In this document: piece after piece, positions 1 through 64,000 of the stretch | Position numbering within the stretch: the first letter of the stretch is position 1 | Layout: each line of letters opens with the position of its first letter | DNA from: Gemmatimonadota bacterium | GTDB lineage: Bacteria; Latescibacterota; UBA2968; UBA8231 | Direction of reading: 5' to 3' | DNA length: 64,000 nt | Assembly: GCA_009840005.1 (NCBI GenBank) | Contig: VXOR01000098.1 | Span: forward strand, 1-64,000 | Notes under the pieces: model-generated | What the model saw: the letters and a program-made list of their open reading frames with translations, nothing else | Databases searched by the model: none | What the model was told of the DNA's origin: nothing | Made by a program: the position numbers and the translations under genes

Positions 1-779
1 AACAAACAACAGGCCAAAAACATATCGGCGATAGGATTCATGCAACAACGCCCTAGAGAAGAGAAATTGTATCCGTAATTATAGGGGTTGGGTTTTGAGA
101 CCTGAAACCCGGAGGATTTCAGCTTGTCCTTAACCTGTTCGACTATATTCATCAGCTTAGAAATTCCACTTGCCGTTTCTTTGGAATACATCAGACAGAT
201 CTCCTCGGTGGAAAATATCACGGGTTTTGGGACAAACCTTTCGGATAGGTGATTGTAAAACTCGCGTATCAATTCGTTTTCAAGCTCTTCGGGAGGACCA
301 AGTTTTTCAACGAATTGTTTCCAGTATATAGGAGGAAGAATCCGGATCCGGCCACTCTGATCGTCCTCATACGCTTGGGCCTTGAGTTCTTCTTGGTGAT
401 GATAACCGGCAGGAATCAAGAAGAGGACGAAACCTGTCTGTTCATCTTGGATGGCTTTTTGGGTCCATGGAACGTATGCCTCTTGCTGCGCGGGTTGTAG
501 CCCCCTCTCCTCTTTGACCTTGATCTCGATGACGAGTATGAAATCGTGTCCGCGAATGACGAGATCTGGGATTCCCTTCCCAATGCCTCCCGAACGGTGC
601 GTTTCGATAGAATTGATGCAGGAAAGGTTGACTTTCTTCCGTATGTCTTCTGGAAGTGTCCTCTGGAGGGCCTGCCGAACCGATTTATACCGGTAGAGGA
701 GGTTCCTGAATACTATCGTCACGGCGTTTTCGTTGAGGCCGTCGAAGATGCTCATGTTGTTCCGGTCTGATCTTGACAT
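1..779 (-). CDS. PD-(D/E)XK nuclease-like protein, 3' end beyond the window
   Basis: Translating the minus strand from the ATG at 779-777 gives about 259 codons without a stop before the window edge. Residues 65-90 contain GKGIPDLVI followed by LVIEIKVKEE, the Asp and Glu-x-Lys spacing of the PD-(D/E)XK nuclease fold, so a DNA-cleaving or nuclease-derived role is likely. The N-terminus (NENAVTIVFRNLL) is predicted helical; there is no signal peptide or membrane segment. It lies 82 bases downstream of the TOPRIM gene on the same strand, consistent with a third gene of the ATPase/TOPRIM operon. No strong ribosome site precedes the chosen ATG; the next ATG (MSIF) is eight codons further in. Fold call is moderately firm; the exact family is unknown. 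Confidence 0.7.
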   Translation of the reverse strand, partial: MSRSDRNNMSIFDGLNENAVTIVFRNLLYRYKSVRQALQRTLPEDIRKKVNLSCINSIETHRSGGIGKGIPDLVIRGHDFILVIEIKVKEERGLQPAQQEAYVPWTQKAIQDEQTGFVLFLIPAGYHHQEELKAQAYEDDQSGRIRILPPIYWKQFVEKLGPPEELENELIREFYNHLSERFVPKPVIFSTEEICLMYSKETASGISKLMNIVEQVKDKLKSSGFQVSKPNPYNYGYNFSSLGRCCMNPIADMFLACCL

Positions 780-861
780 AAGTGCGGTATAGATAGGGAG
801 AATCTATCATAGAATGGATTGCGTGTCGGCGCATTGAGCCGACTGGACGCCGCGGACGAAC

Positions 862-1389
862 TCAATGTTTGAGTTTGCGGTACTCTTGGCACGACTCGTC
901 CAAGGACGGCGGTACGGGTGGCCTGAGCTTTTGGTCCTCATGGCACATTCGGTACAATTCTTCGGCAAAGGGACGAGAATCCTTCGACTTATAGGCACTG
1001 TAGTCCACTGTTTCGTTAACCGAAGTGCCGTCCAAGTAGGCAAACCAAGTCTCTATATTCCGTCGCGGAACGATGATGAGCACGGGGTCTGCTCGTTTCC
1101 TCGCAGGAACCTGTTGAGTCTTGCACTCATTATCAAGCTGGGATCGTCGGGCCTGTGTCGTGTGTGTGTCCGCGTCAATGACGACGATCAGGAAGGCGTT
1201 TTGCCGACTGCGAATGGCCTTCAATTCGCTTGGGTACTTTTCTCGAACCCATTGCTCGCCGGATTGGGAGCCATGTGGAATAGGCAACGTTGTGATGTCG
1301 CGAGCTTTGAATTGTCGCCGACGCAGAAATCGGCGTACGAACGTGTCTGTGGCCGCGTCCTCGCAGAGCAATACTATTCGGACGCTCAT
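862..1389 (-). CDS. TOPRIM-fold (DUF4276/RloB-like) protein paired with ATPase
   Basis: A 175-residue protein starting MSVRIVLLCED. A reading frame extends further upstream, but the ATG at 1389-1387 overlaps the ATPase stop as ATGA, the usual sign of translational coupling, so I place the start there. TOPRIM-like features are a Glu in the first strand (LLCED, residue 10) and a DxD motif (VVIDADTHT, Asp72 and Asp74), which bind divalent metal in nicking or cleaving TOPRIM proteins. Later blocks (PRRNIETWFAYLDG) are conserved-looking. Known two-gene ATPase plus TOPRIM pairs (AbiL/RloAB, PARIS, and the fused OLD nucleases) act in anti-phage defence, with the ATPase controlling the TOPRIM effector. 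Assignment to a named subfamily is inference. Confidence 0.75.
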   Translation of the reverse strand: MSVRIVLLCEDAATDTFVRRFLRRRQFKARDITTLPIPHGSQSGEQWVREKYPSELKAIRSRQNAFLIVVIDADTHTTQARRSQLDNECKTQQVPARKRADPVLIIVPRRNIETWFAYLDGTSVNETVDYSAYKSKDSRPFAEELYRMCHEDQKLRPPVPPSLDESCQEYRKLKH

Positions 1390-2486
1390 TCCCAGCGTCT
1401 GGCTATGGTTTCGGACAGTGGCAGTCCATCGACGGTATCCTTCGGTTCTTTGCTTACCCGCACCGGGCCGTCTCCGTCGCGGAAGAACCATCTGCCATTC
1501 GCGCCCGCCATGTAATCGATTATCACGGGGTGATGCGATGCGACGACAACCTGCCCCAAGGACTCGCCGACCCGCTCAACCGCTTCGGCGAGCCAAGGCT
1601 GTACTTCCCCAAGGGCGAGGTAGTTAGCGGGCTCGTCGATAAACAGCGAAACTTGACGATCCGTAGAGAGGTGGGTCAGGCTGTACATGGCGATCAGGGC
1701 CCGTTGGCCATCGGAGAGCTGATCGAAACCGTAGCGAATAAGTTTGGACGACGGGCTTTGAAAGATTGCTTTAAGGGCGCGGGAGTTCTCTCCAGATTCC
1801 GCCAAACGGATCGAGTCGAAACCTGGGAGCACTTCACCCAGAATCTCAAACAGCGGACTGATGGATCCCATATTCTCCTGCGCAGCACGACGATACCAGC
1901 CGACGAAGTTCTGCATCCAAGGCTCTAGAAACTCGTCCTCGGTTCTCGTTTCTGCAGACATAATAGGCGGACAGCAGCTAACAATTATGTAATTAGCGAT
2001 CTCCTTCTTGAACTGTGTTAGCTTCCTATTGGCGCTCATTTCGTTCAAGAAGCAGATCCCGGACTGCGACCAGTCGAAGGGATACGAAGGGCCTTGGGAA
2101 TAGTCATCGTCATATAGCTGCGCGTTTCCGTTCTTGAATTCAAAAATCGGGTTCCCGTCGTGTTCAAGCGTTTCTTCCCCGACTCGCATCATGCCACGAG
2201 AGAGGTCATGCTCGACCACGAGCGAATAACTGTAGGCTTCACCGGCGACGCGGGTCTCGATTTCAAATCGCTGCTCGCTGCGTTGGCTGTTGAGCGAAAT
2301 GTCCCGGGCTGGGAATACTGCATCCACTCTCGATCCCCGCACGACTAGACTCTGGATGTTCCTGAGCACGTTCAGAACGGAGGTCTTGCCCGTGCCGTTC
2401 CTACCTAGGAAAACGTTCGTCTCGTCGAGATCGAGTTCAAAGTTTTCCAGACAACGGAAGTTGTCCACGTAGAGTCTTGATAGCAC
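1386..2486 (-). CDS. ABC/RecF-type AAA ATPase, defence-system sensor candidate
   Basis: A 366-residue ATPase. Walker A GRNGTGKT lies at about residues 28-35 after LYVDNFRCLENFELDLDE, the N-terminus typical of AAA_15/AAA_21 ATPases. An LSDGQRALIA signature, a Walker B SLFIDEP and a switch-like VVASHHP follow near the C-terminus. I chose the GTG at 2486-2484 because AAGGTG stands six bases upstream and because it removes a 54-residue low-quality extension that would overlap the preceding gene; GTG starts slightly upstream remain possible. The stop overlaps the TOPRIM start. Such ATPases are usually cytosolic dimers that sense DNA ends or phage proteins and gate a nuclease partner. Confidence 0.85.
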   Translation of the reverse strand: MLSRLYVDNFRCLENFELDLDETNVFLGRNGTGKTSVLNVLRNIQSLVVRGSRVDAVFPARDISLNSQRSEQRFEIETRVAGEAYSYSLVVEHDLSRGMMRVGEETLEHDGNPIFEFKNGNAQLYDDDYSQGPSYPFDWSQSGICFLNEMSANRKLTQFKKEIANYIIVSCCPPIMSAETRTEDEFLEPWMQNFVGWYRRAAQENMGSISPLFEILGEVLPGFDSIRLAESGENSRALKAIFQSPSSKLIRYGFDQLSDGQRALIAMYSLTHLSTDRQVSLFIDEPANYLALGEVQPWLAEAVERVGESLGQVVVASHHPVIIDYMAGANGRWFFRDGDGPVRVSKEPKDTVDGLPLSETIARRWE

Positions 2487-2635
2487 AGGTATCACCTTTA
2501 CCAGTTGGATTTGCCAGACCACTGACGTGGTCACCTCCGTATCAATGTCGTTGAGATGGTATCGATATGTCAAGAAGACCGTGGCAAGACGCCCGACCCC
2601 ACTGGTTGCGCAGCCATCTACGCGTACTGTCCTCC

Positions 2636-4864
2636 TCAGCGCTGCCAATAGTACGACACTTTGAGCTGCAGCGAGCGGCTAGCTTGTTCCAGCCCTCCCT
2701 CCGTATCCCACACCTGATTGTACACTATGAACAGATCGCTGCCGGGCAGGTAGCGGTAGTTGAATAGGAAATTGCCGCCCACTAGTTCTTGGGCGCTGTT
2801 CGACTGCAAGAAGCCGCGCACGAACATGTCGGGTGAGAAGGAATAGAGGAAGCGGTGTCCGAATAGGTGGGTGTTGAAAGCGCCGTTGGGTAGGTTGATG
2901 TGGTTGAACTCGTAGGTGCCTTCCAACTCTAGGCGGGCATTGTAGCGCCAGATGGTCTCGGCGGAAATGCGCTGGCGGGTACCGTTGAAAAAATCGCCGT
3001 ATTCATACGAAGCGCGGCCCGAGAGGCGGCGGCTCGAATTGGCGAAGAGATTGAGTGAGTAGCTGCCAAATTCGTACGCGCCTATGGGGATTTCCTGCTC
3101 GTCGCGTATCTCAAAAGCCTCGTCTAAAAGCTCGTAGCGCTGGCGATAGCGCGCCCCGAACCAGTCGCCGATTTCCAAATTGACAAAGGCGGAGAATTGA
3201 AAGTCGCGGCTCTGCAAAGTGTTACCCCGATCCATCAGATAGGTAAAGCGCGGTCCGATCGAGAACATGCGGATCCAGCCGATGTCTGGGCGGGGTCGGT
3301 AGCGCCCGCTGCCTTTGAAGCGGCGGATGTCGGTACGCGGCACAAAGCCCACTTCGGGCGCAAAATCTTCTTCCATGTCCAGATAGTTTAGGCGGGTTTC
3401 AAAGCGGCCTTGGCGATAGTCCAGTTCCAGCAGGCCGGCTCGGTCGCGGCCTTCCACTTGGGGAGTCCAAGTTTTGGCGGCAAAGCCGCGCAGGTTGAGG
3501 GCGGCTTGCAACAGCGACAGGGTAAAATCCACGCCGCCGGTGCGGTTGTAGTTGGCCTCGGAGCCGGGTTGCTTGTCGATGGCGATAAAGCCGAGGTTGG
3601 AGCGGCCCAGCATGTCGCGCTTGATGCGCAGGACTGTGAAGTCGGTCTGGGCCACGTGCAGAGTGTCGAGGATGGTGTCCTCACGGCCCTCTTGGTTCTC
3701 CTCTTCATCGACAAAGGTCATGGCTTGGGTGGTCATGCGCAGAGTGCCAATTTGATAGGGACCGGCCCGTCCGGTGAGTTTGCCTCCGGCCAATACGGGC
3801 AGGTTGTGGCCCTCTTCAATGCCAATGCGACGGCTGTAGAACAGCAGGGTGGGTGGCCGGCCGCCGGAGCCCTGCCTTTCGACGCGTTCGCCGAATTCAA
3901 AAATGCCGGCTCCTTCGAGGAAGAAGTCGCGTTTTTCGGGGAAGAACAGGCTGAAGCGGGTGAGGTTGATCTGCTCTTGATCGGCTTCCACTTGGGCGAA
4001 GTCGGTTTTGTAGGACAGGTCCAAGGTCAGCGAAGGCGTGAGGCCGTATTTGAAATCTAGGCCTGGGTCTAAGTCGTATTCCGTAGAGCCATCAGCGGCG
4101 AAATCGCGCTGGGTGCCGCTCAGCAGGAAGGGGACGACCGCTAGGGGCGGGCGGCTCTGCAACTGGCCCAAACCTGTCAGGACGGCTAGGCGCGAGGTGC
4201 GGTAGCGGCCCCGAAAACCATAGGATTGGGGCGGGGGAACGAGAAATACTTCCTCGTTTTTGCGGCGAATGGCGCGGCCGATGTTAATGCCCCACACGGC
4301 TTGGTCGCTGTCGGGATAGCGCACCTGATCGAAGGGAATGGCTACTTCGGCACTCCAACCCAAACTGTCGATGCGAGTGCGGCTCTGCCAGACGCTGTCC
4401 CAGGCTTGGTTGCGGGTGCGGCCCTCGTCGGTGAGCAGCAGGTCTTGGCGCGCGCCCAAGGGATTGGTGCTAAAGTAAAAGCCGCCGCGGCGATCGTTAT
4501 AGGGATCGAGGATAATTTGGATATTGTCGTTTTCGTCCAACTCGGCATCGCGCCGCATTTGGTTGGCCACTAGGCGGTCGGCCTCGCTGTCGAAACAGCG
4601 CAGGGCAAAATACAGGTGATCGTCGTCAAAGAGGATGCGGACCTCGGTCTGCTCGGTGGGCGGGGCACCTTCGATGGGTTCGCGCTGGAAAAAGTCGGCT
4701 ATGGTTGGGGCTTGGTGCCAGACTGAATCGTCGAGGCGACCGTCGATGTTAGGGGGCGTGGACGTGCGGGTGGCTTGGACGACGGGGGTTTCCCCAGCTT
4801 GGCTTGGTGCGGCGAGCAGCGCTAGGACGACGGCGCTTTTGGCAATGGACGATAGAAGGTTCAA
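2636..4864 (-). CDS. DUF5916 outer-membrane protein with CBM9-like domain
   Basis: A 742-residue exported protein. Residues 1-23 form a signal peptide ending SQAGE. Residues about 30-190 have the CBM9/DOMON-like pattern (PPNIDGRLDDSVW, FDDDHLYFALRC, FYFSTNPLGARQD) seen at the start of DUF5916 proteins. The remainder is a long series of alternating amphipathic strands rich in aromatic residues (LRGFAAKTW, GARYRQRYELL) ending in YYWQR, as in an outer-membrane barrel with a C-terminal aromatic. The start codon is TTG at 4864-4862; no ATG gives the signal peptide. No strong ribosome site is seen. The family is common in Bacteroidetes-like and Poribacteria-like genomes; its substrate is not known, though a glycan is likely. 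Confidence 0.85.
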   Translation of the reverse strand: MNLLSSIAKSAVVLALLAAPSQAGETPVVQATRTSTPPNIDGRLDDSVWHQAPTIADFFQREPIEGAPPTEQTEVRILFDDDHLYFALRCFDSEADRLVANQMRRDAELDENDNIQIILDPYNDRRGGFYFSTNPLGARQDLLLTDEGRTRNQAWDSVWQSRTRIDSLGWSAEVAIPFDQVRYPDSDQAVWGINIGRAIRRKNEEVFLVPPPQSYGFRGRYRTSRLAVLTGLGQLQSRPPLAVVPFLLSGTQRDFAADGSTEYDLDPGLDFKYGLTPSLTLDLSYKTDFAQVEADQEQINLTRFSLFFPEKRDFFLEGAGIFEFGERVERQGSGGRPPTLLFYSRRIGIEEGHNLPVLAGGKLTGRAGPYQIGTLRMTTQAMTFVDEEENQEGREDTILDTLHVAQTDFTVLRIKRDMLGRSNLGFIAIDKQPGSEANYNRTGGVDFTLSLLQAALNLRGFAAKTWTPQVEGRDRAGLLELDYRQGRFETRLNYLDMEEDFAPEVGFVPRTDIRRFKGSGRYRPRPDIGWIRMFSIGPRFTYLMDRGNTLQSRDFQFSAFVNLEIGDWFGARYRQRYELLDEAFEIRDEQEIPIGAYEFGSYSLNLFANSSRRLSGRASYEYGDFFNGTRQRISAETIWRYNARLELEGTYEFNHINLPNGAFNTHLFGHRFLYSFSPDMFVRGFLQSNSAQELVGGNFLFNYRYLPGSDLFIVYNQVWDTEGGLEQASRSLQLKVSYYWQR

Positions 4865-5019
4865 GATACAGGCTCAGGGCTCTCGCTTGAGCAGGTGAAG
4901 CTCAATTTTCGCGGTCTCTCTGTCAAGGAATACGCGCTCGCCGCTTCGTTGACACTCTATATTGGGCAAACTACCTTCCTTCGCCTCTTTCGCCGCAGCA
5001 TTCTACAACGGAGACTGTG

Positions 5020-6672
5020 ATGACCAAACTCCCGCGCCTGATTTTCAATACCGACGGCAACTGGATGCTCTTCTACCTGCCCGGCCGCAATCCCGACGAT
5101 GTCACCCATCAACTCGACGAACTGGTTCCAGCCGGCGTTGACGCCCTCGCCGGACTTATCGGCATTGACGACGACGTGGTCTGGCGCGGCAGTCCGCATT
5201 CGGCCATGTGGGGAGACGAGACGGAAGTTTGGGACCCCGATCCCGATGTGGATGCCGACGGCAAGCCGGTCCGCAAGATGACGTCTGGCGGCTTTGAACT
5301 TAACCGCCTTGAACAACTTTACAACTGCATGGATGCGGTCATCGCCGACGGTCGCGAGCTAATGCAGGTCTATATCGACGGCTGTCGGCGGCATGGCATC
5401 GCGGCAATCGCATCGATGCGTATGAACGATGCTCACACTTCCGACGAGGCGCGCGAGTGGCAGGTGCGCAGCCGCCACAAGAAGTCGCGGCCCGATTTGC
5501 TAATCGGCTCCCCGACCCCGACGCGTGCGGGTGGTGCCGACCGCTGGAATTTTTGTTGGCAATGGGACTATGAGCAGGAGGAGGTGCGAAACCGCTTTTT
5601 AGGGCTCGTCGATGAGACCTTGGAGCGCTACGACTTCGACGGCATTGAACTCGATTGGATGCGCGGGCCGCCGTACTTCCGGCCCGGGCGCTTGCTCGAC
5701 AACCTTCGGCTGAGCTCAGGTCGAAGCCTCGACATTCTCACCGAGTTCATGCGCCAAGCCCATGCCATAGTGCGCCGCCATAGCGAGCGGAAGGGAAAGG
5801 CGATCTCGCTGCTGACGCGGGTGCCCCCTTGTCTCGCTGAAGCGCGTGGTATTGGCATCGACGCGACGGCTTGGATCCGCGAGCCGGTGGCGGACTTGTT
5901 CGTGCTGTCCTCGGCCTCGTACTGCCCGGCCCGCATCGACATCGCCGAGGCCGTCGCCTGCGCCGAGGAGAGCAAGGTGCCGATTTACGTGGGATTCGAC
6001 GGGGCCACGCATCTGACCTCGCCGCACGAGGGGTACGAACGCGGCGTGCCTGCGGTCCTGCGGGGCGTGGCGCTGAATGGGTACGAACAGGGGGCTGCTG
6101 GCGTTTACATTTTAAACTACGACTACCGACATCACCGCGCTTCGCCTTTTGAAGAGGAGGAGTACAACGAAGACCACCTCAATCTCCTGACCGATCTGAC
6201 CGATCCCGAACGGCTGGCGCGGCGCGACCGCAGCTATTCGGTGTCCGATTCCGCCTTGGGAGGTGTCGTCCAGCACACGCCCGGGGACCACTACCCGCAG
6301 GTGCCCCGCGCCTTGAGTATGCCGGCGCGCGCGACCGGCGGCCTCGGGTACGAGATGACTCTCATCATCGAAGACGATATCGAAGCTGGCCTCGCCGATG
6401 GCCGCATCCTCGGCACTGAGTTGCGCTTGCACCTCACGGATTACGAAGCCTGCATGGATCGCATTTTCTGTCGAATTAATGGTCGCGCTGTCTCACTCGC
6501 TGGTGCCACCAAGCTGGAAAACGAGCTCGGTTCCTGGCTCGTCGTGAAAGATCCCCCCATTCAGCGCGGAGAGAACTTCGTGCTCCTAGGACTCGACGGT
6601 TTGCAGACACCTGATCCGTGGCCGATGCTGCACCAGTGCGAGGTGATGGTGCTGGGATGTGATAGCGCCTAG
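5020..6672 (+). CDS. TIM-barrel glycoside hydrolase-like protein
   Basis: A 550-residue protein without an obvious signal peptide. Its pattern is a TIM barrel: LIFNTDGNW at the first strand, a central YDFDGIELDWMRGPPYF block (residues about 205-220) where acidic residues sit as in GH10-like (GHL10/DUF187) hydrolases, then AISLLTRVPP and PIYVGFDGATH strands and a beta-rich C-terminal domain after about residue 400. It is divergent from the DUF5916 gene. The ATG at 5020 is preferred to the adjoining GTG at 5017 because CGGAG lies six bases upstream of the ATG. Probable role is breakdown or modification of a saccharide; I cannot name the substrate, and a non-catalytic role is possible. Confidence 0.65.
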   Translation: MTKLPRLIFNTDGNWMLFYLPGRNPDDVTHQLDELVPAGVDALAGLIGIDDDVVWRGSPHSAMWGDETEVWDPDPDVDADGKPVRKMTSGGFELNRLEQLYNCMDAVIADGRELMQVYIDGCRRHGIAAIASMRMNDAHTSDEAREWQVRSRHKKSRPDLLIGSPTPTRAGGADRWNFCWQWDYEQEEVRNRFLGLVDETLERYDFDGIELDWMRGPPYFRPGRLLDNLRLSSGRSLDILTEFMRQAHAIVRRHSERKGKAISLLTRVPPCLAEARGIGIDATAWIREPVADLFVLSSASYCPARIDIAEAVACAEESKVPIYVGFDGATHLTSPHEGYERGVPAVLRGVALNGYEQGAAGVYILNYDYRHHRASPFEEEEYNEDHLNLLTDLTDPERLARRDRSYSVSDSALGGVVQHTPGDHYPQVPRALSMPARATGGLGYEMTLIIEDDIEAGLADGRILGTELRLHLTDYEACMDRIFCRINGRAVSLAGATKLENELGSWLVVKDPPIQRGENFVLLGLDGLQTPDPWPMLHQCEVMVLGCDSA

Positions 6673-6779
6673 GAGCGCTGTAGCAGGCGAATTGTCATTG
6701 CCGATCACAGCTTGTCATTCTGAGTCCAGCTTGCCTATCGGGGACAAGCCGATGAGTGGAGAAGCATTGCTCACTACGC
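6673..6779. other. Short intergenic spacer, nothing recognised
   Basis: The 107 bases between the hydrolase-like gene and the convergent UPF0175 gene contain no convincing ORF. A weak repeat of TTGTCATT occurs twice but forms no strong hairpin. Confidence 0.4.
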
Positions 6780-7037
6780 TCACAGACGTCCCAATTCCTT
6801 TAAAGTCGCCCGATCTTCCTCGTAATCCGCCACGTCATAATGAACAGGGATGTTTCTGCTCCCTAGCATGAACTGGAAATCCCACGCGCTCATGTCGGCC
6901 ATTTCTCGCGCTTTGCCGAAAGACAACTTACCCTGCTGGAACAGATAGACTGCTAACTCTCGCTTCAATTCCTCGGGGGTCATATGCGTTATATTGAGTA
7001 TTTCACGCGGTATTTCTATCGGCACGGTAGAAGACAT
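6780..7037 (-). CDS. UPF0175 family small protein (antitoxin-like)
   Basis: An 85-residue protein matching the UPF0175 pattern: an N-terminal helix (LKRELAVYLFQQGKLSFGKA), then AREMADMS and a C-terminal DYEEDRATLKEL. Members are small helix-turn-helix-like proteins usually acting as antitoxins next to a PIN-domain or DUF3368 toxin. Here no toxin gene is visible on either side: a pseudogene lies upstream and a convergent gene downstream, so it is an orphan. The ATG at 7037 is preceded by a good GAGGAGGG ribosome site. Cytosolic DNA binding is expected from the family but is not shown here. Confidence 0.85.
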   Translation of the reverse strand: MSSTVPIEIPREILNITHMTPEELKRELAVYLFQQGKLSFGKAREMADMSAWDFQFMLGSRNIPVHYDVADYEEDRATLKELGRL

Positions 7038-7167
7038 GTTATTTCCCTCCTCTGCATTACTTAGAGGCTGTTCTAGAATTCCTCATGTCGTCCATTTTGC
7101 AGAAAAAAGAACCTAGGAGCAAGGGCATCTCGCCTACGAAAAAGCTCATTTCTCCTTTCTTGACTCT

Positions 7168-7762
7168 TCACGGTGCGAACCGATACTCCACCGGCAACTG
7201 AGCTACGTCTGTGATGCTCGAGTCGGCGTGGTAGTAGATGTTCACGCGTCCTGTGCCGCAGTCGCCGAACTCGTCGCAGGAGAGCGTGCCGATGATGCCT
7301 TGAAAGTCGGTCGTCGCTCCGATTTCTTCGCGCAGGTCGTCGCGGTCGATGTGCAACTTACCGCCCACCTCTACTGCAACGGATTCGATAGCGCTGAGAA
7401 GTAGCGTCGTGGCGTCGTAGGAGTGGAAAAAGAAGTTGGCGTCGGTAGCAGCTTGGTACTCGGCCGACAGCGCCCTCGCTGCCGCTGTCGCTTGAACACA
7501 TGGTATCTACCGGCTGACCGAGCGAGACTGCGCGACCGTGAATGAGGCCATAGTCCTCGACGGCCAACTCGATAGCCTTCTGGATCGACTCGGAAATATC
7601 CTACAGGCCCGTGAGCGGCAGCATGGAGCGCACTTGCACGGCTGCGCCTGCGTCAACTTCGACCGCGCCGAGTGGTCCTGCCTCAAAGCCGAGCGGTTTA
7701 TCCTCGCCGCATCCTGCCGCGAGCGCCGCGAGGAATGCGACGTGGAATACTCTGTTAGCCAT
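7168..7762 (-). pseudogene. Decayed LivK-type substrate-binding protein gene
   Basis: From the ATG at 7762 the minus strand reads a lipoprotein-like leader (LAALAAGCGED) followed by VQVRSMLPLTG, the start of Peripla_BP_6 branched-chain amino acid binding proteins. A TAG interrupts the frame at 7603-7601; the same frame continues with AVEDYGLIHGRAVSLG. Near 7490-7510 the homologous reading shifts frame and jumps straight to the C-terminal part (FFFHSYDATTLLLSAIESV, then GIIGTLSCDEFGDCG and LPVEYRF), so about 200 central residues are missing. One nonsense codon, one frameshift and one large deletion make it non-functional. A more intact relative of the same superfamily is at 43097-44386. Confidence 0.75.
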
Positions 7763-7946
7763 TGGTGTATATCTACTGATGGTGTTGGCCAGCGGCGTAA
7801 GGTATCACGGTCTGTCTTCGGCTGCAATCCTGCCGCAGGTTGGAGATGACCGACTGCAACTTACCTATTACATTAGATATGAAAAGGCGAGATATCGTCC
7901 CTGAGTGGGGCCTTACAGACTGTATGCAAGAGATTCGCATAACTTC

Positions 7947-8094
7947 ACTGACGTTACGCACGGGCTTCTTGGGTAGGAGATGCTTCGCTTCGCTCAGCAT
8001 GACAGGGGCTGATGCCCTGCTTCTCGGTGTCATGCTGAGCGGAGCGAAGCGGAGTCGAAGCATCTCTATGAGCTGAACGATGCGTAACATCAGT
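7947..8094. repeat. Nested inverted-repeat element upstream of the PKS
   Basis: Outer arms 7947-7960 and 8081-8094 share CTGAYGTTACGCA in inverted orientation (13 of 14 bases). Inside, 7977-8004 and 8028-8066 form a second inverted repeat built on GATGCTTCG and CTCAGCATGACA; the right arm carries 11 extra bases of GCGGAGCGAAGC type. The inner palindrome recurs at 46653-46739, and the outer arm sequence recurs once at 40654-40667. This has the look of a MITE/REP-like element. The right outer arm overlaps the first codons of the annotated PKS frame. The rest of the 7763-8079 interval holds no gene that I can support. Confidence 0.7.
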
Positions 8095-11000
8095 AACTTC
8101 AGAAAGGGTATGTCGACAAACGCCATGAAATCTTTCGATTCTTCTGATGAACAGCCTTCCCCGTCCGCACAGCCGATAGCGATCGTGGGTATGGCGTGCC
8201 GGTTCCCTGGCGCGTCGAACATCTCTGCCTTCTGGCGTCTGCTCGCAGCCGGTCAGAACGCCGTCAGCGAAGGGGTCCCGGGTTCCGGAGTAGGGCGCTG
8301 GGGCCAGCTCTTTCCCGACGACACCGTGCAGAACGAAAGTTGCCGTTACGGTGCCTTCGTCGATGACATTGACCTGTTCGACGACGCCTTCTTCCGAATT
8401 TCGCCGGTGGAGGCGGAACTGCTGGATCCGCAGCAGCGCATGATGCTGGAGACGAGCTGGGAGGCTCTCGAGGACGCGGGAATCGATCCAGAGGGATTGA
8501 GGGAGAGCCGCACCGGCGTGTACACCGGGATCAGCAACGACGAATACCGAATGCTGGTCGTGGACTCGAGCAAACCCGCCGAGGCTGCTGGCTGCCTTTA
8601 TGCCCTCAGCGGCACCAACCTGAACGGGGCCAGCGGACGGGTCTCCTTTGTGTTGGGTCTCAGGGGGCCGGCGAAGGCAGTGGACGCGGCGTGCGCGTCA
8701 TCCATGGTATCGGTCCACGACGCGGTGGCAGACCTGCAGCAGGGCAAGGCGGATCTGGCCATCGCCGGCGGCGTGCAGGCGATCCTGAACGGCCGCATCT
8801 ACGAGCTGCGCGCCGATTCGATGATGCTGTCTCCCGACGGGCAGTGCAAGGCGTTCGACGCATCGGCGAACGGGTACGTGCGGGGTGAGGGCTGCGGGGT
8901 CGTCGTCCTCAAGCGGCTGAGCGAGGCGGAGGCAGACGGCGATAGGATTTGGGCGGTGATACGCGGGGCCGCCGTGAACCATGGAGGAGCCAGCGTCGGG
9001 CTGACGGTGCCGAACACCCCGGCGCTGGAAGAAGTGATGAAAACAGCGCTGTCCGACGCGGGAGTCTCCCCGTTGGAGATGGATTACTTGGAGGCCCACG
9101 GGACCGGAACCTCCGTGGGGGATCCGATCGAGATTGATGCCGTAGCCGCCGTCTATGGGAAGGGACGAACCGCTGACCGCCCGCTTCTCATTGGTTCCGT
9201 AAAGACCAATATCGGCCATCTGGAGTCGGCCGCGGGCGTGGCTGGAGTGATCAAGGCGGCGCTGGTGCTGAACCGGGGTGTAATTCCCAAGCACCTCCAT
9301 TTCCACAATCCCAACCCGAGTCTCGACTGGGATCGTCTGCCGCTACAGGTAACCTCGTCGATGATGGACTTGCCGCACCGTCCGGAGCGGCCGCGACTTG
9401 CAGGAGTGAACTCCTTCGGGATATCCGGGACGAACGCCCACATTGTGATGGAGGAATACCGTGGCCCGGACGGTGCGGCCGCTGGCGAACCGTGGGCTGT
9501 CGGCTCCGGGAAGTCGGTGACGGTTTCTTTGCCGGCGATCGTGGGGGATCTGCCGCTGTTAGAGCAGGAGATCCAGCCGCGCCGGACCCGTCTCCTTGCG
9601 CTGTCGGGCAAGTCGGAGGGCGCGCTCGGCGATCTGGCGGAGCGGTATCTGTCGTGGCTCGATGAACGTGCGGACCAGCTCTCACCTGAGAATGGTGCGC
9701 TGCCGCCGCTCCTAGCGGACATGGCATGGACGGCGGGCGTGGGCCGGAGCCACTTCGATCATCGCGCGGGCGTCGTCTTCCAAAACGCAGAATCGCTGCG
9801 AGAGCGGCTCCGTGGACTAGCTGAAGCGGATAGGGGCGCGTCGTCGCGGACACCGACTCGGGTGGCGTTCGCCTACACTGGGCAGGGGAGCCAATGGGTC
9901 GGTATGGGACAGACACTCTACGAGAGCGAACCGGTGGCGCGGGCGGTTCTGGACCGCTGTGAGGCGGTCCTTTTGCAGGAGAGAGGAACATCCCTACTGG
10001 ATGTGATGTTCGGAAGGGCCGGAGGGGAAGGGGAACTCGGCGACACGGCGTGGGAGCAGCCCGCCCTGTATGCGCTGCAGTGCGCGTTGACGGCGCTCTG
10101 GTCGAGCGTCGGCGTCCGTCCAGAAGTGGTCGTCGGACACAGTATCGGGGAACTCGCGGCGGCGCAGACGGCAGGCGTATTCAGCCTTGAAGACGGGATG
10201 CGGTTCGCCGCCAAACGGGGCGCACTGATGTCGCAGACGGAAGAGGGCGGCATGGCCGCGATCTTTGCACCGGCCGAGCGCGTGGCGTCGGCGGTGGAGG
10301 AGGTGAACGCGGCCTCCTCCGACCTTGAGCTGAGCATTTCGGGATACAACGGTACCCACCAGGTGGTCAGCGGCCCGATTGCGGGAATTGAAGCGATCTC
10401 GCAGCGATTCGAGCTGGAGGAAGTGCGGGTCAGGCGGCTGAACACGACCCGGGCGTTCCACAGTGCCCTAGTTGAGCCTATCCTCGACGAACTGGAAGCG
10501 TCCCTCGGTGGCGTAGCGATCCAGCCGCCCTCTCTCACCGTGATTAGCAATCTGACGGGGCAGGCCGTGGAACCGGGTCAAGTGCAAGACGGAGCCTACT
10601 GGCGGCGTCATGCCCGGGAGCCGGTGGCCTTCGCCGAGGGGGTGAAGACGATGGCGGATCTCGGGGTGGATGTGGTGCTGGAGATCGGCCCGCGCTCGGT
10701 GCTGGCTCCGATGGCGGCCTCGTCTTGGCCGGAATCGCCGCAGACACCGGTGCCGGTGGTGCTGTCGAGCCTCTGCCCGCCGTCGGACGACCCCGTGGAG
10801 ACCGGAAGCGCCGATGGTTTCGTGGAGGCGGTCGCGGAGGCGTACCAAGCGAGGCTCCCGATTCGTTTCGCGGGGCTCTTCTCAGGGGAGACGCGGCGAC
10901 GGATTTCTTTGCCTAGCTATCCGTTCCAGCGCGAGCGACACTGGATCGAGTTGCCGAAGCGTCGGAGCGGAAGCGCTGGCCACCTGTTGTTGGGTGCCCG

Positions 11001-14000
11001 GCACGAATCCGCCCGCGGCGAGATCACCTTTGAGACGGAAGTGTTTCCCGCTGATCCGGCATGGATGAACGACCACCGGGTGTTCGGTCGGGTCGTGGCA
11101 CCTGGCGCGCTCTACGGGGCTATGGCGTGTGCAGCGTCGCTCCTTGAAGAGAGCGGGCCGGTGGTTGTGGAAGACATGCAGTTGCACAACCCGCTGGTCT
11201 TCGAGGAGGACGAGACAGGTGACGAAGGCCGGAAGATTCAGCTCGTGCTCGATGCTGCCGAGCCGGAGTCGCCGCGCGGTGTCCAGATATTTAGCAGGGG
11301 GAGTGAAGGGGACTGGATGGTCCATGTGGAAGGTCGTCTGTCGCCGGGTGCCCCCGACTCGGAAGTGGGCGAGCGGATCGATCTGGAAAGTCTCAAGGCC
11401 AGCCTCTCGTCGATGGACGTGGCGGGCTATTATCGCCATAGGGCGAGTACCGGGGTTGATCTGGGGCCGTCCTTTCGCACGCTTGGGAGGGTCTGGTCCC
11501 GCCCGGGCGAGGCGTTGGGCGAGGTGTCGCTGCCGGAAACTCTGACCAAGCACGGGCTAGATGTCCATCCGCTCGTGTTGGACGGTTGCTTCCAGGTCGT
11601 GGGTGCGGCGCGCAATCTGGCGGGAACTGAGGGCGGGGCCACGTATTTGCCGTTTGGCTGGGAGCGGCTGTGGCTGGCGGGATCGCTGCCCGACCGGGTC
11701 GTCTGTCATGTGCGTTTGAGTGATGCGTCAATCGACGCGGAGAACAGCGCGGGCGAGCCTGCCGAGGTGCTGAGCGGCGAGCTGCGCATCTACGATCTGA
11801 ATGGGGTGCCGCTCGGCCGCCTGAGCGGGTACGCGGTGAAAAGGGCGACGCGGGAGGCGTTGCTGTCGGCGGTCGAACAAGTGAAGGATCTGTTGTACGA
11901 GGTGGTGTGGCGCGAGCACGCCCTTCCTGCCGGAATCGCACCCGCGGACTTCTTCCCGAGCCCGGCGGCCGTCGCGGCCGGTTCGCAGTTGTTCGCCGGT
12001 TACCTAACGGACGCGGGCGTCGATCCCGAAGGCCGGGATGCCCTGCTGGCGGACCTCGAGCGATGGTCGCGGTCCCGTGCGCTCGCGACGTTGGAGGAAT
12101 TGGGTTGGCAGCGCCGGGCGGGCGAAACCGTGGACCCGGAGGCGTTGCAGAGCCAGCTAAACGTCCTCCCGGAGCACAATCGCCTCTTCCGGCGGCTCTT
12201 TGAGATGCTCGCCAAGTCGGAGGTGGTGGAAGAGGTGGACGACGGGTTTGTCGTGGTCGTGGGCCCCGAGGACTCGCTGCCGGAAGAAATGCCGGGCGAT
12301 CTCGAGGAGTTCGCCTCTCAGATGGCCGATCTGCACCCCGACGGCCTGACCGAGATCGGGCTATTTCGGCGCTCCGGTTGCGCTCTGGCCGAGGTGCTGC
12401 GCGGTCACGAGGATCCGCTGACACTGCTGTTTAGCAGTGGAGAACCAACGGCGGCTGATTTGTATCTGAAGGCACCTGTGGCGCGCGCGGCGAACCAAAT
12501 GCTGGCGGAGGCGGTTCGGGCGCTGGTGGCCGCATTGCCCGAGGGACGGCGTCTCAGAGTGATCGAGGTTGGAGCTGGTACGGGTTCAGCGACCGCATCC
12601 GTGCTGCCGGAGCTTCCCGACGGGCGGTTCGACTACGTGTACACGGATATCTCCGCGGGCTTCTTTGCCGAGGCGGAGGCGCGGTTCGGCGATGGTGGTG
12701 GGTGCATTGAGTATCGTCCGCTGGATATTGAGAAGGATCCAATCGACCAAGGCTTTGACTCCCATGGTTACGACCTGCTGATCGCGTCCAATGTGCTGCA
12801 CGCGACGCGGTACTTGGAGGAAACCTTGGGGCGCTGCCGGGATCTGCTCGCGCCGTCCGGACAGTTGATCGCGCTTGAGAACCTCAGCGGTCTGGGCTGG
12901 ATGGACCTGACCTTCGGCCAGTTGGACGGCTGGTGGCGGTTTGCCGACTCCTACCGTCCGCACCACGCCTTGGCGAGTCCCGCGGTATGGCGTCAGGCTC
13001 TCGGCAACGTGGGTTTTGAGGCGGTGGAAGTTCTCGGGCCGGACGAGTCTGACGCATCCCGGACGCTGGACAAGGGTGTCATCGTGGCCCAGGGTCCGGC
13101 GACAGTGATGGAGTCCGCAGGCGCGTGGATTCTGGCAGCAGACCAGGGAGGGCTGGCGGCGAAGTTGGCAACCGATTTGGCGGCACGAAACCAGACGGTC
13201 GTGTTGGCGGGTAGTGAAGCGCCGGAAGACGAGAGGCCGGCGGCCGGTCCCGGTGTTTTCAGGGCCGCCGTGGAAATGGAGCAACGCGAGTCATGGCGAG
13301 CGATCGCGTCTAGTCTGCCTGACGATGTGCCGCTCAGCGGCGTTGTGCATCTCGCGGGACTGGACGGTCACGGGGCACAGGCCACGACTGAGGAAATGGC
13401 GGCGGATGTGCGACGAGCGGGAGCGAGCGCGCTCGCACTCGTGCAGGGCGTCGGCGACGCCGATGTGACCCCCACCAACGGCGTCTGGATGATCACTCAG
13501 GGCGCGCAGGTGCTGGAGCGGGAACGCGGCGGAGAACTCGTCGGTGCAACACTCTGGGGTTTTGGCAAGGCCATAGCCCGTGAAGCGGCGCATCTGCAGC
13601 CGAGGATGATTGATCTGGACCCCGGCGAGATGACACCGGAACCCGATCTCGTCAAAGAACTCCTGTATCCTGATTCCGAAAATCACATCGCGTATCGAGC
13701 GGGACGCCGTCAAGTGGCGCGCTTGGTTCGGGCAGGTGCCGAAGCGGAGCGGCTGTCTCTGCCGGAGGAGCCGGAGTGGGTGCTGGCTCCAGACCTAACC
13801 GGCGTGTTCGACAGGCCGTATGTCCACCCGCTGCCTGCGCGTGCTCTCGAGCCGAGGGAAGTTCGCGTCGGGGTCGAAGCGGCCGGGCTCAACTTCTGGG
13901 ATGTGTTTCGGTCGCTCGGCTTCATCGAAGAGGGGCTGCTGGGCAGAGAGATGTGTGGTCTCATCCTCGAGGTGGGATCCGACGTGTCAACCGTGGCGGT

Positions 14001-17000
14001 CGGCGACCCTGTGGTCGGCTTGGGGTTCGGTGCGTTCGGGCCGCAAATGGTCACGCGGGAGGAGTTGGTGGCACCCGCGCCAGCGGGATTCTCAGTCACT
14101 GGACTTGCCACGGTGCCGAGCGCGTTCGTATCCGCGGCGCTGTCTTTCGAGCTTTCGGGGTTGGAGGCTGGCGAGCGAGTGCTGATTCACGCGGGCGCGG
14201 GCGGCGTCGGGCTGGCGGCCATCCAGTTGGTACAAGCCGCGGGAGCGGAGGTCTTTGCCACTGCGAGTGCGCCGAAGCAAGCGTATCTCCGGTCACTGGG
14301 TGTGGAGCACATATTCGACAGTCGGCAGACAGCGTTCGGGGAAGAGATCCTTGAAGCTACGGATGGCGCGGGTGTGGATGTGGTGCTTAATAGCCTGACA
14401 GGAGAGGGCTTTATCGAGACGAGTCTGTCCTGCCTCAGGCACGGCGGCCGGTTCGTGGAACTGGCTAGGCGGGACATCTTGAGCGAGGAAGAGATGGCGG
14501 ATGTGCGCCCAGATGTGGCCTACGACATCTTGGAACTGGATGTCCTGAAAAAAACTGAGCCAGCGTGGGTAGGAAAGGTTCTGCGGGACGTGATGGACGG
14601 CCTTGCAGCGGGAGACCTGAAACCAATCGTCCACAGTAGGTGGCCGCTCGCCGAAGCTGGAGCCGCGTTGAGCTTCATGCGATCGGCCCGGCATCTGGGG
14701 AAGATCGTGGTGACGCCGTCGCCGCTCATGCAGGGACGGTTGCGGTCTGACCGAACTTATTTGGTGACTGGTGGTTTGGGTGGGATCGGATGCGCTATAG
14801 CTGGCTGGCTCGCGGACCGCGAAGCAGGGGCGATCGCGCTAAACGGACGCCGGGCACCGGATGCCGAAGCTGAGGAGGCGATCAGCAGGCTGCGGGAGCG
14901 CGGCGCGACGGTACAGGTGGAACTCGCGGATGTGACGGACACCGCGGCCATAGATCAGATGCTGGCGCGGATAGATGCGACGCTACCACCGCTCGGAGGT
15001 GTGATCCACAGCGTGGGCGTGCTGTCGGACGGCGCACTGACCAACCAGAGTTGGGAGCGATTCGAAACGGTACTCTGGCCGAAAGTACTGGGCGCATGGC
15101 ATCTGCACCGAGCGACAGCGGACTGCGATCTGGATATGTTCGTCCTCTTTTCGAGCCGAGTTGGCGTCATGGGCAATCCAGGCCAAGCGAACCACGCCGC
15201 GGCCAATGCGTTTCTGGATCAGCTTGCCGCTCACCGCCGTGCACAGGGGCTCCCCGGACAGGCCATTGCTTGGGGAGCGTGGTCAGAAATCGGCGAAGCC
15301 GCGGAACAACGGGAGCGGATTGACCGCCAACGATCGGCACTCGGGGGCCGCTGGTTTACCCCGCAGCAGGGTCTCCGGGCATTCGACCAACTGGTGCGCC
15401 AGGACGTCACGACTTCTGTGGTGATGTCGATGGACTGGTCCGTATTCGAAGAGGCTGTGGAAGACCGTCCGCCGTTCTTGGAGGACTTGCTGTCCACCGA
15501 ATCGGACGATGAAGCCGACTCCCCGGCTTCGGCAGAGGACCTGCTGTCCCGGTTGCGGGAAGCACCGGCGTCACGCGAGGAACTGCTCGTCGCCTTCCTG
15601 CAGCAGGAAGTACAGGCCGTGCTGAGGCTATCGACGGCACCGGAGCCTACAGTGGGGTTTTTCGATCTGGGAATGGATTCGCTTATGGCGGTAGAGTTGC
15701 GGAACCGCCTGAACCGGGCGTTTGCCGAGGAGTACGTGGTTCCCAACACTGTGGTGTTTGACTACCCGGACATCGTCAGTCTCGCCCGTCATCTGGTCGG
15801 GGAACTGGGCGAGGTCGGCAGTGCGCCCGCTGCTCAGGTTCAATCCGAGCCGGAGAGTCGGCCGATGGTGCAGCGAGAAGAGGACGGCATTGCGATCGTG
15901 GGTATGGCATGTCAGTTTCCCGGTGCTGCGGATATTTCGGCATTCTGGCATCAGCTCGAAGCGGGCGTAGACGTCGTGACGGACGGACGTGGAGATTCCG
16001 GTTCCTGGGGCGATCTTGCCGAAGATCTTCCCGCTGAGTACGCCGCGTACCGCCAAGGCGGGTTTGTGGAAGGGATTGAGCAATTCGACTCGAGGTTCTT
16101 TCGGATTGCGCCGATTGAAGCGCGCCTGATGGACCCACGGCAGCGGATGCTGCTAGAGACGAGTTGGCAGGCTCTTGAGGATGCGGGGATGGATCCAGAT
16201 CGGTTGCGGGGCAGCCGCACCGGGCTATATGTCGGCATTTCCACCAGCGAATACCGAGACCTGATGACAGGCGGCGACTACGGCGTCAGTTATTTAGGTA
16301 CTGCCGCGAGCATGACGGTCGGGCGAATTTCCTTCGCGCTGGGTTTGGAGGGGCCGACGATACCGGTGGAACTCAACTGCGCGTCGTCGCTGGTCGCGGT
16401 GCATCAGGCAGTGATGGGTTTGCGGGAGGGCGAAGTAGGTATGGCTTTGGTTGGCGGGGCACACGCCGTTTTGTCGCCTGATTTAACCAGAGAGATGGCG
16501 GAGTTGGGGATGTTGTCTGCGAGCGGGCGGTGCAGGACCTTCGATGCCGCGGCCGACGGCTTTGTGCGGGGAGAGGGTTGCGGAATGGTCGTCCTAAAGC
16601 GGTTGAGCGAAGCGGAGGCCGATGGCGACCGCATCTGGGGGGTGATCCGCGGGTCGGCGGTCAACCAGAACGGGGCGAGCGCAGGACCGACGGTGCCGAA
16701 TGGTCCGGCACAAGAGCGGGTAATTGAAGAGGCGCTGGCGCGAGGGAGTGTTGTCCCGGCGGAAGTGGATTATTTGGAGGCACATGGGTCCGGGTCGGGG
16801 TTTGGCGACCCGATTGAGGTGCAGGCAGCGGCGGCAGTGTACGGCAAGGGGCGCGCAGCGGACCGTCCGCTTTTGATCGGCTCGGTGAAGACTAATATCG
16901 GCCACTTGGAGCCGGCTGCCGGGGTTGCGAGCCTGATCAAGACTGTGCTGGCGATGAAGCGGGGGGTGATTCCCAAGAATTTGCACTTTCAGGAACCGAA

Positions 17001-18333
17001 CCCGCACTTGGACTGGGATCAGCTTCCGGTGCGGGTGGTGTCGGCCATGACCGACTGGCCGAGCCATCCCGAACGGCCGCCGCGCGCGGGGGTGAGTGCC
17101 TTTGGGATTTCAGGGACGAACTCCCACGTCGTGGTGGAAGGGTACTCTTCCGATTCAAATGGCGGAATGCAGTTGTCGGCGGGTTCCGCGCGACCCGTAG
17201 CCGTTTCCCTGCCGGAGCCGCTAGCGGATCTGCCGCTGGTGGAGGAAGAGTTTCGGATGCGCGCGACGCGGTTGCTGCCGCTGTCGGGGAAGGCGGAGGG
17301 TGCGCTGCGGGAGTTGGCGGGGCGCTACCTGTCGTGGCTTGATGAGTGCGACGGAGAAGGGGATGCAGAGACGATGCTTGCGGACATGGCGTGGACGGCC
17401 GCCGTAGGGCGGAGTCATTTTGATTACCGGGCCGGGGTGGTGTTCCGCGATGCCGCGTCGCTGCGGGATGGGCTGAAGGCACTCGCGGACAAACGGCCGG
17501 AGCCGCTGGCGGCGACCAAGGTGGCGTTTGCGTTCACCGGAGAGGGGAGCGAGTGGGTTGGCATGGGTCAGGCACTGTACGAAAGCGAGCCGGTGGTGCG
17601 GGCGGTGCTGGATCGCTGCGACGCGGTTCTACGGGAAGAACGGGGTGCTTCGCTGCTGGACACGATGTTCGGCCGGGCCGATTCGGCGGGCACTTTGGAC
17701 GACCCGAGGTGGGCGCAGCCAGCCACTTATGCGCTGGAGTGTGCACTGACGGCGTTGTGGGCGAGCGTGGGAATCAGGCCGAGCACGGTGGTCGGGCAGG
17801 GTCTCGGGGAGCTTGCGGCCGCACAGGCCGCGGGGGTGTTCGGCTTGGAGGAGGGGTTGCGGTTTGCGGCGGCGCGAGGTGCAGATGAGCCTCTGGAAGG
17901 AGTGGCGATACCACCATCGCTTGCGTTTGTGAGCAGTGTGACGGGGCGGGTGATGGAGGGGGGGGACGCACTCGACGAGGCGTACTGGCAGCGACAGGCA
18001 AGTGAGTCGGTAGCATTCGACCGATGCGTGGAGACGCTGGCCGAGTTGGACGTGCAGGTTGTCGTGGAGATTGGTCCAGATGCGGTGTTAGGTCCGAAGG
18101 TGGCCCCAGCTTGGCCCGATGGTGCTGGGATGCCGGTCGTGTTGTCTAGCCTAGCCTCGCAGGGAGACGATGGTTTCGTGGAGGCGGTTGCGGCAGCGTA
18201 CGAGGCGGGGCTGGCGATTTCTTTTGCGGGGTTGTTTGCTGGGGAGACGCGGTCTCGGATCTCGCTGCCGAGCTATCCGTTTCAGCGCCGCCGCCACTGG
18301 ATCGAAGCGCGGCCCGCTCCAAGAATAGATTGA
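8080..18333 (+). CDS. Type I PKS: KS-AT-DH-MT-ER-KR-ACP-KS-AT(degenerate)
   Basis: A 3417-residue multienzyme. KS1 about 33-458 (Cys205 in DAACASS, HGTGTSVGDP, KTNIGHLE); AT1 about 594-890 (GHSIG, Ser688; RAFHS at His794, malonyl-CoA type); DH about 967-1260 (His999 in HRVFGRVVAPG, Asp1168 in LDGCFQ); C-methyltransferase around 1493 (EVGAGTGSA); ER about 1910-2210 (HAGAGGVGL); KR from about 2225 (GGLGGIG, GQANHAAAN with His2372 at the usual Tyr site); ACP with Ser2534 (GMDSL); KS2 about 2604-3022 (Cys2767); then an AT with GQGLG instead of GHSxG and a gap of roughly 80 residues. The full reducing loop plus MT predicts a saturated alpha-methyl-branched acyl chain, as proposed for sponge-symbiont Sup-type PKS. 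The first ATG lies in a repeat arm; ATG 8110 or 8125 may be the true start. Confidence 0.93.
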   Translation: MRNISNFRKGMSTNAMKSFDSSDEQPSPSAQPIAIVGMACRFPGASNISAFWRLLAAGQNAVSEGVPGSGVGRWGQLFPDDTVQNESCRYGAFVDDIDLFDDAFFRISPVEAELLDPQQRMMLETSWEALEDAGIDPEGLRESRTGVYTGISNDEYRMLVVDSSKPAEAAGCLYALSGTNLNGASGRVSFVLGLRGPAKAVDAACASSMVSVHDAVADLQQGKADLAIAGGVQAILNGRIYELRADSMMLSPDGQCKAFDASANGYVRGEGCGVVVLKRLSEAEADGDRIWAVIRGAAVNHGGASVGLTVPNTPALEEVMKTALSDAGVSPLEMDYLEAHGTGTSVGDPIEIDAVAAVYGKGRTADRPLLIGSVKTNIGHLESAAGVAGVIKAALVLNRGVIPKHLHFHNPNPSLDWDRLPLQVTSSMMDLPHRPERPRLAGVNSFGISGTNAHIVMEEYRGPDGAAAGEPWAVGSGKSVTVSLPAIVGDLPLLEQEIQPRRTRLLALSGKSEGALGDLAERYLSWLDERADQLSPENGALPPLLADMAWTAGVGRSHFDHRAGVVFQNAESLRERLRGLAEADRGASSRTPTRVAFAYTGQGSQWVGMGQTLYESEPVARAVLDRCEAVLLQERGTSLLDVMFGRAGGEGELGDTAWEQPALYALQCALTALWSSVGVRPEVVVGHSIGELAAAQTAGVFSLEDGMRFAAKRGALMSQTEEGGMAAIFAPAERVASAVEEVNAASSDLELSISGYNGTHQVVSGPIAGIEAISQRFELEEVRVRRLNTTRAFHSALVEPILDELEASLGGVAIQPPSLTVISNLTGQAVEPGQVQDGAYWRRHAREPVAFAEGVKTMADLGVDVVLEIGPRSVLAPMAASSWPESPQTPVPVVLSSLCPPSDDPVETGSADGFVEAVAEAYQARLPIRFAGLFSGETRRRISLPSYPFQRERHWIELPKRRSGSAGHLLLGARHESARGEITFETEVFPADPAWMNDHRVFGRVVAPGALYGAMACAASLLEESGPVVVEDMQLHNPLVFEEDETGDEGRKIQLVLDAAEPESPRGVQIFSRGSEGDWMVHVEGRLSPGAPDSEVGERIDLESLKASLSSMDVAGYYRHRASTGVDLGPSFRTLGRVWSRPGEALGEVSLPETLTKHGLDVHPLVLDGCFQVVGAARNLAGTEGGATYLPFGWERLWLAGSLPDRVVCHVRLSDASIDAENSAGEPAEVLSGELRIYDLNGVPLGRLSGYAVKRATREALLSAVEQVKDLLYEVVWREHALPAGIAPADFFPSPAAVAAGSQLFAGYLTDAGVDPEGRDALLADLERWSRSRALATLEELGWQRRAGETVDPEALQSQLNVLPEHNRLFRRLFEMLAKSEVVEEVDDGFVVVVGPEDSLPEEMPGDLEEFASQMADLHPDGLTEIGLFRRSGCALAEVLRGHEDPLTLLFSSGEPTAADLYLKAPVARAANQMLAEAVRALVAALPEGRRLRVIEVGAGTGSATASVLPELPDGRFDYVYTDISAGFFAEAEARFGDGGGCIEYRPLDIEKDPIDQGFDSHGYDLLIASNVLHATRYLEETLGRCRDLLAPSGQLIALENLSGLGWMDLTFGQLDGWWRFADSYRPHHALASPAVWRQALGNVGFEAVEVLGPDESDASRTLDKGVIVAQGPATVMESAGAWILAADQGGLAAKLATDLAARNQTVVLAGSEAPEDERPAAGPGVFRAAVEMEQRESWRAIASSLPDDVPLSGVVHLAGLDGHGAQATTEEMAADVRRAGASALALVQGVGDADVTPTNGVWMITQGAQVLERERGGELVGATLWGFGKAIAREAAHLQPRMIDLDPGEMTPEPDLVKELLYPDSENHIAYRAGRRQVARLVRAGAEAERLSLPEEPEWVLAPDLTGVFDRPYVHPLPARALEPREVRVGVEAAGLNFWDVFRSLGFIEEGLLGREMCGLILEVGSDVSTVAVGDPVVGLGFGAFGPQMVTREELVAPAPAGFSVTGLATVPSAFVSAALSFELSGLEAGERVLIHAGAGGVGLAAIQLVQAAGAEVFATASAPKQAYLRSLGVEHIFDSRQTAFGEEILEATDGAGVDVVLNSLTGEGFIETSLSCLRHGGRFVELARRDILSEEEMADVRPDVAYDILELDVLKKTEPAWVGKVLRDVMDGLAAGDLKPIVHSRWPLAEAGAALSFMRSARHLGKIVVTPSPLMQGRLRSDRTYLVTGGLGGIGCAIAGWLADREAGAIALNGRRAPDAEAEEAISRLRERGATVQVELADVTDTAAIDQMLARIDATLPPLGGVIHSVGVLSDGALTNQSWERFETVLWPKVLGAWHLHRATADCDLDMFVLFSSRVGVMGNPGQANHAAANAFLDQLAAHRRAQGLPGQAIAWGAWSEIGEAAEQRERIDRQRSALGGRWFTPQQGLRAFDQLVRQDVTTSVVMSMDWSVFEEAVEDRPPFLEDLLSTESDDEADSPASAEDLLSRLREAPASREELLVAFLQQEVQAVLRLSTAPEPTVGFFDLGMDSLMAVELRNRLNRAFAEEYVVPNTVVFDYPDIVSLARHLVGELGEVGSAPAAQVQSEPESRPMVQREEDGIAIVGMACQFPGAADISAFWHQLEAGVDVVTDGRGDSGSWGDLAEDLPAEYAAYRQGGFVEGIEQFDSRFFRIAPIEARLMDPRQRMLLETSWQALEDAGMDPDRLRGSRTGLYVGISTSEYRDLMTGGDYGVSYLGTAASMTVGRISFALGLEGPTIPVELNCASSLVAVHQAVMGLREGEVGMALVGGAHAVLSPDLTREMAELGMLSASGRCRTFDAAADGFVRGEGCGMVVLKRLSEAEADGDRIWGVIRGSAVNQNGASAGPTVPNGPAQERVIEEALARGSVVPAEVDYLEAHGSGSGFGDPIEVQAAAAVYGKGRAADRPLLIGSVKTNIGHLEPAAGVASLIKTVLAMKRGVIPKNLHFQEPNPHLDWDQLPVRVVSAMTDWPSHPERPPRAGVSAFGISGTNSHVVVEGYSSDSNGGMQLSAGSARPVAVSLPEPLADLPLVEEEFRMRATRLLPLSGKAEGALRELAGRYLSWLDECDGEGDAETMLADMAWTAAVGRSHFDYRAGVVFRDAASLRDGLKALADKRPEPLAATKVAFAFTGEGSEWVGMGQALYESEPVVRAVLDRCDAVLREERGASLLDTMFGRADSAGTLDDPRWAQPATYALECALTALWASVGIRPSTVVGQGLGELAAAQAAGVFGLEEGLRFAAARGADEPLEGVAIPPSLAFVSSVTGRVMEGGDALDEAYWQRQASESVAFDRCVETLAELDVQVVVEIGPDAVLGPKVAPAWPDGAGMPVVLSSLASQGDDGFVEAVAAAYEAGLAISFAGLFAGETRSRISLPSYPFQRRRHWIEARPAPRID

Positions 18334-18410
18334 CGCAACGCGCTTCTCTTGCTATCTTGTCCGTCGCTTTTTGAACCACTTACCATCACCTTTGCGAAAG
18401 GATTGCGAAC

Positions 18411-18650
18411 ATGTCCGCAACCGCCGATCGTCTCAGAAATCTCATCAGCGAAAACCTCGAAGTAGATGGGCAGCCAATAGATGTGCCCCAAGATCTGAAC
18501 ATCAGCCTCGTTGAGGCTGGCGTCCCCTCTACGGATCTTGTTGCGTTCGCGAAATTGGTCTCTCAGGAGTTCAACGTTACGTTCACTGTCGAACATTGTA
18601 CGCAGCTTAAAAGCGTACAGGAAGTAGTTGAACTCATCGATTCTCAATAG
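18411..18650 (+). CDS. Free-standing acyl-carrier-like protein
   Basis: A 79-residue helical protein 77 bases after the PKS on the same strand, with AAAGGA before the ATG. Size and pattern fit an acyl carrier protein: helix I (ADRLRNLISENL), the loop before helix II (SLVEAGVPSTDLVAF) and a final helix (VQEVVELID). The phosphopantetheine-accepting Ser would be in GVPST; the preceding residue is Pro instead of the usual Asp (GxDSL), so modification by the neighbouring PPTase is plausible but not certain. Since the PKS ends in KS-AT without its own carrier domain, this protein may serve as the missing carrier of the second module, or as the acceptor of the finished chain. Confidence 0.75.
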   Translation: MSATADRLRNLISENLEVDGQPIDVPQDLNISLVEAGVPSTDLVAFAKLVSQEFNVTFTVEHCTQLKSVQEVVELIDSQ

Positions 18651-18762
18651 TTAAACGCCTTTGGAAGGTGTCCGCTAATCCTGCGAAAACCGGCGGCTTT
18701 CTAGTCGGGCCGACACGGCCGATTGGGAAGCCGCCGTTTCCATGTGCATGGTAGCGTCCCGA

Positions 18763-18861
18763 CCTACATGCGACGATCCGCAGATGGACGCAGATGGACG
18801 CAGAATGGTATTGACAAGACGAGCCGCATCTCGAAACGTTCAACTCATTCAGGATTGCTAT
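18763..18861 (+). repeat. Dispersed repeat copy with 10-bp AGATGGACGC units
   Basis: Starts CCTACATG, contains GATCCGCAG and two tandem AGATGGACGC units, then a tail (ACAAGACGA, CATCTCGAA, CGTTCAA, ATTCAGG, TTGCTA). The same blocks occur in the same order and orientation at 40872-40986 with three units. The tail supplies the AGGATTG that precedes the PPTase start codon. Confidence 0.75.
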
Positions 18862-19578
18862 ATGCCTGCTTCCGTTGCCGAGTGCTGGTGGCGTCCGTTT
18901 AGAAAAGTTGGTCATGCTACGGTCCTACACGTCGATCTGACGGCTCATGCGGCCCGCGAGGCGGAGGCTTGGGCGTGGCTCGATGAGGAAGAGCAGGCGC
19001 GTTGGCAACGCTACCAGCACGACGGTCCGCGACGCCGATTTGCTTTGTGCCGTGCGGCACTCCGCGCCGTGCTCTGTAGTCAACTCGGTTGCCGCAACGA
19101 ACAGCTTGCGTTTGGTGCGTCCGATCACGGAAAGCCGTATGCTGTGGTGCAGGGGGTGGCGGCTCCTGTCAGCTTCAACGTCAGTCACAGCGGCACGCAT
19201 GGACTAATCGCGGTGGCAGCGGCAGGGCGGCTGGGGGTGGATGTGGAGGAGCGCAGCATGCCGCGCGATCTCGATGGACTGATCAGCAGCGTGCTGGGGC
19301 CGGACGAACAAGCCGAGTTGGCCTTGGCGCGTGGATGTCGCAAGTTGCACTTGTTCTTCAGTTTTTGGACCATTAAAGAAGCCTTGATCAAGGCGCTTGG
19401 CCTAGGGCTTGCTTTGGATATGTCCGGCTTCGAGATCCCATTGGCCATGCGCCACGGTAAGACGACGAGCGTATTTCAGTTTCCGCATATACCGACCGTT
19501 AGATGGCGGCTGGAAAATCTTGGCAACGAGCACTTCGCGGCTGCCATCGCTTGCGAATTAGACCCGAATCCCAATTGA
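18862..19578 (+). CDS. Sfp-type 4'-phosphopantetheinyl transferase
   Basis: A 238-residue enzyme that transfers 4'-phosphopantetheine from CoA to carrier-protein serines, needed to activate the ACP domains next door. Family marks are FNVSHSG, LGVDVEE (Mg-binding acidic residues) near residue 125 and FFSFWTIKEALIKALG near residue 170; length fits the two-domain Sfp/EntD type. A longer frame starts at 18742, but its first 40 codons read through a dispersed repeat, and ATG 18862 has AGGA seven bases upstream, so I take 18862. It overlaps the hydrolase start. The position in the PKS cluster makes it the likely dedicated activating enzyme. Confidence 0.92.
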   Translation: MPASVAECWWRPFRKVGHATVLHVDLTAHAAREAEAWAWLDEEEQARWQRYQHDGPRRRFALCRAALRAVLCSQLGCRNEQLAFGASDHGKPYAVVQGVAAPVSFNVSHSGTHGLIAVAAAGRLGVDVEERSMPRDLDGLISSVLGPDEQAELALARGCRKLHLFFSFWTIKEALIKALGLGLALDMSGFEIPLAMRHGKTTSVFQFPHIPTVRWRLENLGNEHFAAAIACELDPNPN

Positions 19579-20480
19579 CTGCGAATTCAGAACCCGTCTG
19601 GGAAGTACCTGAACCGCTTTCCACTAGCGATGTTCGCGTGGATGATGACACTGTCATCACTCTGCGCCGTCATGGGAATCCGGCGGGGCCGCGGCTCGTG
19701 CTGAGCCACGGCAGTGGCCTAGCGATTGATCTCTATTATCCCTTCTGGTCGCTGCTGACCGACGATTTCGATCTGATCATCTACGATCTCAGAAATCACG
19801 GCTGGAATGCTGTCAGCCCCCTGCAAAATCACAATGTTCCGACCTTTGTTAATGACCACGACCTTATTATCGAAGCGATTGACCACCACTACGGGAAGAA
19901 ACCGAAAATAGGCGTCTTTCATTCGGTTGCGGCGCTGACAACGCTTTTATCGCCGGCCAAAGGCAGTGGCTTCTCGGCGTACGTGCTGTTTGATCCGCCT
20001 TTGTGCAAGCGCGGTGCCAGCTATGAAGAATTTGATGCGGCTGCTGAGCGCTTGGCCGCCATGACGCGCCGCCGCACGCCTCAGTTCGAGACTAGGGAAG
20101 AGCTGGTAGATGTTCTTCCCTATATACCAACTTTCCAGCGCGTCGTGCCCGGGGTTTGCGAGCTGGTGGGAAGGACGACGCTGCGCGCAGGCAAGAATGG
20201 CGAGGGTTATGAGCTGCGCTGTCCGCGCGAGTACGAAGCGCAGGTCGTAGAGTATGCTGCCCCTTATGCTGTGCTGGTAGATTTTGCAACATTCCATTGC
20301 CCAATAAAGGTCCTCGGCGCTGATCCTACCTTGCCGTATTCCTATCTGCCGACGCTCGATCTTAGTCACATTTTGACCGTAGATTACGATTTCCTACCTG
20401 AATCGACGCACCTTCTGCAAATAGAGCAACCAGCAGAATGCGCCGCGGCCGTGCGCGAATTTATCGAGTCTCTGGCTTGA
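19575..20480 (+). CDS. Alpha/beta hydrolase, thioesterase candidate of the PKS locus
   Basis: About 301 residues with the alpha/beta-hydrolase pattern: oxyanion region LSHGSGLAID, strand LIIYDLRNHGWN, nucleophile elbow GVFHSVAAL (Ser present; Ala in place of the last Gly of GxSxG), and a late His in STHLLQI. No signal peptide, so cytosolic. The TTG at 19575 overlaps the PPTase stop as TTGA; an in-frame ATG at 19503 inside the PPTase gene is the alternative, so the start is uncertain. As the last gene of the PKS-ACP-PPTase row, and because the PKS has no thioesterase domain, chain release or editing is the natural guess. Substrate is not shown by sequence. Confidence 0.75.
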   Translation: MTANSEPVWEVPEPLSTSDVRVDDDTVITLRRHGNPAGPRLVLSHGSGLAIDLYYPFWSLLTDDFDLIIYDLRNHGWNAVSPLQNHNVPTFVNDHDLIIEAIDHHYGKKPKIGVFHSVAALTTLLSPAKGSGFSAYVLFDPPLCKRGASYEEFDAAAERLAAMTRRRTPQFETREELVDVLPYIPTFQRVVPGVCELVGRTTLRAGKNGEGYELRCPREYEAQVVEYAAPYAVLVDFATFHCPIKVLGADPTLPYSYLPTLDLSHILTVDYDFLPESTHLLQIEQPAECAAAVREFIESLA

Positions 20481-20491
20481 TACCCATTTTC

Positions 20492-22225
20492 CTACTGCGC
20501 CACTTGCACCGTGACGATGTCCAGTCCGTGATACTTCTGGTGCCGCACCGACGAAGCGTAATGGCGCAACAGGCGAAACGATAGCTCTCGTTCATCGAAG
20601 GTTTCGGTCTGTTCGTCTAAATACGCGAGACGGTCTTCTAGGTTTTCCTCGTCAAAGACCGCTAGAAATTCCATTTCCACAGTCCCGCCTTCGGGCCGCG
20701 CGACGATAATCAAGCGCGGGGCTTCGCCTGCTGGATATGCGTCGCCCGGCTGCAACAAACTCGACAGGGTCTCCTCGCCGGCGGAGCGCAACCGCTCGGT
20801 CGCGGCAGCGTCCCAACCCATCTGGGCGGCAACCTCTTGGAGGAAGGCGTTGACGCGGGGAAGGTCGGCGATATCCAACCGGACCGCTAGGCGTCGGCGG
20901 CGCGGACTAGTCAGTTCGAGGAACGCGGTGAGCGCAAGCGCTGTCGCCGTGCCGACGGTTATGCCGTTGCCGAGCAATTCACCCCAAGGGCTGCCCAGCA
21001 GGTCCGCGAGAACGTTGCGATGTTCCATACCGAGGCCGATGGAAAACGCCAGTCCTACTACGATGGCCTTCTGCGGGTCGAGGCCGGCCCGCGCGAGAGT
21101 CTGTACCCCCTCGACGAAGAGCATTCCAATCGCGACTAGCAAAAATCCCCCCATGACCGGGCTGGGAATGGAGAGTAGTACGCTGGTTATCTTGGGAAAG
21201 AACGCCAAAACCACGAGAAGACCCCCCACGGCATATCCGGCGCTGCGCGCGGAGACTCCGGTGAGATTGATGAGCGAGACGGTAGAAGACGAGTAGGAGG
21301 TCGTGGGCGGTGTTCCGGCAATGCCCGATAGCAGAACGCCCACTCCGTTGGCGTAGGTTGAGCCTTGGATCAGGCGAAAGTCTGTCGTCCGTGGCCGCCG
21401 CCGCGACACCTGTTGAATGACCACACCGTCGCCGATGCCCTTGATCACTTGCACGAGGGTGACGATTAAGAACATCGGCAGCAGCGCCCAGAACCCCGCA
21501 CTCGGCGTCAGGTCCAGCCCAGGGAATCCGCTGGCGGGGATTCCAACCCAAGCAGCGGTGCTCAAGTGTGCAAAGTCGTACAGTCCGAACGGTATCGCGG
21601 CCACGCAGCCGGCGGCGATTCCAATTAGTAGCGACCACGGCCGCCAAGTGCGGGGACCGCGCAGCATCGACATTGTGGCGGCAATCAGCGTCACCGCGGC
21701 CACGCACGGACCTGCCGCCAGTGAAGATCCCTCGGGCACTTCTTGCAGCCGGTCGAAAGAGATGGGCAGGAGAATCGCCGCAATCAGCATGAGTACCGTG
21801 CCGGAGACAACGGGCGTAATGATGCGGCGCAGCAACGGCAGCCATGCCGCTAATGCTAGATAAAAAAGCGACGAAAGGACGATGAGGCTCGCCAACATGG
21901 CCGGGCCGCCCTCCTCGATGGCCAGGACCGAGACGGCGATGAAGTTGGGCGTGGCTCCCATGATGAGCACGTGGCCGCCGCCCAGTCGTCCGATCTTGGC
22001 CGCCTGTAGCGCGGTGCCTATCCCGCTGATAATCAGTGCCGCGAAGACGGCCCACGACAGATAGCGTGCGTCTTGGCCGGCTGCTAGGGCGGTGATGGCG
22101 ACGATCAATACCGTCGGCGCTATCCCTATTATGATGCCTTGGACCCCGACCCCTAGGGCCACGGGTAGGGGACATGGCTCGTCCGGTTCGTAGCGGATGG
22201 TTGCGTTTGCGCGGGCTGCTGTCAA
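20492..22225 (-). CDS. NCS2 xanthine/uracil permease fused to HATPase-like domain
   Basis: A 577-residue protein. Residues about 20-430 form 12 to 14 hydrophobic helices with NCS2 hallmarks (GVQGIIIGIAPT, GATPNFIAVSV near the first repeat, NGVGVLLSGIAGTPPTTS, GGFLLVAIGMLFVEG), indicating an inner-membrane nucleobase:cation symporter. Residues about 445-577 are soluble and begin DIADLPRVNAFLQEVAAQMGW; the pattern AATERLRSAGEETLSSLL resembles the N-box region of RsbW/HATPase_c_2 anti-sigma-type ATPases, and FDERELSFRLLRHYAS the end of that domain. This would be a transporter with its own regulatory domain. The start appears to be TTG and is uncertain. It converges on the hydrolase with 11 bases between them. 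Confidence 0.8.
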   Translation of the reverse strand: MTAARANATIRYEPDEPCPLPVALGVGVQGIIIGIAPTVLIVAITALAAGQDARYLSWAVFAALIISGIGTALQAAKIGRLGGGHVLIMGATPNFIAVSVLAIEEGGPAMLASLIVLSSLFYLALAAWLPLLRRIITPVVSGTVLMLIAAILLPISFDRLQEVPEGSSLAAGPCVAAVTLIAATMSMLRGPRTWRPWSLLIGIAAGCVAAIPFGLYDFAHLSTAAWVGIPASGFPGLDLTPSAGFWALLPMFLIVTLVQVIKGIGDGVVIQQVSRRRPRTTDFRLIQGSTYANGVGVLLSGIAGTPPTTSYSSSTVSLINLTGVSARSAGYAVGGLLVVLAFFPKITSVLLSIPSPVMGGFLLVAIGMLFVEGVQTLARAGLDPQKAIVVGLAFSIGLGMEHRNVLADLLGSPWGELLGNGITVGTATALALTAFLELTSPRRRRLAVRLDIADLPRVNAFLQEVAAQMGWDAAATERLRSAGEETLSSLLQPGDAYPAGEAPRLIIVARPEGGTVEMEFLAVFDEENLEDRLAYLDEQTETFDERELSFRLLRHYASSVRHQKYHGLDIVTVQVAQ

Positions 22226-22270
22226 AAGAGGCTCAACTTTCCGTCGGGATCACGGCGCGAACCGATCATC

Positions 22271-23614
22271 TCACGCTGGATAAATGCCCAAAAATTCGCG
22301 GGCCGGGTGGTGCGGCTCCGAGGCCGAGCGGGCATCGGGATCGTTGACTACTGCGGTAGTGGGCGGCACTACGGGGTGCCCGTGGGCTAGGGGGTCGTCG
22401 GTGTTTTGCATCCATTGGTCGAGGCGTTGGCGTAGCTCCTTTAGATGGTCTTGGGAATTGGGGTCTGCTGCTAGGTTGTGGGTTTCGTGCGGGTCGAAGA
22501 TCAAGTCGTAGAGCCGTTCGCGCTCTAAGGGGCGTTGCCGCCAGCCTTGGTCGATAAAATAGTCTTTGGTCAGGCTGTCGTCGCAATTGGGCAGGACGGG
22601 GTATTGGCGCTGGTCGAAGCGGCGGATGTACTTGAAGCGCGGCGTGCGGATACAGCGCTGGGGCTCGTAGTAGGTGTGGTAGTTTACTTCGGCGAAAATT
22701 TCATTGCGGATTTCCTGCGCTTGGCCGTTTACCACCGGTAGGATCGAGGTGCCCTGCACGTGATCGGGCAAGGCGATTCCGGCTAGGGCGCAGATCGTTG
22801 GATAGATATCGATTTGGCTGACCAAGGCATCGATCACCTGACCGCCGCTGAAGCCTCCTGGGCCGCGCAGCACCAGCATGACGCCAAGGCCGTGGTCGGT
22901 GAGGTTGCACTTCATGGTGGGGAAGGCAATGCCGTGGTCCGTGGTGCAAATGACGAGGGTATTGTCGGCCAAGCCGTTGTCCTGCAGGGCGGCGAAGACG
23001 CGGCCCATTTTGGCGTCGAGGGTGCGGGCCGCGTCGATGTAGGCGGCCATGTCTTGGCGCGTCTCAGGGGTATCGTGAAAAGGCGCGGATGGCCGCACGT
23101 AGCGCGGATCGGTGGGAGCTTCGTCTTGGGGCTGGGGCGCAAAACCGCGTCTTTGGCGGTGGGTTTCGCCAAAGCCCACGTCCAAGTAAAAGGGAGCGCG
23201 ATGATCTTCGGCCAAAAAGGCAGCGGCTCGGTCTTCGGTTTGGGTATCGGGAGCCTCTTGGGGCAACAGGCGGGTGAAGCCTCCGTCGTTGACGTCCGCT
23301 ACTACGTGCTGGAAGCCGGCCATGGCCGTGGTGTAACCGGCCTTTTGCAGGGTATGGGTCAGCAGCCGTTCGGGGTGGGGCAAGGTCCAGCCGCGATTGA
23401 CCAAGCCGGTCATGCCGCAGGAATGGGCCCACTGGCCCGTGAGCAAGCAGGCGCGGCTGGGCGAGCAGGTGGGGTTGGCGCAAAAGGCTTGGCGGAAGAG
23501 GACGCCTTCCTCGGCTAGCTGCTGGATATGAGGCGTGGGTATGGCATGGCCGTAGGGCTGGACGTAGCGGCCGGTGTCGTGCGAGTGGATATAGACGATA
23601 TTGGGGGCTGGCAT
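22271..23614 (-). CDS. Type I sulfatase (arylsulfatase family)
   Basis: A 447-residue sulfatase. The core signature is NPTCSPSRACLLTGQ, with Cys50 the residue that anaerobic or aerobic maturases convert to formylglycine. N-terminal PNIVYIHSHDTGR and middle VICTTDHGIAF supply the metal-binding Asp/His residues. No signal peptide is apparent (MPAPNIVYIHSHD), so it may be cytosolic or exported by another route. It probably removes sulfate from a carbohydrate or similar ester; substrate unknown. No maturase gene is in the window. It stands alone on the minus strand between the permease and the TlpA-like pair. Confidence 0.92.
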   Translation of the reverse strand: MPAPNIVYIHSHDTGRYVQPYGHAIPTPHIQQLAEEGVLFRQAFCANPTCSPSRACLLTGQWAHSCGMTGLVNRGWTLPHPERLLTHTLQKAGYTTAMAGFQHVVADVNDGGFTRLLPQEAPDTQTEDRAAAFLAEDHRAPFYLDVGFGETHRQRRGFAPQPQDEAPTDPRYVRPSAPFHDTPETRQDMAAYIDAARTLDAKMGRVFAALQDNGLADNTLVICTTDHGIAFPTMKCNLTDHGLGVMLVLRGPGGFSGGQVIDALVSQIDIYPTICALAGIALPDHVQGTSILPVVNGQAQEIRNEIFAEVNYHTYYEPQRCIRTPRFKYIRRFDQRQYPVLPNCDDSLTKDYFIDQGWRQRPLERERLYDLIFDPHETHNLAADPNSQDHLKELRQRLDQWMQNTDDPLAHGHPVVPPTTAVVNDPDARSASEPHHPAREFLGIYPA

Positions 23615-23678
23615 GGGAACCTATGGTTGGTTGATGGTGCGAAGCGAGGGATAGCGCGGATTCGCCATTTAGCTGGAG

Positions 23679-25148
23679 TCATCGCCTCGTTGTCCTAATA
23701 ATATAATAGCCTGTTTTTTTTGACGACGGCACCTTCCCAGACGCGACCTTCTCAATGCGGACGACCACCTCCTCGACAATGGCATTGAAGACATTGCGGC
23801 CGGCCATCCGGCCGTCTGGACTCCTTAGGAAGGAGGGTATGTCGACGCGGTCGTCCATGCAGCCGTCTGGCCCCACTAGGAAATAGGAGGGTATGCTCTG
23901 AACCTGGTACAACTGAGCGACTGCCGACTGCCAGCCGCCCGGAGAGTGGACGTGGACGCCGGTCAGTCCGTGCTCATCGACTGCTTGGTGCCACTCGTCG
24001 GCAGGGTCCAAAGAAATGTTCAAAAATACCACCTTCTGGTCACGGGTCCGCTGTTTGATCTCTTCCAGATAGGGCACTGCCCCGATGCACGGACCGCACC
24101 AACTTGCCCAAAAGTCCAAGAAAACCGCCTGCCCTTTGAAATCGCTTAGGGAGACGCTTTGGCCTTGGAGATCACTGAGGGTGAAGTCGGGCGCGGGCTG
24201 GCCGGGTTTGAGCTTGGATATTTCCCGCACGACCTCCTCGACGGCCTCGGTGTATGCGGGATAGGGATTGTCTTGGCGGAATTCGGCTAGGCGTTGTTCC
24301 CCTTGGTCAAACCAGCCCTTCCGAAAGTCCCAAACGATTTCCCCGGCGAGAAAAAAGTACCGGACTTTGCCGTGCAAGGTCTGCTTGGCCTGATTATAGG
24401 GGGTGTAGGTTTCAATATGGTCTTGGCGTTGGCTGTCGGATAGTTGCTTCAGTTGTACTCGATCATCGGCGTCTTTTCTTATACGAACGAAATTGCGATC
24501 CAGAAAGGTGCGGTAATCGGTGGTGCCGATAGCCGCTTCGTCAACCAGTTCAATCTGGTTGAGGGCTTCGTGATAGTCCGCGGGGAGGTCTTCGTTTTTG
24601 TGTCCATTGGCGAACATGTAATCAGTGGGATAGGAGACCACTAAATTGGCCCATTCATAAGTGATTTCAGCGCGGTAGTAATCGACGAAGGCCGGCGTGA
24701 GTCCTCCTTGGGCACACCCCTCGTCCAGAAAGCGAGTCATTTCCAAGCGCCGCTGGTCGATTATTTTGCGAAAGGCATCAACCTCCAAGTCTGCGTAGTC
24801 GATGTCTAGGTAATCGGGGAAGCGGGCCCGCAGAGCAGCGAGGAACTGGTTGTTGGCCGCGCCTTGGCCGGAAAAGCGGAGGGACTGAGGAAGGCTGAGC
24901 AAGTCCGCGTCGATGTGCAATTGGTCTCCCGGTTCCAAGAAGAGCTTGACCTTCTTGTCGAGCTTGACCGAAACCATTTGCGCTTCAGTAAACGGCAGTT
25001 CTACCGTGAGGGTGCCCTTTTCGTCGAGTGGGACTTCGACGGTGACGGGCGTATGGTAGATGGGCGTTTGCTGGTACTCGAAGGCAATGCTGCGGCGCTC
25101 TGAAGCATTGGCTAGCGCGGCGGTGACGCGGGTGGAAAGCGGTGCCAT
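23679..25148 (-). CDS. TlpA/ResA-like thioredoxin-fold protein, copy 1
   Basis: A 489-residue protein. The C-terminal third is a TlpA-like thioredoxin domain: PGQPAPDFTLSDLQG, then FWASWCGPC near residue 350 (redox CxxC), LNISLDPADEWHQA and IPSYFLVGPDG. The N-terminal 300 residues contain a small beta region (PIYHTPVTVEVPLDEKG) and a helical middle resembling the DUF4369-like part of Bacteroidetes thiol:disulfide interchange proteins. Unlike those, no signal peptide precedes it: the ATG at 25148, with GAGGAG seven bases upstream, begins MAPLSTRVTAALANASERR. A near-identical paralogue lies immediately upstream, so this is a tandem duplication. The C-terminus differs from copy 2. Confidence 0.88.
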   Translation of the reverse strand: MAPLSTRVTAALANASERRSIAFEYQQTPIYHTPVTVEVPLDEKGTLTVELPFTEAQMVSVKLDKKVKLFLEPGDQLHIDADLLSLPQSLRFSGQGAANNQFLAALRARFPDYLDIDYADLEVDAFRKIIDQRRLEMTRFLDEGCAQGGLTPAFVDYYRAEITYEWANLVVSYPTDYMFANGHKNEDLPADYHEALNQIELVDEAAIGTTDYRTFLDRNFVRIRKDADDRVQLKQLSDSQRQDHIETYTPYNQAKQTLHGKVRYFFLAGEIVWDFRKGWFDQGEQRLAEFRQDNPYPAYTEAVEEVVREISKLKPGQPAPDFTLSDLQGQSVSLSDFKGQAVFLDFWASWCGPCIGAVPYLEEIKQRTRDQKVVFLNISLDPADEWHQAVDEHGLTGVHVHSPGGWQSAVAQLYQVQSIPSYFLVGPDGCMDDRVDIPSFLRSPDGRMAGRNVFNAIVEEVVVRIEKVASGKVPSSKKTGYYIIRTTRR

Positions 25149-25230
25149 GTAAATCTCCTCTCATTATCATCCAGAATGTAGTGGCCTAGCGGCCCCTGTA
25201 AAAGTCGTGCTCCACAGATAAACAATGCGG

Positions 25231-26649
25231 CTACCCTCTGATGTGCATCTCCGATCGGATGCTTTTGGGCGATGACGACGGCACCTGTCCAGACGCCACT
25301 TTCTCAATGCGGCTGACCACCTCCTCGACGTCGGAGACATGGCCAACGTGGCCGTCCATGCGGCCGTCTGGACCTACCAAGAAGTAGGAGGGTATGCCGC
25401 TAACTTGGTACAACTGGGCCACCGCTGATTGCCTGCCGCCCGGAGCGTGGACATGGACGCCGGTCAGGCCGTGCTCATCGACTGCTTGGTGCCACTCGTC
25501 GGCGGGGTCCAAAGAGATGTTCAAAAAGACCACCTTCTGGTCGCGGGTCTGCTGTTTGAGCTCTTCCAGATGGGGTACTGCCTCGATGCAGGGACCGCAC
25601 CAACTCGCCCAAAAGTCCAAGAAAACCGCTTGCCCTCTGAAATCGCTCAGGGAGACGCTTTGGCCCTGGAGATCGTCGAGAGTGAAGTCGGGGGCGGGCT
25701 GGCCGGGTTTGATCTTGGATGCTTCCCGCACGACCTCCTCGACGACCTCGGTGTATTCGGGGTAGGGGTTATCCTGGAGGAACTCGGCCCAGCGTTGTTC
25801 GCCTATGTTAAATAGGCCGTATTGGAAGTCTATGACGATTTCCCCGGCGAGAAAGAAGTACAGGACTTTGCCGTGCAAGGTCCGCTTGGCCTGATTGTAG
25901 GGAACGTAGGTTTCAAACTGGTCTCGGCGTTCCCCAGCGGCCATCTGCTTAGTGTCGGGATGGTTGTGCCACTCTTGCCAAAGGCGTAAGAAATTGCGCG
26001 ACAGAAAGGTGCGGTAATGGGTGGTACCGATAGCTGTTTCGTCAACCAGTTTGACTTGATCGAGGATGTCGTAATAGTCCTCGGGGAGGGCTTCGTTCTC
26101 CCGTCCGTTTTGCCTCTCGTAATTGCGCGGATAAGAGACCAGTTCTTTGGCCCAATCATAGGTGATTTCGGCGCGGTAATAATCGACGAAAGCCGGTGCG
26201 AGTCCTCCTTGGGCGCACCCCTCGTCCAGAAAGCGAGTCATTTCCACGCGCCGCTGATCGATTGTTTTACGAAAGGTATCGACCTCCAGGTCTTTGTAGT
26301 CGATGCGTAGGTAATCTGAAAAGCGGGTCCGCAGGGCGGCGAGGAACTGGTTGTTGGCCGCGCCTTGGCCGGAAAAGCGGAGAGATTGGGGCAGGTCGAG
26401 CAAGTCCGCGTCAATGTGCAATTGGTCGCCCGGTTCCAAGAAGAGCTTGACCTCGCGCTGGGGGCCGACCGAGAGTACTTTCGCTTCGGTGAACGGCAGT
26501 TCCACTGCGAGGCAACCCTTTTCATCGAGGACGGCTTCGACGGTGACGGGCGTATGGTAGATGGGCGTTTGCGCGTACTGGCCGAAAATGCTGCGACGCT
26601 CCGCAGCATTGGCTAGCGCGGCGGTGACGCGGGTCGAAGGCGGTGTCAT
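25231..26649 (-). CDS. TlpA/ResA-like thioredoxin-fold protein, copy 2
   Basis: A 472-residue paralogue of the 23679 gene. Most of the length aligns by eye (TRVTAALANA, LEPGDQLHIDADLL, FSGQGAANNQFLAALR, WCGPCIEAVPHLEELKQ, HVHAPGG). I start at ATG 26649 (MTPPSTRV), which has GAGGAG upstream and matches the start of copy 1; the longer frame to 26721 adds an unrelated 24 residues. The central part (FLRLWQEW, HPDTKQMAAG) and the end (VEEVVSRIEKVASG, then IRSEMHI) have diverged. The redox CxxC is intact. Only 82 bases separate the two genes, so they are probably cotranscribed. Confidence 0.87.
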   Translation of the reverse strand: MTPPSTRVTAALANAAERRSIFGQYAQTPIYHTPVTVEAVLDEKGCLAVELPFTEAKVLSVGPQREVKLFLEPGDQLHIDADLLDLPQSLRFSGQGAANNQFLAALRTRFSDYLRIDYKDLEVDTFRKTIDQRRVEMTRFLDEGCAQGGLAPAFVDYYRAEITYDWAKELVSYPRNYERQNGRENEALPEDYYDILDQVKLVDETAIGTTHYRTFLSRNFLRLWQEWHNHPDTKQMAAGERRDQFETYVPYNQAKRTLHGKVLYFFLAGEIVIDFQYGLFNIGEQRWAEFLQDNPYPEYTEVVEEVVREASKIKPGQPAPDFTLDDLQGQSVSLSDFRGQAVFLDFWASWCGPCIEAVPHLEELKQQTRDQKVVFLNISLDPADEWHQAVDEHGLTGVHVHAPGGRQSAVAQLYQVSGIPSYFLVGPDGRMDGHVGHVSDVEEVVSRIEKVASGQVPSSSPKSIRSEMHIRG

Positions 26650-26813
26650 GAAAATCTCCTCTCTTGGAGATGCGGCTTGTGGACAGGAGCCAAATTTCGT
26701 ATCTCGCTTCCGAGTGTCCAAATGGGTGCTCTACGTGAATCGGAGATGAAATTTTCGGGACTCGATCCATGCTATTCGGGCATTGATCGCACACTCATTT
26801 AAGGAGGTCCACC

Positions 26814-27542
26814 GTGACTGAGAATAGAGAAGTTATGCTGCAGAATTACACTCGGCGCGAATTTCGCGAAGGGCTTGAGGCCGGGAAATTCCAGGCCGCG
26901 GTCATCCCCACCGGCAGCATCGAGCAGCATCTCGAACACCTGCCCTTTGATCACGATATCGCCTCGTCAACCTGGGTGGCGCAACAAGCGGCCCTGCGCA
27001 TGTACCCAAAGGTGATCGTGGCCGTGCCCATGGCCGTAGGCATTTCCGAGCATCACATGAAGCACAAGGGCAGTCTCACGGCCAAGCCGGGCTCGTGGCT
27101 GGCGGTACTCTTCGACGCGGTGGAGTGTTTTGCCCGCCACGGCATTGAGAATATCCTAATCCTCAACGGTCACGGCGGCAATGTGCAACCCGTGAATAGC
27201 ATACTCCGTCAGTGGCGCCTCTTTTTCGAGTCCACAGCCCCGGGGGTCAATCTGCACTTCCATCCCTATTGGAACTTAATTCCAAGGACGCTCATCGACG
27301 AGCACATGGTCACCAAGAGCGCCCCAGGACACGCCCAGGAATTCGAAACCTCACTGGCCATGCACATGTTCCCGGAGAAAATCCGCCACGACGCCATGCA
27401 GGACCAGGAGGACAAGACACCCTTAGAGGCCGATGCGGAAAAGGGAAGGATTTTGTCCGAAGAAGCGGTCAATCGGGTAGTGGAATATCTCGAAGCGATG
27501 ATGGAAGGGAAAACCCTACTCGACGTGGGAGAGCGGTACTAG
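26814..27542 (+). CDS. Creatininase-family amidohydrolase
   Basis: A 242-residue cytosolic enzyme of the creatininase/creatinine amidohydrolase family. Metal ligands are visible in PTGSIEQHLEHLPFDHDI (Glu37, His39, Asp46/Asp48 region), and the LNGHGGNVQP and HAQEFETSLAM blocks are also family-typical. Members hydrolyse cyclic amides or formamides, for example creatinine, or act in cofactor pathways; the substrate here is not defined by context. The start is GTG at 26814 with a perfect AAGGAGGT six bases upstream. It is divergent from the TlpA-like genes, with about 160 bases between that could hold both promoters. Confidence 0.9.
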   Translation: MTENREVMLQNYTRREFREGLEAGKFQAAVIPTGSIEQHLEHLPFDHDIASSTWVAQQAALRMYPKVIVAVPMAVGISEHHMKHKGSLTAKPGSWLAVLFDAVECFARHGIENILILNGHGGNVQPVNSILRQWRLFFESTAPGVNLHFHPYWNLIPRTLIDEHMVTKSAPGHAQEFETSLAMHMFPEKIRHDAMQDQEDKTPLEADAEKGRILSEEAVNRVVEYLEAMMEGKTLLDVGERY

Positions 27543-27699
27543 CAGCTCGTAGAGCCACAGTTCAAATGTGGGGACCGCGCTCCCGGATGACGCGGATCGC
27601 CAGATCGGGATCGACCTGCACAACTCCTCTTGGTTTGCACCTGGTATTAATTTCTCGATCCTAGTGCTGAGTCTGGCGGCCCTGTTAGGGGCAGCGCCA

Positions 27700-27959
27700 T
27701 CCACATTCCAGCCGGAATTGCCCAACAAATAGAGATTGATGGGGAATTTGTCGATTGGTATTGGTTCCCCAGTTACGCCATCATTACTCGGGATGCGCTG
27801 CTCAGCCGCGATGGCCCGGACGGGCTCGACTTGAATGACTACGACGTCACCATCTGTGTGGGGTGGACGGGTGTCGATGAAGGCAATCAGCTCTGGGTCG
27901 CGCTCTATACGTTCGACGACTTCAATAAATGGGGGGCATCCGACCTGCGGATGCCCCCC
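27700..27959 (+). pseudogene. Fragment of a secreted glycan/DOMON-like protein
   Basis: A plus-strand frame through the otherwise gene-free 27543-27992 interval reads IEIDGEFVDWYWFPSYAI, then DGLDLNDYDVTICVGWTG and LWVALYTFDDFNKW, the pattern of a CBM9/DOMON-like secreted domain. Just before it, in another frame, comes a leader-like stretch (ILVLSLAALLGAAPS) ending at a TAG, so the two halves seem separated by a frameshift. After FNKW the frame runs into a hairpin and then antisense to the Cache gene, so the rest of the domain is missing. I regard it as a truncated, frameshifted remnant; homology is judged by eye only. Confidence 0.4.
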
Positions 27960-27960
27960 A
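27930..27960 (-). terminator. Perfect 13-bp hairpin after the Cache gene row
   Basis: 27930-27942 pairs perfectly with 27948-27960 around a five-base loop (TGGGGGGCATCCG arms). On the minus strand it lies 33 bases after the stop of the gene ending at 27993 and is followed by ATTTATTG, which fits a Rho-independent terminator though the U-run is weak. Confidence 0.6.
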
Positions 27961-27992
27961 TTCAGTTGCTTATCGCTCGTTTAAGTGCGTTT

Positions 27993-28556
27993 CTAAAAGT
28001 GACTTTTGAGCTGTCCCCAAGACTGGCTTTCAACTGCCGTAGCAGCGGATTCCGGAAAAAAGCCAGCGCCCAAGACAAAATCTTGGCCGAGAGCGGAGTA
28101 GGGGATGGCGTAGCTCACTTTAGGCGAGCCGGTGTCTCCTTCTATCTGCGGATCGGGCCAAAGATATTCGACGTACCCGCCTCCCTCAGCCGCCACTGCG
28201 ATGAGCTCTTGGACAATTTTGACCCCGTTGGCGTCTTCGAGGTCAATCAAGTTTTGGCCTTCGAGGCTTGGATCCGCTCCGTGCAGGATGAAGAGACCTT
28301 CAGTGGTAAAAAGAAAGAGGTAAATAGAGCCCTGCTTCCAAGGCCCTTCGGTTCTGAATTCCTGCAAGATAGCCAGATACTCGGGAAGGCTTGAGGCTTG
28401 ATCCCCGTACGCCTTTGCCGCGAGTACAAAGGCTTTTAGGGTTTCCCGGTCCACCACATCACTAGCCGTTACCTCTGGGTCTTGGGCGATAGCCGGATGC
28501 GCGGCGGACAAGAGACTGGCCAGCGCCAGCATGAGTGCTGCGGTCAGACGCTTCAT
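27993..28556 (-). CDS. Secreted single Cache-domain protein
   Basis: A 187-residue protein: signal peptide 1-24 (LMLALASLLSAAHPAIAQ), then one Cache-type sensory domain with VTASDVVDRETLKAFVLAAK, an LFLFTTEGLFILHGAD strand pair and GGGYVEYLWPDP. Such domains normally sit outside membrane receptors and bind small ligands; here there is no membrane anchor or signalling module, so it may be a free periplasmic ligand-binding protein. GGAGATCATC precedes the ATG. It is the last of three tandem paralogues (the others at 28603 and 29686) on the minus strand, each with a near-identical leader and ribosome site. Confidence 0.8.
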   Translation of the reverse strand: MKRLTAALMLALASLLSAAHPAIAQDPEVTASDVVDRETLKAFVLAAKAYGDQASSLPEYLAILQEFRTEGPWKQGSIYLFLFTTEGLFILHGADPSLEGQNLIDLEDANGVKIVQELIAVAAEGGGYVEYLWPDPQIEGDTGSPKVSYAIPYSALGQDFVLGAGFFPESAATAVESQSWGQLKSHF

Positions 28557-28602
28557 GATGATCTCCTCTCTTTTGCTAATTCTGTAATGCGTGTCCTACT
28601 AG

Positions 28603-29655
28603 CTAAAAGTCGCTTTTGAGCTGTCCCCAGGACCGTCCTTCCACCGCTGTAGCGTCTCCCGTATATATCCCAGCACCGACGACAATCTCCCGGCCAGCTC
28701 TCGTGGTAAAGGATTGGGCGTAACTAATTTTGGGCGAACCGGTGTCTTCGTCTCCCGTTACTGACGGATCATCGAGGTAGTATTCGACGTAGCCGCCCCC
28801 TGCTCTAGCTGCCTTGATGAGTTCTTGGACGACCTTGACCCCGTTGATGTCCTCAGAGTCGAGCACGGTCCGGGCTTCCTGTGTCCGATTCGCTCCGTGA
28901 AAAATCACGTATCCGTTCGTGGTAAAGATGAACAGGTAGATGGAGCCATGCCGCCAATCTCCTTCTTCTGCTCTGAAGACGTTCAGGATGTCCCTGTAGC
29001 GCTCGACGCCATGCTCCTGCAATGCGGCGACATAGGCCTGAAGTGCTCCTATTACAAAAACCCGGAGGCTTTCGAGGTCTGTAACGTCGGCGGCTGTCAC
29101 CTCCGGAGTCGGAATGAGCGAGAGGTCGTACACGGGCGGAGGAACATGTGATACATCCTGATAAAATCCTCCAATCAGGACGTTCGTGTTGTCGTATGCC
29201 TGGCCGGAAAACTGGGTGGCATAGGCGATCTTGGGGGTGTCTTCGTCCCCTTCCTGCGCTGGATCGTCCCAGTAATACTCAACGTGGCCGCCTGTCTCCG
29301 AGGCGGCGATGAGATCCTGCACGACTGTATTCCCACGATCGTCTTCGAGCGCAAGGAGGTTCTTATCTCCCGCATCCTCATCGTCGGCGTGGAACAAGAC
29401 GGTCCCTTCATCGCTCAGTAGAATGAGGTACAGGTCCCCGTGCCTCCAGTCTCCTTCTTTTCTGAGGGTGGCGATAAACGGTGCCAGCAGTTCTGTCCCC
29501 TCGTTTATCTCCTCAATGCGCGTTTTCGCACCTTCCACGAAGGCTTTTAGCGTTTCCGCGTCCACCACTTCGCTGGCGGTTACCGCCGGAGATTGGGCCG
29601 CGGTGGGTGCGAGGCTGGCTAGCCCCAGGATGAGTGCTGCGATCAGATGCTTCAT
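28603..29655 (-). CDS. Secreted protein with two tandem Cache domains
   Basis: A 350-residue paralogue. Signal peptide about 1-20 (LIAALILGLASLAPTAAQ). Residues about 22-165 and 185-345 are two copies of the same Cache domain: each starts VTA(S/A)(E/D)V(V/T)D, has an LILLSDEGTVLFHAD or LFIFTTNGYVIFHGAN strand pair, and a GG(H/Y)VEYY(W/L)DDP block. Both halves have a G(D)EDT-PKI-YA ending. No transmembrane anchor or enzymatic output follows. It shares spacing and ribosome site with its neighbours and is probably cotranscribed with them (29 bases from the upstream gene, 46 to the downstream one). Confidence 0.8.
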   Translation of the reverse strand: MKHLIAALILGLASLAPTAAQSPAVTASEVVDAETLKAFVEGAKTRIEEINEGTELLAPFIATLRKEGDWRHGDLYLILLSDEGTVLFHADDEDAGDKNLLALEDDRGNTVVQDLIAASETGGHVEYYWDDPAQEGDEDTPKIAYATQFSGQAYDNTNVLIGGFYQDVSHVPPPVYDLSLIPTPEVTAADVTDLESLRVFVIGALQAYVAALQEHGVERYRDILNVFRAEEGDWRHGSIYLFIFTTNGYVIFHGANRTQEARTVLDSEDINGVKVVQELIKAARAGGGYVEYYLDDPSVTGDEDTGSPKISYAQSFTTRAGREIVVGAGIYTGDATAVEGRSWGQLKSDF

Positions 29656-29685
29656 GATGGTCTCCTATCCTTGGTGAGTTCGGTG

Positions 29686-31326
29686 TTACTTGAGGTAGAG
29701 CAGCCGCTGTGTCTGCTCCCCGCCGGGATAGCTCAGGCGGGTGATATAGACCCCTGACGATAGGGTGCCGCCTTGCTGGTCGCGGGCATCCCACTGGGCT
29801 TGGTAGGAGCCAGCGGCTTGGTACTGATCCACCAACGTGCGCACCGGCTGGCCTAGCACATTGTAGATTACCAACTGCACTGGGCCGGCACTGGACAAGC
29901 GGTAGGCAATCTGGGTGGCGCTATTGAAGGGGTTGGGCACATTAGGTGCCAGACCGCTGGTTGCTACCACGGCTTTGGCTGCGGCTAGTTGTTCGACGTG
30001 TACGACCCTCATGCCGCCGCCCAGCGTCAATTCCAAGACTTGGCGTTGGGCGCGATTGAGGGGAATGCTGTGCCACTGGCCGACGATCTCGCCGACGGCG
30101 TTGCGGGCGCGCGCCCGATAGTAACCACTCACCCCACGTGTGCTGGAGATAGTCAGGGATACGTGGCCAGTAGCATCGGTGAACGCGTTCCAAGCGTAAT
30201 TGGACTGGCGGCCGGCGATGGCGCGAGAAAACTCGACGGCCAATCCTTCGACGGCGTCGCCCAAGACCGTTGCTTCTACTTCCGTGCGGGTAACAGTCCT
30301 CAGGGCACGGTCGGGGGCACCAGTATAGAACCCGGCACCTAAGACATATTCCCGACCTTGGAACGTGAACAGCTCTGCATAGCCCACCTTGGGCGAGCCG
30401 GTGTCTTCGTCTCCTGGCACCGCCGGATCGTCGAAGTAATACTCGAGAAAGCCGCCGCCCGCCTTGGCCAGCTTGATGAGTTCCTGGGTGACCTTGATTC
30501 CGTTGATATCCTCCCAATCGGTCGCATCCCTCAGCTCTCGCGCCCGGTCGGCACCGTGGAAAATTACATGGCCCTCTGTGGTGAAAAGAAAGAAGTAAAT
30601 GGACCCCTGCCTCCACGGCCCGCCTTCTTCTCGGAAGATATCCAGATGTTGCAGGAGCTCATCGATCCCGAATTCTTCCAGAGCATTGAAATAACTGTCC
30701 CGCGTCCCGTGTACAAAGGCCCTGAGGGTTGCTCGATCTACCACGTCAGCGGCCGTGACCTCGGGGGGGTGGATTATCGACGGATCGGAGGTCGCCGCAA
30801 CGGCTTGCGAAGGGTCTTGGTAATAGCCGCCAATCAGGATCACCGTGGTAGCCGTTGTGCCGGAGAGATAGCTGGTGGCGTAGGCGATCTTGGCGTCCTC
30901 TTCGTCCCCCTCCTGCGCTGGATCGTCCCAGTAGTACTCGACGTGGCCTCCGCCCATATTGGCTGCCGCGAGGAGGTCTTGCACCACTTTATTCCCACGG
31001 GCGTCTTCTGCTTCGTACAAGCTCTTGCCGTTGGCAGTTGCGTCATCAGCGTGAAAGATCACCGTGCCGTTCGGCAACATGAGAATGAGGTACGTGTTGC
31101 CGTGCTTCCAATCACCCTCGGTACTGATGGCACCAATATAGGGCGCGAAATCGTTGGGATCGGTAAAAGTCTCCGACCATGCCCTTGCGCCTTCTACAAA
31201 GGCTTGCAGCGTTTCCGCATCCACTACCTCGCTGGCCGTTACCTCTGGGGTTTGGGCTACAGCGGGATGCGCGGCGGGCAAGAGGCTGGCTAGCCCCAGC
31301 ATGAGTACTGCTGTCAAACATTTCAT
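29686..31326 (-). CDS. Two Cache domains plus C-terminal T9SS-like sorting domain
   Basis: A 546-residue protein and first gene of the Cache row. Signal peptide 1-24; Cache domains at about 28-175 and 190-335 (ILMLPNGTVIFHAD, FLFTTEGHVIFHGAD); a fibronectin-like beta region at about 345-440; and a C-terminal 85 residues with NVPNPFNSATQIAYRL, VIYNVLGQPVRTLVD and SSGVYITRLSY, the pattern of type IX secretion or FlgD-like C-terminal domains. That would place the protein on the cell surface. Start ATG 31326 has GGAG ten bases upstream. Function unknown; a secreted ligand-binding or adhesive role is inferred. Confidence 0.82.
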   Translation of the reverse strand: MKCLTAVLMLGLASLLPAAHPAVAQTPEVTASEVVDAETLQAFVEGARAWSETFTDPNDFAPYIGAISTEGDWKHGNTYLILMLPNGTVIFHADDATANGKSLYEAEDARGNKVVQDLLAAANMGGGHVEYYWDDPAQEGDEEDAKIAYATSYLSGTTATTVILIGGYYQDPSQAVAATSDPSIIHPPEVTAADVVDRATLRAFVHGTRDSYFNALEEFGIDELLQHLDIFREEGGPWRQGSIYFFLFTTEGHVIFHGADRARELRDATDWEDINGIKVTQELIKLAKAGGGFLEYYFDDPAVPGDEDTGSPKVGYAELFTFQGREYVLGAGFYTGAPDRALRTVTRTEVEATVLGDAVEGLAVEFSRAIAGRQSNYAWNAFTDATGHVSLTISSTRGVSGYYRARARNAVGEIVGQWHSIPLNRAQRQVLELTLGGGMRVVHVEQLAAAKAVVATSGLAPNVPNPFNSATQIAYRLSSAGPVQLVIYNVLGQPVRTLVDQYQAAGSYQAQWDARDQQGGTLSSGVYITRLSYPGGEQTQRLLYLK

Positions 31327-31457
31327 AATGGTCTCCGTGTCTATTGAGGACGTGAATGATATAGAGCTAAGATATGCCCGATCCTACAAAAAATCTATCA
31401 GACAAATCCACCATATCCGCTGCTTCACCGTCTTGCAAAAGCTGATGCCAGCGTGCG

Positions 31458-32900
31458 TCACGGCTGATTCTGGCTGGCCACGTATTGAGATAGGAGGGTG
31501 AGGTTGCGGTTGAAGGTGCGGCAGGAGATGACTTGGGTGACGATGGGAGCATGGCGGTCTTCAGGGTTGCGCAGGCGGCCTTCTTCTAGCCAGCGGCCCG
31601 CTGGGTCGAGGGTGTCGATGATGGCTTGGATCTGTTCCGCAGCGACCGGACGCACTTGGGCGCGTTCGGCTAGGATGGTTTCGCGGCCTTCTTTGAGGAT
31701 GCGCTGGTACAGGCTTTCAATGCGATCTGTGCGGTTGCCCACTTTAAAGGCATAGTGCGTCGGCAGGTCTGCATCGCTGTAGGTGAGCGCGTATTCTTTG
31801 GTAAAGTAGAGCGGCCGATTGGTCTGCAATTCGTAGAATCGGGCCATGCGCCCGTCGGGCAATTGCGCTGCTTTGGCCCAGGCCAAGGCAGGGGGAATAG
31901 GTGCGAGAAAGCGCGGCTCGCCGTATGCGAGATAGAGTTCCAACAGGATTTGCATCACGCCAAAGCTCTCGCCGCCGGTGATGGCGGGGGGTTCAAATCT
32001 GCGCGCCCAAGCTGGCTCCATCGCCAAGTTGTACTGCTGCGCCCAAGCCGGTTGTGGATCGGGCATCTGGGCTAGGATAATAAAGTCGCCGCCTCGTTCG
32101 GCTGCGCGTCGCCAGCGCTCGTCGCCGTAGATTTTGTGCGCTTCGATCATGGTTGCAATGACATCGGCGATGGCGTTGTCGTTAAAGGTGTAGTGCGCGA
32201 GGTAGCGCTCTTTGGGGTACTGGCGGGACCAAGTCGCTGGATAGTGCGCCTTTTTGATGGGGAATTGGCTAGGATCGGCCCATTCGCTGTAGCGCTGGGG
32301 CCAAGCGCCGTTGGGGTACTGGGCTTTGAGTAAGGATTCCAGTCCGTAGAGGACAGCGCGGTGTATATCCGCATCGGCAAAGTCGAGGTGCTGATCAACC
32401 CGCATGAGCAAGCGCAGAGCGCTTTGCGTATTGTCGTCGTCCAAGGTGGTGCGGTTGCGGCGTTCGCCAGTCGTGCGGTCGCCCTGTTCGACATCGCGCC
32501 GGTAGTGCCAGTTTTTGCTCGCCTCTGGGTCAAAGTCGATCCGATAGTCCCAACCGCCCGAAGATAGTTGTCCCCAGACTAGGGCTTGCGCCGCCTCGAC
32601 TGCGCCGTTGAGAAATAGGGTGTCGCCGGTGGCTTCGTAGGCTCGGAGGAAAGCCATGCCGACCGCCGGGGTGCCTGGGGGCTGGACCCAGATAGTGGTC
32701 GGCGATGCGATGCCTTCGCCTTGGCGGCGGGTAAAGTCGCTTTGGTAGAGCCAGAGATAGCCGCCGTTGGTGGCCACTTGGCTGCGAAAATAGCGCGTCG
32801 CTTTGACCATGGTCTCCACGGCGGCTTGGTGTAAAATCTCGTCGCTGTGGAGTGGCGCACTGCATAGCATTAGGAGGAATAGCGAGACGATTTTGTGCAT
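31458..32900 (-). CDS. PL10-like pectate lyase
   Basis: A 480-residue secreted protein. Residues 1-19 are a signal peptide (SLFLLMLCSAPLHS). The body matches the alpha/alpha-toroid of pectic acid lyases (family PL10-like): NGGYLWLYQSDFTRRQGEG, GTPAVGMAFLRAYEATGD, SGGWDYRIDF, RTTLDDDNTQSALR (Asp-rich, catalytic region of the family), YPNGAWPQRY and HYTFNDNAIADVI. These enzymes cleave polygalacturonate by beta-elimination. With the sulfatase and DUF5916 genes it supports use of acidic plant or algal polysaccharide. It lies 131 bases downstream of the Cache genes' start, transcribed toward them. Confidence 0.85.
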   Translation of the reverse strand: MHKIVSLFLLMLCSAPLHSDEILHQAAVETMVKATRYFRSQVATNGGYLWLYQSDFTRRQGEGIASPTTIWVQPPGTPAVGMAFLRAYEATGDTLFLNGAVEAAQALVWGQLSSGGWDYRIDFDPEASKNWHYRRDVEQGDRTTGERRNRTTLDDDNTQSALRLLMRVDQHLDFADADIHRAVLYGLESLLKAQYPNGAWPQRYSEWADPSQFPIKKAHYPATWSRQYPKERYLAHYTFNDNAIADVIATMIEAHKIYGDERWRRAAERGGDFIILAQMPDPQPAWAQQYNLAMEPAWARRFEPPAITGGESFGVMQILLELYLAYGEPRFLAPIPPALAWAKAAQLPDGRMARFYELQTNRPLYFTKEYALTYSDADLPTHYAFKVGNRTDRIESLYQRILKEGRETILAERAQVRPVAAEQIQAIIDTLDPAGRWLEEGRLRNPEDRHAPIVTQVISCRTFNRNLTLLSQYVASQNQP

Positions 32901-33051
32901 CCGGTTGCCTTTACGATTTGTCAGCTTAAGATACCTAAATTATCAAAAAAACTGCCAGTGGTTAAAATTTATTGACAAGCTAATGAGGCCAAACGTAGCT
33001 TAACCCCGACAACAGGGCCAACCTTCCCATCCGCCGAAAGAGGGGTGCAAA

Positions 33052-34230
33052 ATGACTACCGAGCAATCTCCGGCACAGGAGACCTACCGCGCCACAGCTT
33101 TTGCCGACTCCAAACCCGAACTCGCCGCTCCCGGGGCCACGCCCGAGCGGTTGGAACACTTGCGAGAGCATGGCTTCGTCATCATCACCGATTTTGTCGA
33201 TAACCCGTGGATCCCCGTGCTCCGCGAGGCCGGCCGCCGCGCCACCGAAGCGTGCGCGCCCGAGCATGGCTACAGCAAGATCGACTGCTCAAAGGGCTAC
33301 GTGCATCGCGCCGGCGGCAATGAGCCGTGGGCGATTCGGGGCCTCATCCATCCGGCCTTTGAGGAGCCTTGCTTTGCCGAGTTCCACGGCTCGGACGATT
33401 TCCTCAATTTCGTCGCCTCTTGGTGCGACGGGCTTGGGCCTGAGGATATGTCGCTGAGTGGTCTGCTGCTGTGGTGCAATCCCCGGCACCACGAGAATGG
33501 GCCGAGTTGGCACCGCGATGTGACGTGGTGGGGCGAGGGTAAGCCCTATTTTTCGCAGCGAGACAACCGAGGGGAAAGCCCGGAGGATTATTCCGAGGAA
33601 GTCGAAAAAGTTCGCTGGGCAGAAATCCGCGCCAATAACGCCAAGTCGCTCACCGAGCGGAACGGCGTGAGCATGTTCTTGGCGCTGGTGGACGACGAGT
33701 GCCACGAACTCATCCCCGGCAGTCACGAGCGCTGGCGCACGCCGTTTGAGCACGATGTGCTCCTGCCGCAATCCATGAAGGACCAAGGGGTGCCGTACAC
33801 GCCTAGTTGGAATAGGAAGGACCCGTTGCCGGGCCAAGTATCGATCCGGCTCAAGCCTGGGGAAGCTCTCATCCGCAATGGGGTCACGATCCACACCGGG
33901 CACACCGTCCCCGAGCGCGAGCGCAACACCTTGTCCATTGGCTGGTCGAAGTGGTCGGGTCCGTTCACTGGGGAGCCGTCAGTGGCGGATGCGCGCAGTG
34001 CTTGGCAGCTCGATCCCGCGGTGCGCGAGGCGTTGCCGTACGATTGGATGCAGACCGCGTGGGACCGTTGGGCTGAGACCCAGAAGTTAGGGGATACGCT
34101 TGAGGATCGGTACGCGGGGTTTGATATCCAGCGCATTAAAGCGGGGGAAGTCGTGGGTTGGCGCAGCGAGTTGGAGCGCCAAGCGGCGGCGGCTGGCGAG
34201 GCGTGGGAGCGGTTTCAAACGGTGGCGTGA
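33052..34230 (+). CDS. Phytanoyl-CoA dioxygenase (PhyH) family protein 1
   Basis: A 392-residue Fe(II)/2-oxoglutarate dioxygenase. The iron-binding HxD is in SWHRDVTWW (His154, Asp156) and the distal His in IHTGHTVPERE near residue 282; a following Arg could bind 2-oxoglutarate. The N-terminus ATPERLEHLREHGFVIITDFV is the common PhyH opening. Family members hydroxylate small organic substrates; in Poribacteria-like genomes they are strongly expanded and their substrates are mostly unknown. The ATG has AGAGGGGTG upstream. A second, distant family member is at 35175-36008. Confidence 0.92.
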   Translation: MTTEQSPAQETYRATAFADSKPELAAPGATPERLEHLREHGFVIITDFVDNPWIPVLREAGRRATEACAPEHGYSKIDCSKGYVHRAGGNEPWAIRGLIHPAFEEPCFAEFHGSDDFLNFVASWCDGLGPEDMSLSGLLLWCNPRHHENGPSWHRDVTWWGEGKPYFSQRDNRGESPEDYSEEVEKVRWAEIRANNAKSLTERNGVSMFLALVDDECHELIPGSHERWRTPFEHDVLLPQSMKDQGVPYTPSWNRKDPLPGQVSIRLKPGEALIRNGVTIHTGHTVPERERNTLSIGWSKWSGPFTGEPSVADARSAWQLDPAVREALPYDWMQTAWDRWAETQKLGDTLEDRYAGFDIQRIKAGEVVGWRSELERQAAAAGEAWERFQTVA

Positions 34231-34282
34231 GGTGCGATAGAGTACATAAGGCTCAATCCCAATAAGTGGAGGGGAATATATA

Positions 34283-34366
34283 GTGGAACTTATTCTTGTT
34301 TTATGTGCCTTAGCAACCGTTGGCGGTTCCGCTGCCATAGTAGGACGGAAATATGGCCCTCGTTAA
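34283..34366 (+). CDS. Possible 27-residue membrane microprotein
   Basis: The 34231-34533 interval has no large gene. Within it a GTG at 34283 opens 27 codons ending at TAA 34366, preceded by GTGGAGGGG about ten bases upstream. The product would be one hydrophobic helix (LILVLCALATVGGSAAIVG) with a basic tail (RKYGPR), as in small membrane or type I toxin-like peptides. No homologue is recognised, so this is a weak call. The rest of the interval, up to the GGAAAGG ribosome site of the next gene, shows nothing clear. Confidence 0.35.
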   Translation: MELILVLCALATVGGSAAIVGRKYGPR

Positions 34367-34533
34367 AAAAGTGGAAAATGCCTCAAAATCTGTACGCACT
34401 GAGGCCGCTCGGCTCGGCAAATCTTAGTATTGAGATGAGAAAGAAGCTCAAATACACTTAAAAAGGCTTTACAGACGACTTCTGAGGTAAAATCGGGTGC
34501 TGTAGTAAAAAGTTCTGATGGAAAGGTCGTCGT

Positions 34534-34881
34534 GTGACAGATATAGGTCGTTTATTTCCCTCAGAGCCGCTAGCATTTATCCGGCGTTGTGTTCAAAATG
34601 ATAGGATAGTCTGGACGTATCATGTGAATATGAGACTTAGAACCAAGAGTATCAGTAGAAAATCGATTATAGATTCTGTACACGCCTATGAAATCATTGA
34701 GTCGTACCCAGACGACAAATACCTACCAAGTTACTTGATATACACGGAACACGCAGGAGAATGTTATCATATTCTCTTCGCGACGGATGTAGAAGACAAA
34801 AACGTCCGGATCGTGACCACATACCGACCAAGTACTCTAGAATGGTTGCCAGACCTAAAAACACGGAGGGCATCACCATGA
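34534..34881 (+). CDS. DUF4258 protein, probable toxin of a TA pair
   Basis: A 115-residue protein with the DUF4258 pattern: an N-terminal helix with IVWTYHVNMRLRTKSISRKSI, a DSVHAYEIIESYPDD segment, then beta strands SYLIYTEHAGECYHILFATD and NVRIVTTYRPSTLEWL. DUF4258 proteins are often encoded beside antitoxins and are thought to be RelE/ParE-like RNA-acting toxins. The GTG at 34534 has GAAAGG seven bases upstream. Its stop overlaps the next ATG (ATGA at 34878), so the two are translationally coupled. Catalytic residues are not established for this protein. Confidence 0.82.
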   Translation: MTDIGRLFPSEPLAFIRRCVQNDRIVWTYHVNMRLRTKSISRKSIIDSVHAYEIIESYPDDKYLPSYLIYTEHAGECYHILFATDVEDKNVRIVTTYRPSTLEWLPDLKTRRASP

Positions 34882-35099
34882 AGTGTCATACCTGCGGAGG
34901 ACGCTTGGAGCCGACTATTTCAGACCTTCCCTTCTGCCTTGGGCCAACCAGTATCGTCGTTATCAAGAAGCTACCTGTGCTGGAATGCACCAATTGTACG
35001 GAGTTCTCCATTGAGGATCCGGTCATGGAAAAGATTGAGAATTTACTTGAGCGGACGGATGAAGCCGCTGAACTCGAAGTCATCGCCTATGCAGCCTAG
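34878..35099 (+). CDS. YgiT-type zinc-finger antitoxin
   Basis: A 73-residue protein starting MKCHTCGGRLEP. Two CxxC pairs (CHTC and CTNC) form the zinc finger typical of YgiT/MqsA N-terminal domains, with the intervening IVVIKKLPVLE strand. There is no HTH domain, as in many short YgiT-type antitoxins that pair with DUF4258 toxins. I start at 34878 rather than at the longer frame at 34761, because GGAGGG lies seven bases upstream and the protein then begins at the conserved MKC. Immediately followed by a terminator. Confidence 0.85.
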   Translation: MKCHTCGGRLEPTISDLPFCLGPTSIVVIKKLPVLECTNCTEFSIEDPVMEKIENLLERTDEAAELEVIAYAA

Positions 35100-35159
35100 A
35101 AAGCTGAAGTGTATCGTTGAGCTTGTTGACGCCTTGAGGACGTTATGCGATGGCTCCCC

Positions 35160-35201
35160 AATCTGCGTTACCCGCTAAGTGGGGTACGCAGATTTCTTTT
35201 T
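35160..35201 (+). terminator. Terminator of the TA pair, overlapping the PhyH stop codon
   Basis: 35160-35173 (AATCTGCGTTACCC) pairs, with one bulge, with 35181-35194 (GGGGTACGCAGATT), then CTTTTT follows: a Rho-independent terminator for the plus-strand TA pair. The opposite-strand PhyH gene ends in the loop (TAG at 35177-35175), so the last seven codons of that gene are encoded by the terminator arm. Confidence 0.75.
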
Positions 35202-36008
35202 GGCTAGCGCCGCTTTACGCTCGATAAATTCCTGCGGTGGGGGCGTCAAGATCGCGCGCTTGCGCTCGTCGATCCCTTGCCATTGGTCGGCGTCCGTTGG
35301 GCTGAAAAAATTATCCGGGCCGGAATAGGCTTCCCCGCACGGCGTGTATTTGTAAAAGAGCGTGGTCCGCGTGCTCGGTGCTGTCCACGGTAGGGTGACG
35401 TGACACAGGGCTTCGGTGAAGATGATGGCCGTGCCAGCGCGGGCCGGCACGCGCGTGACCATTGGATGCACGCCCTTGGACAAATCGATCCACGCTTCCG
35501 GGACGGGATAATGTCCCTTGTGCGAGCCGGCCAAGCAGCCGAATCCACCCCCGTTGCAAACAGTATCCTCCAGTTCGTACGCCACAGTGACCAAGCCGTT
35601 GGAGAACGTTCCGCTGGCGGGATCGCGCTCAAAGTAATGCGTGACTAGCTCGTGCGGCCGATTGGGATCTAGCAAGCGACCGTTGCCGCCGTGTATGGTC
35701 CCTCCGGCGAGATTTTTGTTGAAAGTACCGTGCGTGTGCACGTTGATATGGTCGATGCGGAAGGGGGGGAGCTCTCCGGGGCGTTGGCCACCGTAGATCT
35801 CTGCTAGGATTTCCGAAATTACCGGTACGTCCAGTAAATCGACGAAAGTCTGCGACCAGAAGCCGCCGCGGTCCGCGTGTTGCGAGTGGAGCTCTGGGCC
35901 TTTTGCATCGACGGTAGTCTTGAGGTCTGCAATCTGCTCGGGGGTGATTGCATCCTCTACCGCGAGGAAGCCCCATGTGTCAAAAGCGAAGCGTTGTTCC
36001 GCATCCAT
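35175..36008 (-). CDS. Phytanoyl-CoA dioxygenase (PhyH) family protein 2
   Basis: A 277-residue protein with the PhyH opening FDTWGFLAVEDAITPEQIADL and conserved later blocks (GTIHGGNGRLLDPN, GGGFGCLAGSHKGHYP, GTAIIFTEALCHVTLPW). The distal His is in LCHVTLPW. The usual HxD is not clearly seen: the GGTIHGGNG block may supply the proximal His without the Asp, so either the iron site is atypical or my alignment is off. ATG 36008 is followed within 15 bases upstream by the stop-side of a large secreted protein gene, so the pair are probably cotranscribed. Substrate unknown. Confidence 0.82.
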   Translation of the reverse strand: MDAEQRFAFDTWGFLAVEDAITPEQIADLKTTVDAKGPELHSQHADRGGFWSQTFVDLLDVPVISEILAEIYGGQRPGELPPFRIDHINVHTHGTFNKNLAGGTIHGGNGRLLDPNRPHELVTHYFERDPASGTFSNGLVTVAYELEDTVCNGGGFGCLAGSHKGHYPVPEAWIDLSKGVHPMVTRVPARAGTAIIFTEALCHVTLPWTAPSTRTTLFYKYTPCGEAYSGPDNFFSPTDADQWQGIDERKRAILTPPPQEFIERKAALAKKKSAYPT

Positions 36009-36022
36009 TTTGGCCCGATCCC

Positions 36023-38638
36023 TCAGTACGCGACGGCAATGGTTTTCAGTACCTGTTCGCCATCGATGCCAGCGCCCTCGGTGTCGGTGTCGATCCGCAA
36101 GCGAGCATAATACACTCCGGGCGGCACCAAGGCTCCCGCATCGTCTCTGCCGTCCCAGCCGATGGCGTAGGAGCCGGTGCTCAAATCCCGCTGCTCCACT
36201 AACTGGCGCACTCGACGGCCCGCCAGATCGAAAACTTCTACTTCCGCTGGGCTATCGTCGCCCACCCGCACTACCTTGAAGGCGAATTGAGCTTGGTCAT
36301 TGACGCCGTCGCCGTTGGGCGTGAAGACGCGCGGGATCACTTCTACCTCTGTCAGCAGCGAGGTACTCTGCACCGTGCCGACTAGCGTCGTGGTATTGCT
36401 CTTGATTCCGACTAAGGCCTCGCCGGCATCGACGCGCTGCCAGTTGCCCTCGCTCGCGTCGCTATTTTTTAACAGCGCCCGCAGCACCGCGCCCGTCGAA
36501 AACAACGCCGTTGCGAAATCTAGCCGTAGCACTTCTACGCCTGAGCGCGGCCCCACCGGCGGGGAGGCCAATTGCAGACTATCCGCGTGCGTCTGCATCA
36601 CCTCCACATCGGCCACAGCTAGACTGGATAGGTCGGCGCTGGGCCCGAAGGCGTCCTCGGCACCGGCATATAGTCCCACAAAGCGCAGCGGCATATCGGA
36701 CGGTGCCACCAACAGCAACTGGTCGAAGCCCGGGTCCCGACTGCCGAAGTCTGGACGCACATAGAACGAAAACATCTGCTCCTTGCCCAGTTGGTCCACC
36801 TGAAACGGCGAGATTTCACCGATGATGCTCTGTGCCACGGGATTGCTAAAGTTGAGCCGAATCGAGCGCAAGGTCGGACTGGCCTCGGGATCGTCCGACA
36901 GCAAGGTCGCCCGCAAAGTCAGAAACTCGCGCGGGCTGGGCGAAGTTACTGGCGAACCGGTCGGGTCTTCATAAGGCTGGCTCCACGGCTCCCAGTCGGA
37001 ACCGGCGGTTTCTTCGGCGACGATCTCGCCGCGGAAGATCGACAGCAGCTTGTCGTAGTCTTCCTTGGATACCTCCGTGCCGTCTTTTTTGAAGTAATGC
37101 AGGGTTTCACTCAACTCGTTGCCAGTGCGGGTCTGGATCAGCACGCTCGTGCCGGGCGGCGCGTCGGCATCCCACTCGACGGAGAGCAGGTTGCGGCTAC
37201 CTCCCAAACGAATCAGATCGGAGGTCAGCGTTACTTCAGGGAGGAAACCTCGCCCGTATAGCTGTAGCTCTGCTGGCTGCCCAGTGGCTCCGCCTTTGCC
37301 CGTGGAACTGGTACTTTCGAATTGCTTCCAGACGAAGCGAAAGAAACGGGCTTTGAGCCGCGTGAAATTGTTGCCTTCGTAGAAGCCGAAGCCCAAGGCC
37401 GAAATCCCACCGCCGCCGCGTTGCTCGCGATCGACCGCAGTATTCCACTTGATGCTGCCGTCGGCGGCCAGCGTGCCGTCCGAGAAATCCAGCCGGTAAT
37501 TGGAAAACCTAGACCCGCCGTAGGCCATCCTGAAGGCGTCAATCCAGTAAAAGGCTCCCAAATCGAAAAGTACCTGCCCTTCGGGCGACTTGAGCGATCC
37601 TCTGCCGTAGGTGTAGATGAACTGCACTTTGCTTTCGATCTGCCCGTCAATCAAGCTATTGATCGATGCCGTCTGAGAAGCCGTGCCAAAACCGCCCCTG
37701 TCCAATGCTCCGGTGAGGATCTCGTCGCCTTCTGCCCACACTTCCAACTCGGCCAGCCGTGGACGCTCGATCTGGTAATAGCGCACCGGGCCTTGTTGTT
37801 CGGGCTCGAGTTGGCGGTGTACCTCTTGGGGCACTAGGGTCTCGCGCCCGTTTGCATGGAGCTTAAAGTAATCGACCTCGCCCCGCTCGCCGCTCGCGAG
37901 TTGATCGTATTCGGCCTGAGTGACTTCTCGACCTCGGCCGAAATTGCTGCCAGTCACCACCACCTGCACGAAGCGAATGCCGACACCCTCGAACTCGCGC
38001 TCTAGGTCCATGTCGATCTCGAAGAGCCGTTGTTCCTTGTTGGGCTTGAGGGTCCGCCACATAGTGGTGTATTCGAGAGAGGGGCCACGACTACCCGTGG
38101 GCTTGTTGCCCTGGGATACCAGCACGTCGAACTGTAGGAAGGGATCGCCCAATGCCTCGTCGACGAACTTCAGCACGATGCTCTTGGCGATTACTAGCCG
38201 CCCCAGATTGACGGTAAACCACCATTGGTTGGCCAGCTCGTCTTCACCTGTGGGCGGGTCGGGCTGCCAGTACGTTTCCAAGTCGCCGTCGAAAAGATTG
38301 ACCACGTCCGCCTGATTGCCAGCGGTTCCAGCTTGGATGCCGTCTAGGACGGTAATTTCTTCGGGAGCCTTTTTTATTCCATCGGGCGGGCGCGCTTGCA
38401 GATAAGCGGCAATGTCCCGCACCGCGTTGATGTCGCGGTGCAACTGGTGTGGCGTCAAGGCACCACTGGACGAAATTTCCACTACCCCTTTGGGAAAGGT
38501 CCAATTGCGCCAGTGCGCTGCGCTGTTGACCACTACTTGGTCGGACGTCACTTGGTGGCCCGCCCCCTGACCGTACGCTGCCGTACCCAGAACCGCCGAC
38601 AAGACCGCCCAGCTTATGCGCTTAAGAATCCGTTCCAT
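36023..38638 (-). CDS. Large secreted discoidin-like protein, type B of a gene pair
   Basis: An 871-residue secreted protein. I start at ATG 38638 (MERILKRISW), with AGGTGG eight bases upstream, giving a signal peptide ending AAYGQ. After HWRNWTFPKG and INAVRDIAAYL comes a discoidin/F5-8-type-C-like region at about 100-200 (NLFDGDLETYWQPDP, WWFTVNLG). Long beta-rich repeats follow, ending in a FlgD-like C-terminal domain with RVFTPNGDGVNDQ and GYPPGVYYARL-type blocks. Such tails occur in outer-membrane or surface-anchored proteins. It is 28 bases downstream of the type A gene. A homologous A-B pair reappears at 61225-64000. Confidence 0.78.
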   Translation of the reverse strand: MERILKRISWAVLSAVLGTAAYGQGAGHQVTSDQVVVNSAAHWRNWTFPKGVVEISSSGALTPHQLHRDINAVRDIAAYLQARPPDGIKKAPEEITVLDGIQAGTAGNQADVVNLFDGDLETYWQPDPPTGEDELANQWWFTVNLGRLVIAKSIVLKFVDEALGDPFLQFDVLVSQGNKPTGSRGPSLEYTTMWRTLKPNKEQRLFEIDMDLEREFEGVGIRFVQVVVTGSNFGRGREVTQAEYDQLASGERGEVDYFKLHANGRETLVPQEVHRQLEPEQQGPVRYYQIERPRLAELEVWAEGDEILTGALDRGGFGTASQTASINSLIDGQIESKVQFIYTYGRGSLKSPEGQVLFDLGAFYWIDAFRMAYGGSRFSNYRLDFSDGTLAADGSIKWNTAVDREQRGGGGISALGFGFYEGNNFTRLKARFFRFVWKQFESTSSTGKGGATGQPAELQLYGRGFLPEVTLTSDLIRLGGSRNLLSVEWDADAPPGTSVLIQTRTGNELSETLHYFKKDGTEVSKEDYDKLLSIFRGEIVAEETAGSDWEPWSQPYEDPTGSPVTSPSPREFLTLRATLLSDDPEASPTLRSIRLNFSNPVAQSIIGEISPFQVDQLGKEQMFSFYVRPDFGSRDPGFDQLLLVAPSDMPLRFVGLYAGAEDAFGPSADLSSLAVADVEVMQTHADSLQLASPPVGPRSGVEVLRLDFATALFSTGAVLRALLKNSDASEGNWQRVDAGEALVGIKSNTTTLVGTVQSTSLLTEVEVIPRVFTPNGDGVNDQAQFAFKVVRVGDDSPAEVEVFDLAGRRVRQLVEQRDLSTGSYAIGWDGRDDAGALVPPGVYYARLRIDTDTEGAGIDGEQVLKTIAVAY

Positions 38639-38666
38639 ATCTCTTACCACCTGCTGAGTCCTCAGA

Positions 38667-40604
38667 TCAATAAACCAGCGAAACTACTCGTTGCTCCGAT
38701 TTTATCCCCCCATCGCTTTCTACTTCTAGGCGCAGGATATAGAGGCCCGGCGGCACCAATTTGGCTTGGGCGTCGCGGCCGTCCCAAGTTACTGCAAAAC
38801 GACCGCTGGTCGCGGTGCCGTGGTATAGCTCGCTGATGCGCCGCCCCGAAAGGTCGTACAGATCAATAGCTACCGGTACAGCACCCAGATTGAGCAATTC
38901 GTACTGAATTTTTAGCTGATCGTTGACGCCGTCTCCATTCGGAGTGAATGACCGCGAGGTCAAGCGCAGGTCATTGACCGCCTTTTTGTCGATATTTATT
39001 AGACCGACGCGCAAGGTGTTGCTATCGACCAGTTGATCGGCATCTCCTGCCGTGACCCCCTGATGCACTTCGTGGGGCTGCTGGCTATCGAAGATCCGCG
39101 CTGCGAATACCGTGCCAAACTGGAAGACCTGGGCTTGGAAATCCACTTCCAGCAATTCGTTGGTGCGCTGCAGGTCCATGCGGGGAATTCGCAACTCAAA
39201 TTCATTTTCTTCCACTCGGACCTCGGTGAAGTCCACTGGCAACCCTTCCAAGCGGACCTGATCGATGCTGGCGACCCGAGCTGGCGTTTTGATCTCAATG
39301 CTGTCAAAACCCAGATCAGTGCCGGTTAATCGCGGTAGGATCTTGTAGGTGAACTGCGTTACTGCACCCGCCGACACCTCCACCGGGACGATCTCGGCCA
39401 ACGCTTGAGACGCCACCGGCGGATCGGATACTTCAAATTGCAGATAATGCAGCCACCCGCCCGCTGCCGAGGTAGAAGAGAACTGGACGGCGAACTGGAC
39501 GAATTGCCGCGGCTTGTTGCCGGCGAGGTCGCCGCTGCTGAGGGCCAGATCGTACGGAGGGCTCCAAGTTTTCCAGTTTTCGGTGTCTGGCGTGATTCCG
39601 GCTCGCTCCCCTTTGTCCAGTCTGTTGTACGTGGACAAAACCAAGGCTTTGCCGTCGCTATAGCGCGTAGTCTCGTCGCCGCGAAAGGTTTTGCGCCAGT
39701 AGGTGTTGGGATCGGAATCGTCGCCGCTGCGCATAGTCAGATCAATCGCCGCACCTTCGTCCTCCTGCACAGACCAGTTGAGTCGGCCCAAGCTGACGGG
39801 TTGGCCTAAGTCAATCACATTGGAGACGTAGGTGGCCTGCGGTGCAAAACCGGAACCGTAAATTTCAAATTCGGCGATTTCCCAGACGCCGCGGATGTTG
39901 GCCGGTGCTTCAAATAGGATGTTGCGGATGGGCCGATCAGGCATTTCGATGACGATATCGGAGCGGGTGTTCTCGGTAGCGTTGAGGACGATTTCAAAGT
40001 CTTTCCGAGCGCCTGGCGGCCGCCGTCTCCACCCCTCGCCTACTAGGTATTCCCGAGTCCCGTCCTTGAGCGGATCGCCGTCGTTGATGCCGACTATAAC
40101 GGTCTGGATAAAGCGATCTACAAGGTGTTTTTCTCGGGGATAGAAGCGCACTCGGTCGATGTTGAATAATCCGCCCATATCAAATACCAGCACTTTGTTT
40201 TCTATCGCGCCGTAGTCTCCGCCCCAATCGCCGTCACCGAGAAAGTGAGTGGTGGGATCGCCGTCGAACATCGGCGCGTCGCGGGCGGGAAAATCGGCCC
40301 AGCCCACGATCGAGCGCAGCGTTTCGATTTTTCCGCCCCGTTCATCTAGCAGTGGTGTCAGGTTGACTGTGGGGTCTAGTTGCTCGGGCGCGAGGGTCGT
40401 GCTGATCTCCGTCAGCAGAGTACTGCCGTGCTGCTTGGCGTCGATATCGGCCCATTCCAGTTGGATGAAGTCAAAAGGCGCGTCGCGCTCGGGCGGCGGC
40501 AGGTCGGAGCCGCCGATGCGGTAGATGGTCAGCGCATGGCTCACGTTGGTCAGCGTGGCGCAAAATACCAAGGCTATCAGCGGCAATACCAGACGTCGGC
40601 TCAT
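38667..40604 (-). CDS. Large secreted protein, type A of a gene pair
   Basis: A 645-residue secreted protein: signal peptide 1-24 (LPLIALVFCATLTNVSHA), then IYRIGGSDLPPP, a discoidin-like jelly-roll section (MFDGDPTTHFLGDGDWG, VLVFDMGGLFNIDRVRFYP), beta-sandwich repeats (SNVIDLGQPVSLGRLNWSV) and the C-terminal FlgD-like domain (RSFTPNGDGVNDQLKIQYELL, DLYDLSGRRISELY, PPGLYILRLEV). Its counterpart at 61225 has the same order and the same closing motif. Role unknown; binding of an external polymer or surface assembly is plausible. It is transcribed ahead of the type B gene as one unit. Confidence 0.78.
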   Translation of the reverse strand: MSRRLVLPLIALVFCATLTNVSHALTIYRIGGSDLPPPERDAPFDFIQLEWADIDAKQHGSTLLTEISTTLAPEQLDPTVNLTPLLDERGGKIETLRSIVGWADFPARDAPMFDGDPTTHFLGDGDWGGDYGAIENKVLVFDMGGLFNIDRVRFYPREKHLVDRFIQTVIVGINDGDPLKDGTREYLVGEGWRRRPPGARKDFEIVLNATENTRSDIVIEMPDRPIRNILFEAPANIRGVWEIAEFEIYGSGFAPQATYVSNVIDLGQPVSLGRLNWSVQEDEGAAIDLTMRSGDDSDPNTYWRKTFRGDETTRYSDGKALVLSTYNRLDKGERAGITPDTENWKTWSPPYDLALSSGDLAGNKPRQFVQFAVQFSSTSAAGGWLHYLQFEVSDPPVASQALAEIVPVEVSAGAVTQFTYKILPRLTGTDLGFDSIEIKTPARVASIDQVRLEGLPVDFTEVRVEENEFELRIPRMDLQRTNELLEVDFQAQVFQFGTVFAARIFDSQQPHEVHQGVTAGDADQLVDSNTLRVGLINIDKKAVNDLRLTSRSFTPNGDGVNDQLKIQYELLNLGAVPVAIDLYDLSGRRISELYHGTATSGRFAVTWDGRDAQAKLVPPGLYILRLEVESDGGIKSEQRVVSLVY

Positions 40605-40653
40605 CTGAACAGTCCCCTTCGGGCGACGTGAACGATCTTTAACAGGCTTACTA

Positions 40654-40701
40654 GCTGATGTTACGCACCCGGGTAGGGGGCGGTTTCAAACCGCCCCCTA
40701 C
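40654..40701. repeat. Repeat fragment and perfect hairpin
   Basis: 40654-40667 repeats the outer arm of the element at 7947-8094 (CTGATGTTACGCA). It is followed at 40673-40701 by a perfect inverted repeat with 14-base arms (GTAGGGGGCGGTTT and its complement) around one base. The surrounding interval 40605-40987 holds no gene that I can support. Confidence 0.65.
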
Positions 40702-40871
40702 GACTATCCCAGAGCGAAGCGGACCGAAAACCAACCACCGGCCACATCAGGTACTTATTGGGATATATAGAAAAAGGGGAGGAAGAGCAACTGCTAACCG
40801 CATGTCTGCACATCGAATTCGGCGGCCACCGTGCAGCCGCATTGAGGCACCAAGTGTGTACCTATAGCAGT

Positions 40872-40986
40872 CCTACATGATTTGTAAGGTGATCCGCAGA
40901 TAGACGCAGATAGACGCAGATAGACGCAGCAGGATAGAACAAGACGATCCACATCTCGAACCGTTCAAGGCATTCAGGGTTGCTAC
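40872..40986 (+). repeat. Dispersed repeat copy with three AGATAGACGC units
   Basis: Second copy of the repeat at 18763-18861: CCTACATG, GATCCGCAG, three tandem AGATAGACGC units, then ACAAGACGA, CATCTCGAA, CGTTCAA, ATTCAGG and TTGCTAC in the same order. Here it lies just downstream of the OFA transporter's stop codon, within a gene-free stretch. Confidence 0.75.
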
Positions 40987-40987
40987 A

Positions 40988-42292
40988 TTAGCTACCTTGG
41001 GGCAAAATGCCGTACTGGCGCAGCGTATCCTCCAAGGTCGGCCGACGGAGGCGAATGCGGTCGTCGCTTAGCAAGTAAGAGAACACGTAGCCAAGCCCAA
41101 GCATCAGAATGCCAATCAGGAAGCAATAGATGAACGCCCGGTCGGGGTATTGATCCTTCAGGTACCCCACGTACAGCGGCCCGCAAATTCCCGCCGCCGC
41201 CCAAGCCGTCAAAATGGTCCCGTAGATCGTCGACATTTTTTGCGGGCCGAAAACGTCGAGCACGAAAGAGGGCATGGTGGCAAAGCCGCCGCCAAAGCAC
41301 AAAAGGACATAACAAACGAGAACCGAAAAGACATAGGGATTGCGCTCGGTCATCAAAATGCCAAAGACAACCATCTGACTGGCGAGCAGAATTCTGAAGA
41401 CCTTGACGCGCCCCAGTCGATCTGAGAGCAAACCCCAAAACAGTCGGCCCACGCCATTGCACAGCGAACTGACGGCGATCAGCGTGGCCCCATATTCGGC
41501 CAGTGTTGCTGGTTCTACGGTTGGATCGGCTAGGCCCCAAACTTCCTGGAGAAGTTCCGACTGAAAGCTGATGACGGAGATGCCGGCGGCGATGTTGCAG
41601 AAGAAGACGATCCACATGAGGGCGAACTCAGAAGAGCGCAAATACGGGGCAGCTGAGTTGGATTCGTCGGCGGGCGTTTGTGCGGCAACCGCTTCGGTGG
41701 CGGCTGGGGGATTGCTCAATAGCAAGCTGCAGGGGATCAGGACACAGGCGAAAATTACCCCGAGGCCTAGGAAGACATCGGCCAGGTCGCCTGCTAGGTG
41801 GGATACGAGCAGGGGTGCCAAACCCTTGCTCAGCAGAAAGGCACCCACCCCGAATCCCATTACGACGATTCCGGTCGCTAGCCCCTTTTTGTCCGGGAAC
41901 CACTTGGCCACCGTCGCCACGGGCGTGACGTAGCCCAGTCCGATGCCTGCGCCTCCGATGACGCCGTACCCCACGTAGAACAGCGCGAGCATGTCCCACT
42001 TTAGCGCCAGACTCGCCAGCATATAGCCGACCGAGAACATGACGCTGCCGGTCACGGCCAAGCGCCGCGGCCCGACCTTCGGCAGTAGCACGCCCGCCCA
42101 AGCCGCCGAGGTGCCCAGCGAAAGGATCGTCAGGCTGAAAGCCCAAGCCGTTTCCGTAAAAGTCCAACCCAATTGCCGCACCAAGAGCGTCTGAAAGAAA
42201 CTCCACGCGTACACCGTCCCAAAACAGACCTGCAGGACCGTGCAGAACAGCGCCATAAGCGAGCGCGGAATCTGTACCCGTTGTCGTGCCAT
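40988..42292 (-). CDS. MFS transporter of the oxalate/formate antiporter (OFA) type
   Basis: A 434-residue integral membrane protein with about 12 hydrophobic helices. Opening block CFGTVYAWSFFQTLLVRQLGWTFTETAWAFSL and GGAGIGLGYVTPVATVAKWFPDKKGLATGIVVMGFGVGAF are strongly OFA-like. Family members exchange small carboxylates; the substrate cannot be read off. The C-terminus YGILPQGS is short. A repeat copy lies directly downstream. Its promoter would be in the 82-base interval before the sensor-like gene's stop, which also holds a short repeat fragment. Confidence 0.9.
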   Translation of the reverse strand: MARQRVQIPRSLMALFCTVLQVCFGTVYAWSFFQTLLVRQLGWTFTETAWAFSLTILSLGTSAAWAGVLLPKVGPRRLAVTGSVMFSVGYMLASLALKWDMLALFYVGYGVIGGAGIGLGYVTPVATVAKWFPDKKGLATGIVVMGFGVGAFLLSKGLAPLLVSHLAGDLADVFLGLGVIFACVLIPCSLLLSNPPAATEAVAAQTPADESNSAAPYLRSSEFALMWIVFFCNIAAGISVISFQSELLQEVWGLADPTVEPATLAEYGATLIAVSSLCNGVGRLFWGLLSDRLGRVKVFRILLASQMVVFGILMTERNPYVFSVLVCYVLLCFGGGFATMPSFVLDVFGPQKMSTIYGTILTAWAAAGICGPLYVGYLKDQYPDRAFIYCFLIGILMLGLGYVFSYLLSDDRIRLRRPTLEDTLRQYGILPQGS

Positions 42293-42332
42293 TTTTCCTA
42301 GACCTCAACGTCAGGCGTCACCCCACCGCTGT

Positions 42333-42358
42333 GCTAATCTGCGTTCATCTGCGGATAG
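42333..42358 (-). repeat. Third fragment of the CGCAGATG-type repeat
   Basis: Reads on the minus strand as ATCCGCAGATGAACGCAGAT, matching the tandem-unit part of the repeats at 18763 and 40872 but without their tail. It stands between the OFA transporter start and the end of the sensor-like gene. Confidence 0.55.
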
Positions 42359-42374
42359 TTAATAGGAATCGGAT

Positions 42375-43097
42375 CTATTCCACGCTTTCCGGCGAGCGCG
42401 GGCCTTTGTCGGCAACGTAGAGGAAGAGTCGGGCTAAGTGTCCAGCTTCGTCGTCGCGCGCCAGCAGGTTGTCGTCGGTGGGCTTCTCATCGTGCGCCAC
42501 GCCCACGGCGTAGCCCAAGAGCGCGCCCAGCGGCTTGGCCGCCAGATTGACCAACCAGATGGCGGCAAAGACGCCGACGACGAGGATGATGGAGAAGAGG
42601 TACACTTGCTGGCCGATTGCGCGTTGAATTTTTAGTGCGATCAGACCGGTGTCCATGCCCACGTGCACCGTCCCGGCAACGCCGGCGAGAATCGGGCTGC
42701 CCACTTCGACGAAATCGCCCATCCCGGGCAGGCTGCGCTCCACCGTCTCCATATTAAACGGGTCGCTGGCGCGAATTTCTGCGGGAATGCCCGGTACAAA
42801 GGTGTGGGCGAGAAACTCGCCGGACTCGTCGGTGATGTAGATGTACTTGATGCCCTGAATCTCGACGAACTGATCGATGAGCGACTGCAAGGCCGACAAG
42901 TCGCGGTTTAAGAGAATGTCCACACTGGAATCGGCGATGGTCTTGGCGATGTCGCGGCTGTTGCTCTCGTATTCGGCCGATAGGTGCGTATCGACCGTAT
43001 AGACGCACAGAATGGAGGTCGATAGGCCGATCAAGCCGAATAGGGCAAAGACGCCGAACAGCGTTTTCTTAAACAGCTTTTGGACTTTTATCACCAT
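42375..43097 (-). CDS. Membrane sensor-like protein without an output domain
   Basis: A 240-residue protein with an N-terminal helix (LFGVFALFGLIGLSTSILCVYTV), a periplasmic part of about 140 residues (ALQSLIDQFVEIQGIKYIYITDESG, GTVHVGMDTG) like a Cache/CHASE-type sensor, a second helix (YLFSIILVVGVFAAIWLVNLAA) and a HAMP-like linker (KPLGALLGYAVGVAHDE). It ends 50 residues later without a kinase, cyclase or methyl-accepting domain. The ATG shares one base with the stop of the binding-protein gene (TGATG), so the two are coupled and may work together as ligand sensing. Possibly a truncated receptor, or a partner for an output protein encoded elsewhere. Confidence 0.72.
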   Translation of the reverse strand: MVIKVQKLFKKTLFGVFALFGLIGLSTSILCVYTVDTHLSAEYESNSRDIAKTIADSSVDILLNRDLSALQSLIDQFVEIQGIKYIYITDESGEFLAHTFVPGIPAEIRASDPFNMETVERSLPGMGDFVEVGSPILAGVAGTVHVGMDTGLIALKIQRAIGQQVYLFSIILVVGVFAAIWLVNLAAKPLGALLGYAVGVAHDEKPTDDNLLARDDEAGHLARLFLYVADKGPRSPESVE

Positions 43098-44386
43098 CAG
43101 GCAAACCTAGCACGCCAATCGTTGAGGGGGACAAAGCGGCCTTCCTCGACCACTGTGTAGTACACTCGCTGGAGACCCTGGCGACGGTCGGGACCAAAGG
43201 AGACCTGTTCGCCAATGCCCAGATCGAAGTCCGCGACGGAGAACACCACATCTTCGAGTTGGTTGCGCTGCGGCTCGGCCCCGAGGCGGTGCAAAATTTC
43301 GACCAGCAACTTGGCGTTGAGAAAGCCTTCGAGACTGACGAAGCTATAGTCAAAGGGGGTATAGGGGTCTTTTAACAGCTCTGCGGGCGGCTGCGGGGCG
43401 TAGCGAGTCATCAAGCTGCGGTACTCTTGGACTGCGGGTATGGATGTGTCTTCGTAACTGGGCACCACTTGGGAGTTTACCAGCCATTGCGTGTAGCGCT
43501 GGCTGTCGTCGCGCCCTTCGGTGAGCAGCTTGAGGAGATTTTCGCTGCCGACAAACGACAGGTTGGCAAAGGGCACTTGTAGGCCGAGATCGACGGCATC
43601 GCGGGCAAAGGCTGCGCAAGCCGCATAGGCCCCGATGCAGATTACCGCTTCGGGCTTAGCCTCCTTGAGGATTTCGACCTGTTTGCGCATGGTGCCGGTG
43701 AATCGTTCGCCGCGCCGGTACGTGGCCTCGCCGACGATTCGCTCGCCGTGCTTTTTCAGGGCGCTGCGCACGCCGGCCCAGCCACTGCGGCCGTACGCAT
43801 CGGCTTGATAAAACACGGCAATGCGCCGGCGGTTGATGCGCACGAAATTATCGACTAGACCGGCTGTTTCTTGGCGATAGGAGGCGCGCAGGTTAAAGGC
43901 GAAGGTGCCATAGGGCGGTTCGCGCTGGGGTTGGGCACCGGTGAAGGGGAAGAACAGCAGGATGTTTCGGTCTTGGAATTTCTTGAGGATGGGCAACACG
44001 CGCGTCACCGTCGGCGTACCAACGTAACCGAACAGCAAAAACACCTGATCGTCGAGCATCAGCTTCATGGTGTTTTTGACCGAGGGGCCGGGCTGGTAGC
44101 CATCGTCGTAGGCTTTGACCTGTACGGTGCGGCCCGCTATGCCACCTTGCTGATTGACGTGGGTAAAATACGCACCAGCCCCCCGATAGAGTTCGATGCC
44201 CAATCCTCGGGAGGGACCGGAGAAAGCGGCGGACGTGCCGAGGGTGATCTCGGTGTCGGTCACGCCAGATGCCGTTAGTGGCTCGGTGGGGCGAGCGGCA
44301 AAGGCCCGCAGTGCGTGCCACCAAGGGGCGACCAAGCAACCGGTAAGTCCGACACGGAGCAGCGATCGCCGCGTCATTGCTCGCAT
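43097..44386 (-). CDS. LivK-like ABC substrate-binding protein with Tat-type leader
   Basis: About 429 residues. The leader TRRSLLRVGLTGCLVAPWW carries a twin-arginine motif, suggesting Tat export. The mature part is a Peripla_BP_6 protein: TEITLGTSAAFSGPSRGLGIEL, GGIAGRTVQVKAYDDGYQP, LLFGYVGTPTVTRVLPIL, FYQADAYGRSG. I use ATG 44386 (MRAMTRRS); the longer frame adds 34 unlikely residues, and ATG 44377 is another option. No permease or ATPase genes are nearby. It is coupled to a sensor-like membrane protein, so it may act in sensing rather than uptake. Confidence 0.83.
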   Translation of the reverse strand: MRAMTRRSLLRVGLTGCLVAPWWHALRAFAARPTEPLTASGVTDTEITLGTSAAFSGPSRGLGIELYRGAGAYFTHVNQQGGIAGRTVQVKAYDDGYQPGPSVKNTMKLMLDDQVFLLFGYVGTPTVTRVLPILKKFQDRNILLFFPFTGAQPQREPPYGTFAFNLRASYRQETAGLVDNFVRINRRRIAVFYQADAYGRSGWAGVRSALKKHGERIVGEATYRRGERFTGTMRKQVEILKEAKPEAVICIGAYAACAAFARDAVDLGLQVPFANLSFVGSENLLKLLTEGRDDSQRYTQWLVNSQVVPSYEDTSIPAVQEYRSLMTRYAPQPPAELLKDPYTPFDYSFVSLEGFLNAKLLVEILHRLGAEPQRNQLEDVVFSVADFDLGIGEQVSFGPDRRQGLQRVYYTVVEEGRFVPLNDWRARFA

Positions 44387-44617
44387 ACAGTTACCGCTAG
44401 CTTCTTTCTGCTGGAGAGGCTCAGCATGTGGTCGGGATATAAGGCAAATAAAGGGGTTTTGCTGGTTGTGGGTCAAGTTCGTTCGCAATCGTAGGCGCTG
44501 AAGGTTTGCCCGTCGGTGTGACCATGGCGATGCGGATTTTGGGGGTGGACTTGCGGCGGCTTTTGGCAGTTTTTTGGACGACCGATTCTACCACCCGTCA
44601 GAACCATAGGAGCCTCT

Positions 44618-46624
44618 ATGCAAGCTCTCACCTCCCGCGCTCCCACCTTGCCGCCGACCCTGCGCCCTCGCGTGGCCTATTACGACTTGGGCATCCCCTT
44701 TGTCGGGGCTGTGTGGAACGGATTCTCCATTACCTACGACCCCGCCAATGGGCACACCTTGGCTTGGGGTGCTGAATTTTCCCAAGACGGGGCGCACTAC
44801 TTTTGCAATGACCTCGACACCGGCGGCTTGGAAGTCTTTCCCATGCCTTGCCGCGAGCACGGCCCCGTCTTCCAAGCCGCAGACGGTACCATTTACGCCC
44901 TGATCATGTCCGGCTTGTCGGCTGATCACGGCCATCATCTTATGGTCTTTGACGCCCAGACCCGCACCTTCAGCAGTCTGGGTCGTCCCGCCCCTGGCGA
45001 TCAGCGCCTCCTGTGCATGGAGGAGCGCGACGGCCTGTTGTACATGGGCGGCCACGAACTGGCCGAACTGTTTTGCTACGATCCGCAAAAGCGGTGCTTT
45101 GACAAACTCTGCCGCCCGTTTGCCCCACCCACCGACCGCCTAGTGAATATCCAATTGCTGCCCGACGGTCGGCTGTTGCTCAGCGGCTATCCGGCCGTCC
45201 CGGCCAAAATATACGATGTGGAAAGCGGTCAGTTGAGCGATGTACCGGCCGCAGCCGAAGGGATTGCCGGCGCTGTATCAGAAAGGGAGCGCCTATTTTT
45301 GACGGCTGGCGAGCAAGTGCGCGTGCTCAGCGCCGATTTTACCGAAGTGGCCCGCCTCGACAGTCCCGTTGCTGGCCAGACACTCGCGCCCTTAGCCTTG
45401 GGCCGCAATAGCCGCGCTAGTGGTCGCGGGGTGGTGTACGCTTGGGCTGGAGATCAATTGGTGGGTATCGACGCCGATACATTGGATATCCGCTCTATTT
45501 GCCAAGGTCCTTTCGCCGGTATATCGGGGATGAGCAAAGATGGCCATTTGGTCTTCGCCCAAGTTGAGGAGGGACGCACCATTATGATCGACCCCGACAC
45601 TGGCGACCGGGAAGAACGCAGTTTTGAAGCCTATCAAGGCAGCCGTGGCAGTGCGGTGTGCGCCTTGGGCAGAGGGCCGGAAGGCAAAATCTATGGCACC
45701 AATATTTACGGTATGCACCTGTGCACCATAGATCCCGATACGGATGCCATAGAGGATTTGGGTTACACTTGGTCTGGCGGCGAACTCTACCACGTCCACG
45801 CCCATAAAGACAAGCTCTACGTCGGTAGCTACGGCGGCTCCAACATCGGCGTGTACGACCCGAGTCAACCGTGGAACCCCGGCTCGGAGCACGACAGCAA
45901 TCCGCGCAATTGGGGTCCGTTGGGCCAGAACCAAAACCGACCCTTTGAGGCGGTGACCGGCCCCGACGGCCGCATTTACGTGGCCAACCGCAGCAATTAT
46001 GGCATCCCTGGCGGCTCCTTGGCTTCGTACGATCCCGCAACCGGCCTCGATGATAGGGAAATTTATCTCGACCCCGAGCAAAGCGTGCAATGCGTGGCCG
46101 CGGACCAGCGTTATGTGTACGGTGGCACCAGCATTTACGGAGGGCGCGGCTCGGAAATCACTACCCGCGACGGCTTGTTATTCGTCTTTGATCCCCAGAC
46201 GAAACAGCGCATTTGCCAACTGCGGCCGGTCGAAGGGGCCAACACGGTCACCAGTTTGGCCGTCCATCCCTCGGGGTTGGTTTTTGGCACCACGGACAAC
46301 CGCCGCTTGTTCGCTTTCGACCCGGAGCGGTTTGTCGTAGAAGAAGTGATAGGTCCCTTGCGCTCGGAGGGGACCCGGTTGATGGGCGTGCCCGAAGGGG
46401 TGGAGATGTTTCCGCTGATCTGCGCCTCTGACGGCTTTATTTACGGCTTGACGCGCTTTGACCTGTTCCGCATAGACGGCTCGTCCCGCGTCTTGACCTA
46501 TCTCAACGATCCGCCCCTGCCCGAACTCTACGCTCTGACCGAAGGAAATCCCGGCGTGCTCTACATGAGCGCCGGCACCCACGTCATCAAGTGCCTGCTG
46601 AGGCCGCCGCCCTTTTACCGCTGA
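44618..46624 (+). CDS. Beta-propeller repeat protein
   Basis: A 668-residue protein of repeated four-strand blades: DGTIYALIMSG, DGLLYMGGHELAELFCYDP, GRLLLSGYP, GKIYGTNIYGMHLCTIDPDT, DKLYVGSYGGSNIGVYDP, DGRIYVANRSNYG, GLVFGTTDNRRLFAFDP. The pattern is of the WD40/NHL-like beta-propeller with YDP or FDP closing strands. No signal peptide is evident (MQALTSRAPTLPP). GGAGCC lies six bases before the ATG. Propellers bind ligands or partners; a lyase-type enzyme is possible but no catalytic residues are recognised. An insertion-like repeat begins within its stop codon context. Confidence 0.75.
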   Translation: MQALTSRAPTLPPTLRPRVAYYDLGIPFVGAVWNGFSITYDPANGHTLAWGAEFSQDGAHYFCNDLDTGGLEVFPMPCREHGPVFQAADGTIYALIMSGLSADHGHHLMVFDAQTRTFSSLGRPAPGDQRLLCMEERDGLLYMGGHELAELFCYDPQKRCFDKLCRPFAPPTDRLVNIQLLPDGRLLLSGYPAVPAKIYDVESGQLSDVPAAAEGIAGAVSERERLFLTAGEQVRVLSADFTEVARLDSPVAGQTLAPLALGRNSRASGRGVVYAWAGDQLVGIDADTLDIRSICQGPFAGISGMSKDGHLVFAQVEEGRTIMIDPDTGDREERSFEAYQGSRGSAVCALGRGPEGKIYGTNIYGMHLCTIDPDTDAIEDLGYTWSGGELYHVHAHKDKLYVGSYGGSNIGVYDPSQPWNPGSEHDSNPRNWGPLGQNQNRPFEAVTGPDGRIYVANRSNYGIPGGSLASYDPATGLDDREIYLDPEQSVQCVAADQRYVYGGTSIYGGRGSEITTRDGLLFVFDPQTKQRICQLRPVEGANTVTSLAVHPSGLVFGTTDNRRLFAFDPERFVVEEVIGPLRSEGTRLMGVPEGVEMFPLICASDGFIYGLTRFDLFRIDGSSRVLTYLNDPPLPELYALTEGNPGVLYMSAGTHVIKCLLRPPPFYR

Positions 46625-46784
46625 GGCTAAGTACACGACAGTAGGGTGGTCTGAGATGCTTCGCTTCGCTCAGCATGACAAGTGGATGCGTTGCTTCACC
46701 GTGTCATGCTGAGCGGAGCGAAGCGGAGTCGAAGCATCTGATACCTCGATGGCCATGTATAACGGTACTGTCGTGTACTTAGCC
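46625..46784. mobile_element. MITE-like palindromic element with flanking direct repeat
   Basis: Terminal arms 46625-46643 and 46766-46784 are a perfect 19-base inverted repeat (GGCTAAGTACACGACAGTA). Inside, 46653-46680 and 46702-46739 form the same palindrome as that at 7977-8066. The octamer CCGCTGAG occurs at 46618-46625 and again at 46783-46790, as a target-site duplication would. The left copy contains the TGA stop of the preceding gene. There is no transposase, so it would be non-autonomous. Confidence 0.7.
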
Positions 46785-46799
46785 GCTGAGATTAGTTCG

Positions 46800-47582
46800 C
46801 TACGCGAAGGCTTCCCGCACCACTTGTCCGGCCCAATCCTCTGCCGGAGCCACTTCGAGCAGAGCGGCAATAGTAGTAGGGTTGTCGATGATGCTCACCG
46901 GCTCCTGCAAGCTCCGTCCGGGGGATACCGCAGGACCGGAGATTACCCACGGGATGGTCATGTCCTCGTCCATTTCCGTGCCGTGGGTGCGCTCGTGTCC
47001 TCCGTGGTCGCTGGTGACGATGGCCACGGTCTCTTCTTGGTTGACTGCCTCCAGCACCGCGCCAATGGCTGTATCGGCCCGGCCAATAGTGGCCAGATAT
47101 TCGGCCGACATCCAGCCGTGGTCGTGGCCGGCTATATCGGTACAGCCTAGATAGACAAAGGCGAAATCGGGCGTCCATTCTCGCAGCGTGGCCGCGGCCA
47201 AGTCGGCCAAGTCCTCATCGCCGTTTGGCTCGTGGCAATTGTTCATATAGTACGAGCGGTCCAGCGAGCCGGGGTCGGCCAGATCGCGCAATTGCTCCCA
47301 GTTATAGAAGAAGGCCGTGCGCTTGCCAGCTTGGTGCAGCACGTCGACGAGGCTGGGCACGGGTCTGACTTGGGGCACCCAAGTGTTGGTGAGGATGCCG
47401 TGCCGTTGTGGGGTCACGCCGCGAAACATGGAGGTGTGGCAGGGCAAGGTGGATGAGGGCATCACGGTGCGGGCCGTATAGGTGCTGGCCCCCTCGCTGA
47501 TCAAGCGATCGACGTGGGGAGTGGGGGCCTGTTGCAAGCCGTCGGGCCGCAGTCCGTCGAGGACAAAGAGGATGACGCGCAT
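46800..47582 (-). CDS. Type I phosphodiesterase/alkaline-phosphatase-family hydrolase
   Basis: A 260-residue member of the alkaline phosphatase superfamily (nucleotide pyrophosphatase/phosphodiesterase branch): VILFVLDGLRPDGL with metal-binding Asp, then MPSSTLPCHTSMFRGV with the likely Thr/Ser nucleophile, DIAGHDHGW and VTSDHGGHERTHG supplying metal ligands. I start at ATG 47582 with AAAGGA upstream; the longer frame to 47615 adds 11 residues. No signal peptide. It sits 34 bases after the dehydrogenase gene and probably shares its transcript. Substrate unknown. Confidence 0.88.
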   Translation of the reverse strand: MRVILFVLDGLRPDGLQQAPTPHVDRLISEGASTYTARTVMPSSTLPCHTSMFRGVTPQRHGILTNTWVPQVRPVPSLVDVLHQAGKRTAFFYNWEQLRDLADPGSLDRSYYMNNCHEPNGDEDLADLAAATLREWTPDFAFVYLGCTDIAGHDHGWMSAEYLATIGRADTAIGAVLEAVNQEETVAIVTSDHGGHERTHGTEMDEDMTIPWVISGPAVSPGRSLQEPVSIIDNPTTIAALLEVAPAEDWAGQVVREAFA

Positions 47583-47616
47583 GGGATTCCTTTCTTTGGG
47601 GGGTGGTGTTCGCATC

Positions 47617-48675
47617 TCACGCGTACAGTTCCGCGTCGTGCGGTTTTAGTGGATACCTCGGCACTACACCTCGGTTGACGATATTTTCCGGCGCTGGCCA
47701 GTGGCCCTTGAGGACGGAGGCCAGATTGCAGACGCCCGTGCGCGCCACGTCTTCGCCAGATTGCACCGAGTGAGCGGAGACATGGGACGTCATTAGGACA
47801 TTGTCCAGTTCCATGAGGGGATGCTGCAAGGTCTGATCCTCGTCCGTGAACACGTTGAGCCACTCGTAGGTATCCAGCGCCGCACCAGCCAGTGGGCCTT
47901 CTCGTAGGACCCGCGCCAGCGCATCTTCATCTACCAAGGCTCCGCGAGACGTGTTGATGAGGTAGGAGCCCGGCTTCATTTTGCGCAGCAGTTCTTCGTC
48001 GAACATGTGGTAGGTGTCCGCGTTTAGGGGAACCTGCAAGGAGACGAAGTCGGACTCGGCTAGTAGCGTTTCTAAGTCCACCATTTCGATGTCCAAGTCT
48101 GACGGTAGGGGTGCCTGCAAGTTTCTGCGCGTGGCCAAGACCCGGAGACCGAAGGCCCTGGCGCGGCGGGCGACCATCTCGCCGGTGGCTCCAAAGCCGA
48201 CGATGCCCAGCGCACAGGTGGAGAGCCGCTGCAACTGGGTGGACTCGGTGCGGGCTTGGCGGAAGCGGCCGGCGCGCATGAACTGCTCCATCCTCGGCAG
48301 TTGGCGGGCTAGGGACAGCAGCATGGCCATGATGTGGTCGGTCATTTCCTCGGCGCAGAAGAAGGGGGCATTGGAGACGATGATGCCGCATTCCGTGGCC
48401 TTTTCCACGGCGATTTTATCGGTGCCGTTGCCGAGGCGAGAGATCAGGCGGCAACGGTCCAGCGACGCGACCACGGCCGCGGGCAAGCCGGTTGAGACGA
48501 CGGCGACGGCGACGCAGTTAGCTAGTTGGCGAATGAGTTCCTGCGGGTCCTCTTCCTCGACGTATTCAGGTTCGATGCCGAACTTGGCGTACAGCGATTG
48601 CTCCAGCTCACCGGCTGGGTACATGGTGGCGTTGAGGCGGACGAAGCGGAAGGACGATGTGGTGTCAGACGCCAT
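47617..48675 (-). CDS. D-2-hydroxyacid dehydrogenase (PGDH/CtBP-like)
   Basis: A 352-residue NAD-dependent dehydrogenase of the D-isomer 2-hydroxyacid family. GIVGFGATGEMVARRA is the dinucleotide-binding GxGxxG loop; LVNTSRGALVDEDAL-type residues (LINTSRGALVDEDALARVLREGPLAGAALD) hold the conserved catalytic segment, and HVSAHSVQSGED carries the late His. N-terminal FRFVRLNATMYPAGELE is unusual for the family. Reaction would be reversible oxidation of a D-hydroxyacid. The gene precedes the phosphodiesterase gene on the same strand. Confidence 0.9.
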   Translation of the reverse strand: MASDTTSSFRFVRLNATMYPAGELEQSLYAKFGIEPEYVEEEDPQELIRQLANCVAVAVVSTGLPAAVVASLDRCRLISRLGNGTDKIAVEKATECGIIVSNAPFFCAEEMTDHIMAMLLSLARQLPRMEQFMRAGRFRQARTESTQLQRLSTCALGIVGFGATGEMVARRARAFGLRVLATRRNLQAPLPSDLDIEMVDLETLLAESDFVSLQVPLNADTYHMFDEELLRKMKPGSYLINTSRGALVDEDALARVLREGPLAGAALDTYEWLNVFTDEDQTLQHPLMELDNVLMTSHVSAHSVQSGEDVARTGVCNLASVLKGHWPAPENIVNRGVVPRYPLKPHDAELYA

Positions 48676-48727
48676 GACGAGGGTGAATCCAGTTCAGAAG
48701 TGCGGAGCGGGCCGACATGGGGGCGAT

Positions 48728-48755
48728 TCTAGGGCGTCCACAAGGGACGCCCCTA
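48728..48755. repeat. Short hairpin in the spacer after the MBL gene
   Basis: TAGGGCGTCC at 48730-48739 pairs with GGGACGCCCCTA at 48744-48755 around a four-base loop. It resembles short intergenic palindromes found in several bacterial genomes; without a U-run it is not a good terminator. Confidence 0.4.
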
Positions 48756-48767
48756 CAAAAGAACCGA

Positions 48768-49631
48768 TCACCAAGCCACTTCCATCATGTCCCGCGCCCA
48801 GTACATCGGCCCGGCGAAGACGCTTTTTACCTCGGCGATTCCCTCGGTGGTCTCTTCTGCGGGATCGAGGGTTAATGACTGGTGGTTGATTACCAAGCGC
48901 TTGGCACCGGCCTCGGCGGCCATGCGCCCGGCGTTCAGGGTGCCGGTTTCGGAGATGACGCTGGGGAAGGTCTGGATCTTCTCTTCTCGATGCACGGCCT
49001 CCATCACGAACAGGTCCGCGTCTCTCGCTAGCTCGACTACGGACTCGATCGGCGCGGTATCGCCGCTGAAGGCGACGACGCCTTCTTCGGTTTCGAAGCG
49101 GAAGCCGTAGCATTCGATGTAGGGCTGGGCGTGTTTGACCTCGCGCGCATAGCAGGTCCAGCCTTCCCCGGCGGCCACTTTTCCCTCGGCGTATTCGACT
49201 GTGTGGACCACTGGTTCCGGTCTGGACTCTCCTACGCCGCCGCGCATCTGGTAGGCGTGGACGCTCATGGGATGATTGGTGCGGGCGATCACGTCGTACC
49301 AGAAGAGGCCATTGGGACTCCAGATGCCGTCGGTGATGCGTTTGATCGGGGGAGGCCCATAGACGTGGAGGTCTGGCTCGGTGCCGATGCACTGGTCGAA
49401 GCGCGTCATTAGGAAACAGAGATAATCGGAGATGTGGTCGGAGTGCAGGTGGGTGAAAAACAGGTTGTGCACCGAGGTGCAGGGGATACCCAGGCGGTGC
49501 ATCTTAAAGGTCGATGCCGGGCCGCAGTCGATCATCAGCCGCTGGTCGCAGATTTCGAGGATGAAACAAGTGCCCCAGCGGTCGCGAGTGGGGGTGGGCG
49601 TACCGGCACCGACAATGTTTAGCTTTGGCAT
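48768..49631 (-). CDS. Metallo-beta-lactamase-fold hydrolase (RNase Z-like)
   Basis: A 287-residue MBL-fold protein. The metal motif THLHSDH (His61, His63, Asp65, His66) follows MPKLNIVGAGTPTP and IDCGPASTFKM; VAFSGDTAPIESVVELARDADLFVMEA gives the later Asp and strand; VINHQSL provides a further His. The pattern is closest to the RNase Z/arylsulfatase-like branch of the fold, acting on phosphodiester, ester or lactone bonds. No leader, so cytosolic. It is not clearly operonic with neighbours. Confidence 0.88.
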   Translation of the reverse strand: MPKLNIVGAGTPTPTRDRWGTCFILEICDQRLMIDCGPASTFKMHRLGIPCTSVHNLFFTHLHSDHISDYLCFLMTRFDQCIGTEPDLHVYGPPPIKRITDGIWSPNGLFWYDVIARTNHPMSVHAYQMRGGVGESRPEPVVHTVEYAEGKVAAGEGWTCYAREVKHAQPYIECYGFRFETEEGVVAFSGDTAPIESVVELARDADLFVMEAVHREEKIQTFPSVISETGTLNAGRMAAEAGAKRLVINHQSLTLDPAEETTEGIAEVKSVFAGPMYWARDMMEVAW

Positions 49632-49750
49632 GGGATCGTCTCCGAATCGTAGGGCAAATAAATAGGTATTATTGGTAAGGGGTCAAGCTGGCCGATAGTA
49701 TTTTGAACAACTGCTTCTTGCCAGAAAATAGTGAAAAAAAATGCCAAAAG
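49632..49750. other. Spacer with no recognised feature
   Basis: Between the MBL gene start and the terminator of the small gene at 49857 there is an A/T-rich stretch that may hold the MBL promoter; no ORF or repeat was recognised. Confidence 0.4.
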
Positions 49751-49783
49751 CCCCCGACGCCACTGCGGCATCGGGGACTTTTT
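49751..49783. terminator. GC-rich hairpin terminator
   Basis: CCCCGACGCC (49752-49761) pairs with GGCATCGGGG (49767-49776) with one G-U pair, followed by ACTTTTT on the plus strand; on the minus strand it is followed by TTTTGGCATTTTTTTT. It lies downstream of the small gene at 49857-50072 on the minus strand and may act in both directions. Confidence 0.75.
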
Positions 49784-49856
49784 GAGGTCGAGAATCGATA
49801 GCGGAACCAGTGAGGATGAAGCCTACTCGGTCGAGAGCACGTAGCCGCCGACCGCC

Positions 49857-50072
49857 CTAGTTATCTATATCACTCGCTTTAGTTCGGGCTCCTTCTAGCA
49901 ATCCTTCTATGTGGGCTACGCGCTCTGCCAAGCTTGATACGCGCCTATCTACTGCCGTTATTTTCTCGCTTAAACGCAATTCAACGCCCGAAATATCCTT
50001 AGTAAGTTTCCACAAAAACGCTAGAACAGCAGCTATTCCGGCTAAGGTAATCCCAGTGCCTAAATCAATCAT
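49857..50072 (-). CDS. Small membrane protein with a coiled coil
   Basis: A 71-residue protein: one transmembrane helix (TGITLAGIAAVLAFLWKLT, residues about 5-25) and then a coiled coil (ELRLSEKITAVDRRVSSLAERVAHIEGLLEGA). GGAGG lies six bases before the ATG, an excellent ribosome site, and a terminator follows 75 to 100 bases downstream. The size and layout recall small holin-like or hemolysin-XhlA-type proteins, but no match is certain. No phage gene adjoins it. Confidence 0.7.
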   Translation of the reverse strand: MIDLGTGITLAGIAAVLAFLWKLTKDISGVELRLSEKITAVDRRVSSLAERVAHIEGLLEGARTKASDIDN

Positions 50073-50281
50073 GACGACCTCCTTTCAAATCCCAAATTAA
50101 GCAAACTCCAACGGTCCTCACCAAATCCCACGCCATCAACTTCTCTCCCTAAGTTTGGGATATTTATAAACGGAAACGAAAATGATAGCTCTGTCAAGAC
50201 AAGAAATCCTTCCCGCAGTGTCGAGTGTGATATTTTTAGGGAGAGAACCTATCAGCCTCTACTATCCGGGAGAATCCACCC

Positions 50282-50677
50282 TTGGAATTCGACACTAAAA
50301 AACTGTCCGCTACCCCTGACGTGATCGCCCCTGATGGCTCGGATGTGCGCATTCTATTGGGCCTGCAAGGCGGCGGCATGGCGCATTTTGAACTTCAACC
50401 CGGCCAGACATCCAAGGCCGTTGCCCACCGCACGGTCGAGGAGATTTGGTTTTTTCTCGCTGGCCGCGGTCAAATGTGGCGGCGGCAGGACGACCGCGAG
50501 GAAATCGTGGCGGTCGAGCCGGGCGTCTGCCTGACTATTCCGCTGGGCACCCACTTCCAGTTTCGCGCCTTGGGCGACGAGCCGCTCGCCGCGATTGCCG
50601 TTACCATGCCCCCGTGGCCCGGTGAGGACGAAGCCTATCCGGTCGGGGGGAAATGGTCGGAGACTGCGTCCGATTAG
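50282..50677 (+). CDS. Cupin-domain protein
   Basis: A 131-residue single cupin. The first cupin motif is split among HRTVEEIWFFLAGRGQMW (His and Glu ligands) and the second is PGVCLTIPLGTHFQFRA with the last His. It would be a small metal-binding dioxygenase, isomerase or sugar-binding protein; substrate unknown. The start is TTG at 50282 with GGGAG about 12 bases upstream, and no ATG comes before the first motif, so I accept it with some doubt. It is divergent from the small membrane gene. Confidence 0.88.
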   Translation: MEFDTKKLSATPDVIAPDGSDVRILLGLQGGGMAHFELQPGQTSKAVAHRTVEEIWFFLAGRGQMWRRQDDREEIVAVEPGVCLTIPLGTHFQFRALGDEPLAAIAVTMPPWPGEDEAYPVGGKWSETASD

Positions 50678-50756
50678 GCGAAGACAGGGCCTTCTCCGAA
50701 TCGGGTGTATCAGTGGCGACATTACCGTATATTACAAGGTGATTGGAGGTATTGTT

Positions 50757-50969
50757 ATGATTGAATCCTCTATTACAAAAAAAGGACAGACGACACTACC
50801 TAAGTCCGTGCGGGAGACACTTGGTCTAAAGGCTGGAGACCGGGTGCGCTACGTCATTTCCGACGGCGAGGTGCGGATGCTACCCTCCAGCACGACGGCC
50901 CCGCCGTCACTGCGGAAGAAATGGAACAGGCTACAGCCGATGGGGCTTGTGAGGCGTGAGCAAAAATAA
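50757..50969 (+). CDS. AbrB/MazE-type DNA-binding protein (antitoxin-like)
   Basis: A 70-residue protein that begins IESSITKKGQTTLPKSVRETLGLKAGDRVRYVI, the swapped-hairpin AbrB/SpoVT domain common in antitoxins and transition-state regulators. The ATG at 50757 has GGAGGT seven bases upstream; the longer frame at 50595 is antisense-like and ignored. The normally adjacent toxin (PIN or MazF) is not visible: the next two genes are an unknown membrane protein and an unknown small protein 38 bases downstream. It might regulate them instead. Confidence 0.85.
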   Translation: MIESSITKKGQTTLPKSVRETLGLKAGDRVRYVISDGEVRMLPSSTTAPPSLRKKWNRLQPMGLVRREQK

Positions 50970-51007
50970 TAACGTCAGACGGCGAATTTATCGCCGGAAA
51001 TGAGCAG

Positions 51008-51451
51008 ATGTCGTTCCACAGAGTATTGGAAGGTCTTCAAGCTGTAGGTGAACTGCTGATCAAGCGGGGCTCAGCCATGGGGCGGCTGGTCCCTTCGATC
51101 ATTGTGCTGGTCCCGGGGTTTATCGTTGCGGCTTGGTTTTTTCGATCAATAGCTATGATCAAAGGTGTTACTCTCATCAGCGTCTTGTTCGTAGTAGCAG
51201 CCCTCGGGATCGTGATTGACTACCACCGCCGCTACGCATTTTTTGCAAAGAATGATCCAGACAGGTTGCAGTCAGAGGAGTACCGATACAAAACAGCGCA
51301 GATGCAGATGATCGCAGCTAAAGAGTTACCCAAGCCAATCCCCGAAGATGAGCTTCCAGATCCGAAGGAAAAGCCGGACGCGCCTAGACCGTCTTCCGAA
51401 GGAGACGAACCACCAGCCTCGACCAATACAGATGAGGAAAAGATCGCATGA
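51008..51451 (+). CDS. Unknown protein with two membrane helices
   Basis: A 147-residue protein. Residues about 27-68 contain two hydrophobic segments (LVPSIIVLVPGFIVAAWFF and VTLISVLFVVAALGIVI). The rest is a charged, Pro- and acid-rich tail (ELPKPIPEDELPDPKEKPD) that should be cytosolic or periplasmic and disordered. The stop overlaps the next start (ATGA at 51448), so the two are coupled. I do not recognise the family. The AbrB-like gene precedes it. Confidence 0.6.
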   Translation: MSFHRVLEGLQAVGELLIKRGSAMGRLVPSIIVLVPGFIVAAWFFRSIAMIKGVTLISVLFVVAALGIVIDYHRRYAFFAKNDPDRLQSEEYRYKTAQMQMIAAKELPKPIPEDELPDPKEKPDAPRPSSEGDEPPASTNTDEEKIA

Positions 51452-51804
51452 AGTCCTATCTCTTTACGTTCAGCCAAGCCTGCACACAGGCGCAGGCGCA
51501 CGGTATTCTCAACAACATTGAGGGAGTTCAAACGTGGATTGCGCCGTTTCCGTACTCCGCCATCCTCGTCTCCAGACTCAATGCCCAGGACCTCAGTGCC
51601 CTTCTTCGCGAGCGACTGCCCAATGTGTGGTTCATGGTCGCAGAAATGGACCCCCAGACCGTGAATGGTTGGCTGCCCGGAAATCTCTGGGAGTACGTAA
51701 ACGATCCTCAGAAGGCGTGGTCTCAGCAATTGATCAGGACTATCGTCGATCCAAAGTATCTCCGTCGTCCCGTCGCCGATGCAGACAGAGTGACGGGGAC
51801 GTAG
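51448..51804 (+). CDS. Unknown small soluble protein coupled to a membrane protein
   Basis: A 118-residue protein, MKSYLFTFSQACTQAQAHGIL onward, with beta-strand and helix pattern (GVQTWIAPFPYSAILVSRL, NVWFMVAEMDP) and a conserved-looking VNGWLPGNLWEYVNDP. It resembles small proteins sometimes named SinR-like in databases, but that recollection is not tested. Its start overlaps the previous stop as ATGA. Together with the upstream two-helix protein it looks like a two-gene unit of unknown role near defence-type genes. Confidence 0.6.
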   Translation: MKSYLFTFSQACTQAQAHGILNNIEGVQTWIAPFPYSAILVSRLNAQDLSALLRERLPNVWFMVAEMDPQTVNGWLPGNLWEYVNDPQKAWSQQLIRTIVDPKYLRRPVADADRVTGT

Positions 51805-51842
51805 AACTGCCTAGCCCGATCCGTTTGGGCTTCGCAGGCACC

Positions 51843-52448
51843 ATGCCGTCCTCACTCAAAAGCCACACCGTCCACCTGCATACGCCCCGCCTGCACCTGC
51901 GTCCCATGACCGACGCCGATTGGGACATCTTGTTGCGCTGGAACCAAGATCCCGACGTGTTGTATTACGCCGACGGCTCAGATGTAACGGCCTATACGCT
52001 CGACCAGATCAAGCGCATCTACGGCGGCATCTCGCAAGCCGCCTTCTGCTTTATCGCCGAACTCGACAGCCAGCCCATCGCCGAGGCTTGGTTGCAGGAG
52101 ATGAATCTGTCGCGCATTATCGAGGCTCATCCCGGCTGCGACTGCCGCCGCATCGACCTGTCCATTGGCGAGAAGCAGTACTGGAACAAAGGCTTGGGGA
52201 CGGAAATAATTCGCGCGTTGGTTGATTTCGGTTTTTCTGAGGAAAAGGCCGATTTTATTTTCGCCTGTGACATTGCCGACTACAACCCCCGCAGCCGCGC
52301 GGCGTTTGCCAAAGTAGGCTTTCGCGTCGTGGCTCACATCGCCCAGCCGCCCGGCAGCAAGGCACGCTCCATCTGCGATATGCGTATTGCCCAAACCGAG
52401 TGGGCGGCAAGTACTCATTCCGGCGAGGAGACCGACCTATGCGCCTAG
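51843..52448 (+). CDS. GNAT-family N-acetyltransferase
   Basis: A 201-residue acetyltransferase of the RimJ/RimL-like GNAT type: LHTPRLHLRPMTDADWDILLRWNQDPDVL at the start, IDLSIGEKQYWNKGLGTEIIRALVDFGF with the acetyl-CoA-binding QxxGxG-like segment, and NPRSRAAFAKVGFRVV near the end. It would move an acetyl group from acetyl-CoA to an amine. Start at ATG 51843 (MPSSLK) is chosen over the longer frame, which overlaps the previous gene. It overlaps the next gene by ten bases. Confidence 0.88.
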   Translation: MPSSLKSHTVHLHTPRLHLRPMTDADWDILLRWNQDPDVLYYADGSDVTAYTLDQIKRIYGGISQAAFCFIAELDSQPIAEAWLQEMNLSRIIEAHPGCDCRRIDLSIGEKQYWNKGLGTEIIRALVDFGFSEEKADFIFACDIADYNPRSRAAFAKVGFRVVAHIAQPPGSKARSICDMRIAQTEWAASTHSGEETDLCA

Positions 52449-53488
52449 TCATCTTGTCATACAGCCACCACGGCCGCGGCATCGGCCAGACCATCCGCGC
52501 CTTGGGGCACGATATAATTGGGGTTATGGATGGGGAAGAAGCCCCGCGCCAACAACTTGCAGAGATTTTCCAATGTCCGGGCTTTGCCACCGCGGGCGAG
52601 TGCCTCGACGCCGTGCAGCCCGACGCCGCCCTAGTCGCGGGCAAGCACATTGAAATGCCGGATCACGTGCAGGCCTGCGTCGATCGGCGCATTCCCTACC
52701 TGCTCGACAAACCCTTTGCCGATTGTGCTGCTCGGCTTCGCCCCGCAGCCGAAGCTTCGGCCAAACACGGGGTCTTCAGTGCCCTCACGCTGCCCAACCG
52801 CGCCAGCCGCATCGTTGCCACGGTGGAGCGTTTGTTAGCTGATGGTACGTTGGGCGATGTGGTCCAGTATAGCTGCCGCCTCAACAACGGCCCGCCCTCG
52901 CGCTACGACCCGACGCCCTCGGCTTGGCACAACGATCCGGCCATTTCCGGTGGCGGCAGTTGGGCCGTAGAGGCGGCCCACGGCATTGACACCTTTCTGC
53001 AATTTGTCGGCGAGCAGACGGTACACGTGGTCGGTGCTATCATGTCCAATGCCACGCACGGCCGTGTAGTGGAGGATATTGGTTTGGGAATGCTGCGCAC
53101 GGATGGGGGCGTGACCGGCGTTATCGAAAGCGGCTACGCCTATCCGTCAGGGGTGCGCAGCGGCGACCACTTCTTCCGCTTTATCGGCACTCGCGCCATG
53201 GTGTTCCAGCAATACGGCAAAGAGGGCGAGCCGCTCATCGAAGTCCACACTACCGAGGGCGTGCAATTCAGTGAGGATTTGTCGCACGGCGAGCGCATGA
53301 CGACCATTGTCGAGCAAGCCCTGACCGCTTTGGCAGATGGGCGGTCCTTCACCCCGAATGTTGACCAAGCCGTGCGCATCCTCGAAATACAGGATGCGGT
53401 GTACGACCGCGCCCGCCGAAGCTCGCTGACCAATGGGCCGCATCCCATGGGCAACCCGCCACCCGACCGCAGATCTCCCCATGACTAA
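52439..53488 (+). CDS. Gfo/Idh/MocA-family oxidoreductase
   Basis: A 349-residue NAD(P)-dependent oxidoreductase. MRLVILSYSHHGRGIGQTIRALG is the Rossmann entry, though the GxGxxG is irregular; IPYLLDKPFADCAARLRP holds the typical EKP-like Lys region of the family, and the C-terminal half (GSWAVEAAHGIDTFLQFVGE) is the sugar-binding beta-sheet domain with a His. These enzymes oxidise or epimerise sugars and cyclitols. ATG 52439 has GAGGAG upstream and overlaps the GNAT gene, so translational coupling is likely. It ends 13 bases from the convergent GTPase. Confidence 0.88.
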   Translation: MRLVILSYSHHGRGIGQTIRALGHDIIGVMDGEEAPRQQLAEIFQCPGFATAGECLDAVQPDAALVAGKHIEMPDHVQACVDRRIPYLLDKPFADCAARLRPAAEASAKHGVFSALTLPNRASRIVATVERLLADGTLGDVVQYSCRLNNGPPSRYDPTPSAWHNDPAISGGGSWAVEAAHGIDTFLQFVGEQTVHVVGAIMSNATHGRVVEDIGLGMLRTDGGVTGVIESGYAYPSGVRSGDHFFRFIGTRAMVFQQYGKEGEPLIEVHTTEGVQFSEDLSHGERMTTIVEQALTALADGRSFTPNVDQAVRILEIQDAVYDRARRSSLTNGPHPMGNPPPDRRSPHD

Positions 53489-53501
53489 TGTGCAGTGCGA
53501 C

Positions 53502-55781
53502 CTAAATCCCTTCTACTCTACCGCCGACCTCTTCAACAGCCTTCTTGACAACTTGGCGAACGTCATCCAAGAATTTTTGGGCCGCTATGCCCGTCACGGA
53601 AGTAATAGACGGGGCAGCCGCGTTATAAATCCGCTCTATCTCTTCTGCTCTTTGGTAGCTTGATCCTATGCCCCTGAAATCAAAAGCATCTTGCCATTCA
53701 CCGAGATGTTCATTGATTAGACGTCGCTTTGCCAAACGGTGGATGCGGTTAGACACTTTCTGGCGTATCGTGTTGATGGTAGCCTGCTTTTTATCGTCCG
53801 GCGGTGGGGGAGTTATGTCCCAGCGGTCAGGGGTCTCCAGCCATCGGGAAATGCTAGCCTCTAACTGGCGAATCAGATCACTCACCGGCCGTAATCCGTC
53901 ATATTGGTCGGCCCCCATAATGGCAAGGCGCCGACACAACGCCTTAACACGTGTCCAGTGTTCCTTAGAAATATCTTCATAATATCTAAGGCCTAGCCGT
54001 CCCCACCAAGGATTTTTGAACCCGTCGGTAGCGTCCCGTAGGGCGAGTTCTAGCTGGCCAATCTTATAGATTGGATTAGCATCAGGCAGGTCGGGAGATG
54101 TAGCCGATTCCTGCATCTTCTCCAATAGGCGGTTCATATCTTTGATGAAACCGGACGGTAGTCTATCGGTGGCCTGATTCAATCCACCCAAGTAAAAGTC
54201 ATTGTCCTTTAGTCGTTGCTCTAGCATCTCCATTACCGACGGTGTCAGTTTTTCACGCAGGCCATTAAGGGCATTGCCAATTGCGGCACGAACGTGATCT
54301 CTCTTCTGGGTATAGTTGCCGAGATTATCACCCTTTACTTGGTCAAAGTGTGTGAAAACGACAGAGATTTTGTATACGTGACCGCTGTTCCCGACCGTCT
54401 CTAAGAGTTGCAAGGGGGCGGCCTGCATGGGCGATTCTGCATTGTCCACCAGCAGAATCATATCCGTTTCAGAGAACCTTTCCGTTACCTTCGTGGATAT
54501 ACTCGTCGCTTCCTTCGCTGAATGGCCTAGTCCTTCGCCGTCCAGCAGCACGAGCTTTCGGTCATTGTCCTGTAGTTCAGGTTTGGCAGGCTGAAACGGC
54601 CCGCTCACTCGAATGCCGTTGACCAACGGGGTGAGTAGCCGCCCAAACTGCTGGCTATGGTTGCTGGTAAACCACCGCACCTGTTTCAAGAAGGTGTTGC
54701 GATCCTTTTCCTCGTAATACCAATGGGAGCACCAACCCGTTTTGCCGCTATCAAATATGCCCTCTTCAATCAAGTTGAACCTGTGTTGAACAGCCTCCAT
54801 TATGTCAAGGGAGAGCCGTGTGAAGTCTTGATTCTCGTACAGTACGTCTCTGAAATCTTCCAGCCAGTCCTGTCGCTTGTTGGGATTATCGATCCCCTTA
54901 AAATCGCCGAGTTTTTCCGCAGTTTGTTTCTGTACTGCTGCTGCCACTTCCTTGATACGGACGATGTACTCGGATAGGCGATCTTTATTCTCGGTGAGCT
55001 CAGTTCCAGCAACAATTTCGTCCTCCGCCAGAGTAGCGGCCTCAGTTTCTTCCTCTCCCATTTCGTATTCGTCATCCTCTTGCTCGGGCTGTTCCTGTTG
55101 CCAAGAACCGAGGATATAGGAGAGCCGAAAACGCTGTTCTCGATGTTCTAAGAGGGCAGCGGCGATATCCTTATCAGAGGCGTTGTCAATTGCACTGATG
55201 CACGCCTCCTCCAAGCATTCCTCAATATCCCCGCGGACCTCGTGCTCGGTCATAAAAGTAACTACAGCCTTGAAAGGATGGCTAGGGGTAATAACTATCT
55301 CGATGTCAGCCGTTGTTGTCTTTGCTGTTGATGTGGAAGGGAAACGATCGCTCTTGTGGTCGGAGCCAATAAGCTGGCGCAGAAGGGTGGTTTTGCCTGC
55401 TCCCGTGGGACCAACGAGCATCACTCGTGCATATCCGTCCTCTGGCGTAGGCAGTCTAATCATATCCTCTCGTAATTTTTTAGAATCGACGCGCCCAGCC
55501 TCCATGTTGTCAAAGAAGGCCGAAACAACGACGCTATCGAACTGCTGCTCGGCCTCGGCACGCCGGTCAAGACTCCACCAGGAGGAGTTGGCAAGCAGTT
55601 GGTTAAGCTGCTCAACCAGCCGATCAGCCTCGGCATCGTCCTTCGTCCCAAGACCACGCCGCACCTTTAGTCCAAATTTACCTCGGGTGTCTGTACGACG
55701 TGGATGGCTGAAAATTACGCTCCAGCCTGGTCGATTTTGTGAGCGCGTTTTGGATGCTTTGTAGGTGGTTTTGCTTGCCAT
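53502..55781 (-). CDS. Large P-loop GTPase with integrase-arm-like N-terminus
   Basis: A 759-residue protein. Residues 19-80 (GWSVIFSHPRRTDTRGKFG, VRRGLGTKDDAEADRLVEQL) look like the arm-type DNA-binding or SAM-like start of tyrosine integrases. Walker A GPTGAGKTT is at about 124-132, a Thr/Ser-rich switch (STAKTTTADIEIV) follows, Walker B is near 415 (LVLLDGEGLGH) and a G4-like VFTHFDQVKG near 475. Long helical segments fill the rest, as in dynamin-like GTPases. No transmembrane segment. Unlike its neighbours it is A/T-richer and has its own promoter with paired operators. I infer a DNA-linked GTPase, perhaps anti-phage; no family name is certain. Confidence 0.72.
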   Translation of the reverse strand: MASKTTYKASKTRSQNRPGWSVIFSHPRRTDTRGKFGLKVRRGLGTKDDAEADRLVEQLNQLLANSSWWSLDRRAEAEQQFDSVVVSAFFDNMEAGRVDSKKLREDMIRLPTPEDGYARVMLVGPTGAGKTTLLRQLIGSDHKSDRFPSTSTAKTTTADIEIVITPSHPFKAVVTFMTEHEVRGDIEECLEEACISAIDNASDKDIAAALLEHREQRFRLSYILGSWQQEQPEQEDDEYEMGEEETEAATLAEDEIVAGTELTENKDRLSEYIVRIKEVAAAVQKQTAEKLGDFKGIDNPNKRQDWLEDFRDVLYENQDFTRLSLDIMEAVQHRFNLIEEGIFDSGKTGWCSHWYYEEKDRNTFLKQVRWFTSNHSQQFGRLLTPLVNGIRVSGPFQPAKPELQDNDRKLVLLDGEGLGHSAKEATSISTKVTERFSETDMILLVDNAESPMQAAPLQLLETVGNSGHVYKISVVFTHFDQVKGDNLGNYTQKRDHVRAAIGNALNGLREKLTPSVMEMLEQRLKDNDFYLGGLNQATDRLPSGFIKDMNRLLEKMQESATSPDLPDANPIYKIGQLELALRDATDGFKNPWWGRLGLRYYEDISKEHWTRVKALCRRLAIMGADQYDGLRPVSDLIRQLEASISRWLETPDRWDITPPPPDDKKQATINTIRQKVSNRIHRLAKRRLINEHLGEWQDAFDFRGIGSSYQRAEEIERIYNAAAPSITSVTGIAAQKFLDDVRQVVKKAVEEVGGRVEGI

Positions 55782-55809
55782 CGTCTTTCTCCTTGATTGA
55801 GAAGATATG

Positions 55810-55892
55810 TTGTTCGATGTTGTAGCGAGAAAAGAAAATAGATAGCGACAAGCGTCTTGTCAAGAATTCTTAGTACAACATCGAACAACATT
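55810..55892 (-). promoter_or_regulatory. Promoter flanked by paired 17-bp operators
   Basis: On the minus strand TTGACA (55865-55860) and TATTTT (55842-55837) are separated by exactly 17 bases, a strong sigma70 promoter for the GTPase. It is bracketed by a perfect 17-base inverted repeat: TGTTGTTCGATGTTGTA at 55810-55826 (in the 5' leader) and its complement at 55876-55892 (just upstream of -35). This is the layout of operator sites allowing repression or looping. A second palindrome (GACAAG-CGT-CTTGTC, 55849-55863) lies between them. Confidence 0.75.
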
Positions 55893-55953
55893 GTTGTAGA
55901 TCTTAAGATGAAGCAACGTTCAACAGCCGAATGCGGGATCATCATGCGGATAT

Positions 55954-56081
55954 GCGGCGCGGCGGATAGCTACGGGCTGTAAGCTGCTTATATAGTTGGA
56001 TGGTTCGCTGAGCCGCGTCTTCCCATTTTGAAGGCCGCGGCTCGTTGGCATCCTTGGCGTAATAGTCGTTGGCGGGGAGCG
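55954..56081 (-). pseudogene. Degenerate copy of the 3' end of the GT4 gene
   Basis: 55954-56081 resembles the 3' end of the glycosyltransferase gene at about 56840-56951: GGCGCGGCGG, GCTGCTTATA, GTTCGCTG.GCCGCGTCTTCCCA, GGCTCGTTGGC.TCCTTGG and CGTTGGCGG blocks are shared in order. In translation it repeats the C-terminal GRQRAAAF block, but one extra base (TTCAAAATGG against TTCACGTGG) shifts the frame. It is a non-coding remnant, probably from duplication or from insertion of HicBA-region DNA between the two copies. 56082-56188 holds nothing more that I recognise. Confidence 0.6.
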
Positions 56082-56188
56082 ACGCGATTATGGGAATAGC
56101 GGGAGGAGCGCAGATTTACAGGATGTGTTCTGTCGTTATATATGGCTTGGGGCGGGCGTTGGGGTGGCGAGGGGGTGGTTGAAAACGA

Positions 56189-56440
56189 TCATTTCAAAAG
56201 TCCAAGACGCTCGAGGTCGTTCTCTCCCCACCGAACTTGTTTCTCAATGATTGACTTGAGAGTACCGATAGCAAAGGTCTGGTTCATATTGTGAAGGTGA
56301 ATAGTCGTCGTTCTCCCATCTGGGTGAATAAAAAGACGGATCGCGCCTTTCCTTTTGTATTCGCGAAACCCGTCTCTTTTTAATGCCCGTATCAATCTGC
56401 GTGCTGTCAGTGAGCGAAGTCTGCTATAATCAATCGCCAT
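56189..56440 (-). CDS. hicA: HicA-family mRNA interferase toxin
   Basis: An 83-residue toxin with the HicA double-stranded-RNA-binding-like fold: SLTARRLIRALKRDGFREYKRKGAIRLFIHPDGR (helix and strand with GFR and GA residues), then TTTIHLHNMN with the catalytic His residue region (IHLH), and a C-terminal helix GTLKSIIEKQ. The gene follows hicB after one base in the same transcript. Expected action is cleavage of mRNA when HicB is lost. ATG 56440 lies next to the hicB stop. Confidence 0.85.
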   Translation of the reverse strand: MAIDYSRLRSLTARRLIRALKRDGFREYKRKGAIRLFIHPDGRTTTIHLHNMNQTFAIGTLKSIIEKQVRWGENDLERLGLLK

Positions 56441-56441
56441 A

Positions 56442-56711
56442 CTAGACGGCTACGGCGACCAAAGGAACATCGCTGACCTGAATTTGCGAAGGTGGGTCAG
56501 TAGGTATGTCTTCTCCAATTTCCAGCAGATGCGCAACGAGAAGATCAACAGCATTTTCTAAATTCTCTAAAGCCTCTTTCTCAGTATATCCCCAACTCGC
56601 AGCCCCTTTATGCTCTAGCTCGGGAATATAGGCTCGCCAGACCGCTTTCTCATCGGGCTCATCGGGCCACTTGTCTTGCTCTAAAACAGCCTGAAACAAA
56701 TACGTTTTCAT
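56442..56711 (-). CDS. hicB: HicB-family antitoxin
   Basis: An 89-residue antitoxin of the HicB type: KTYLFQAVLEQDKW, WRAYIPELEHKGAASWGYTEKEALENLENAVDLLVAHL (the RNase H-like degraded fold with the GxTxxEALxN region) and a short variable tail VSDVPLVAVAV, which lacks a ribbon-helix-helix domain. AAAGGAGGG precedes the ATG. Here hicB comes first and hicA second, an order found in many HicBA modules. It would neutralise HicA and perhaps bind its own promoter through a partner. Confidence 0.85.
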   Translation of the reverse strand: MKTYLFQAVLEQDKWPDEPDEKAVWRAYIPELEHKGAASWGYTEKEALENLENAVDLLVAHLLEIGEDIPTDPPSQIQVSDVPLVAVAV

Positions 56712-56850
56712 ACAGATCCCTCCTTTTTATTCGCGCTTCAGAACCCCCTCGACGGGACCCGCCAGCTTCCTCGACTAGTAATAGTTTACAACTCGCGGCA
56801 AATTAACCCAAATGTGGAGCGGACCGGACGAGACGCCTGCGGCGCGGCGG

Positions 56851-58002
56851 CTATAGCTGCTTATACAATTGAATAGTTCGCTGGGCCGCGTCTTCCCACG
56901 TGAAGGCAGCGGCTCGTTGGCGTCCTTGGTGCGCTAGCCGTTGGCGGAGCGCGGAATCGGTTAGCAGGCGCTGCATCCCGGCGGCGATGGAGGCGGTGTC
57001 GAGCGGATCGACGAGCACTGCATCTTCTCCGGCGATTTCGGCGAGCGACGAACAGTTCGACGTGAGTACCGGACAGCCGCTGGCCATTGCTTCGAGTACG
57101 GGCAGCCCGAATCCTTCTATCAGCGATGGAAACGCGAAAAAGAGCGCGTGGGCAAAACAGGCGCGGATTTGCTCGTCGCTGAGTTGGCCGGCGAGGAGCA
57201 CCCGGTCGCTCAGGCCGAGTTGATGCGCCAGCATCACGAGTGCAGGATTGCCCTCGCCGCGGCCGGCGAACACGAGGGCGAGAGCGGGATAGTCCGAGGC
57301 GACTTGGGCAAAGGCACGCACCAGCCGAGGCAGGTTTTTGTAGGGTAAGCTGTTGCCTAGGCCAAAGACAAAGGGCCGTTTTGCAAGACCGGCGAGAATA
57401 TCCTGCTGCACACGGTTTTGGTCGGTCGCGTGGCCCAAGTCAAACTGGGCCGGTTCCGCGTTGTCCGAGTGCCAGGCGGAAGCCACGCCGTGGAGGATGG
57501 CGGTTACTTTGTCGGCGGAGACGCCGTGGTCGAGCGCAGCTTGGCGCGTACTGGCGGAGACGGCGACGATGTGGTCCGCCGTGTCGATGGCTCGGCGGAT
57601 ACCGAAGCTGCCCAGAGATCCTTTGACCCACCGCCGCCATCGCCGTCCGTCGGAGAGGTAAGAATGATCCACCCAGATCAGATCGTGCAGGGTGATGACG
57701 ACGCGCCGAGCGTGCACGCCGATGGGGAGAAAGTGGTATAGGGAGTGGTACACGTCGGCGTCGAGGGTGTTGATGACCCGGGCACCGGCGAGGATGTTGT
57801 GCGGCGAGGAAATATCGTGCGGTGAAAAAATTTCCCTGAAGTTGGCCTGATCGGCGATGGGACCGTGGCGAGAGGGTCGGCGGACGACGATGTACTCGTT
57901 TTCGCGGTCTAGCTTGGCGATGTGGCTGACGAGGTCGGCGGCGTAGCGGCCGAGGCTGGTGGGCACATCGCGCAGAGAGCGAGCGTCGATGCAGATCCTC
58001 AT
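56851..58002 (-). CDS. GT4-family glycosyltransferase
   Basis: A 383-residue glycosyltransferase of the GT-B fold, group 1. N-terminal MRICIDARSLRDVPTSLGRYAADL is the acceptor-side opening; the C-terminal half has FVFGLGNSLPYKNLPRLVRAF, FPSLIEGFGLPVLEAMASGCPVLTSNCSSLAEIAG (the ExFGxPxxEAMA sugar-nucleotide motif) and DPLDTASIAAGM. It adds a sugar to a lipid or glycan in the envelope. I start at ATG 58002, which overlaps the DUF3047 stop (ATGA); the longer frame to 58464 runs antisense to the DUF3047 coding logic. Last gene of a four-gene operon. Confidence 0.92.
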   Translation of the reverse strand: MRICIDARSLRDVPTSLGRYAADLVSHIAKLDRENEYIVVRRPSRHGPIADQANFREIFSPHDISSPHNILAGARVINTLDADVYHSLYHFLPIGVHARRVVITLHDLIWVDHSYLSDGRRWRRWVKGSLGSFGIRRAIDTADHIVAVSASTRQAALDHGVSADKVTAILHGVASAWHSDNAEPAQFDLGHATDQNRVQQDILAGLAKRPFVFGLGNSLPYKNLPRLVRAFAQVASDYPALALVFAGRGEGNPALVMLAHQLGLSDRVLLAGQLSDEQIRACFAHALFFAFPSLIEGFGLPVLEAMASGCPVLTSNCSSLAEIAGEDAVLVDPLDTASIAAGMQRLLTDSALRQRLAHQGRQRAAAFTWEDAAQRTIQLYKQL

Positions 58003-58748
58003 GGGGGGAGGCCGGCGCAGTAGTTGGGGATGTGCGCCAGTGCTGACCGCGGCCAGACCCGGAAGTCGGCGTAGGCGGCTGCGGCGTACCCCCGAGTCGA
58101 ATTGGCATCGGTGAGTAAGGCGATGCCAATGGTTTTTTTCGGCAGCTTGGACGACAAAATGCGCTCGTGATCTTTTTCTAGATCGACCCACTCTTGCAGC
58201 CATTGCCCCAACTTCTCCGGCCCGCTTTGGAGCACGACAAACCAGGGGCGGGCAATTCCTTTGCGGCGGGAGACGGTGCCTGGGGCTAAGGTCGTACTCC
58301 ACACGTATTTGATTTGTCGCGGGATGCCGAGGAGGTTGCGCGAAAAAATGACGTGTACCCCAGCGGCGCTGTCGTTGGTCTCGGTGTAGCGTTCGTCGCC
58401 CCCCGGTGGCAAGGCGTCGGTGCGCCAGCACCAAGTCATAATCGGGTATTGCCGGGGATTCCAATGGAATCGCTTCATGAGAACGACCGAGTGGCCGGTG
58501 TCTTGGGCGGCTAGGTAGCGGCGGCCGTTGACCTCGCGGACGGCGTAGAGTTTGGGTTTGTCATCGTCCTTGCTGCGCCAGCGCCAGGCACGGGGCAGGC
58601 TGTCTAGGGGCGTGGAGGCAAAGTCTTCAATGACGATGTAAGGGGGGGCTTCATGCTCGCCTCCAGCCGGTGGCGCATCTTGGGCAGAGGCAGTGTAGAG
58701 AGAGAGGGCGCAGCAGCCCGCCAGGCAAGCGAGTATGTGTCGACGCAT
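57999..58748 (-). CDS. DUF3047 exported protein
   Basis: A 249-residue protein with a signal peptide (ILACLAGCCALSLYTASAQ) and the DUF3047 pattern: VIEDFASTPLDSLPRAWRWRSK, MTWCWRTDALPPGGDERYTETNDSAAGVHVIFSRN, YVWSTTLAPG and IGIALLTDANSTRGYAAAAYADFRV. It has the jelly-roll-like beta layout of carbohydrate-associated domains. Role unknown; the operon suggests periplasmic handling of a glycolipid. It follows the membrane-protein gene by 24 bases and overlaps the glycosyltransferase start. Confidence 0.88.
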   Translation of the reverse strand: MRRHILACLAGCCALSLYTASAQDAPPAGGEHEAPPYIVIEDFASTPLDSLPRAWRWRSKDDDKPKLYAVREVNGRRYLAAQDTGHSVVLMKRFHWNPRQYPIMTWCWRTDALPPGGDERYTETNDSAAGVHVIFSRNLLGIPRQIKYVWSTTLAPGTVSRRKGIARPWFVVLQSGPEKLGQWLQEWVDLEKDHERILSSKLPKKTIGIALLTDANSTRGYAAAAYADFRVWPRSALAHIPNYCAGLPP

Positions 58749-58772
58749 TGCTCTATCCCTTGTGAGTCGGGA

Positions 58773-59804
58773 TCAGCGCGGGTTTTCTTGTTCCTGCAGC
58801 ATGGTTAAGGCCGTTGCGGGACGGCGCTGGAGCGCGGTGCGACTCATGTAGCTGAGAAAAATCCAGCCAATGAAAATCCAAAACACGCGGCGCATGCGGC
58901 GCGTAAGACCCAAGGACAGGCCGAGAGACGGATCCAGCCCCAAGCTGGAAAACAGAAATACGAGGCTGCCTTCCATGACCCCGATATTGGAGGGCATGAA
59001 GAAGAACAGGCCGTTGATAACCGCGCCCAAGGCGTTGAGTAGAAAACAAAACCAAAAACCGACGCCCGCGTCCAGTGCCCAGAGGATGGCGTAGGTCTCA
59101 CAGGTGCCCATAAACCAGCCGATGCTCTGAAAGAACAAGGCGCGCAGGAAGCGAGTGCGGTGGGTGCGGTAAAAGGTGCCGATGTTGGTGTCGATGCGCG
59201 CCGCGCGCCCCATATTGCGCTCGATTAGGTCGGTGCGCAGACCAGCTGAGCGGAGCAGTTTGAGCAGGGACGTGAACATGTGCTCTTGACGCTTGTAGAA
59301 GACCCAGAAGGCCGCTAAGCTGACAATGAGCAAACCGGCGAAAAAAGCCCGGTACTCCAAGGGAATAAGCTCGGACACGTCGTGGTAGTAGAACAACAGC
59401 CCAAGGCCGAGGATGGTAAAGGACAGGCCGACCGCAATTTGCGCGGTTTTGTCAACGACCACCGAAGCCATGCCGCGCGGACCGGGTGTTCGGTGGGTGA
59501 GCAAATAGGCCTTGACCGGCTCGCCGCCGAGATTAGCCAGCGGCGTGAGTTGATTGACCGCCTCGCCGGCCAGCTTGGCCGCGAAAAGGGTGAGCAGCCG
59601 CGGTTTGAAGGCGTCGGGCGGGAAGGCGAAGTTCCAAGCAATCGTGTTGGAAAGATGCCAGGCGCACGAGGGTAGCAACAGCAGGGGGAACATCCACTTG
59701 ATCGCGTCTAAATGGTGGAGTACCTCATCGACCCCGAGCTGGCCGACGAGATAGCCCAGCAGCAGGAAGCCCAAGGCGACCATGGAAATTTGCAGGGCTT
59801 TCAC
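58773..59804 (-). CDS. UPF0104/LPG-synthase-TM-type membrane protein
   Basis: A 343-residue integral membrane protein of the lysylphosphatidylglycerol synthase transmembrane (UPF0104) type: VKALQISMVALGFLLLGYLV first helix, FAAKLAGEAVNQLTPLANLGGEPVKAYLL conserved block, FFQSIGWFMGTCETYAIL, and FFFMPSNIGVMEGSLVFLFSSLG near the end. Members are flippase-like or lipid-linked helper proteins. I start at GTG 59804, which overlaps the preceding stop as GTGA; longer frames are not supported. The operon implies a role in moving or modifying a lipid. Confidence 0.88.
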   Translation of the reverse strand: MKALQISMVALGFLLLGYLVGQLGVDEVLHHLDAIKWMFPLLLLPSCAWHLSNTIAWNFAFPPDAFKPRLLTLFAAKLAGEAVNQLTPLANLGGEPVKAYLLTHRTPGPRGMASVVVDKTAQIAVGLSFTILGLGLLFYYHDVSELIPLEYRAFFAGLLIVSLAAFWVFYKRQEHMFTSLLKLLRSAGLRTDLIERNMGRAARIDTNIGTFYRTHRTRFLRALFFQSIGWFMGTCETYAILWALDAGVGFWFCFLLNALGAVINGLFFFMPSNIGVMEGSLVFLFSSLGLDPSLGLSLGLTRRMRRVFWIFIGWIFLSYMSRTALQRRPATALTMLQEQENPR

Positions 59805-61087
59805 GCGGCTTCCTCTGGGTTGACGGCCGGGGTCGGCAGCGCGGCAATCTGCCGCTCGGCGGCGCGCTGGTTGCCCATCAGCCGGTAGTGGGTGGTCAAA
59901 ACGCCTAGCGCCGCTACGTGCAGCAGGACGACGAGGAGCCAATAAACGACCGCCAACAGATTGGCCACCAAGCCGATGGCAATGAACAACGAGAGGAAAT
60001 CCCGCTTGGTAATAAAGCCGGTGCGCTCTAGGAACCGATAGCTCCAGTCTTTTTCGCCATCGGGCACCTTGTTGCCCAAGTCGCCGAGGTAGTACTGTAG
60101 GCTGCCAGTACCGGTTTTCAGGGCGTAGCTGTAGAGCAGGGCTAGAGTCAGGACCAACGAGACGATGGCGGAGATGCCGGCGTAGATGGGCAGGTAGTTG
60201 TCGGGATAAAGATGCCACATACCGGCCATCAGCGCGGCGTAGCCGAAGAGATAGGCGAGGTTATCAGTGACGGTGTCGAACCAAGCGCCGAATTTGGTCT
60301 CGGCCAGCTTGACGCGGGCGATTTCGCCGTCGCAGCCATCGAGGATGGAGGCGAGTTGCCAGAGGATGCCAGCGCATGCGAGCCGCAGGTAGGAGTCGGG
60401 CTGCGTTGCCAGATAGGCGGCAAACAGGCCCGGGCACAGGACCATGAAAAAGGTCACCATGTTGGGCGAGATGCCGGTATCGACGATGAGCTTGCTGATG
60501 GGCACCGAGATGCGCACGTTGAGCAGGCGCGCTACTGTGCCGCTGGTGGTCTTGCTCACTTGGTCGAAGAGCATATTTTTGGCGGCGCGTGCGCTGCGCT
60601 TGTCAGTCACGCGTTGCCACAGGTGCGGCGCGATGTCTTCGCAGCGGTGCGGACGCGCTACGAGCGCACTCCAAAGGTCGCCGGTTAGCGCATTCGAGGA
60701 CAACGCGCCCGCAGCGCAGAGGAACGCCCCGCTGCTGACGCCTTGGCTAGTCTGGGCAACGAGGTCGTTTCGCTGTAGGCCCGCGTCGATGAGAGCTTGC
60801 AGCGAGGAGTGGTGGTGGACGCAATCACCTCTGAGCAGCAGCAAGGGGGTGTCGGGTAGGCGGGCGGCCTCTGGGGTGGTTTGCTCTACTTGGATGTCGA
60901 GGTCGGGGGTTAAGGATTTGCTGCTGGGGGTATGGCCGGGGGGAAGCACGACCAAGACGCGCTTGATGCCCGCGCTGGCCAAGGTGCGGACCCCGCGTTG
61001 GAGGAGGGTGCGGCCAGCAACCTGCACATTGGTTGCCGCGCCAGCGGGAAAGACCAAAATTCCTTGTTCAATTGCGCGCTTTGGCAT
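59801..61087 (-). CDS. Fusion of NTase-like and CDP-alcohol phosphatidyltransferase domains
   Basis: A 428-residue two-part protein. Residues about 1-170 resemble a nucleotidyltransferase fold (GILVFPAGAATNVQVAGRTLLQRGVRTLASAGIKRVLVV), but the usual GxGxRxxP loop is not present, so catalysis is doubtful. Residues about 190-410 are a CDP-alcohol phosphotransferase with the DGxxARxxxxxxxxGxxxD motif (LDGCDGEIARVKLAETKFGAWFDTVTDN) and several membrane helices. The order recalls the bifunctional inositol-phosphate cytidylyltransferase/DIPP synthase. It would join an alcohol phosphate to a lipid or polyol. First gene of the envelope operon. Confidence 0.85.
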   Translation of the reverse strand: MPKRAIEQGILVFPAGAATNVQVAGRTLLQRGVRTLASAGIKRVLVVLPPGHTPSSKSLTPDLDIQVEQTTPEAARLPDTPLLLLRGDCVHHHSSLQALIDAGLQRNDLVAQTSQGVSSGAFLCAAGALSSNALTGDLWSALVARPHRCEDIAPHLWQRVTDKRSARAAKNMLFDQVSKTTSGTVARLLNVRISVPISKLIVDTGISPNMVTFFMVLCPGLFAAYLATQPDSYLRLACAGILWQLASILDGCDGEIARVKLAETKFGAWFDTVTDNLAYLFGYAALMAGMWHLYPDNYLPIYAGISAIVSLVLTLALLYSYALKTGTGSLQYYLGDLGNKVPDGEKDWSYRFLERTGFITKRDFLSLFIAIGLVANLLAVVYWLLVVLLHVAALGVLTTHYRLMGNQRAAERQIAALPTPAVNPEEAA

Positions 61088-61224
61088 GCGTTTGCCGTTT
61101 AATTTGGGGATGTAAATAAAAGAGGCGCTTTATAGAGAAACACTTAGTATAAGGAATTTTGCACAGTTTGTCGGACCTTAATTTCGCGTGGCTATTGTGT
61201 TACAATTGACCAAAAAGGCTTGTC

Positions 61225-63243
61225 ATGGCGGTTAAGACCTTCACATGGCTGCTTATAATCTGCTGGGCGACGGCTAGCGGTGCCCAGCGGCAAAGTTGGC
61301 AGATCGGCGGCGCGGGCTTGGCTTGGAGCGAAGGCGATTCCTCAGTGGTGCTCGTCGATTTAGACTCGGCCCCCGGCGCGATTCAGCCTGTCTATATCGA
61401 GTCTGACAAGAGCTTGTTCTCGCTGTTTACCGGCTGGGAACCGCTCAAAGAGCCGCGCGAGTTGACCTATGTCGAAGGCGAGACGCCACGGGCTTGGAAG
61501 GGTTCGCAGGGCAACGAGACTACCGCCCACAATGGCACCTATATGGTCGATGGCGACAGCATGTCTTTTAACCCGCCGGTCTCGTCCAATCCCGAATCAG
61601 TCTGGTACACCATCGATCTAGCCGTGCCGGTACCGGCGCATCGCTTTGGTTTTTTTACGCCACCGCGTGGCTTTCGCTCCGACGGTATCCCCTTTGCCCT
61701 GGATGCCGTGCCCGCCTACGAGGTGTCTATTGCAGCGGAAGGCGATCCGAGTTGGCTGGTAGGCAATCAGCCGTATCGGCGCATTGGCCCGCTCATCGCC
61801 GATGTAGCCGAAAACTTTGCCGCCCGGGTGCAAATTGAGTTCCCGAAGCAGTACGTGCGCTTTGTGCGCTACAAGCGGAAGACGTCGCTGTTGGATTCGG
61901 GGAGAGGGGGCAACACTAGCGTGCGTTCGGGGACTGCTTTCAAGGGATCAATCGGCGACTTTGAACTCTTCGGCGAGGGGGTGCCGCGCAAGGTGGTGTA
62001 CCGCTCGCGGATATTCGACTTGGACGCGCCCCGCAATTTTGGTCGCCTGTTTTGGGCGGCAACGCCGCTGCGCGTGGTTGATGGGGCACTGGTGGAGGCT
62101 CCCGATGCCGAGGTGGGGGTGGAGGTGGAGGTGCGTACCGGTCGCGACGGGGATCCGAACATCTACCACGAGTACACGGACCGAGGCGGCGAGGAAGTAG
62201 TTACGCGCGAGCGCTACGATTTGGTGCTGCAGCCGCGCTGGCGCGCTGGCCTCCTGCGCGATCCCCGGCCGGGCATGCGCGCTTCTATTCAGTACGATAG
62301 CGACAATTGGTCTTTTTGGTCGTTGCCCTTTGCCGAGTCGGGGCAGGCGATTGACCTCAAAGGGGGGACTCATTTTCAGTTGCGGATTACGCTCAAAAGC
62401 GAGGATTTTGCTTCGTTCGTGCGGCTCGACTCGTTGTGGATTGAGACCGCGCCGCTACTGGCTAGCCGAGTCGTGGGCGAAGTGGCACTAGCCGACGATG
62501 TGCAGCCGGCGGGGGGCTTGACCCAAGTGCCGTTGGGGACAGCGGCGGAACTAATCTACGATGTCCGCGGCGAGTTTGTCGGTGAGGGGGCAGGCTTTGA
62601 TGCGCTGAGGATTCGCACCGGGACGCGGGCTAGGTTTACCCGGCTAGAAATGGGGGATCCGCCGAGGGAGGTAGAACCGATTGAAGTAACCGAGGGTGCC
62701 GAGGAACTAGCGGTCGTGTTGCCGGAGCGGATCGGGCCGGGGTCCGCGGAAGGCGCGCGCGTCGTCTTTGTCGCCGATATGTTTTCGCTGGCTTGGACGT
62801 TTTCGGGCGAGGTCTATAATGACGGCGTCGATGCGCTACCCCAGCCCGTCGAACCGGGCGATGCCAGCGCCGAACTGGGGACCAATAGTCTGCGGGTCCT
62901 GGGGCTGGCCGGGCAAAGCGATGGGCCGGTGGTGGGATTGGATTTTTCCACTAGGGTGCTGACGCCCAATGGCGACGGAGTCCACGACGAGGTCGAAATC
63001 GGCTATGCACTGGTGGGATTGCCCGAGGATGTTCCCGTGATGTTCAAGGTGTATTCACTCGACGGAAGGCGGGTAGCCCAGCGGTCATTGGGTGCACAGC
63101 GTTTCGGTGCGCAGCGGGTGCGCTGGGATGGGCGCGATGGGGACGGGGTTTTATTGTCGCCGGGTATCTACTTGGTTGAAGTAGTGCCTGAAGCCGAGCG
63201 GACGGGAGCCCGTCGGTTGCGCCCATTAACACTAATCTACTAA
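61225..63243 (+). CDS. Large secreted protein, type A of a second gene pair
   Basis: A 672-residue secreted protein: signal peptide 1-20 (TWLLIICWATASGA), IGGAGLAWSEGDSSVVL, discoidin-like beta sections (YMVDGDSMSFNPP, WYTIDLAVPVPAHRFGFF), a further FGRLFWAATPLRVV block and the C-terminal VLTPNGDGVHDEVEIGYALV with SPGIYLVEVVPE. The type A protein at 38667-40604 has the same order and closing motifs. Start ATG 61225 has AAAAAGG upstream. The 61088-61224 interval, before it, holds the divergent promoters. Type B follows after 11 bases. Confidence 0.78.
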   Translation: MAVKTFTWLLIICWATASGAQRQSWQIGGAGLAWSEGDSSVVLVDLDSAPGAIQPVYIESDKSLFSLFTGWEPLKEPRELTYVEGETPRAWKGSQGNETTAHNGTYMVDGDSMSFNPPVSSNPESVWYTIDLAVPVPAHRFGFFTPPRGFRSDGIPFALDAVPAYEVSIAAEGDPSWLVGNQPYRRIGPLIADVAENFAARVQIEFPKQYVRFVRYKRKTSLLDSGRGGNTSVRSGTAFKGSIGDFELFGEGVPRKVVYRSRIFDLDAPRNFGRLFWAATPLRVVDGALVEAPDAEVGVEVEVRTGRDGDPNIYHEYTDRGGEEVVTRERYDLVLQPRWRAGLLRDPRPGMRASIQYDSDNWSFWSLPFAESGQAIDLKGGTHFQLRITLKSEDFASFVRLDSLWIETAPLLASRVVGEVALADDVQPAGGLTQVPLGTAAELIYDVRGEFVGEGAGFDALRIRTGTRARFTRLEMGDPPREVEPIEVTEGAEELAVVLPERIGPGSAEGARVVFVADMFSLAWTFSGEVYNDGVDALPQPVEPGDASAELGTNSLRVLGLAGQSDGPVVGLDFSTRVLTPNGDGVHDEVEIGYALVGLPEDVPVMFKVYSLDGRRVAQRSLGAQRFGAQRVRWDGRDGDGVLLSPGIYLVEVVPEAERTGARRLRPLTLIY

Positions 63244-63254
63244 GAGCTAAGAGC

Positions 63255-64000
63255 ATGGCGATGCGCTCGTTGTACGCGCTACTATTGGGAATCGGCGCGG
63301 TGTGGGCCGATGAGCTGCGCTTCGACAGGGCGGCGGCGTGGCGGTCGTGGCAAATGCCAGCGGATCTGGTGCAGATTGGAGCCGACGGCAGACTGCGGCT
63401 GCGGAAGTTCCGCAAGGAGATCAACGCCGTGGCCAACGCCGGAGACTTCCGCCATGCGACGCAGGAGCGCGGCGAGGTAGCAGGCGGGATCTGGGAAGCC
63501 AAGAGCAATCCACAGACGGCAGATTTGATTGTCGATGGCGATCTAGAAACCTTCTGGCAGCCCGACCCCGACTATGCGCTCGATCAGTGGTCGGTGCAGA
63601 TCGATTTGGGGCGTCCGGTGCTGGTGCGCCAGATTCGCTTGGTCTTTCCCAACCGCGAGGGGGCGCGGCCCTTGCGGCAGTTCAGCGTCTTCGTCTCTTC
63701 TGGTGCGCGGATTCAGGCGCTCAACGATGTGTTCAAGTTTGAAGCGATCTATCGCACTTCTAGGCCCAACACCGAGACCGAGTTGGTGATTCCGTTGGAG
63801 TATCTGGGTACGGACAGCACCTATGTGTTGGACGCGTCCTTGGACATTGATCGCGAGCGCGAGCGCCGTTATCAGGTAATTCAGTACATCATCGTCGAAG
63901 CCGACGAGCAGCATCCAGCCGCGGCGCTGGCCGAGATCGAGGTACTGGCCGTAGGGGATAACGTGAGCTTGGGCACGGCCGAGCGCGGCGGCAGCTTTCT
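63255..64000 (+). CDS. Large secreted discoidin-like protein, type B, cut by the window edge
   Basis: From ATG 63255 the plus strand is open to the last base (248 codons), so this is the N-terminal part only. Translation: leader MAMRSLYALLLGIGAVWAD, then AAAWRSWQMPADLV and FRKEINAVANAGDF, which parallel the HWRNWTFPKG and INAVRDIAAYL blocks of the protein at 36023-38638, then a discoidin-like region (LIVDGDLETFWQPDPD, WSVQIDLGRPVLVRQIRLVF). A longer beta-rich protein with a FlgD-like end would be expected beyond the window. Eleven bases separate it from the type A gene. Confidence 0.78.
   Translation, partial: MAMRSLYALLLGIGAVWADELRFDRAAAWRSWQMPADLVQIGADGRLRLRKFRKEINAVANAGDFRHATQERGEVAGGIWEAKSNPQTADLIVDGDLETFWQPDPDYALDQWSVQIDLGRPVLVRQIRLVFPNREGARPLRQFSVFVSSGARIQALNDVFKFEAIYRTSRPNTETELVIPLEYLGTDSTYVLDASLDIDRERERRYQVIQYIIVEADEQHPAAALAEIEVLAVGDNVSLGTAERGGSF

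Follow-up and report, generated by a model that had tools for sequence, protein, structure and literature searches.

Within the 64,000-nucleotide stretch of DNA that we analyzed (the window), one gene encodes a protein that is predicted to join an integrase-arm-like N-terminal domain (the N-domain) to a dynamin-like GTPase (Table 1). The explanation that we favor, at a probability of roughly 0.6, is that this protein is a self-repressing 'trigger' GTPase that resembles PutA and constitutes a soluble, horizontally mobile accessory module, usually of only one gene, that possibly acts against phages. Because nearly all N-domain relatives examined share a four-site promoter signature, the protein probably represses its own gene until it is triggered.

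Table 1. Features of the gene and of its promoter region, in window positions
Feature	Positions	Strand	Size or basis
CDS, integrase-arm-like N-domain plus dynamin-like GTPase (predicted)	53502..55781	minus	759 aa
N-domain core, residues 10-64, three strands plus helix	55590..55754	minus	
GTPase core, residues 115-565	54087..55439	minus	AlphaFold model, Foldseek/VIA matches, invariant motif residues
C-terminal helical part, residues 566-759	53505..54086	minus	AlphaFold model
Distal tandem pair GTTGTTCG-AT-GTTGTACT, 10-bp period	55872..55889	minus	
-35 hexamer TTGACA, 8 bp past distal pair	55858..55863	minus	
-10 hexamer TATTTT, 17-bp spacer	55835..55840	minus	consensus match; ~0.5 expected by chance in scanned stretch
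Proximal tandem pair GCTACAAC-AT-CGAACAAC, inverted relative to distal pair	55809..55826	minus	
Likely ribosome-binding site AAGGAG, upstream of ATG 55781	55789..55794	minus	sequence

The GTPase body and its N-terminal domain

The gene is a single open reading frame, as the earlier note on this DNA had claimed, and its product is identical to a database protein (P0002) named as coming from a Gemmatimonadetes MAG. At least 4040 of 7999 scored candidates match it at E ≤ 1e-3, the weakest of which may share the P-loop alone. Among the matches listed, these carry the names 'hypothetical' or 'ATP-binding', or are mis-assigned as transporter or SRP-receptor subunits. For thousands of similar database proteins, the analysis supplies a predicted fold together with a likely DNA-binding domain and an 8-bp candidate recognition site. 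A phage collection held no match to the full protein and three weak matches to the N-domain alone.

The P-loop GTPase core proposed earlier was recovered by structure prediction: from residue 115 onward the model is that of a dynamin-like GTPase of the bacterial type, in which both the G1 and the G3 motif are intact. With 23 close sequences as input, AlphaFold modeled this core poorly (pLDDT 67), and a second model built on 85 sequences took its place (core pLDDT 86.9, pTM 0.83). Foldseek matched SynDLP at E 4.5e-7, and its top nine matches are all of the dynamin or mitofusin type, with TM-scores by query length of only 0.23-0.26; long helices are predicted in the AlphaFold model. By VIA, translation GTPases (Z 14.6) lie near dynamins (Z 15.4). 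The VIA alignments cover mainly residues 106-682, so that almost no information about the N-domain comes from the structural libraries.

The motifs are G1 GPTGAGKTT (residues 124-132), G3 DGEG (414-417) and a G4-like THFD (477-480) in place of TKxD, which reads SRMD in the divergent locus L140. G124, G129, K130, T131, D414 and G417 are invariant in the 85 sequences, and T477-D480 are nearly so. The body as modeled is dynamin-like and has both the P-loop and the DxxG motif of a G domain. Unlike SynDLP, Campylobacter DLP1/DLP2, IniA, B. subtilis DynA and mitofusins, the window protein has G1 and G3 separated by about 280 residues, most of them helical, and it adds an N-terminal domain accompanied by a candidate operator, an arrangement that to our knowledge occurs in no described dynamin and that literature searches did not turn up in one.

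The earlier note had likened residues 19-80 to the arm domain of tyrosine integrases. This likeness is real, if weak by sequence, and extends over about residues 20-64 instead. Among Pfam families, the one that the largest number of N-domain members match is DUF6538, a type of arm domain in tyrosine integrases, and the similarity is remote (13 of 29 members, best E 6.2e-4, under the Pfam cut-off); the other 16 of the 29 gave no DUF6538 match. A profile-profile comparison of the N-domain with DUF6538 over residues 20-64 yielded a probability of 84.5, P 6.9e-6 and a score of 32.8, versus at most 16.9 among 100 column shuffles and 8.8 for the reversed profile, and on this shuffle control we rejected chance as the source of the likeness. 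Comparison with 16 integrases gave a probability of 79. DUF6538 integrases were drawn from other genomes because a search at E 1e-3 gave no DUF6538 match in 11 genomes that carry the GTPase gene. In those other genomes, ORFs with DUF6538 are mostly tyrosine integrases: at E ≤ 1e-3, eight of ten scanned (20 were extracted) also match the catalytic or the SAM-like domain of integrases, although one of these eight matches is under the Pfam cut-off.

The N-domain also shares with DUF6538 the predicted order of three strands and a helix (strands at residues 10-13, 20-30 and 36-43, helix at 49-64 in the AlphaFold model). It bears a net charge of +8 across residues 1-64, and its conserved residues are R13, R17, F24, H26, P27, R29, K35, K39, R41, L44 and T46. 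Neither the N-domain profile nor the integrase-arm profile gave a meaningful match when searched against PDB sequences. We rejected the possibility that the window protein is a true integrase, since no catalytic domain is matched among the families listed; PF00589 is absent from the best 25 of 34 families for the whole protein, whose best stretches fall mostly on the P-loop. The candidate sites also differ in position from those of DUF6538 integrases, being arranged around the promoter of the gene itself and not around an att core. Four relatives of 683-688 residues (P0204, P0206, P0208 and P0211) begin inside the helix of the N-domain and, judged by eye, resemble start-site calls more than true losses of the domain.

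A paired candidate operator at the gene's own promoter

Integrase arm domains recognize short repeated arm-type sites. Ahead of the window gene, the half-site GTTGTTCC occurs in two tandem pairs (positions 55,809-55,889), with half-sites 10-11 bp apart, that flank the promoter. The regulated promoter that had been proposed for this gene therefore holds as a sequence arrangement. The gene is also A/T-richer than its surroundings, as had been noted (GC content 51.3%, versus 58.9% for the window; rank 12 of 618 overlapping windows). An Rfam scan of positions 53,000-57,000 gave no match.

At 34 of 35 loci with the N-domain, which span 36-100% identity and several phyla, the promoter is flanked on each side by a tandem pair. 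The pairs are inverted at 32 loci and in a single orientation at two (L005 and L053, both read by eye); L004 has the proximal pair only. This set leaves out one locus with a cut N-terminus (L026), two fragments (L056 and L057) and second copies of included loci (L028-L032), as well as the later-found L140, which has both pairs in the same layout with changed letters. Among 21 representatives below 80% identity, 19 scored above all 300 shuffles, the others being L053 (p 0.007) and L004 (p 0.03); L059 was scored from its operon start. Because the half-site consensus was taken from the same loci, this test and the 80-site count are partly circular. In 21 of 22 cases, the called pairs enclose a TTGAC.

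Searches of larger collections point the same way. A strict form of the pattern occurs in 12 of 2.9 million viral contigs, all 12 of which hold family members found independently by protein, and both viral contigs with the 11-bp form (2 of 2) carry the GTPase gene. In 301 Chloroflexota genomes, the three strict matches all fall among the four full-length carriers, and the reversed control gave none. A looser pattern added one contig without a family gene (L152), which is about the chance expectation. Conversely, the N-domain loci found all encode this GTPase: 16 of 16 viral loci and 3 of 3 in 142 alphaproteobacterial genomes. The operator pattern could also serve as a cheap genome marker for the family.

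No operator-like layout appears anywhere in the loci retrieved for four homologues without the N-domain; three isolated pairs reach the 13-of-16 level there, all of them away from the gene and its operon. This joint absence of N-domain and operator represents one Rhodococcus group. That the candidate operator accompanies the N-domain supports the earlier proposal that DNA recognition is fused to a dynamin-like GTPase; the coupling of DNA recognition to GTP hydrolysis and assembly that the note also proposed is hypothetical. In principle, another protein could read the operator, such as a separate host-encoded regulator, with the N-domain doing something else, for example binding non-specific nucleic acid or protein. 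We regard this as highly improbable, given that the strict pattern occurs only with the GTPase gene in the viral contigs and searched Chloroflexota genomes, spans several phyla, takes other letters in L140 and did not turn up at loci without the N-domain.

Half-site spacing follows the length of the N-domain hairpin at 35 of the 35 loci tabulated first: the seven with one more residue have 11-bp spacing, and the 28 with the shorter hairpin have 10-bp spacing. L140 breaks this rule, with a hairpin two residues longer and a spacing of 10 bp. Because the seven 11-bp loci form one group on the tree, with four Rhodococcus rows nested in or sister to it, the link amounts to at most one event.

Of the 20 tandem pairs in the 11 carrier genomes, 17 are at the GTPase gene's own promoter and three elsewhere, versus five matches of a control pattern. 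Sites so confined would suit a GTP-sensing transcription factor that controls just itself and an occasional adjoining gene, and some loci do have a close gene alongside (490 aa in L007/L008, 598 aa in L058, and in L059 an upstream DUF4258 gene that the operator precedes). Such a pure regulator seems very unlikely, however, as no partner gene recurs across distant loci, a regulator of itself alone would need an effector function of its own, and the body is a large dynamin-like machine.

A possible mechanism of self-repression and release

On the favored explanation, the N-domain would bind tandem GTTGTTCC half-sites about one helical turn apart, such that two bound pairs, mostly about six turns apart, would flank the gene's own -35 and -10 hexamers. 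Binding at these pairs is strongly supported by sequence, and we consider it very likely. Occupancy, probably by dimers or short oligomers that bridge both pairs, would block RNA polymerase and keep the GTPase scarce; the position of the sites makes such autorepression likely. We further infer a trigger, possibly phage infection, and an effector role, and we propose the precise nature of the switch only tentatively.

In the portion of its source available to us (PMC5293562), PutA is described as an enzyme with an N-terminal DNA-binding domain that performs autogenous repression and switches to a membrane-associated form. The window protein similarly appears to fuse a DNA-binding-type domain to an enzyme, with a candidate operator at its own promoter. 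However, PutA combines a ribbon-helix-helix domain with a flavoenzyme, whereas the window protein combines an arm domain with a GTPase and a presumed switch. By analogy, release may include a membrane step; no transmembrane-like segment was seen in the window protein. If true, the self-repression model would add sequence-specific control of DNA to the range of dynamin-like machines and provide a compact single-gene example of an effector that is repressed by itself until needed.

A more elaborate version, which we hold as a doubtful possibility, is a DNA-anchored dynamin whose operator would be both repressor site and GTPase assembly site, so that one gene would supply sensor, repressor and membrane effector. 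At rest, a small arm-domain complex would sit on its own promoter, and upon infection the protein would leave this site or polymerize from it. Were this true, it would constitute a one-gene immune switch carried on prophages, plasmids and chromosomal islands across phyla. We know of no described dynamin or defense system like it.

Distribution and gene neighborhood

The gene is sporadic, occurring in 4 of 301 Chloroflexota genomes, 4 of 385 genomes in the class of G002 (plus one with just a C-terminal piece) and 1 of 369 in the class of G003, with the chosen center genomes included. Copies reside on genome, viral-bin and plasmid sequences, including prophage-like contigs. Ten viral-bin contigs share a common phage-type downstream gene and adjoin phage structural genes. 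No neighbor recurs across distant loci or outside close relatives.

The presence of the gene on some plasmids would be expected of a one-protein DNA segregation or anchoring module, wherein the operator would also be centromere-like and the GTPase would nucleate there to move or anchor DNA; a single target per genome would suit an anchor. The candidate iterons at the gene's own promoter recall those of ParMRC systems, where, in the part of the source available (PMC9426499), the parC of R1 and pB171 is described with iterons of 10-11 bp that adjoin or surround the promoter of the operon, as for the ParR iterons at R1 par. There is also a dynamin-like precedent in E. coli CrfC, presented in the excerpted source (PMC6374313) as a nucleoid partition factor that acts in nucleoid organization without a typical membrane-binding motif. 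Nevertheless, a segregation module seems unlikely, as only 11 of 72,556 plasmid records include a relative (in five cases one that lacks the N-domain part), ten viral-bin contigs have the gene beside phage structural genes, no neighbor is recurrent outside close relatives, and there are usually just two sites per side. The two precedents also differ from the window system, which is a single protein: ParR acts as an adaptor, typically of the ribbon-helix-helix type, that is distinct from its partner ParM, and CrfC reaches DNA via a clamp-binding motif, with no integrase-like domain described in that excerpt, whereas the window protein has the arm-like N-domain.

The gene often adjoins defense genes, among them AbiEii, CBASS, type I restriction and ZorD/DpdE-like genes. 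In 17 loci picked for flank length, which excludes the ten viral-bin contigs and short loci, 140 of 144 neighboring ORFs were scanned, many of them mechanical ORFs rather than genes. These matched 216 PADLOC families, versus 17 matched by 92 control ORFs from seven stretches, although the counts are inflated by redundant models and the control stretches themselves held BREX-like genes. Three of ten chosen neighbors had no PADLOC match. Relatives occur in viral-collection contigs, on plasmids and beside defense genes, with some beside metabolic genes, so that the combination of housekeeping contexts and missing arm similarity that the earlier note had set against its own reading did not arise. 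A role against phages or other mobile elements is a reasonable inference, for which we judge the chances about even.

The same data bear on whether the protein is an autoregulated dynamin for ordinary membrane repair or remodeling that travels horizontally and has no part in conflict. The predicted dynamin-like fold would fit such a function, as would B. subtilis DynA, which the available part of its source describes in membrane surveillance, and loci such as L033, which is surrounded by metabolic genes. Sporadic distribution, phage-type contigs and defense neighbors argue against it and make it improbable.

The PADLOC profile mad8 (MADS) matches residues 120-346 of the window protein at E 8.1e-7. 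It also matches two control-stretch ORFs at E ≤ 1e-10 (best 1.9e-16), and therefore we do not consider the match specific or the protein a MADS component. Separately, the mad2 profile is matched by two neighboring ORFs of the 17 loci.

The GTPase and its N-terminal domain

Sequence comparisons support two features in the product of the GTPase gene: a dynamin-like GTPase part and a DNA-binding domain of integrase type. Residues ~20-64 of the N-domain are similar to DUF6538, the Pfam family with the most matches (13 of 29 diverse members, best E 6.2e-4, below Pfam's cut-off). From 27 matches, 20 DUF6538 ORFs were extracted and 10 scanned; eight of these ten have a match to integrase catalytic or SAM-like domains as well, in one case below the cut-off. 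Profile-profile comparison of the N-domain with 20 DUF6538 arm sequences gave a score of 32.8 (Prob 84.5, P 6.9e-6), against a maximum of 16.9 in 100 column-shuffled profiles and 8.8 with a reversed profile; a repeat with 16 arm sequences gave Prob 79. Integrase arm domains consist of three strands and then a helix, and a whole-protein model predicts three strands and a helix in the N-domain region. Each of positions 13, 17, 29, 35, 39 and 41 has a basic residue in 92% or more of the sequences compared (up to 85), and net charge is +8 for residues 1-64 and -28 for the remaining protein.

The GTPase family is large. At least 4040 of 7999 scored candidates (window protein as query) and at least 3528 of 7998 (another member as query) reach E <= 1e-3, the weakest matches in both searches perhaps having just the P-loop in common. 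The matches listed go by 'hypothetical protein' or 'ATP-binding protein', or by the names of transporters and SRP-receptor subunits, which are mis-assigned; the 100% identical protein P0002 is attributed by its name to a Gemmatimonadetes bacterium MAG. For two homologues, P0031 and P0117, the longest contig is given with the same length, 7,998,203 bases, which suggests two different copies in one genome.

Among the matches listed, titles and abstract openings of open-licence PMC papers describe no dynamin-like protein that carries a domain for sequence-specific DNA binding, and DUF6538 receives no mention in the open-licence PMC papers searched. Among known kinds, we would place the protein as a variant of the autogenous repressor enzymes and of the bacterial dynamins. 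A bolder case is that the GTPase would assemble from its own operator, uniting sensor, repressor and membrane effector in one gene.

The gene has a GC content of 51.3% versus 58.9% for the window, and an oxidoreductase-like frame, judged by eye, ends 14 bases from it. Weak PDB matches suggest what the nearby toxin-antitoxin-like frames are (HicA 4c26, E 0.008, and 1whz, 3.8e-5; for HicB, 6g1c, E 0.0045).

Coordinates of features in the window and at homologous loci
Feature	Coordinates	Strand	Remark
GTPase CDS, 759 residues	55781..53502	-	open frame in window
Inverted repeat, 25 bases, 88% complementary	55807-55831 + 55867-55891	-	on both sides of the promoter hexamers
HicA/HicB-like toxin-antitoxin pair, upstream of GTPase gene	window 56189-56711	-	weak PDB matches
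Short frame, C-terminal half AbrB/SpoVT-type antitoxin-like	window 50595-50969	+	by eye
tRNA-Gln gene, ~80 bases upstream of GTPase start	L004:21-94	+	just upstream of the GTPase promoter; distal operator pair missing here
Three proximal half-sites instead of two	L059:7563-7654		Azospirillum plasmid copy; before DUF4258 gene and GTPase gene
L140, divergent member	L140:1074-3353		G3 = DTEGLGH
Rhodococcus homologues lacking the N-domain, preceded by two or three small genes of unknown kind	L035:6524-7926; L060:4546-5947
490-aa unknown gene beginning at GTPase gene end	L007:10232-11701; L008:3435-4904		related loci

A probable operator of paired half-sites

Read in the gene direction, the inverted repeat comprises two tandem 8-bp half-site pairs, inverted, on either side of TTGACA-17-TATTTT. 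With up to three mismatches, the distal-pair sequence matches only the two operator pairs in the 64-kb window (0.09 expected). This position suggests that the GTPase would repress its own promoter; a rival explanation is that the protein is a pure regulator.

We also read the upstream DNA of homologues from genomes, plasmids and viral contigs. Of the 35 loci whose N-domain is intact, 34 have tandem pairs on both promoter sides, and the arrangement is inverted in 32. By eye, L005 and L053 carry both pairs in one orientation. L004 closely resembles L005 but has a proximal pair only, the distal pair missing. L059 looked exceptional (shuffle p 0.78 from its own start), which was resolved when the operator was found before the upstream DUF4258 gene rather than the GTPase gene itself, the two genes apparently forming an operon. 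With L059 counted from the operon start, 19 of 21 representatives (<80% identity) exceed all 300 shuffles; p is 0.007 for L053 and 0.03 for L004. The half-site consensus, GTTGTTCC, derives from 20 representatives with 80 half-sites in all, a set that takes in L140 and omits L053 and L004, and positions 1, 3, 4, 5 and 7 are kept in 75 to 80 of 80, which are upper values because sites were chosen by likeness to the consensus. The two pairs stand 60-65 bp apart, start to start, in 14 of the 19 representatives that exceed the shuffles, or about six helical turns. A partition or anchoring module is a rival explanation, for which the comparisons are the R1 parC layout (PMC9426499) and CrfC (PMC6374313).

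Searches in both directions support, at the level of sequence, an operator that accompanies the N-domain. The strict operator pattern occurs on 12 contigs in a 2.9-million viral collection, all independently recovered by protein search; a looser pattern finds these 12 and one contig that lacks the GTPase gene, and the 11-bp pattern finds two, both family members. In Chloroflexota, where the centre genome itself was picked as a carrier, the strict pattern occurs in three of 301 genomes, each of which belongs to the four that carry a full-length gene, and a reversed control pattern in none of the 301. The 11 carrier genomes examined have 20 tandem pairs between them, 17 at the GTPase gene's own promoter and three elsewhere, and the control pattern has five matches; one carrier, G005, has no pattern match because its half-sites differ. 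Conversely, the N-domain profile finds 16 loci in the viral collection, 15 on known GTPase contigs and one new (L140), which likewise encodes the GTPase; the three positives among 142 genomes are all at the GTPase gene.

Natural variation in the N-domain and its operator

In 35 loci, half-site spacing goes with the length of the hairpin that joins N-domain strands 2 and 3. Seven with 11-bp spacing have a hairpin one residue longer, and 10-bp spacing accompanies the commonest length in 25 and a shorter hairpin in three. L140 keeps the operator layout (half-sites GATGTGCC/GGTGTGCC) and exceeds the commonest hairpin length by two residues, yet its spacing is 10 bp, which weakens the argument.

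The N-domain is missing from four homologues on Rhodococcus plasmids. Because operons can shift an operator upstream, their whole fetched loci (8-18 kb) were scanned, which makes the absence firmer: at the 13-of-16 level the scan shows three tandem pairs, each isolated and away from the gene and those preceding it, and nowhere two pairs together. Set against each other, the weaker hairpin argument and the firmer absence leave the balance between the explanations as it was. The small genes ahead of the L035 and L060 homologues may mean that control has passed to other proteins; those of L035 have no Pfam match. In a tree built from the GTPase part, the seven 11-bp loci group together with the four Rhodococcus rows. 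A single event may therefore underlie each correlation, and the Fisher p values for these correlations take no account of that grouping. Near the four homologues there are Abi_2, type I restriction, N-6 methylase and BREX genes.

Distribution, neighbours and proposed working

Copies of the gene are rare. Counting the centre genomes, 4 of 301 Chloroflexota genomes have it at full length. In the class of G002, 4 of 385 have it whole or divided between two contigs (a fifth has a C-terminal piece), and it is present in 1 of 369 from the class of G003 and 2 of 151 G090 relatives, both already known. Among 72,556 plasmid records 11 carry a relative, which in five cases lacks the N-domain part; the full protein has no match in 50,697 phage records. 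A further rival explanation is an ordinary mobile dynamin.

In ten viral-bin contigs (L014-L021, L024, L027) the gene, with its own promoter, adjoins phage structural genes, and we read it as a gene added in a prophage tail region. The downstream gene common to these contigs is represented by a protein that matches phrog_6367, a family of unknown function, and among the other neighbour clusters there are representatives with matches to minor tail, tape measure and terminase families. Outside such close relatives no neighbour gene recurs beside the GTPase.

Seven of ten selected neighbours match PADLOC families and three do not; the seven are AbiEii, a CBASS phospholipase-cyclase pair, a type I restriction enzyme, a type II helicase, an HNH protein and a ZorD/DpdE-like helicase. 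At 1e-10, 140 neighbour ORFs match 216 families versus 17 for 92 control ORFs, model redundancy inflating both counts and the controls themselves holding BREX-like genes. By analogy with PutA (PMC5293562) and DynA, a stimulus would release the GTPase from DNA and the released protein would act at the membrane, most plausibly against phage. The 490-aa gene, whose L007 copy has no PADLOC match, directly follows the GTPase gene at two related loci.
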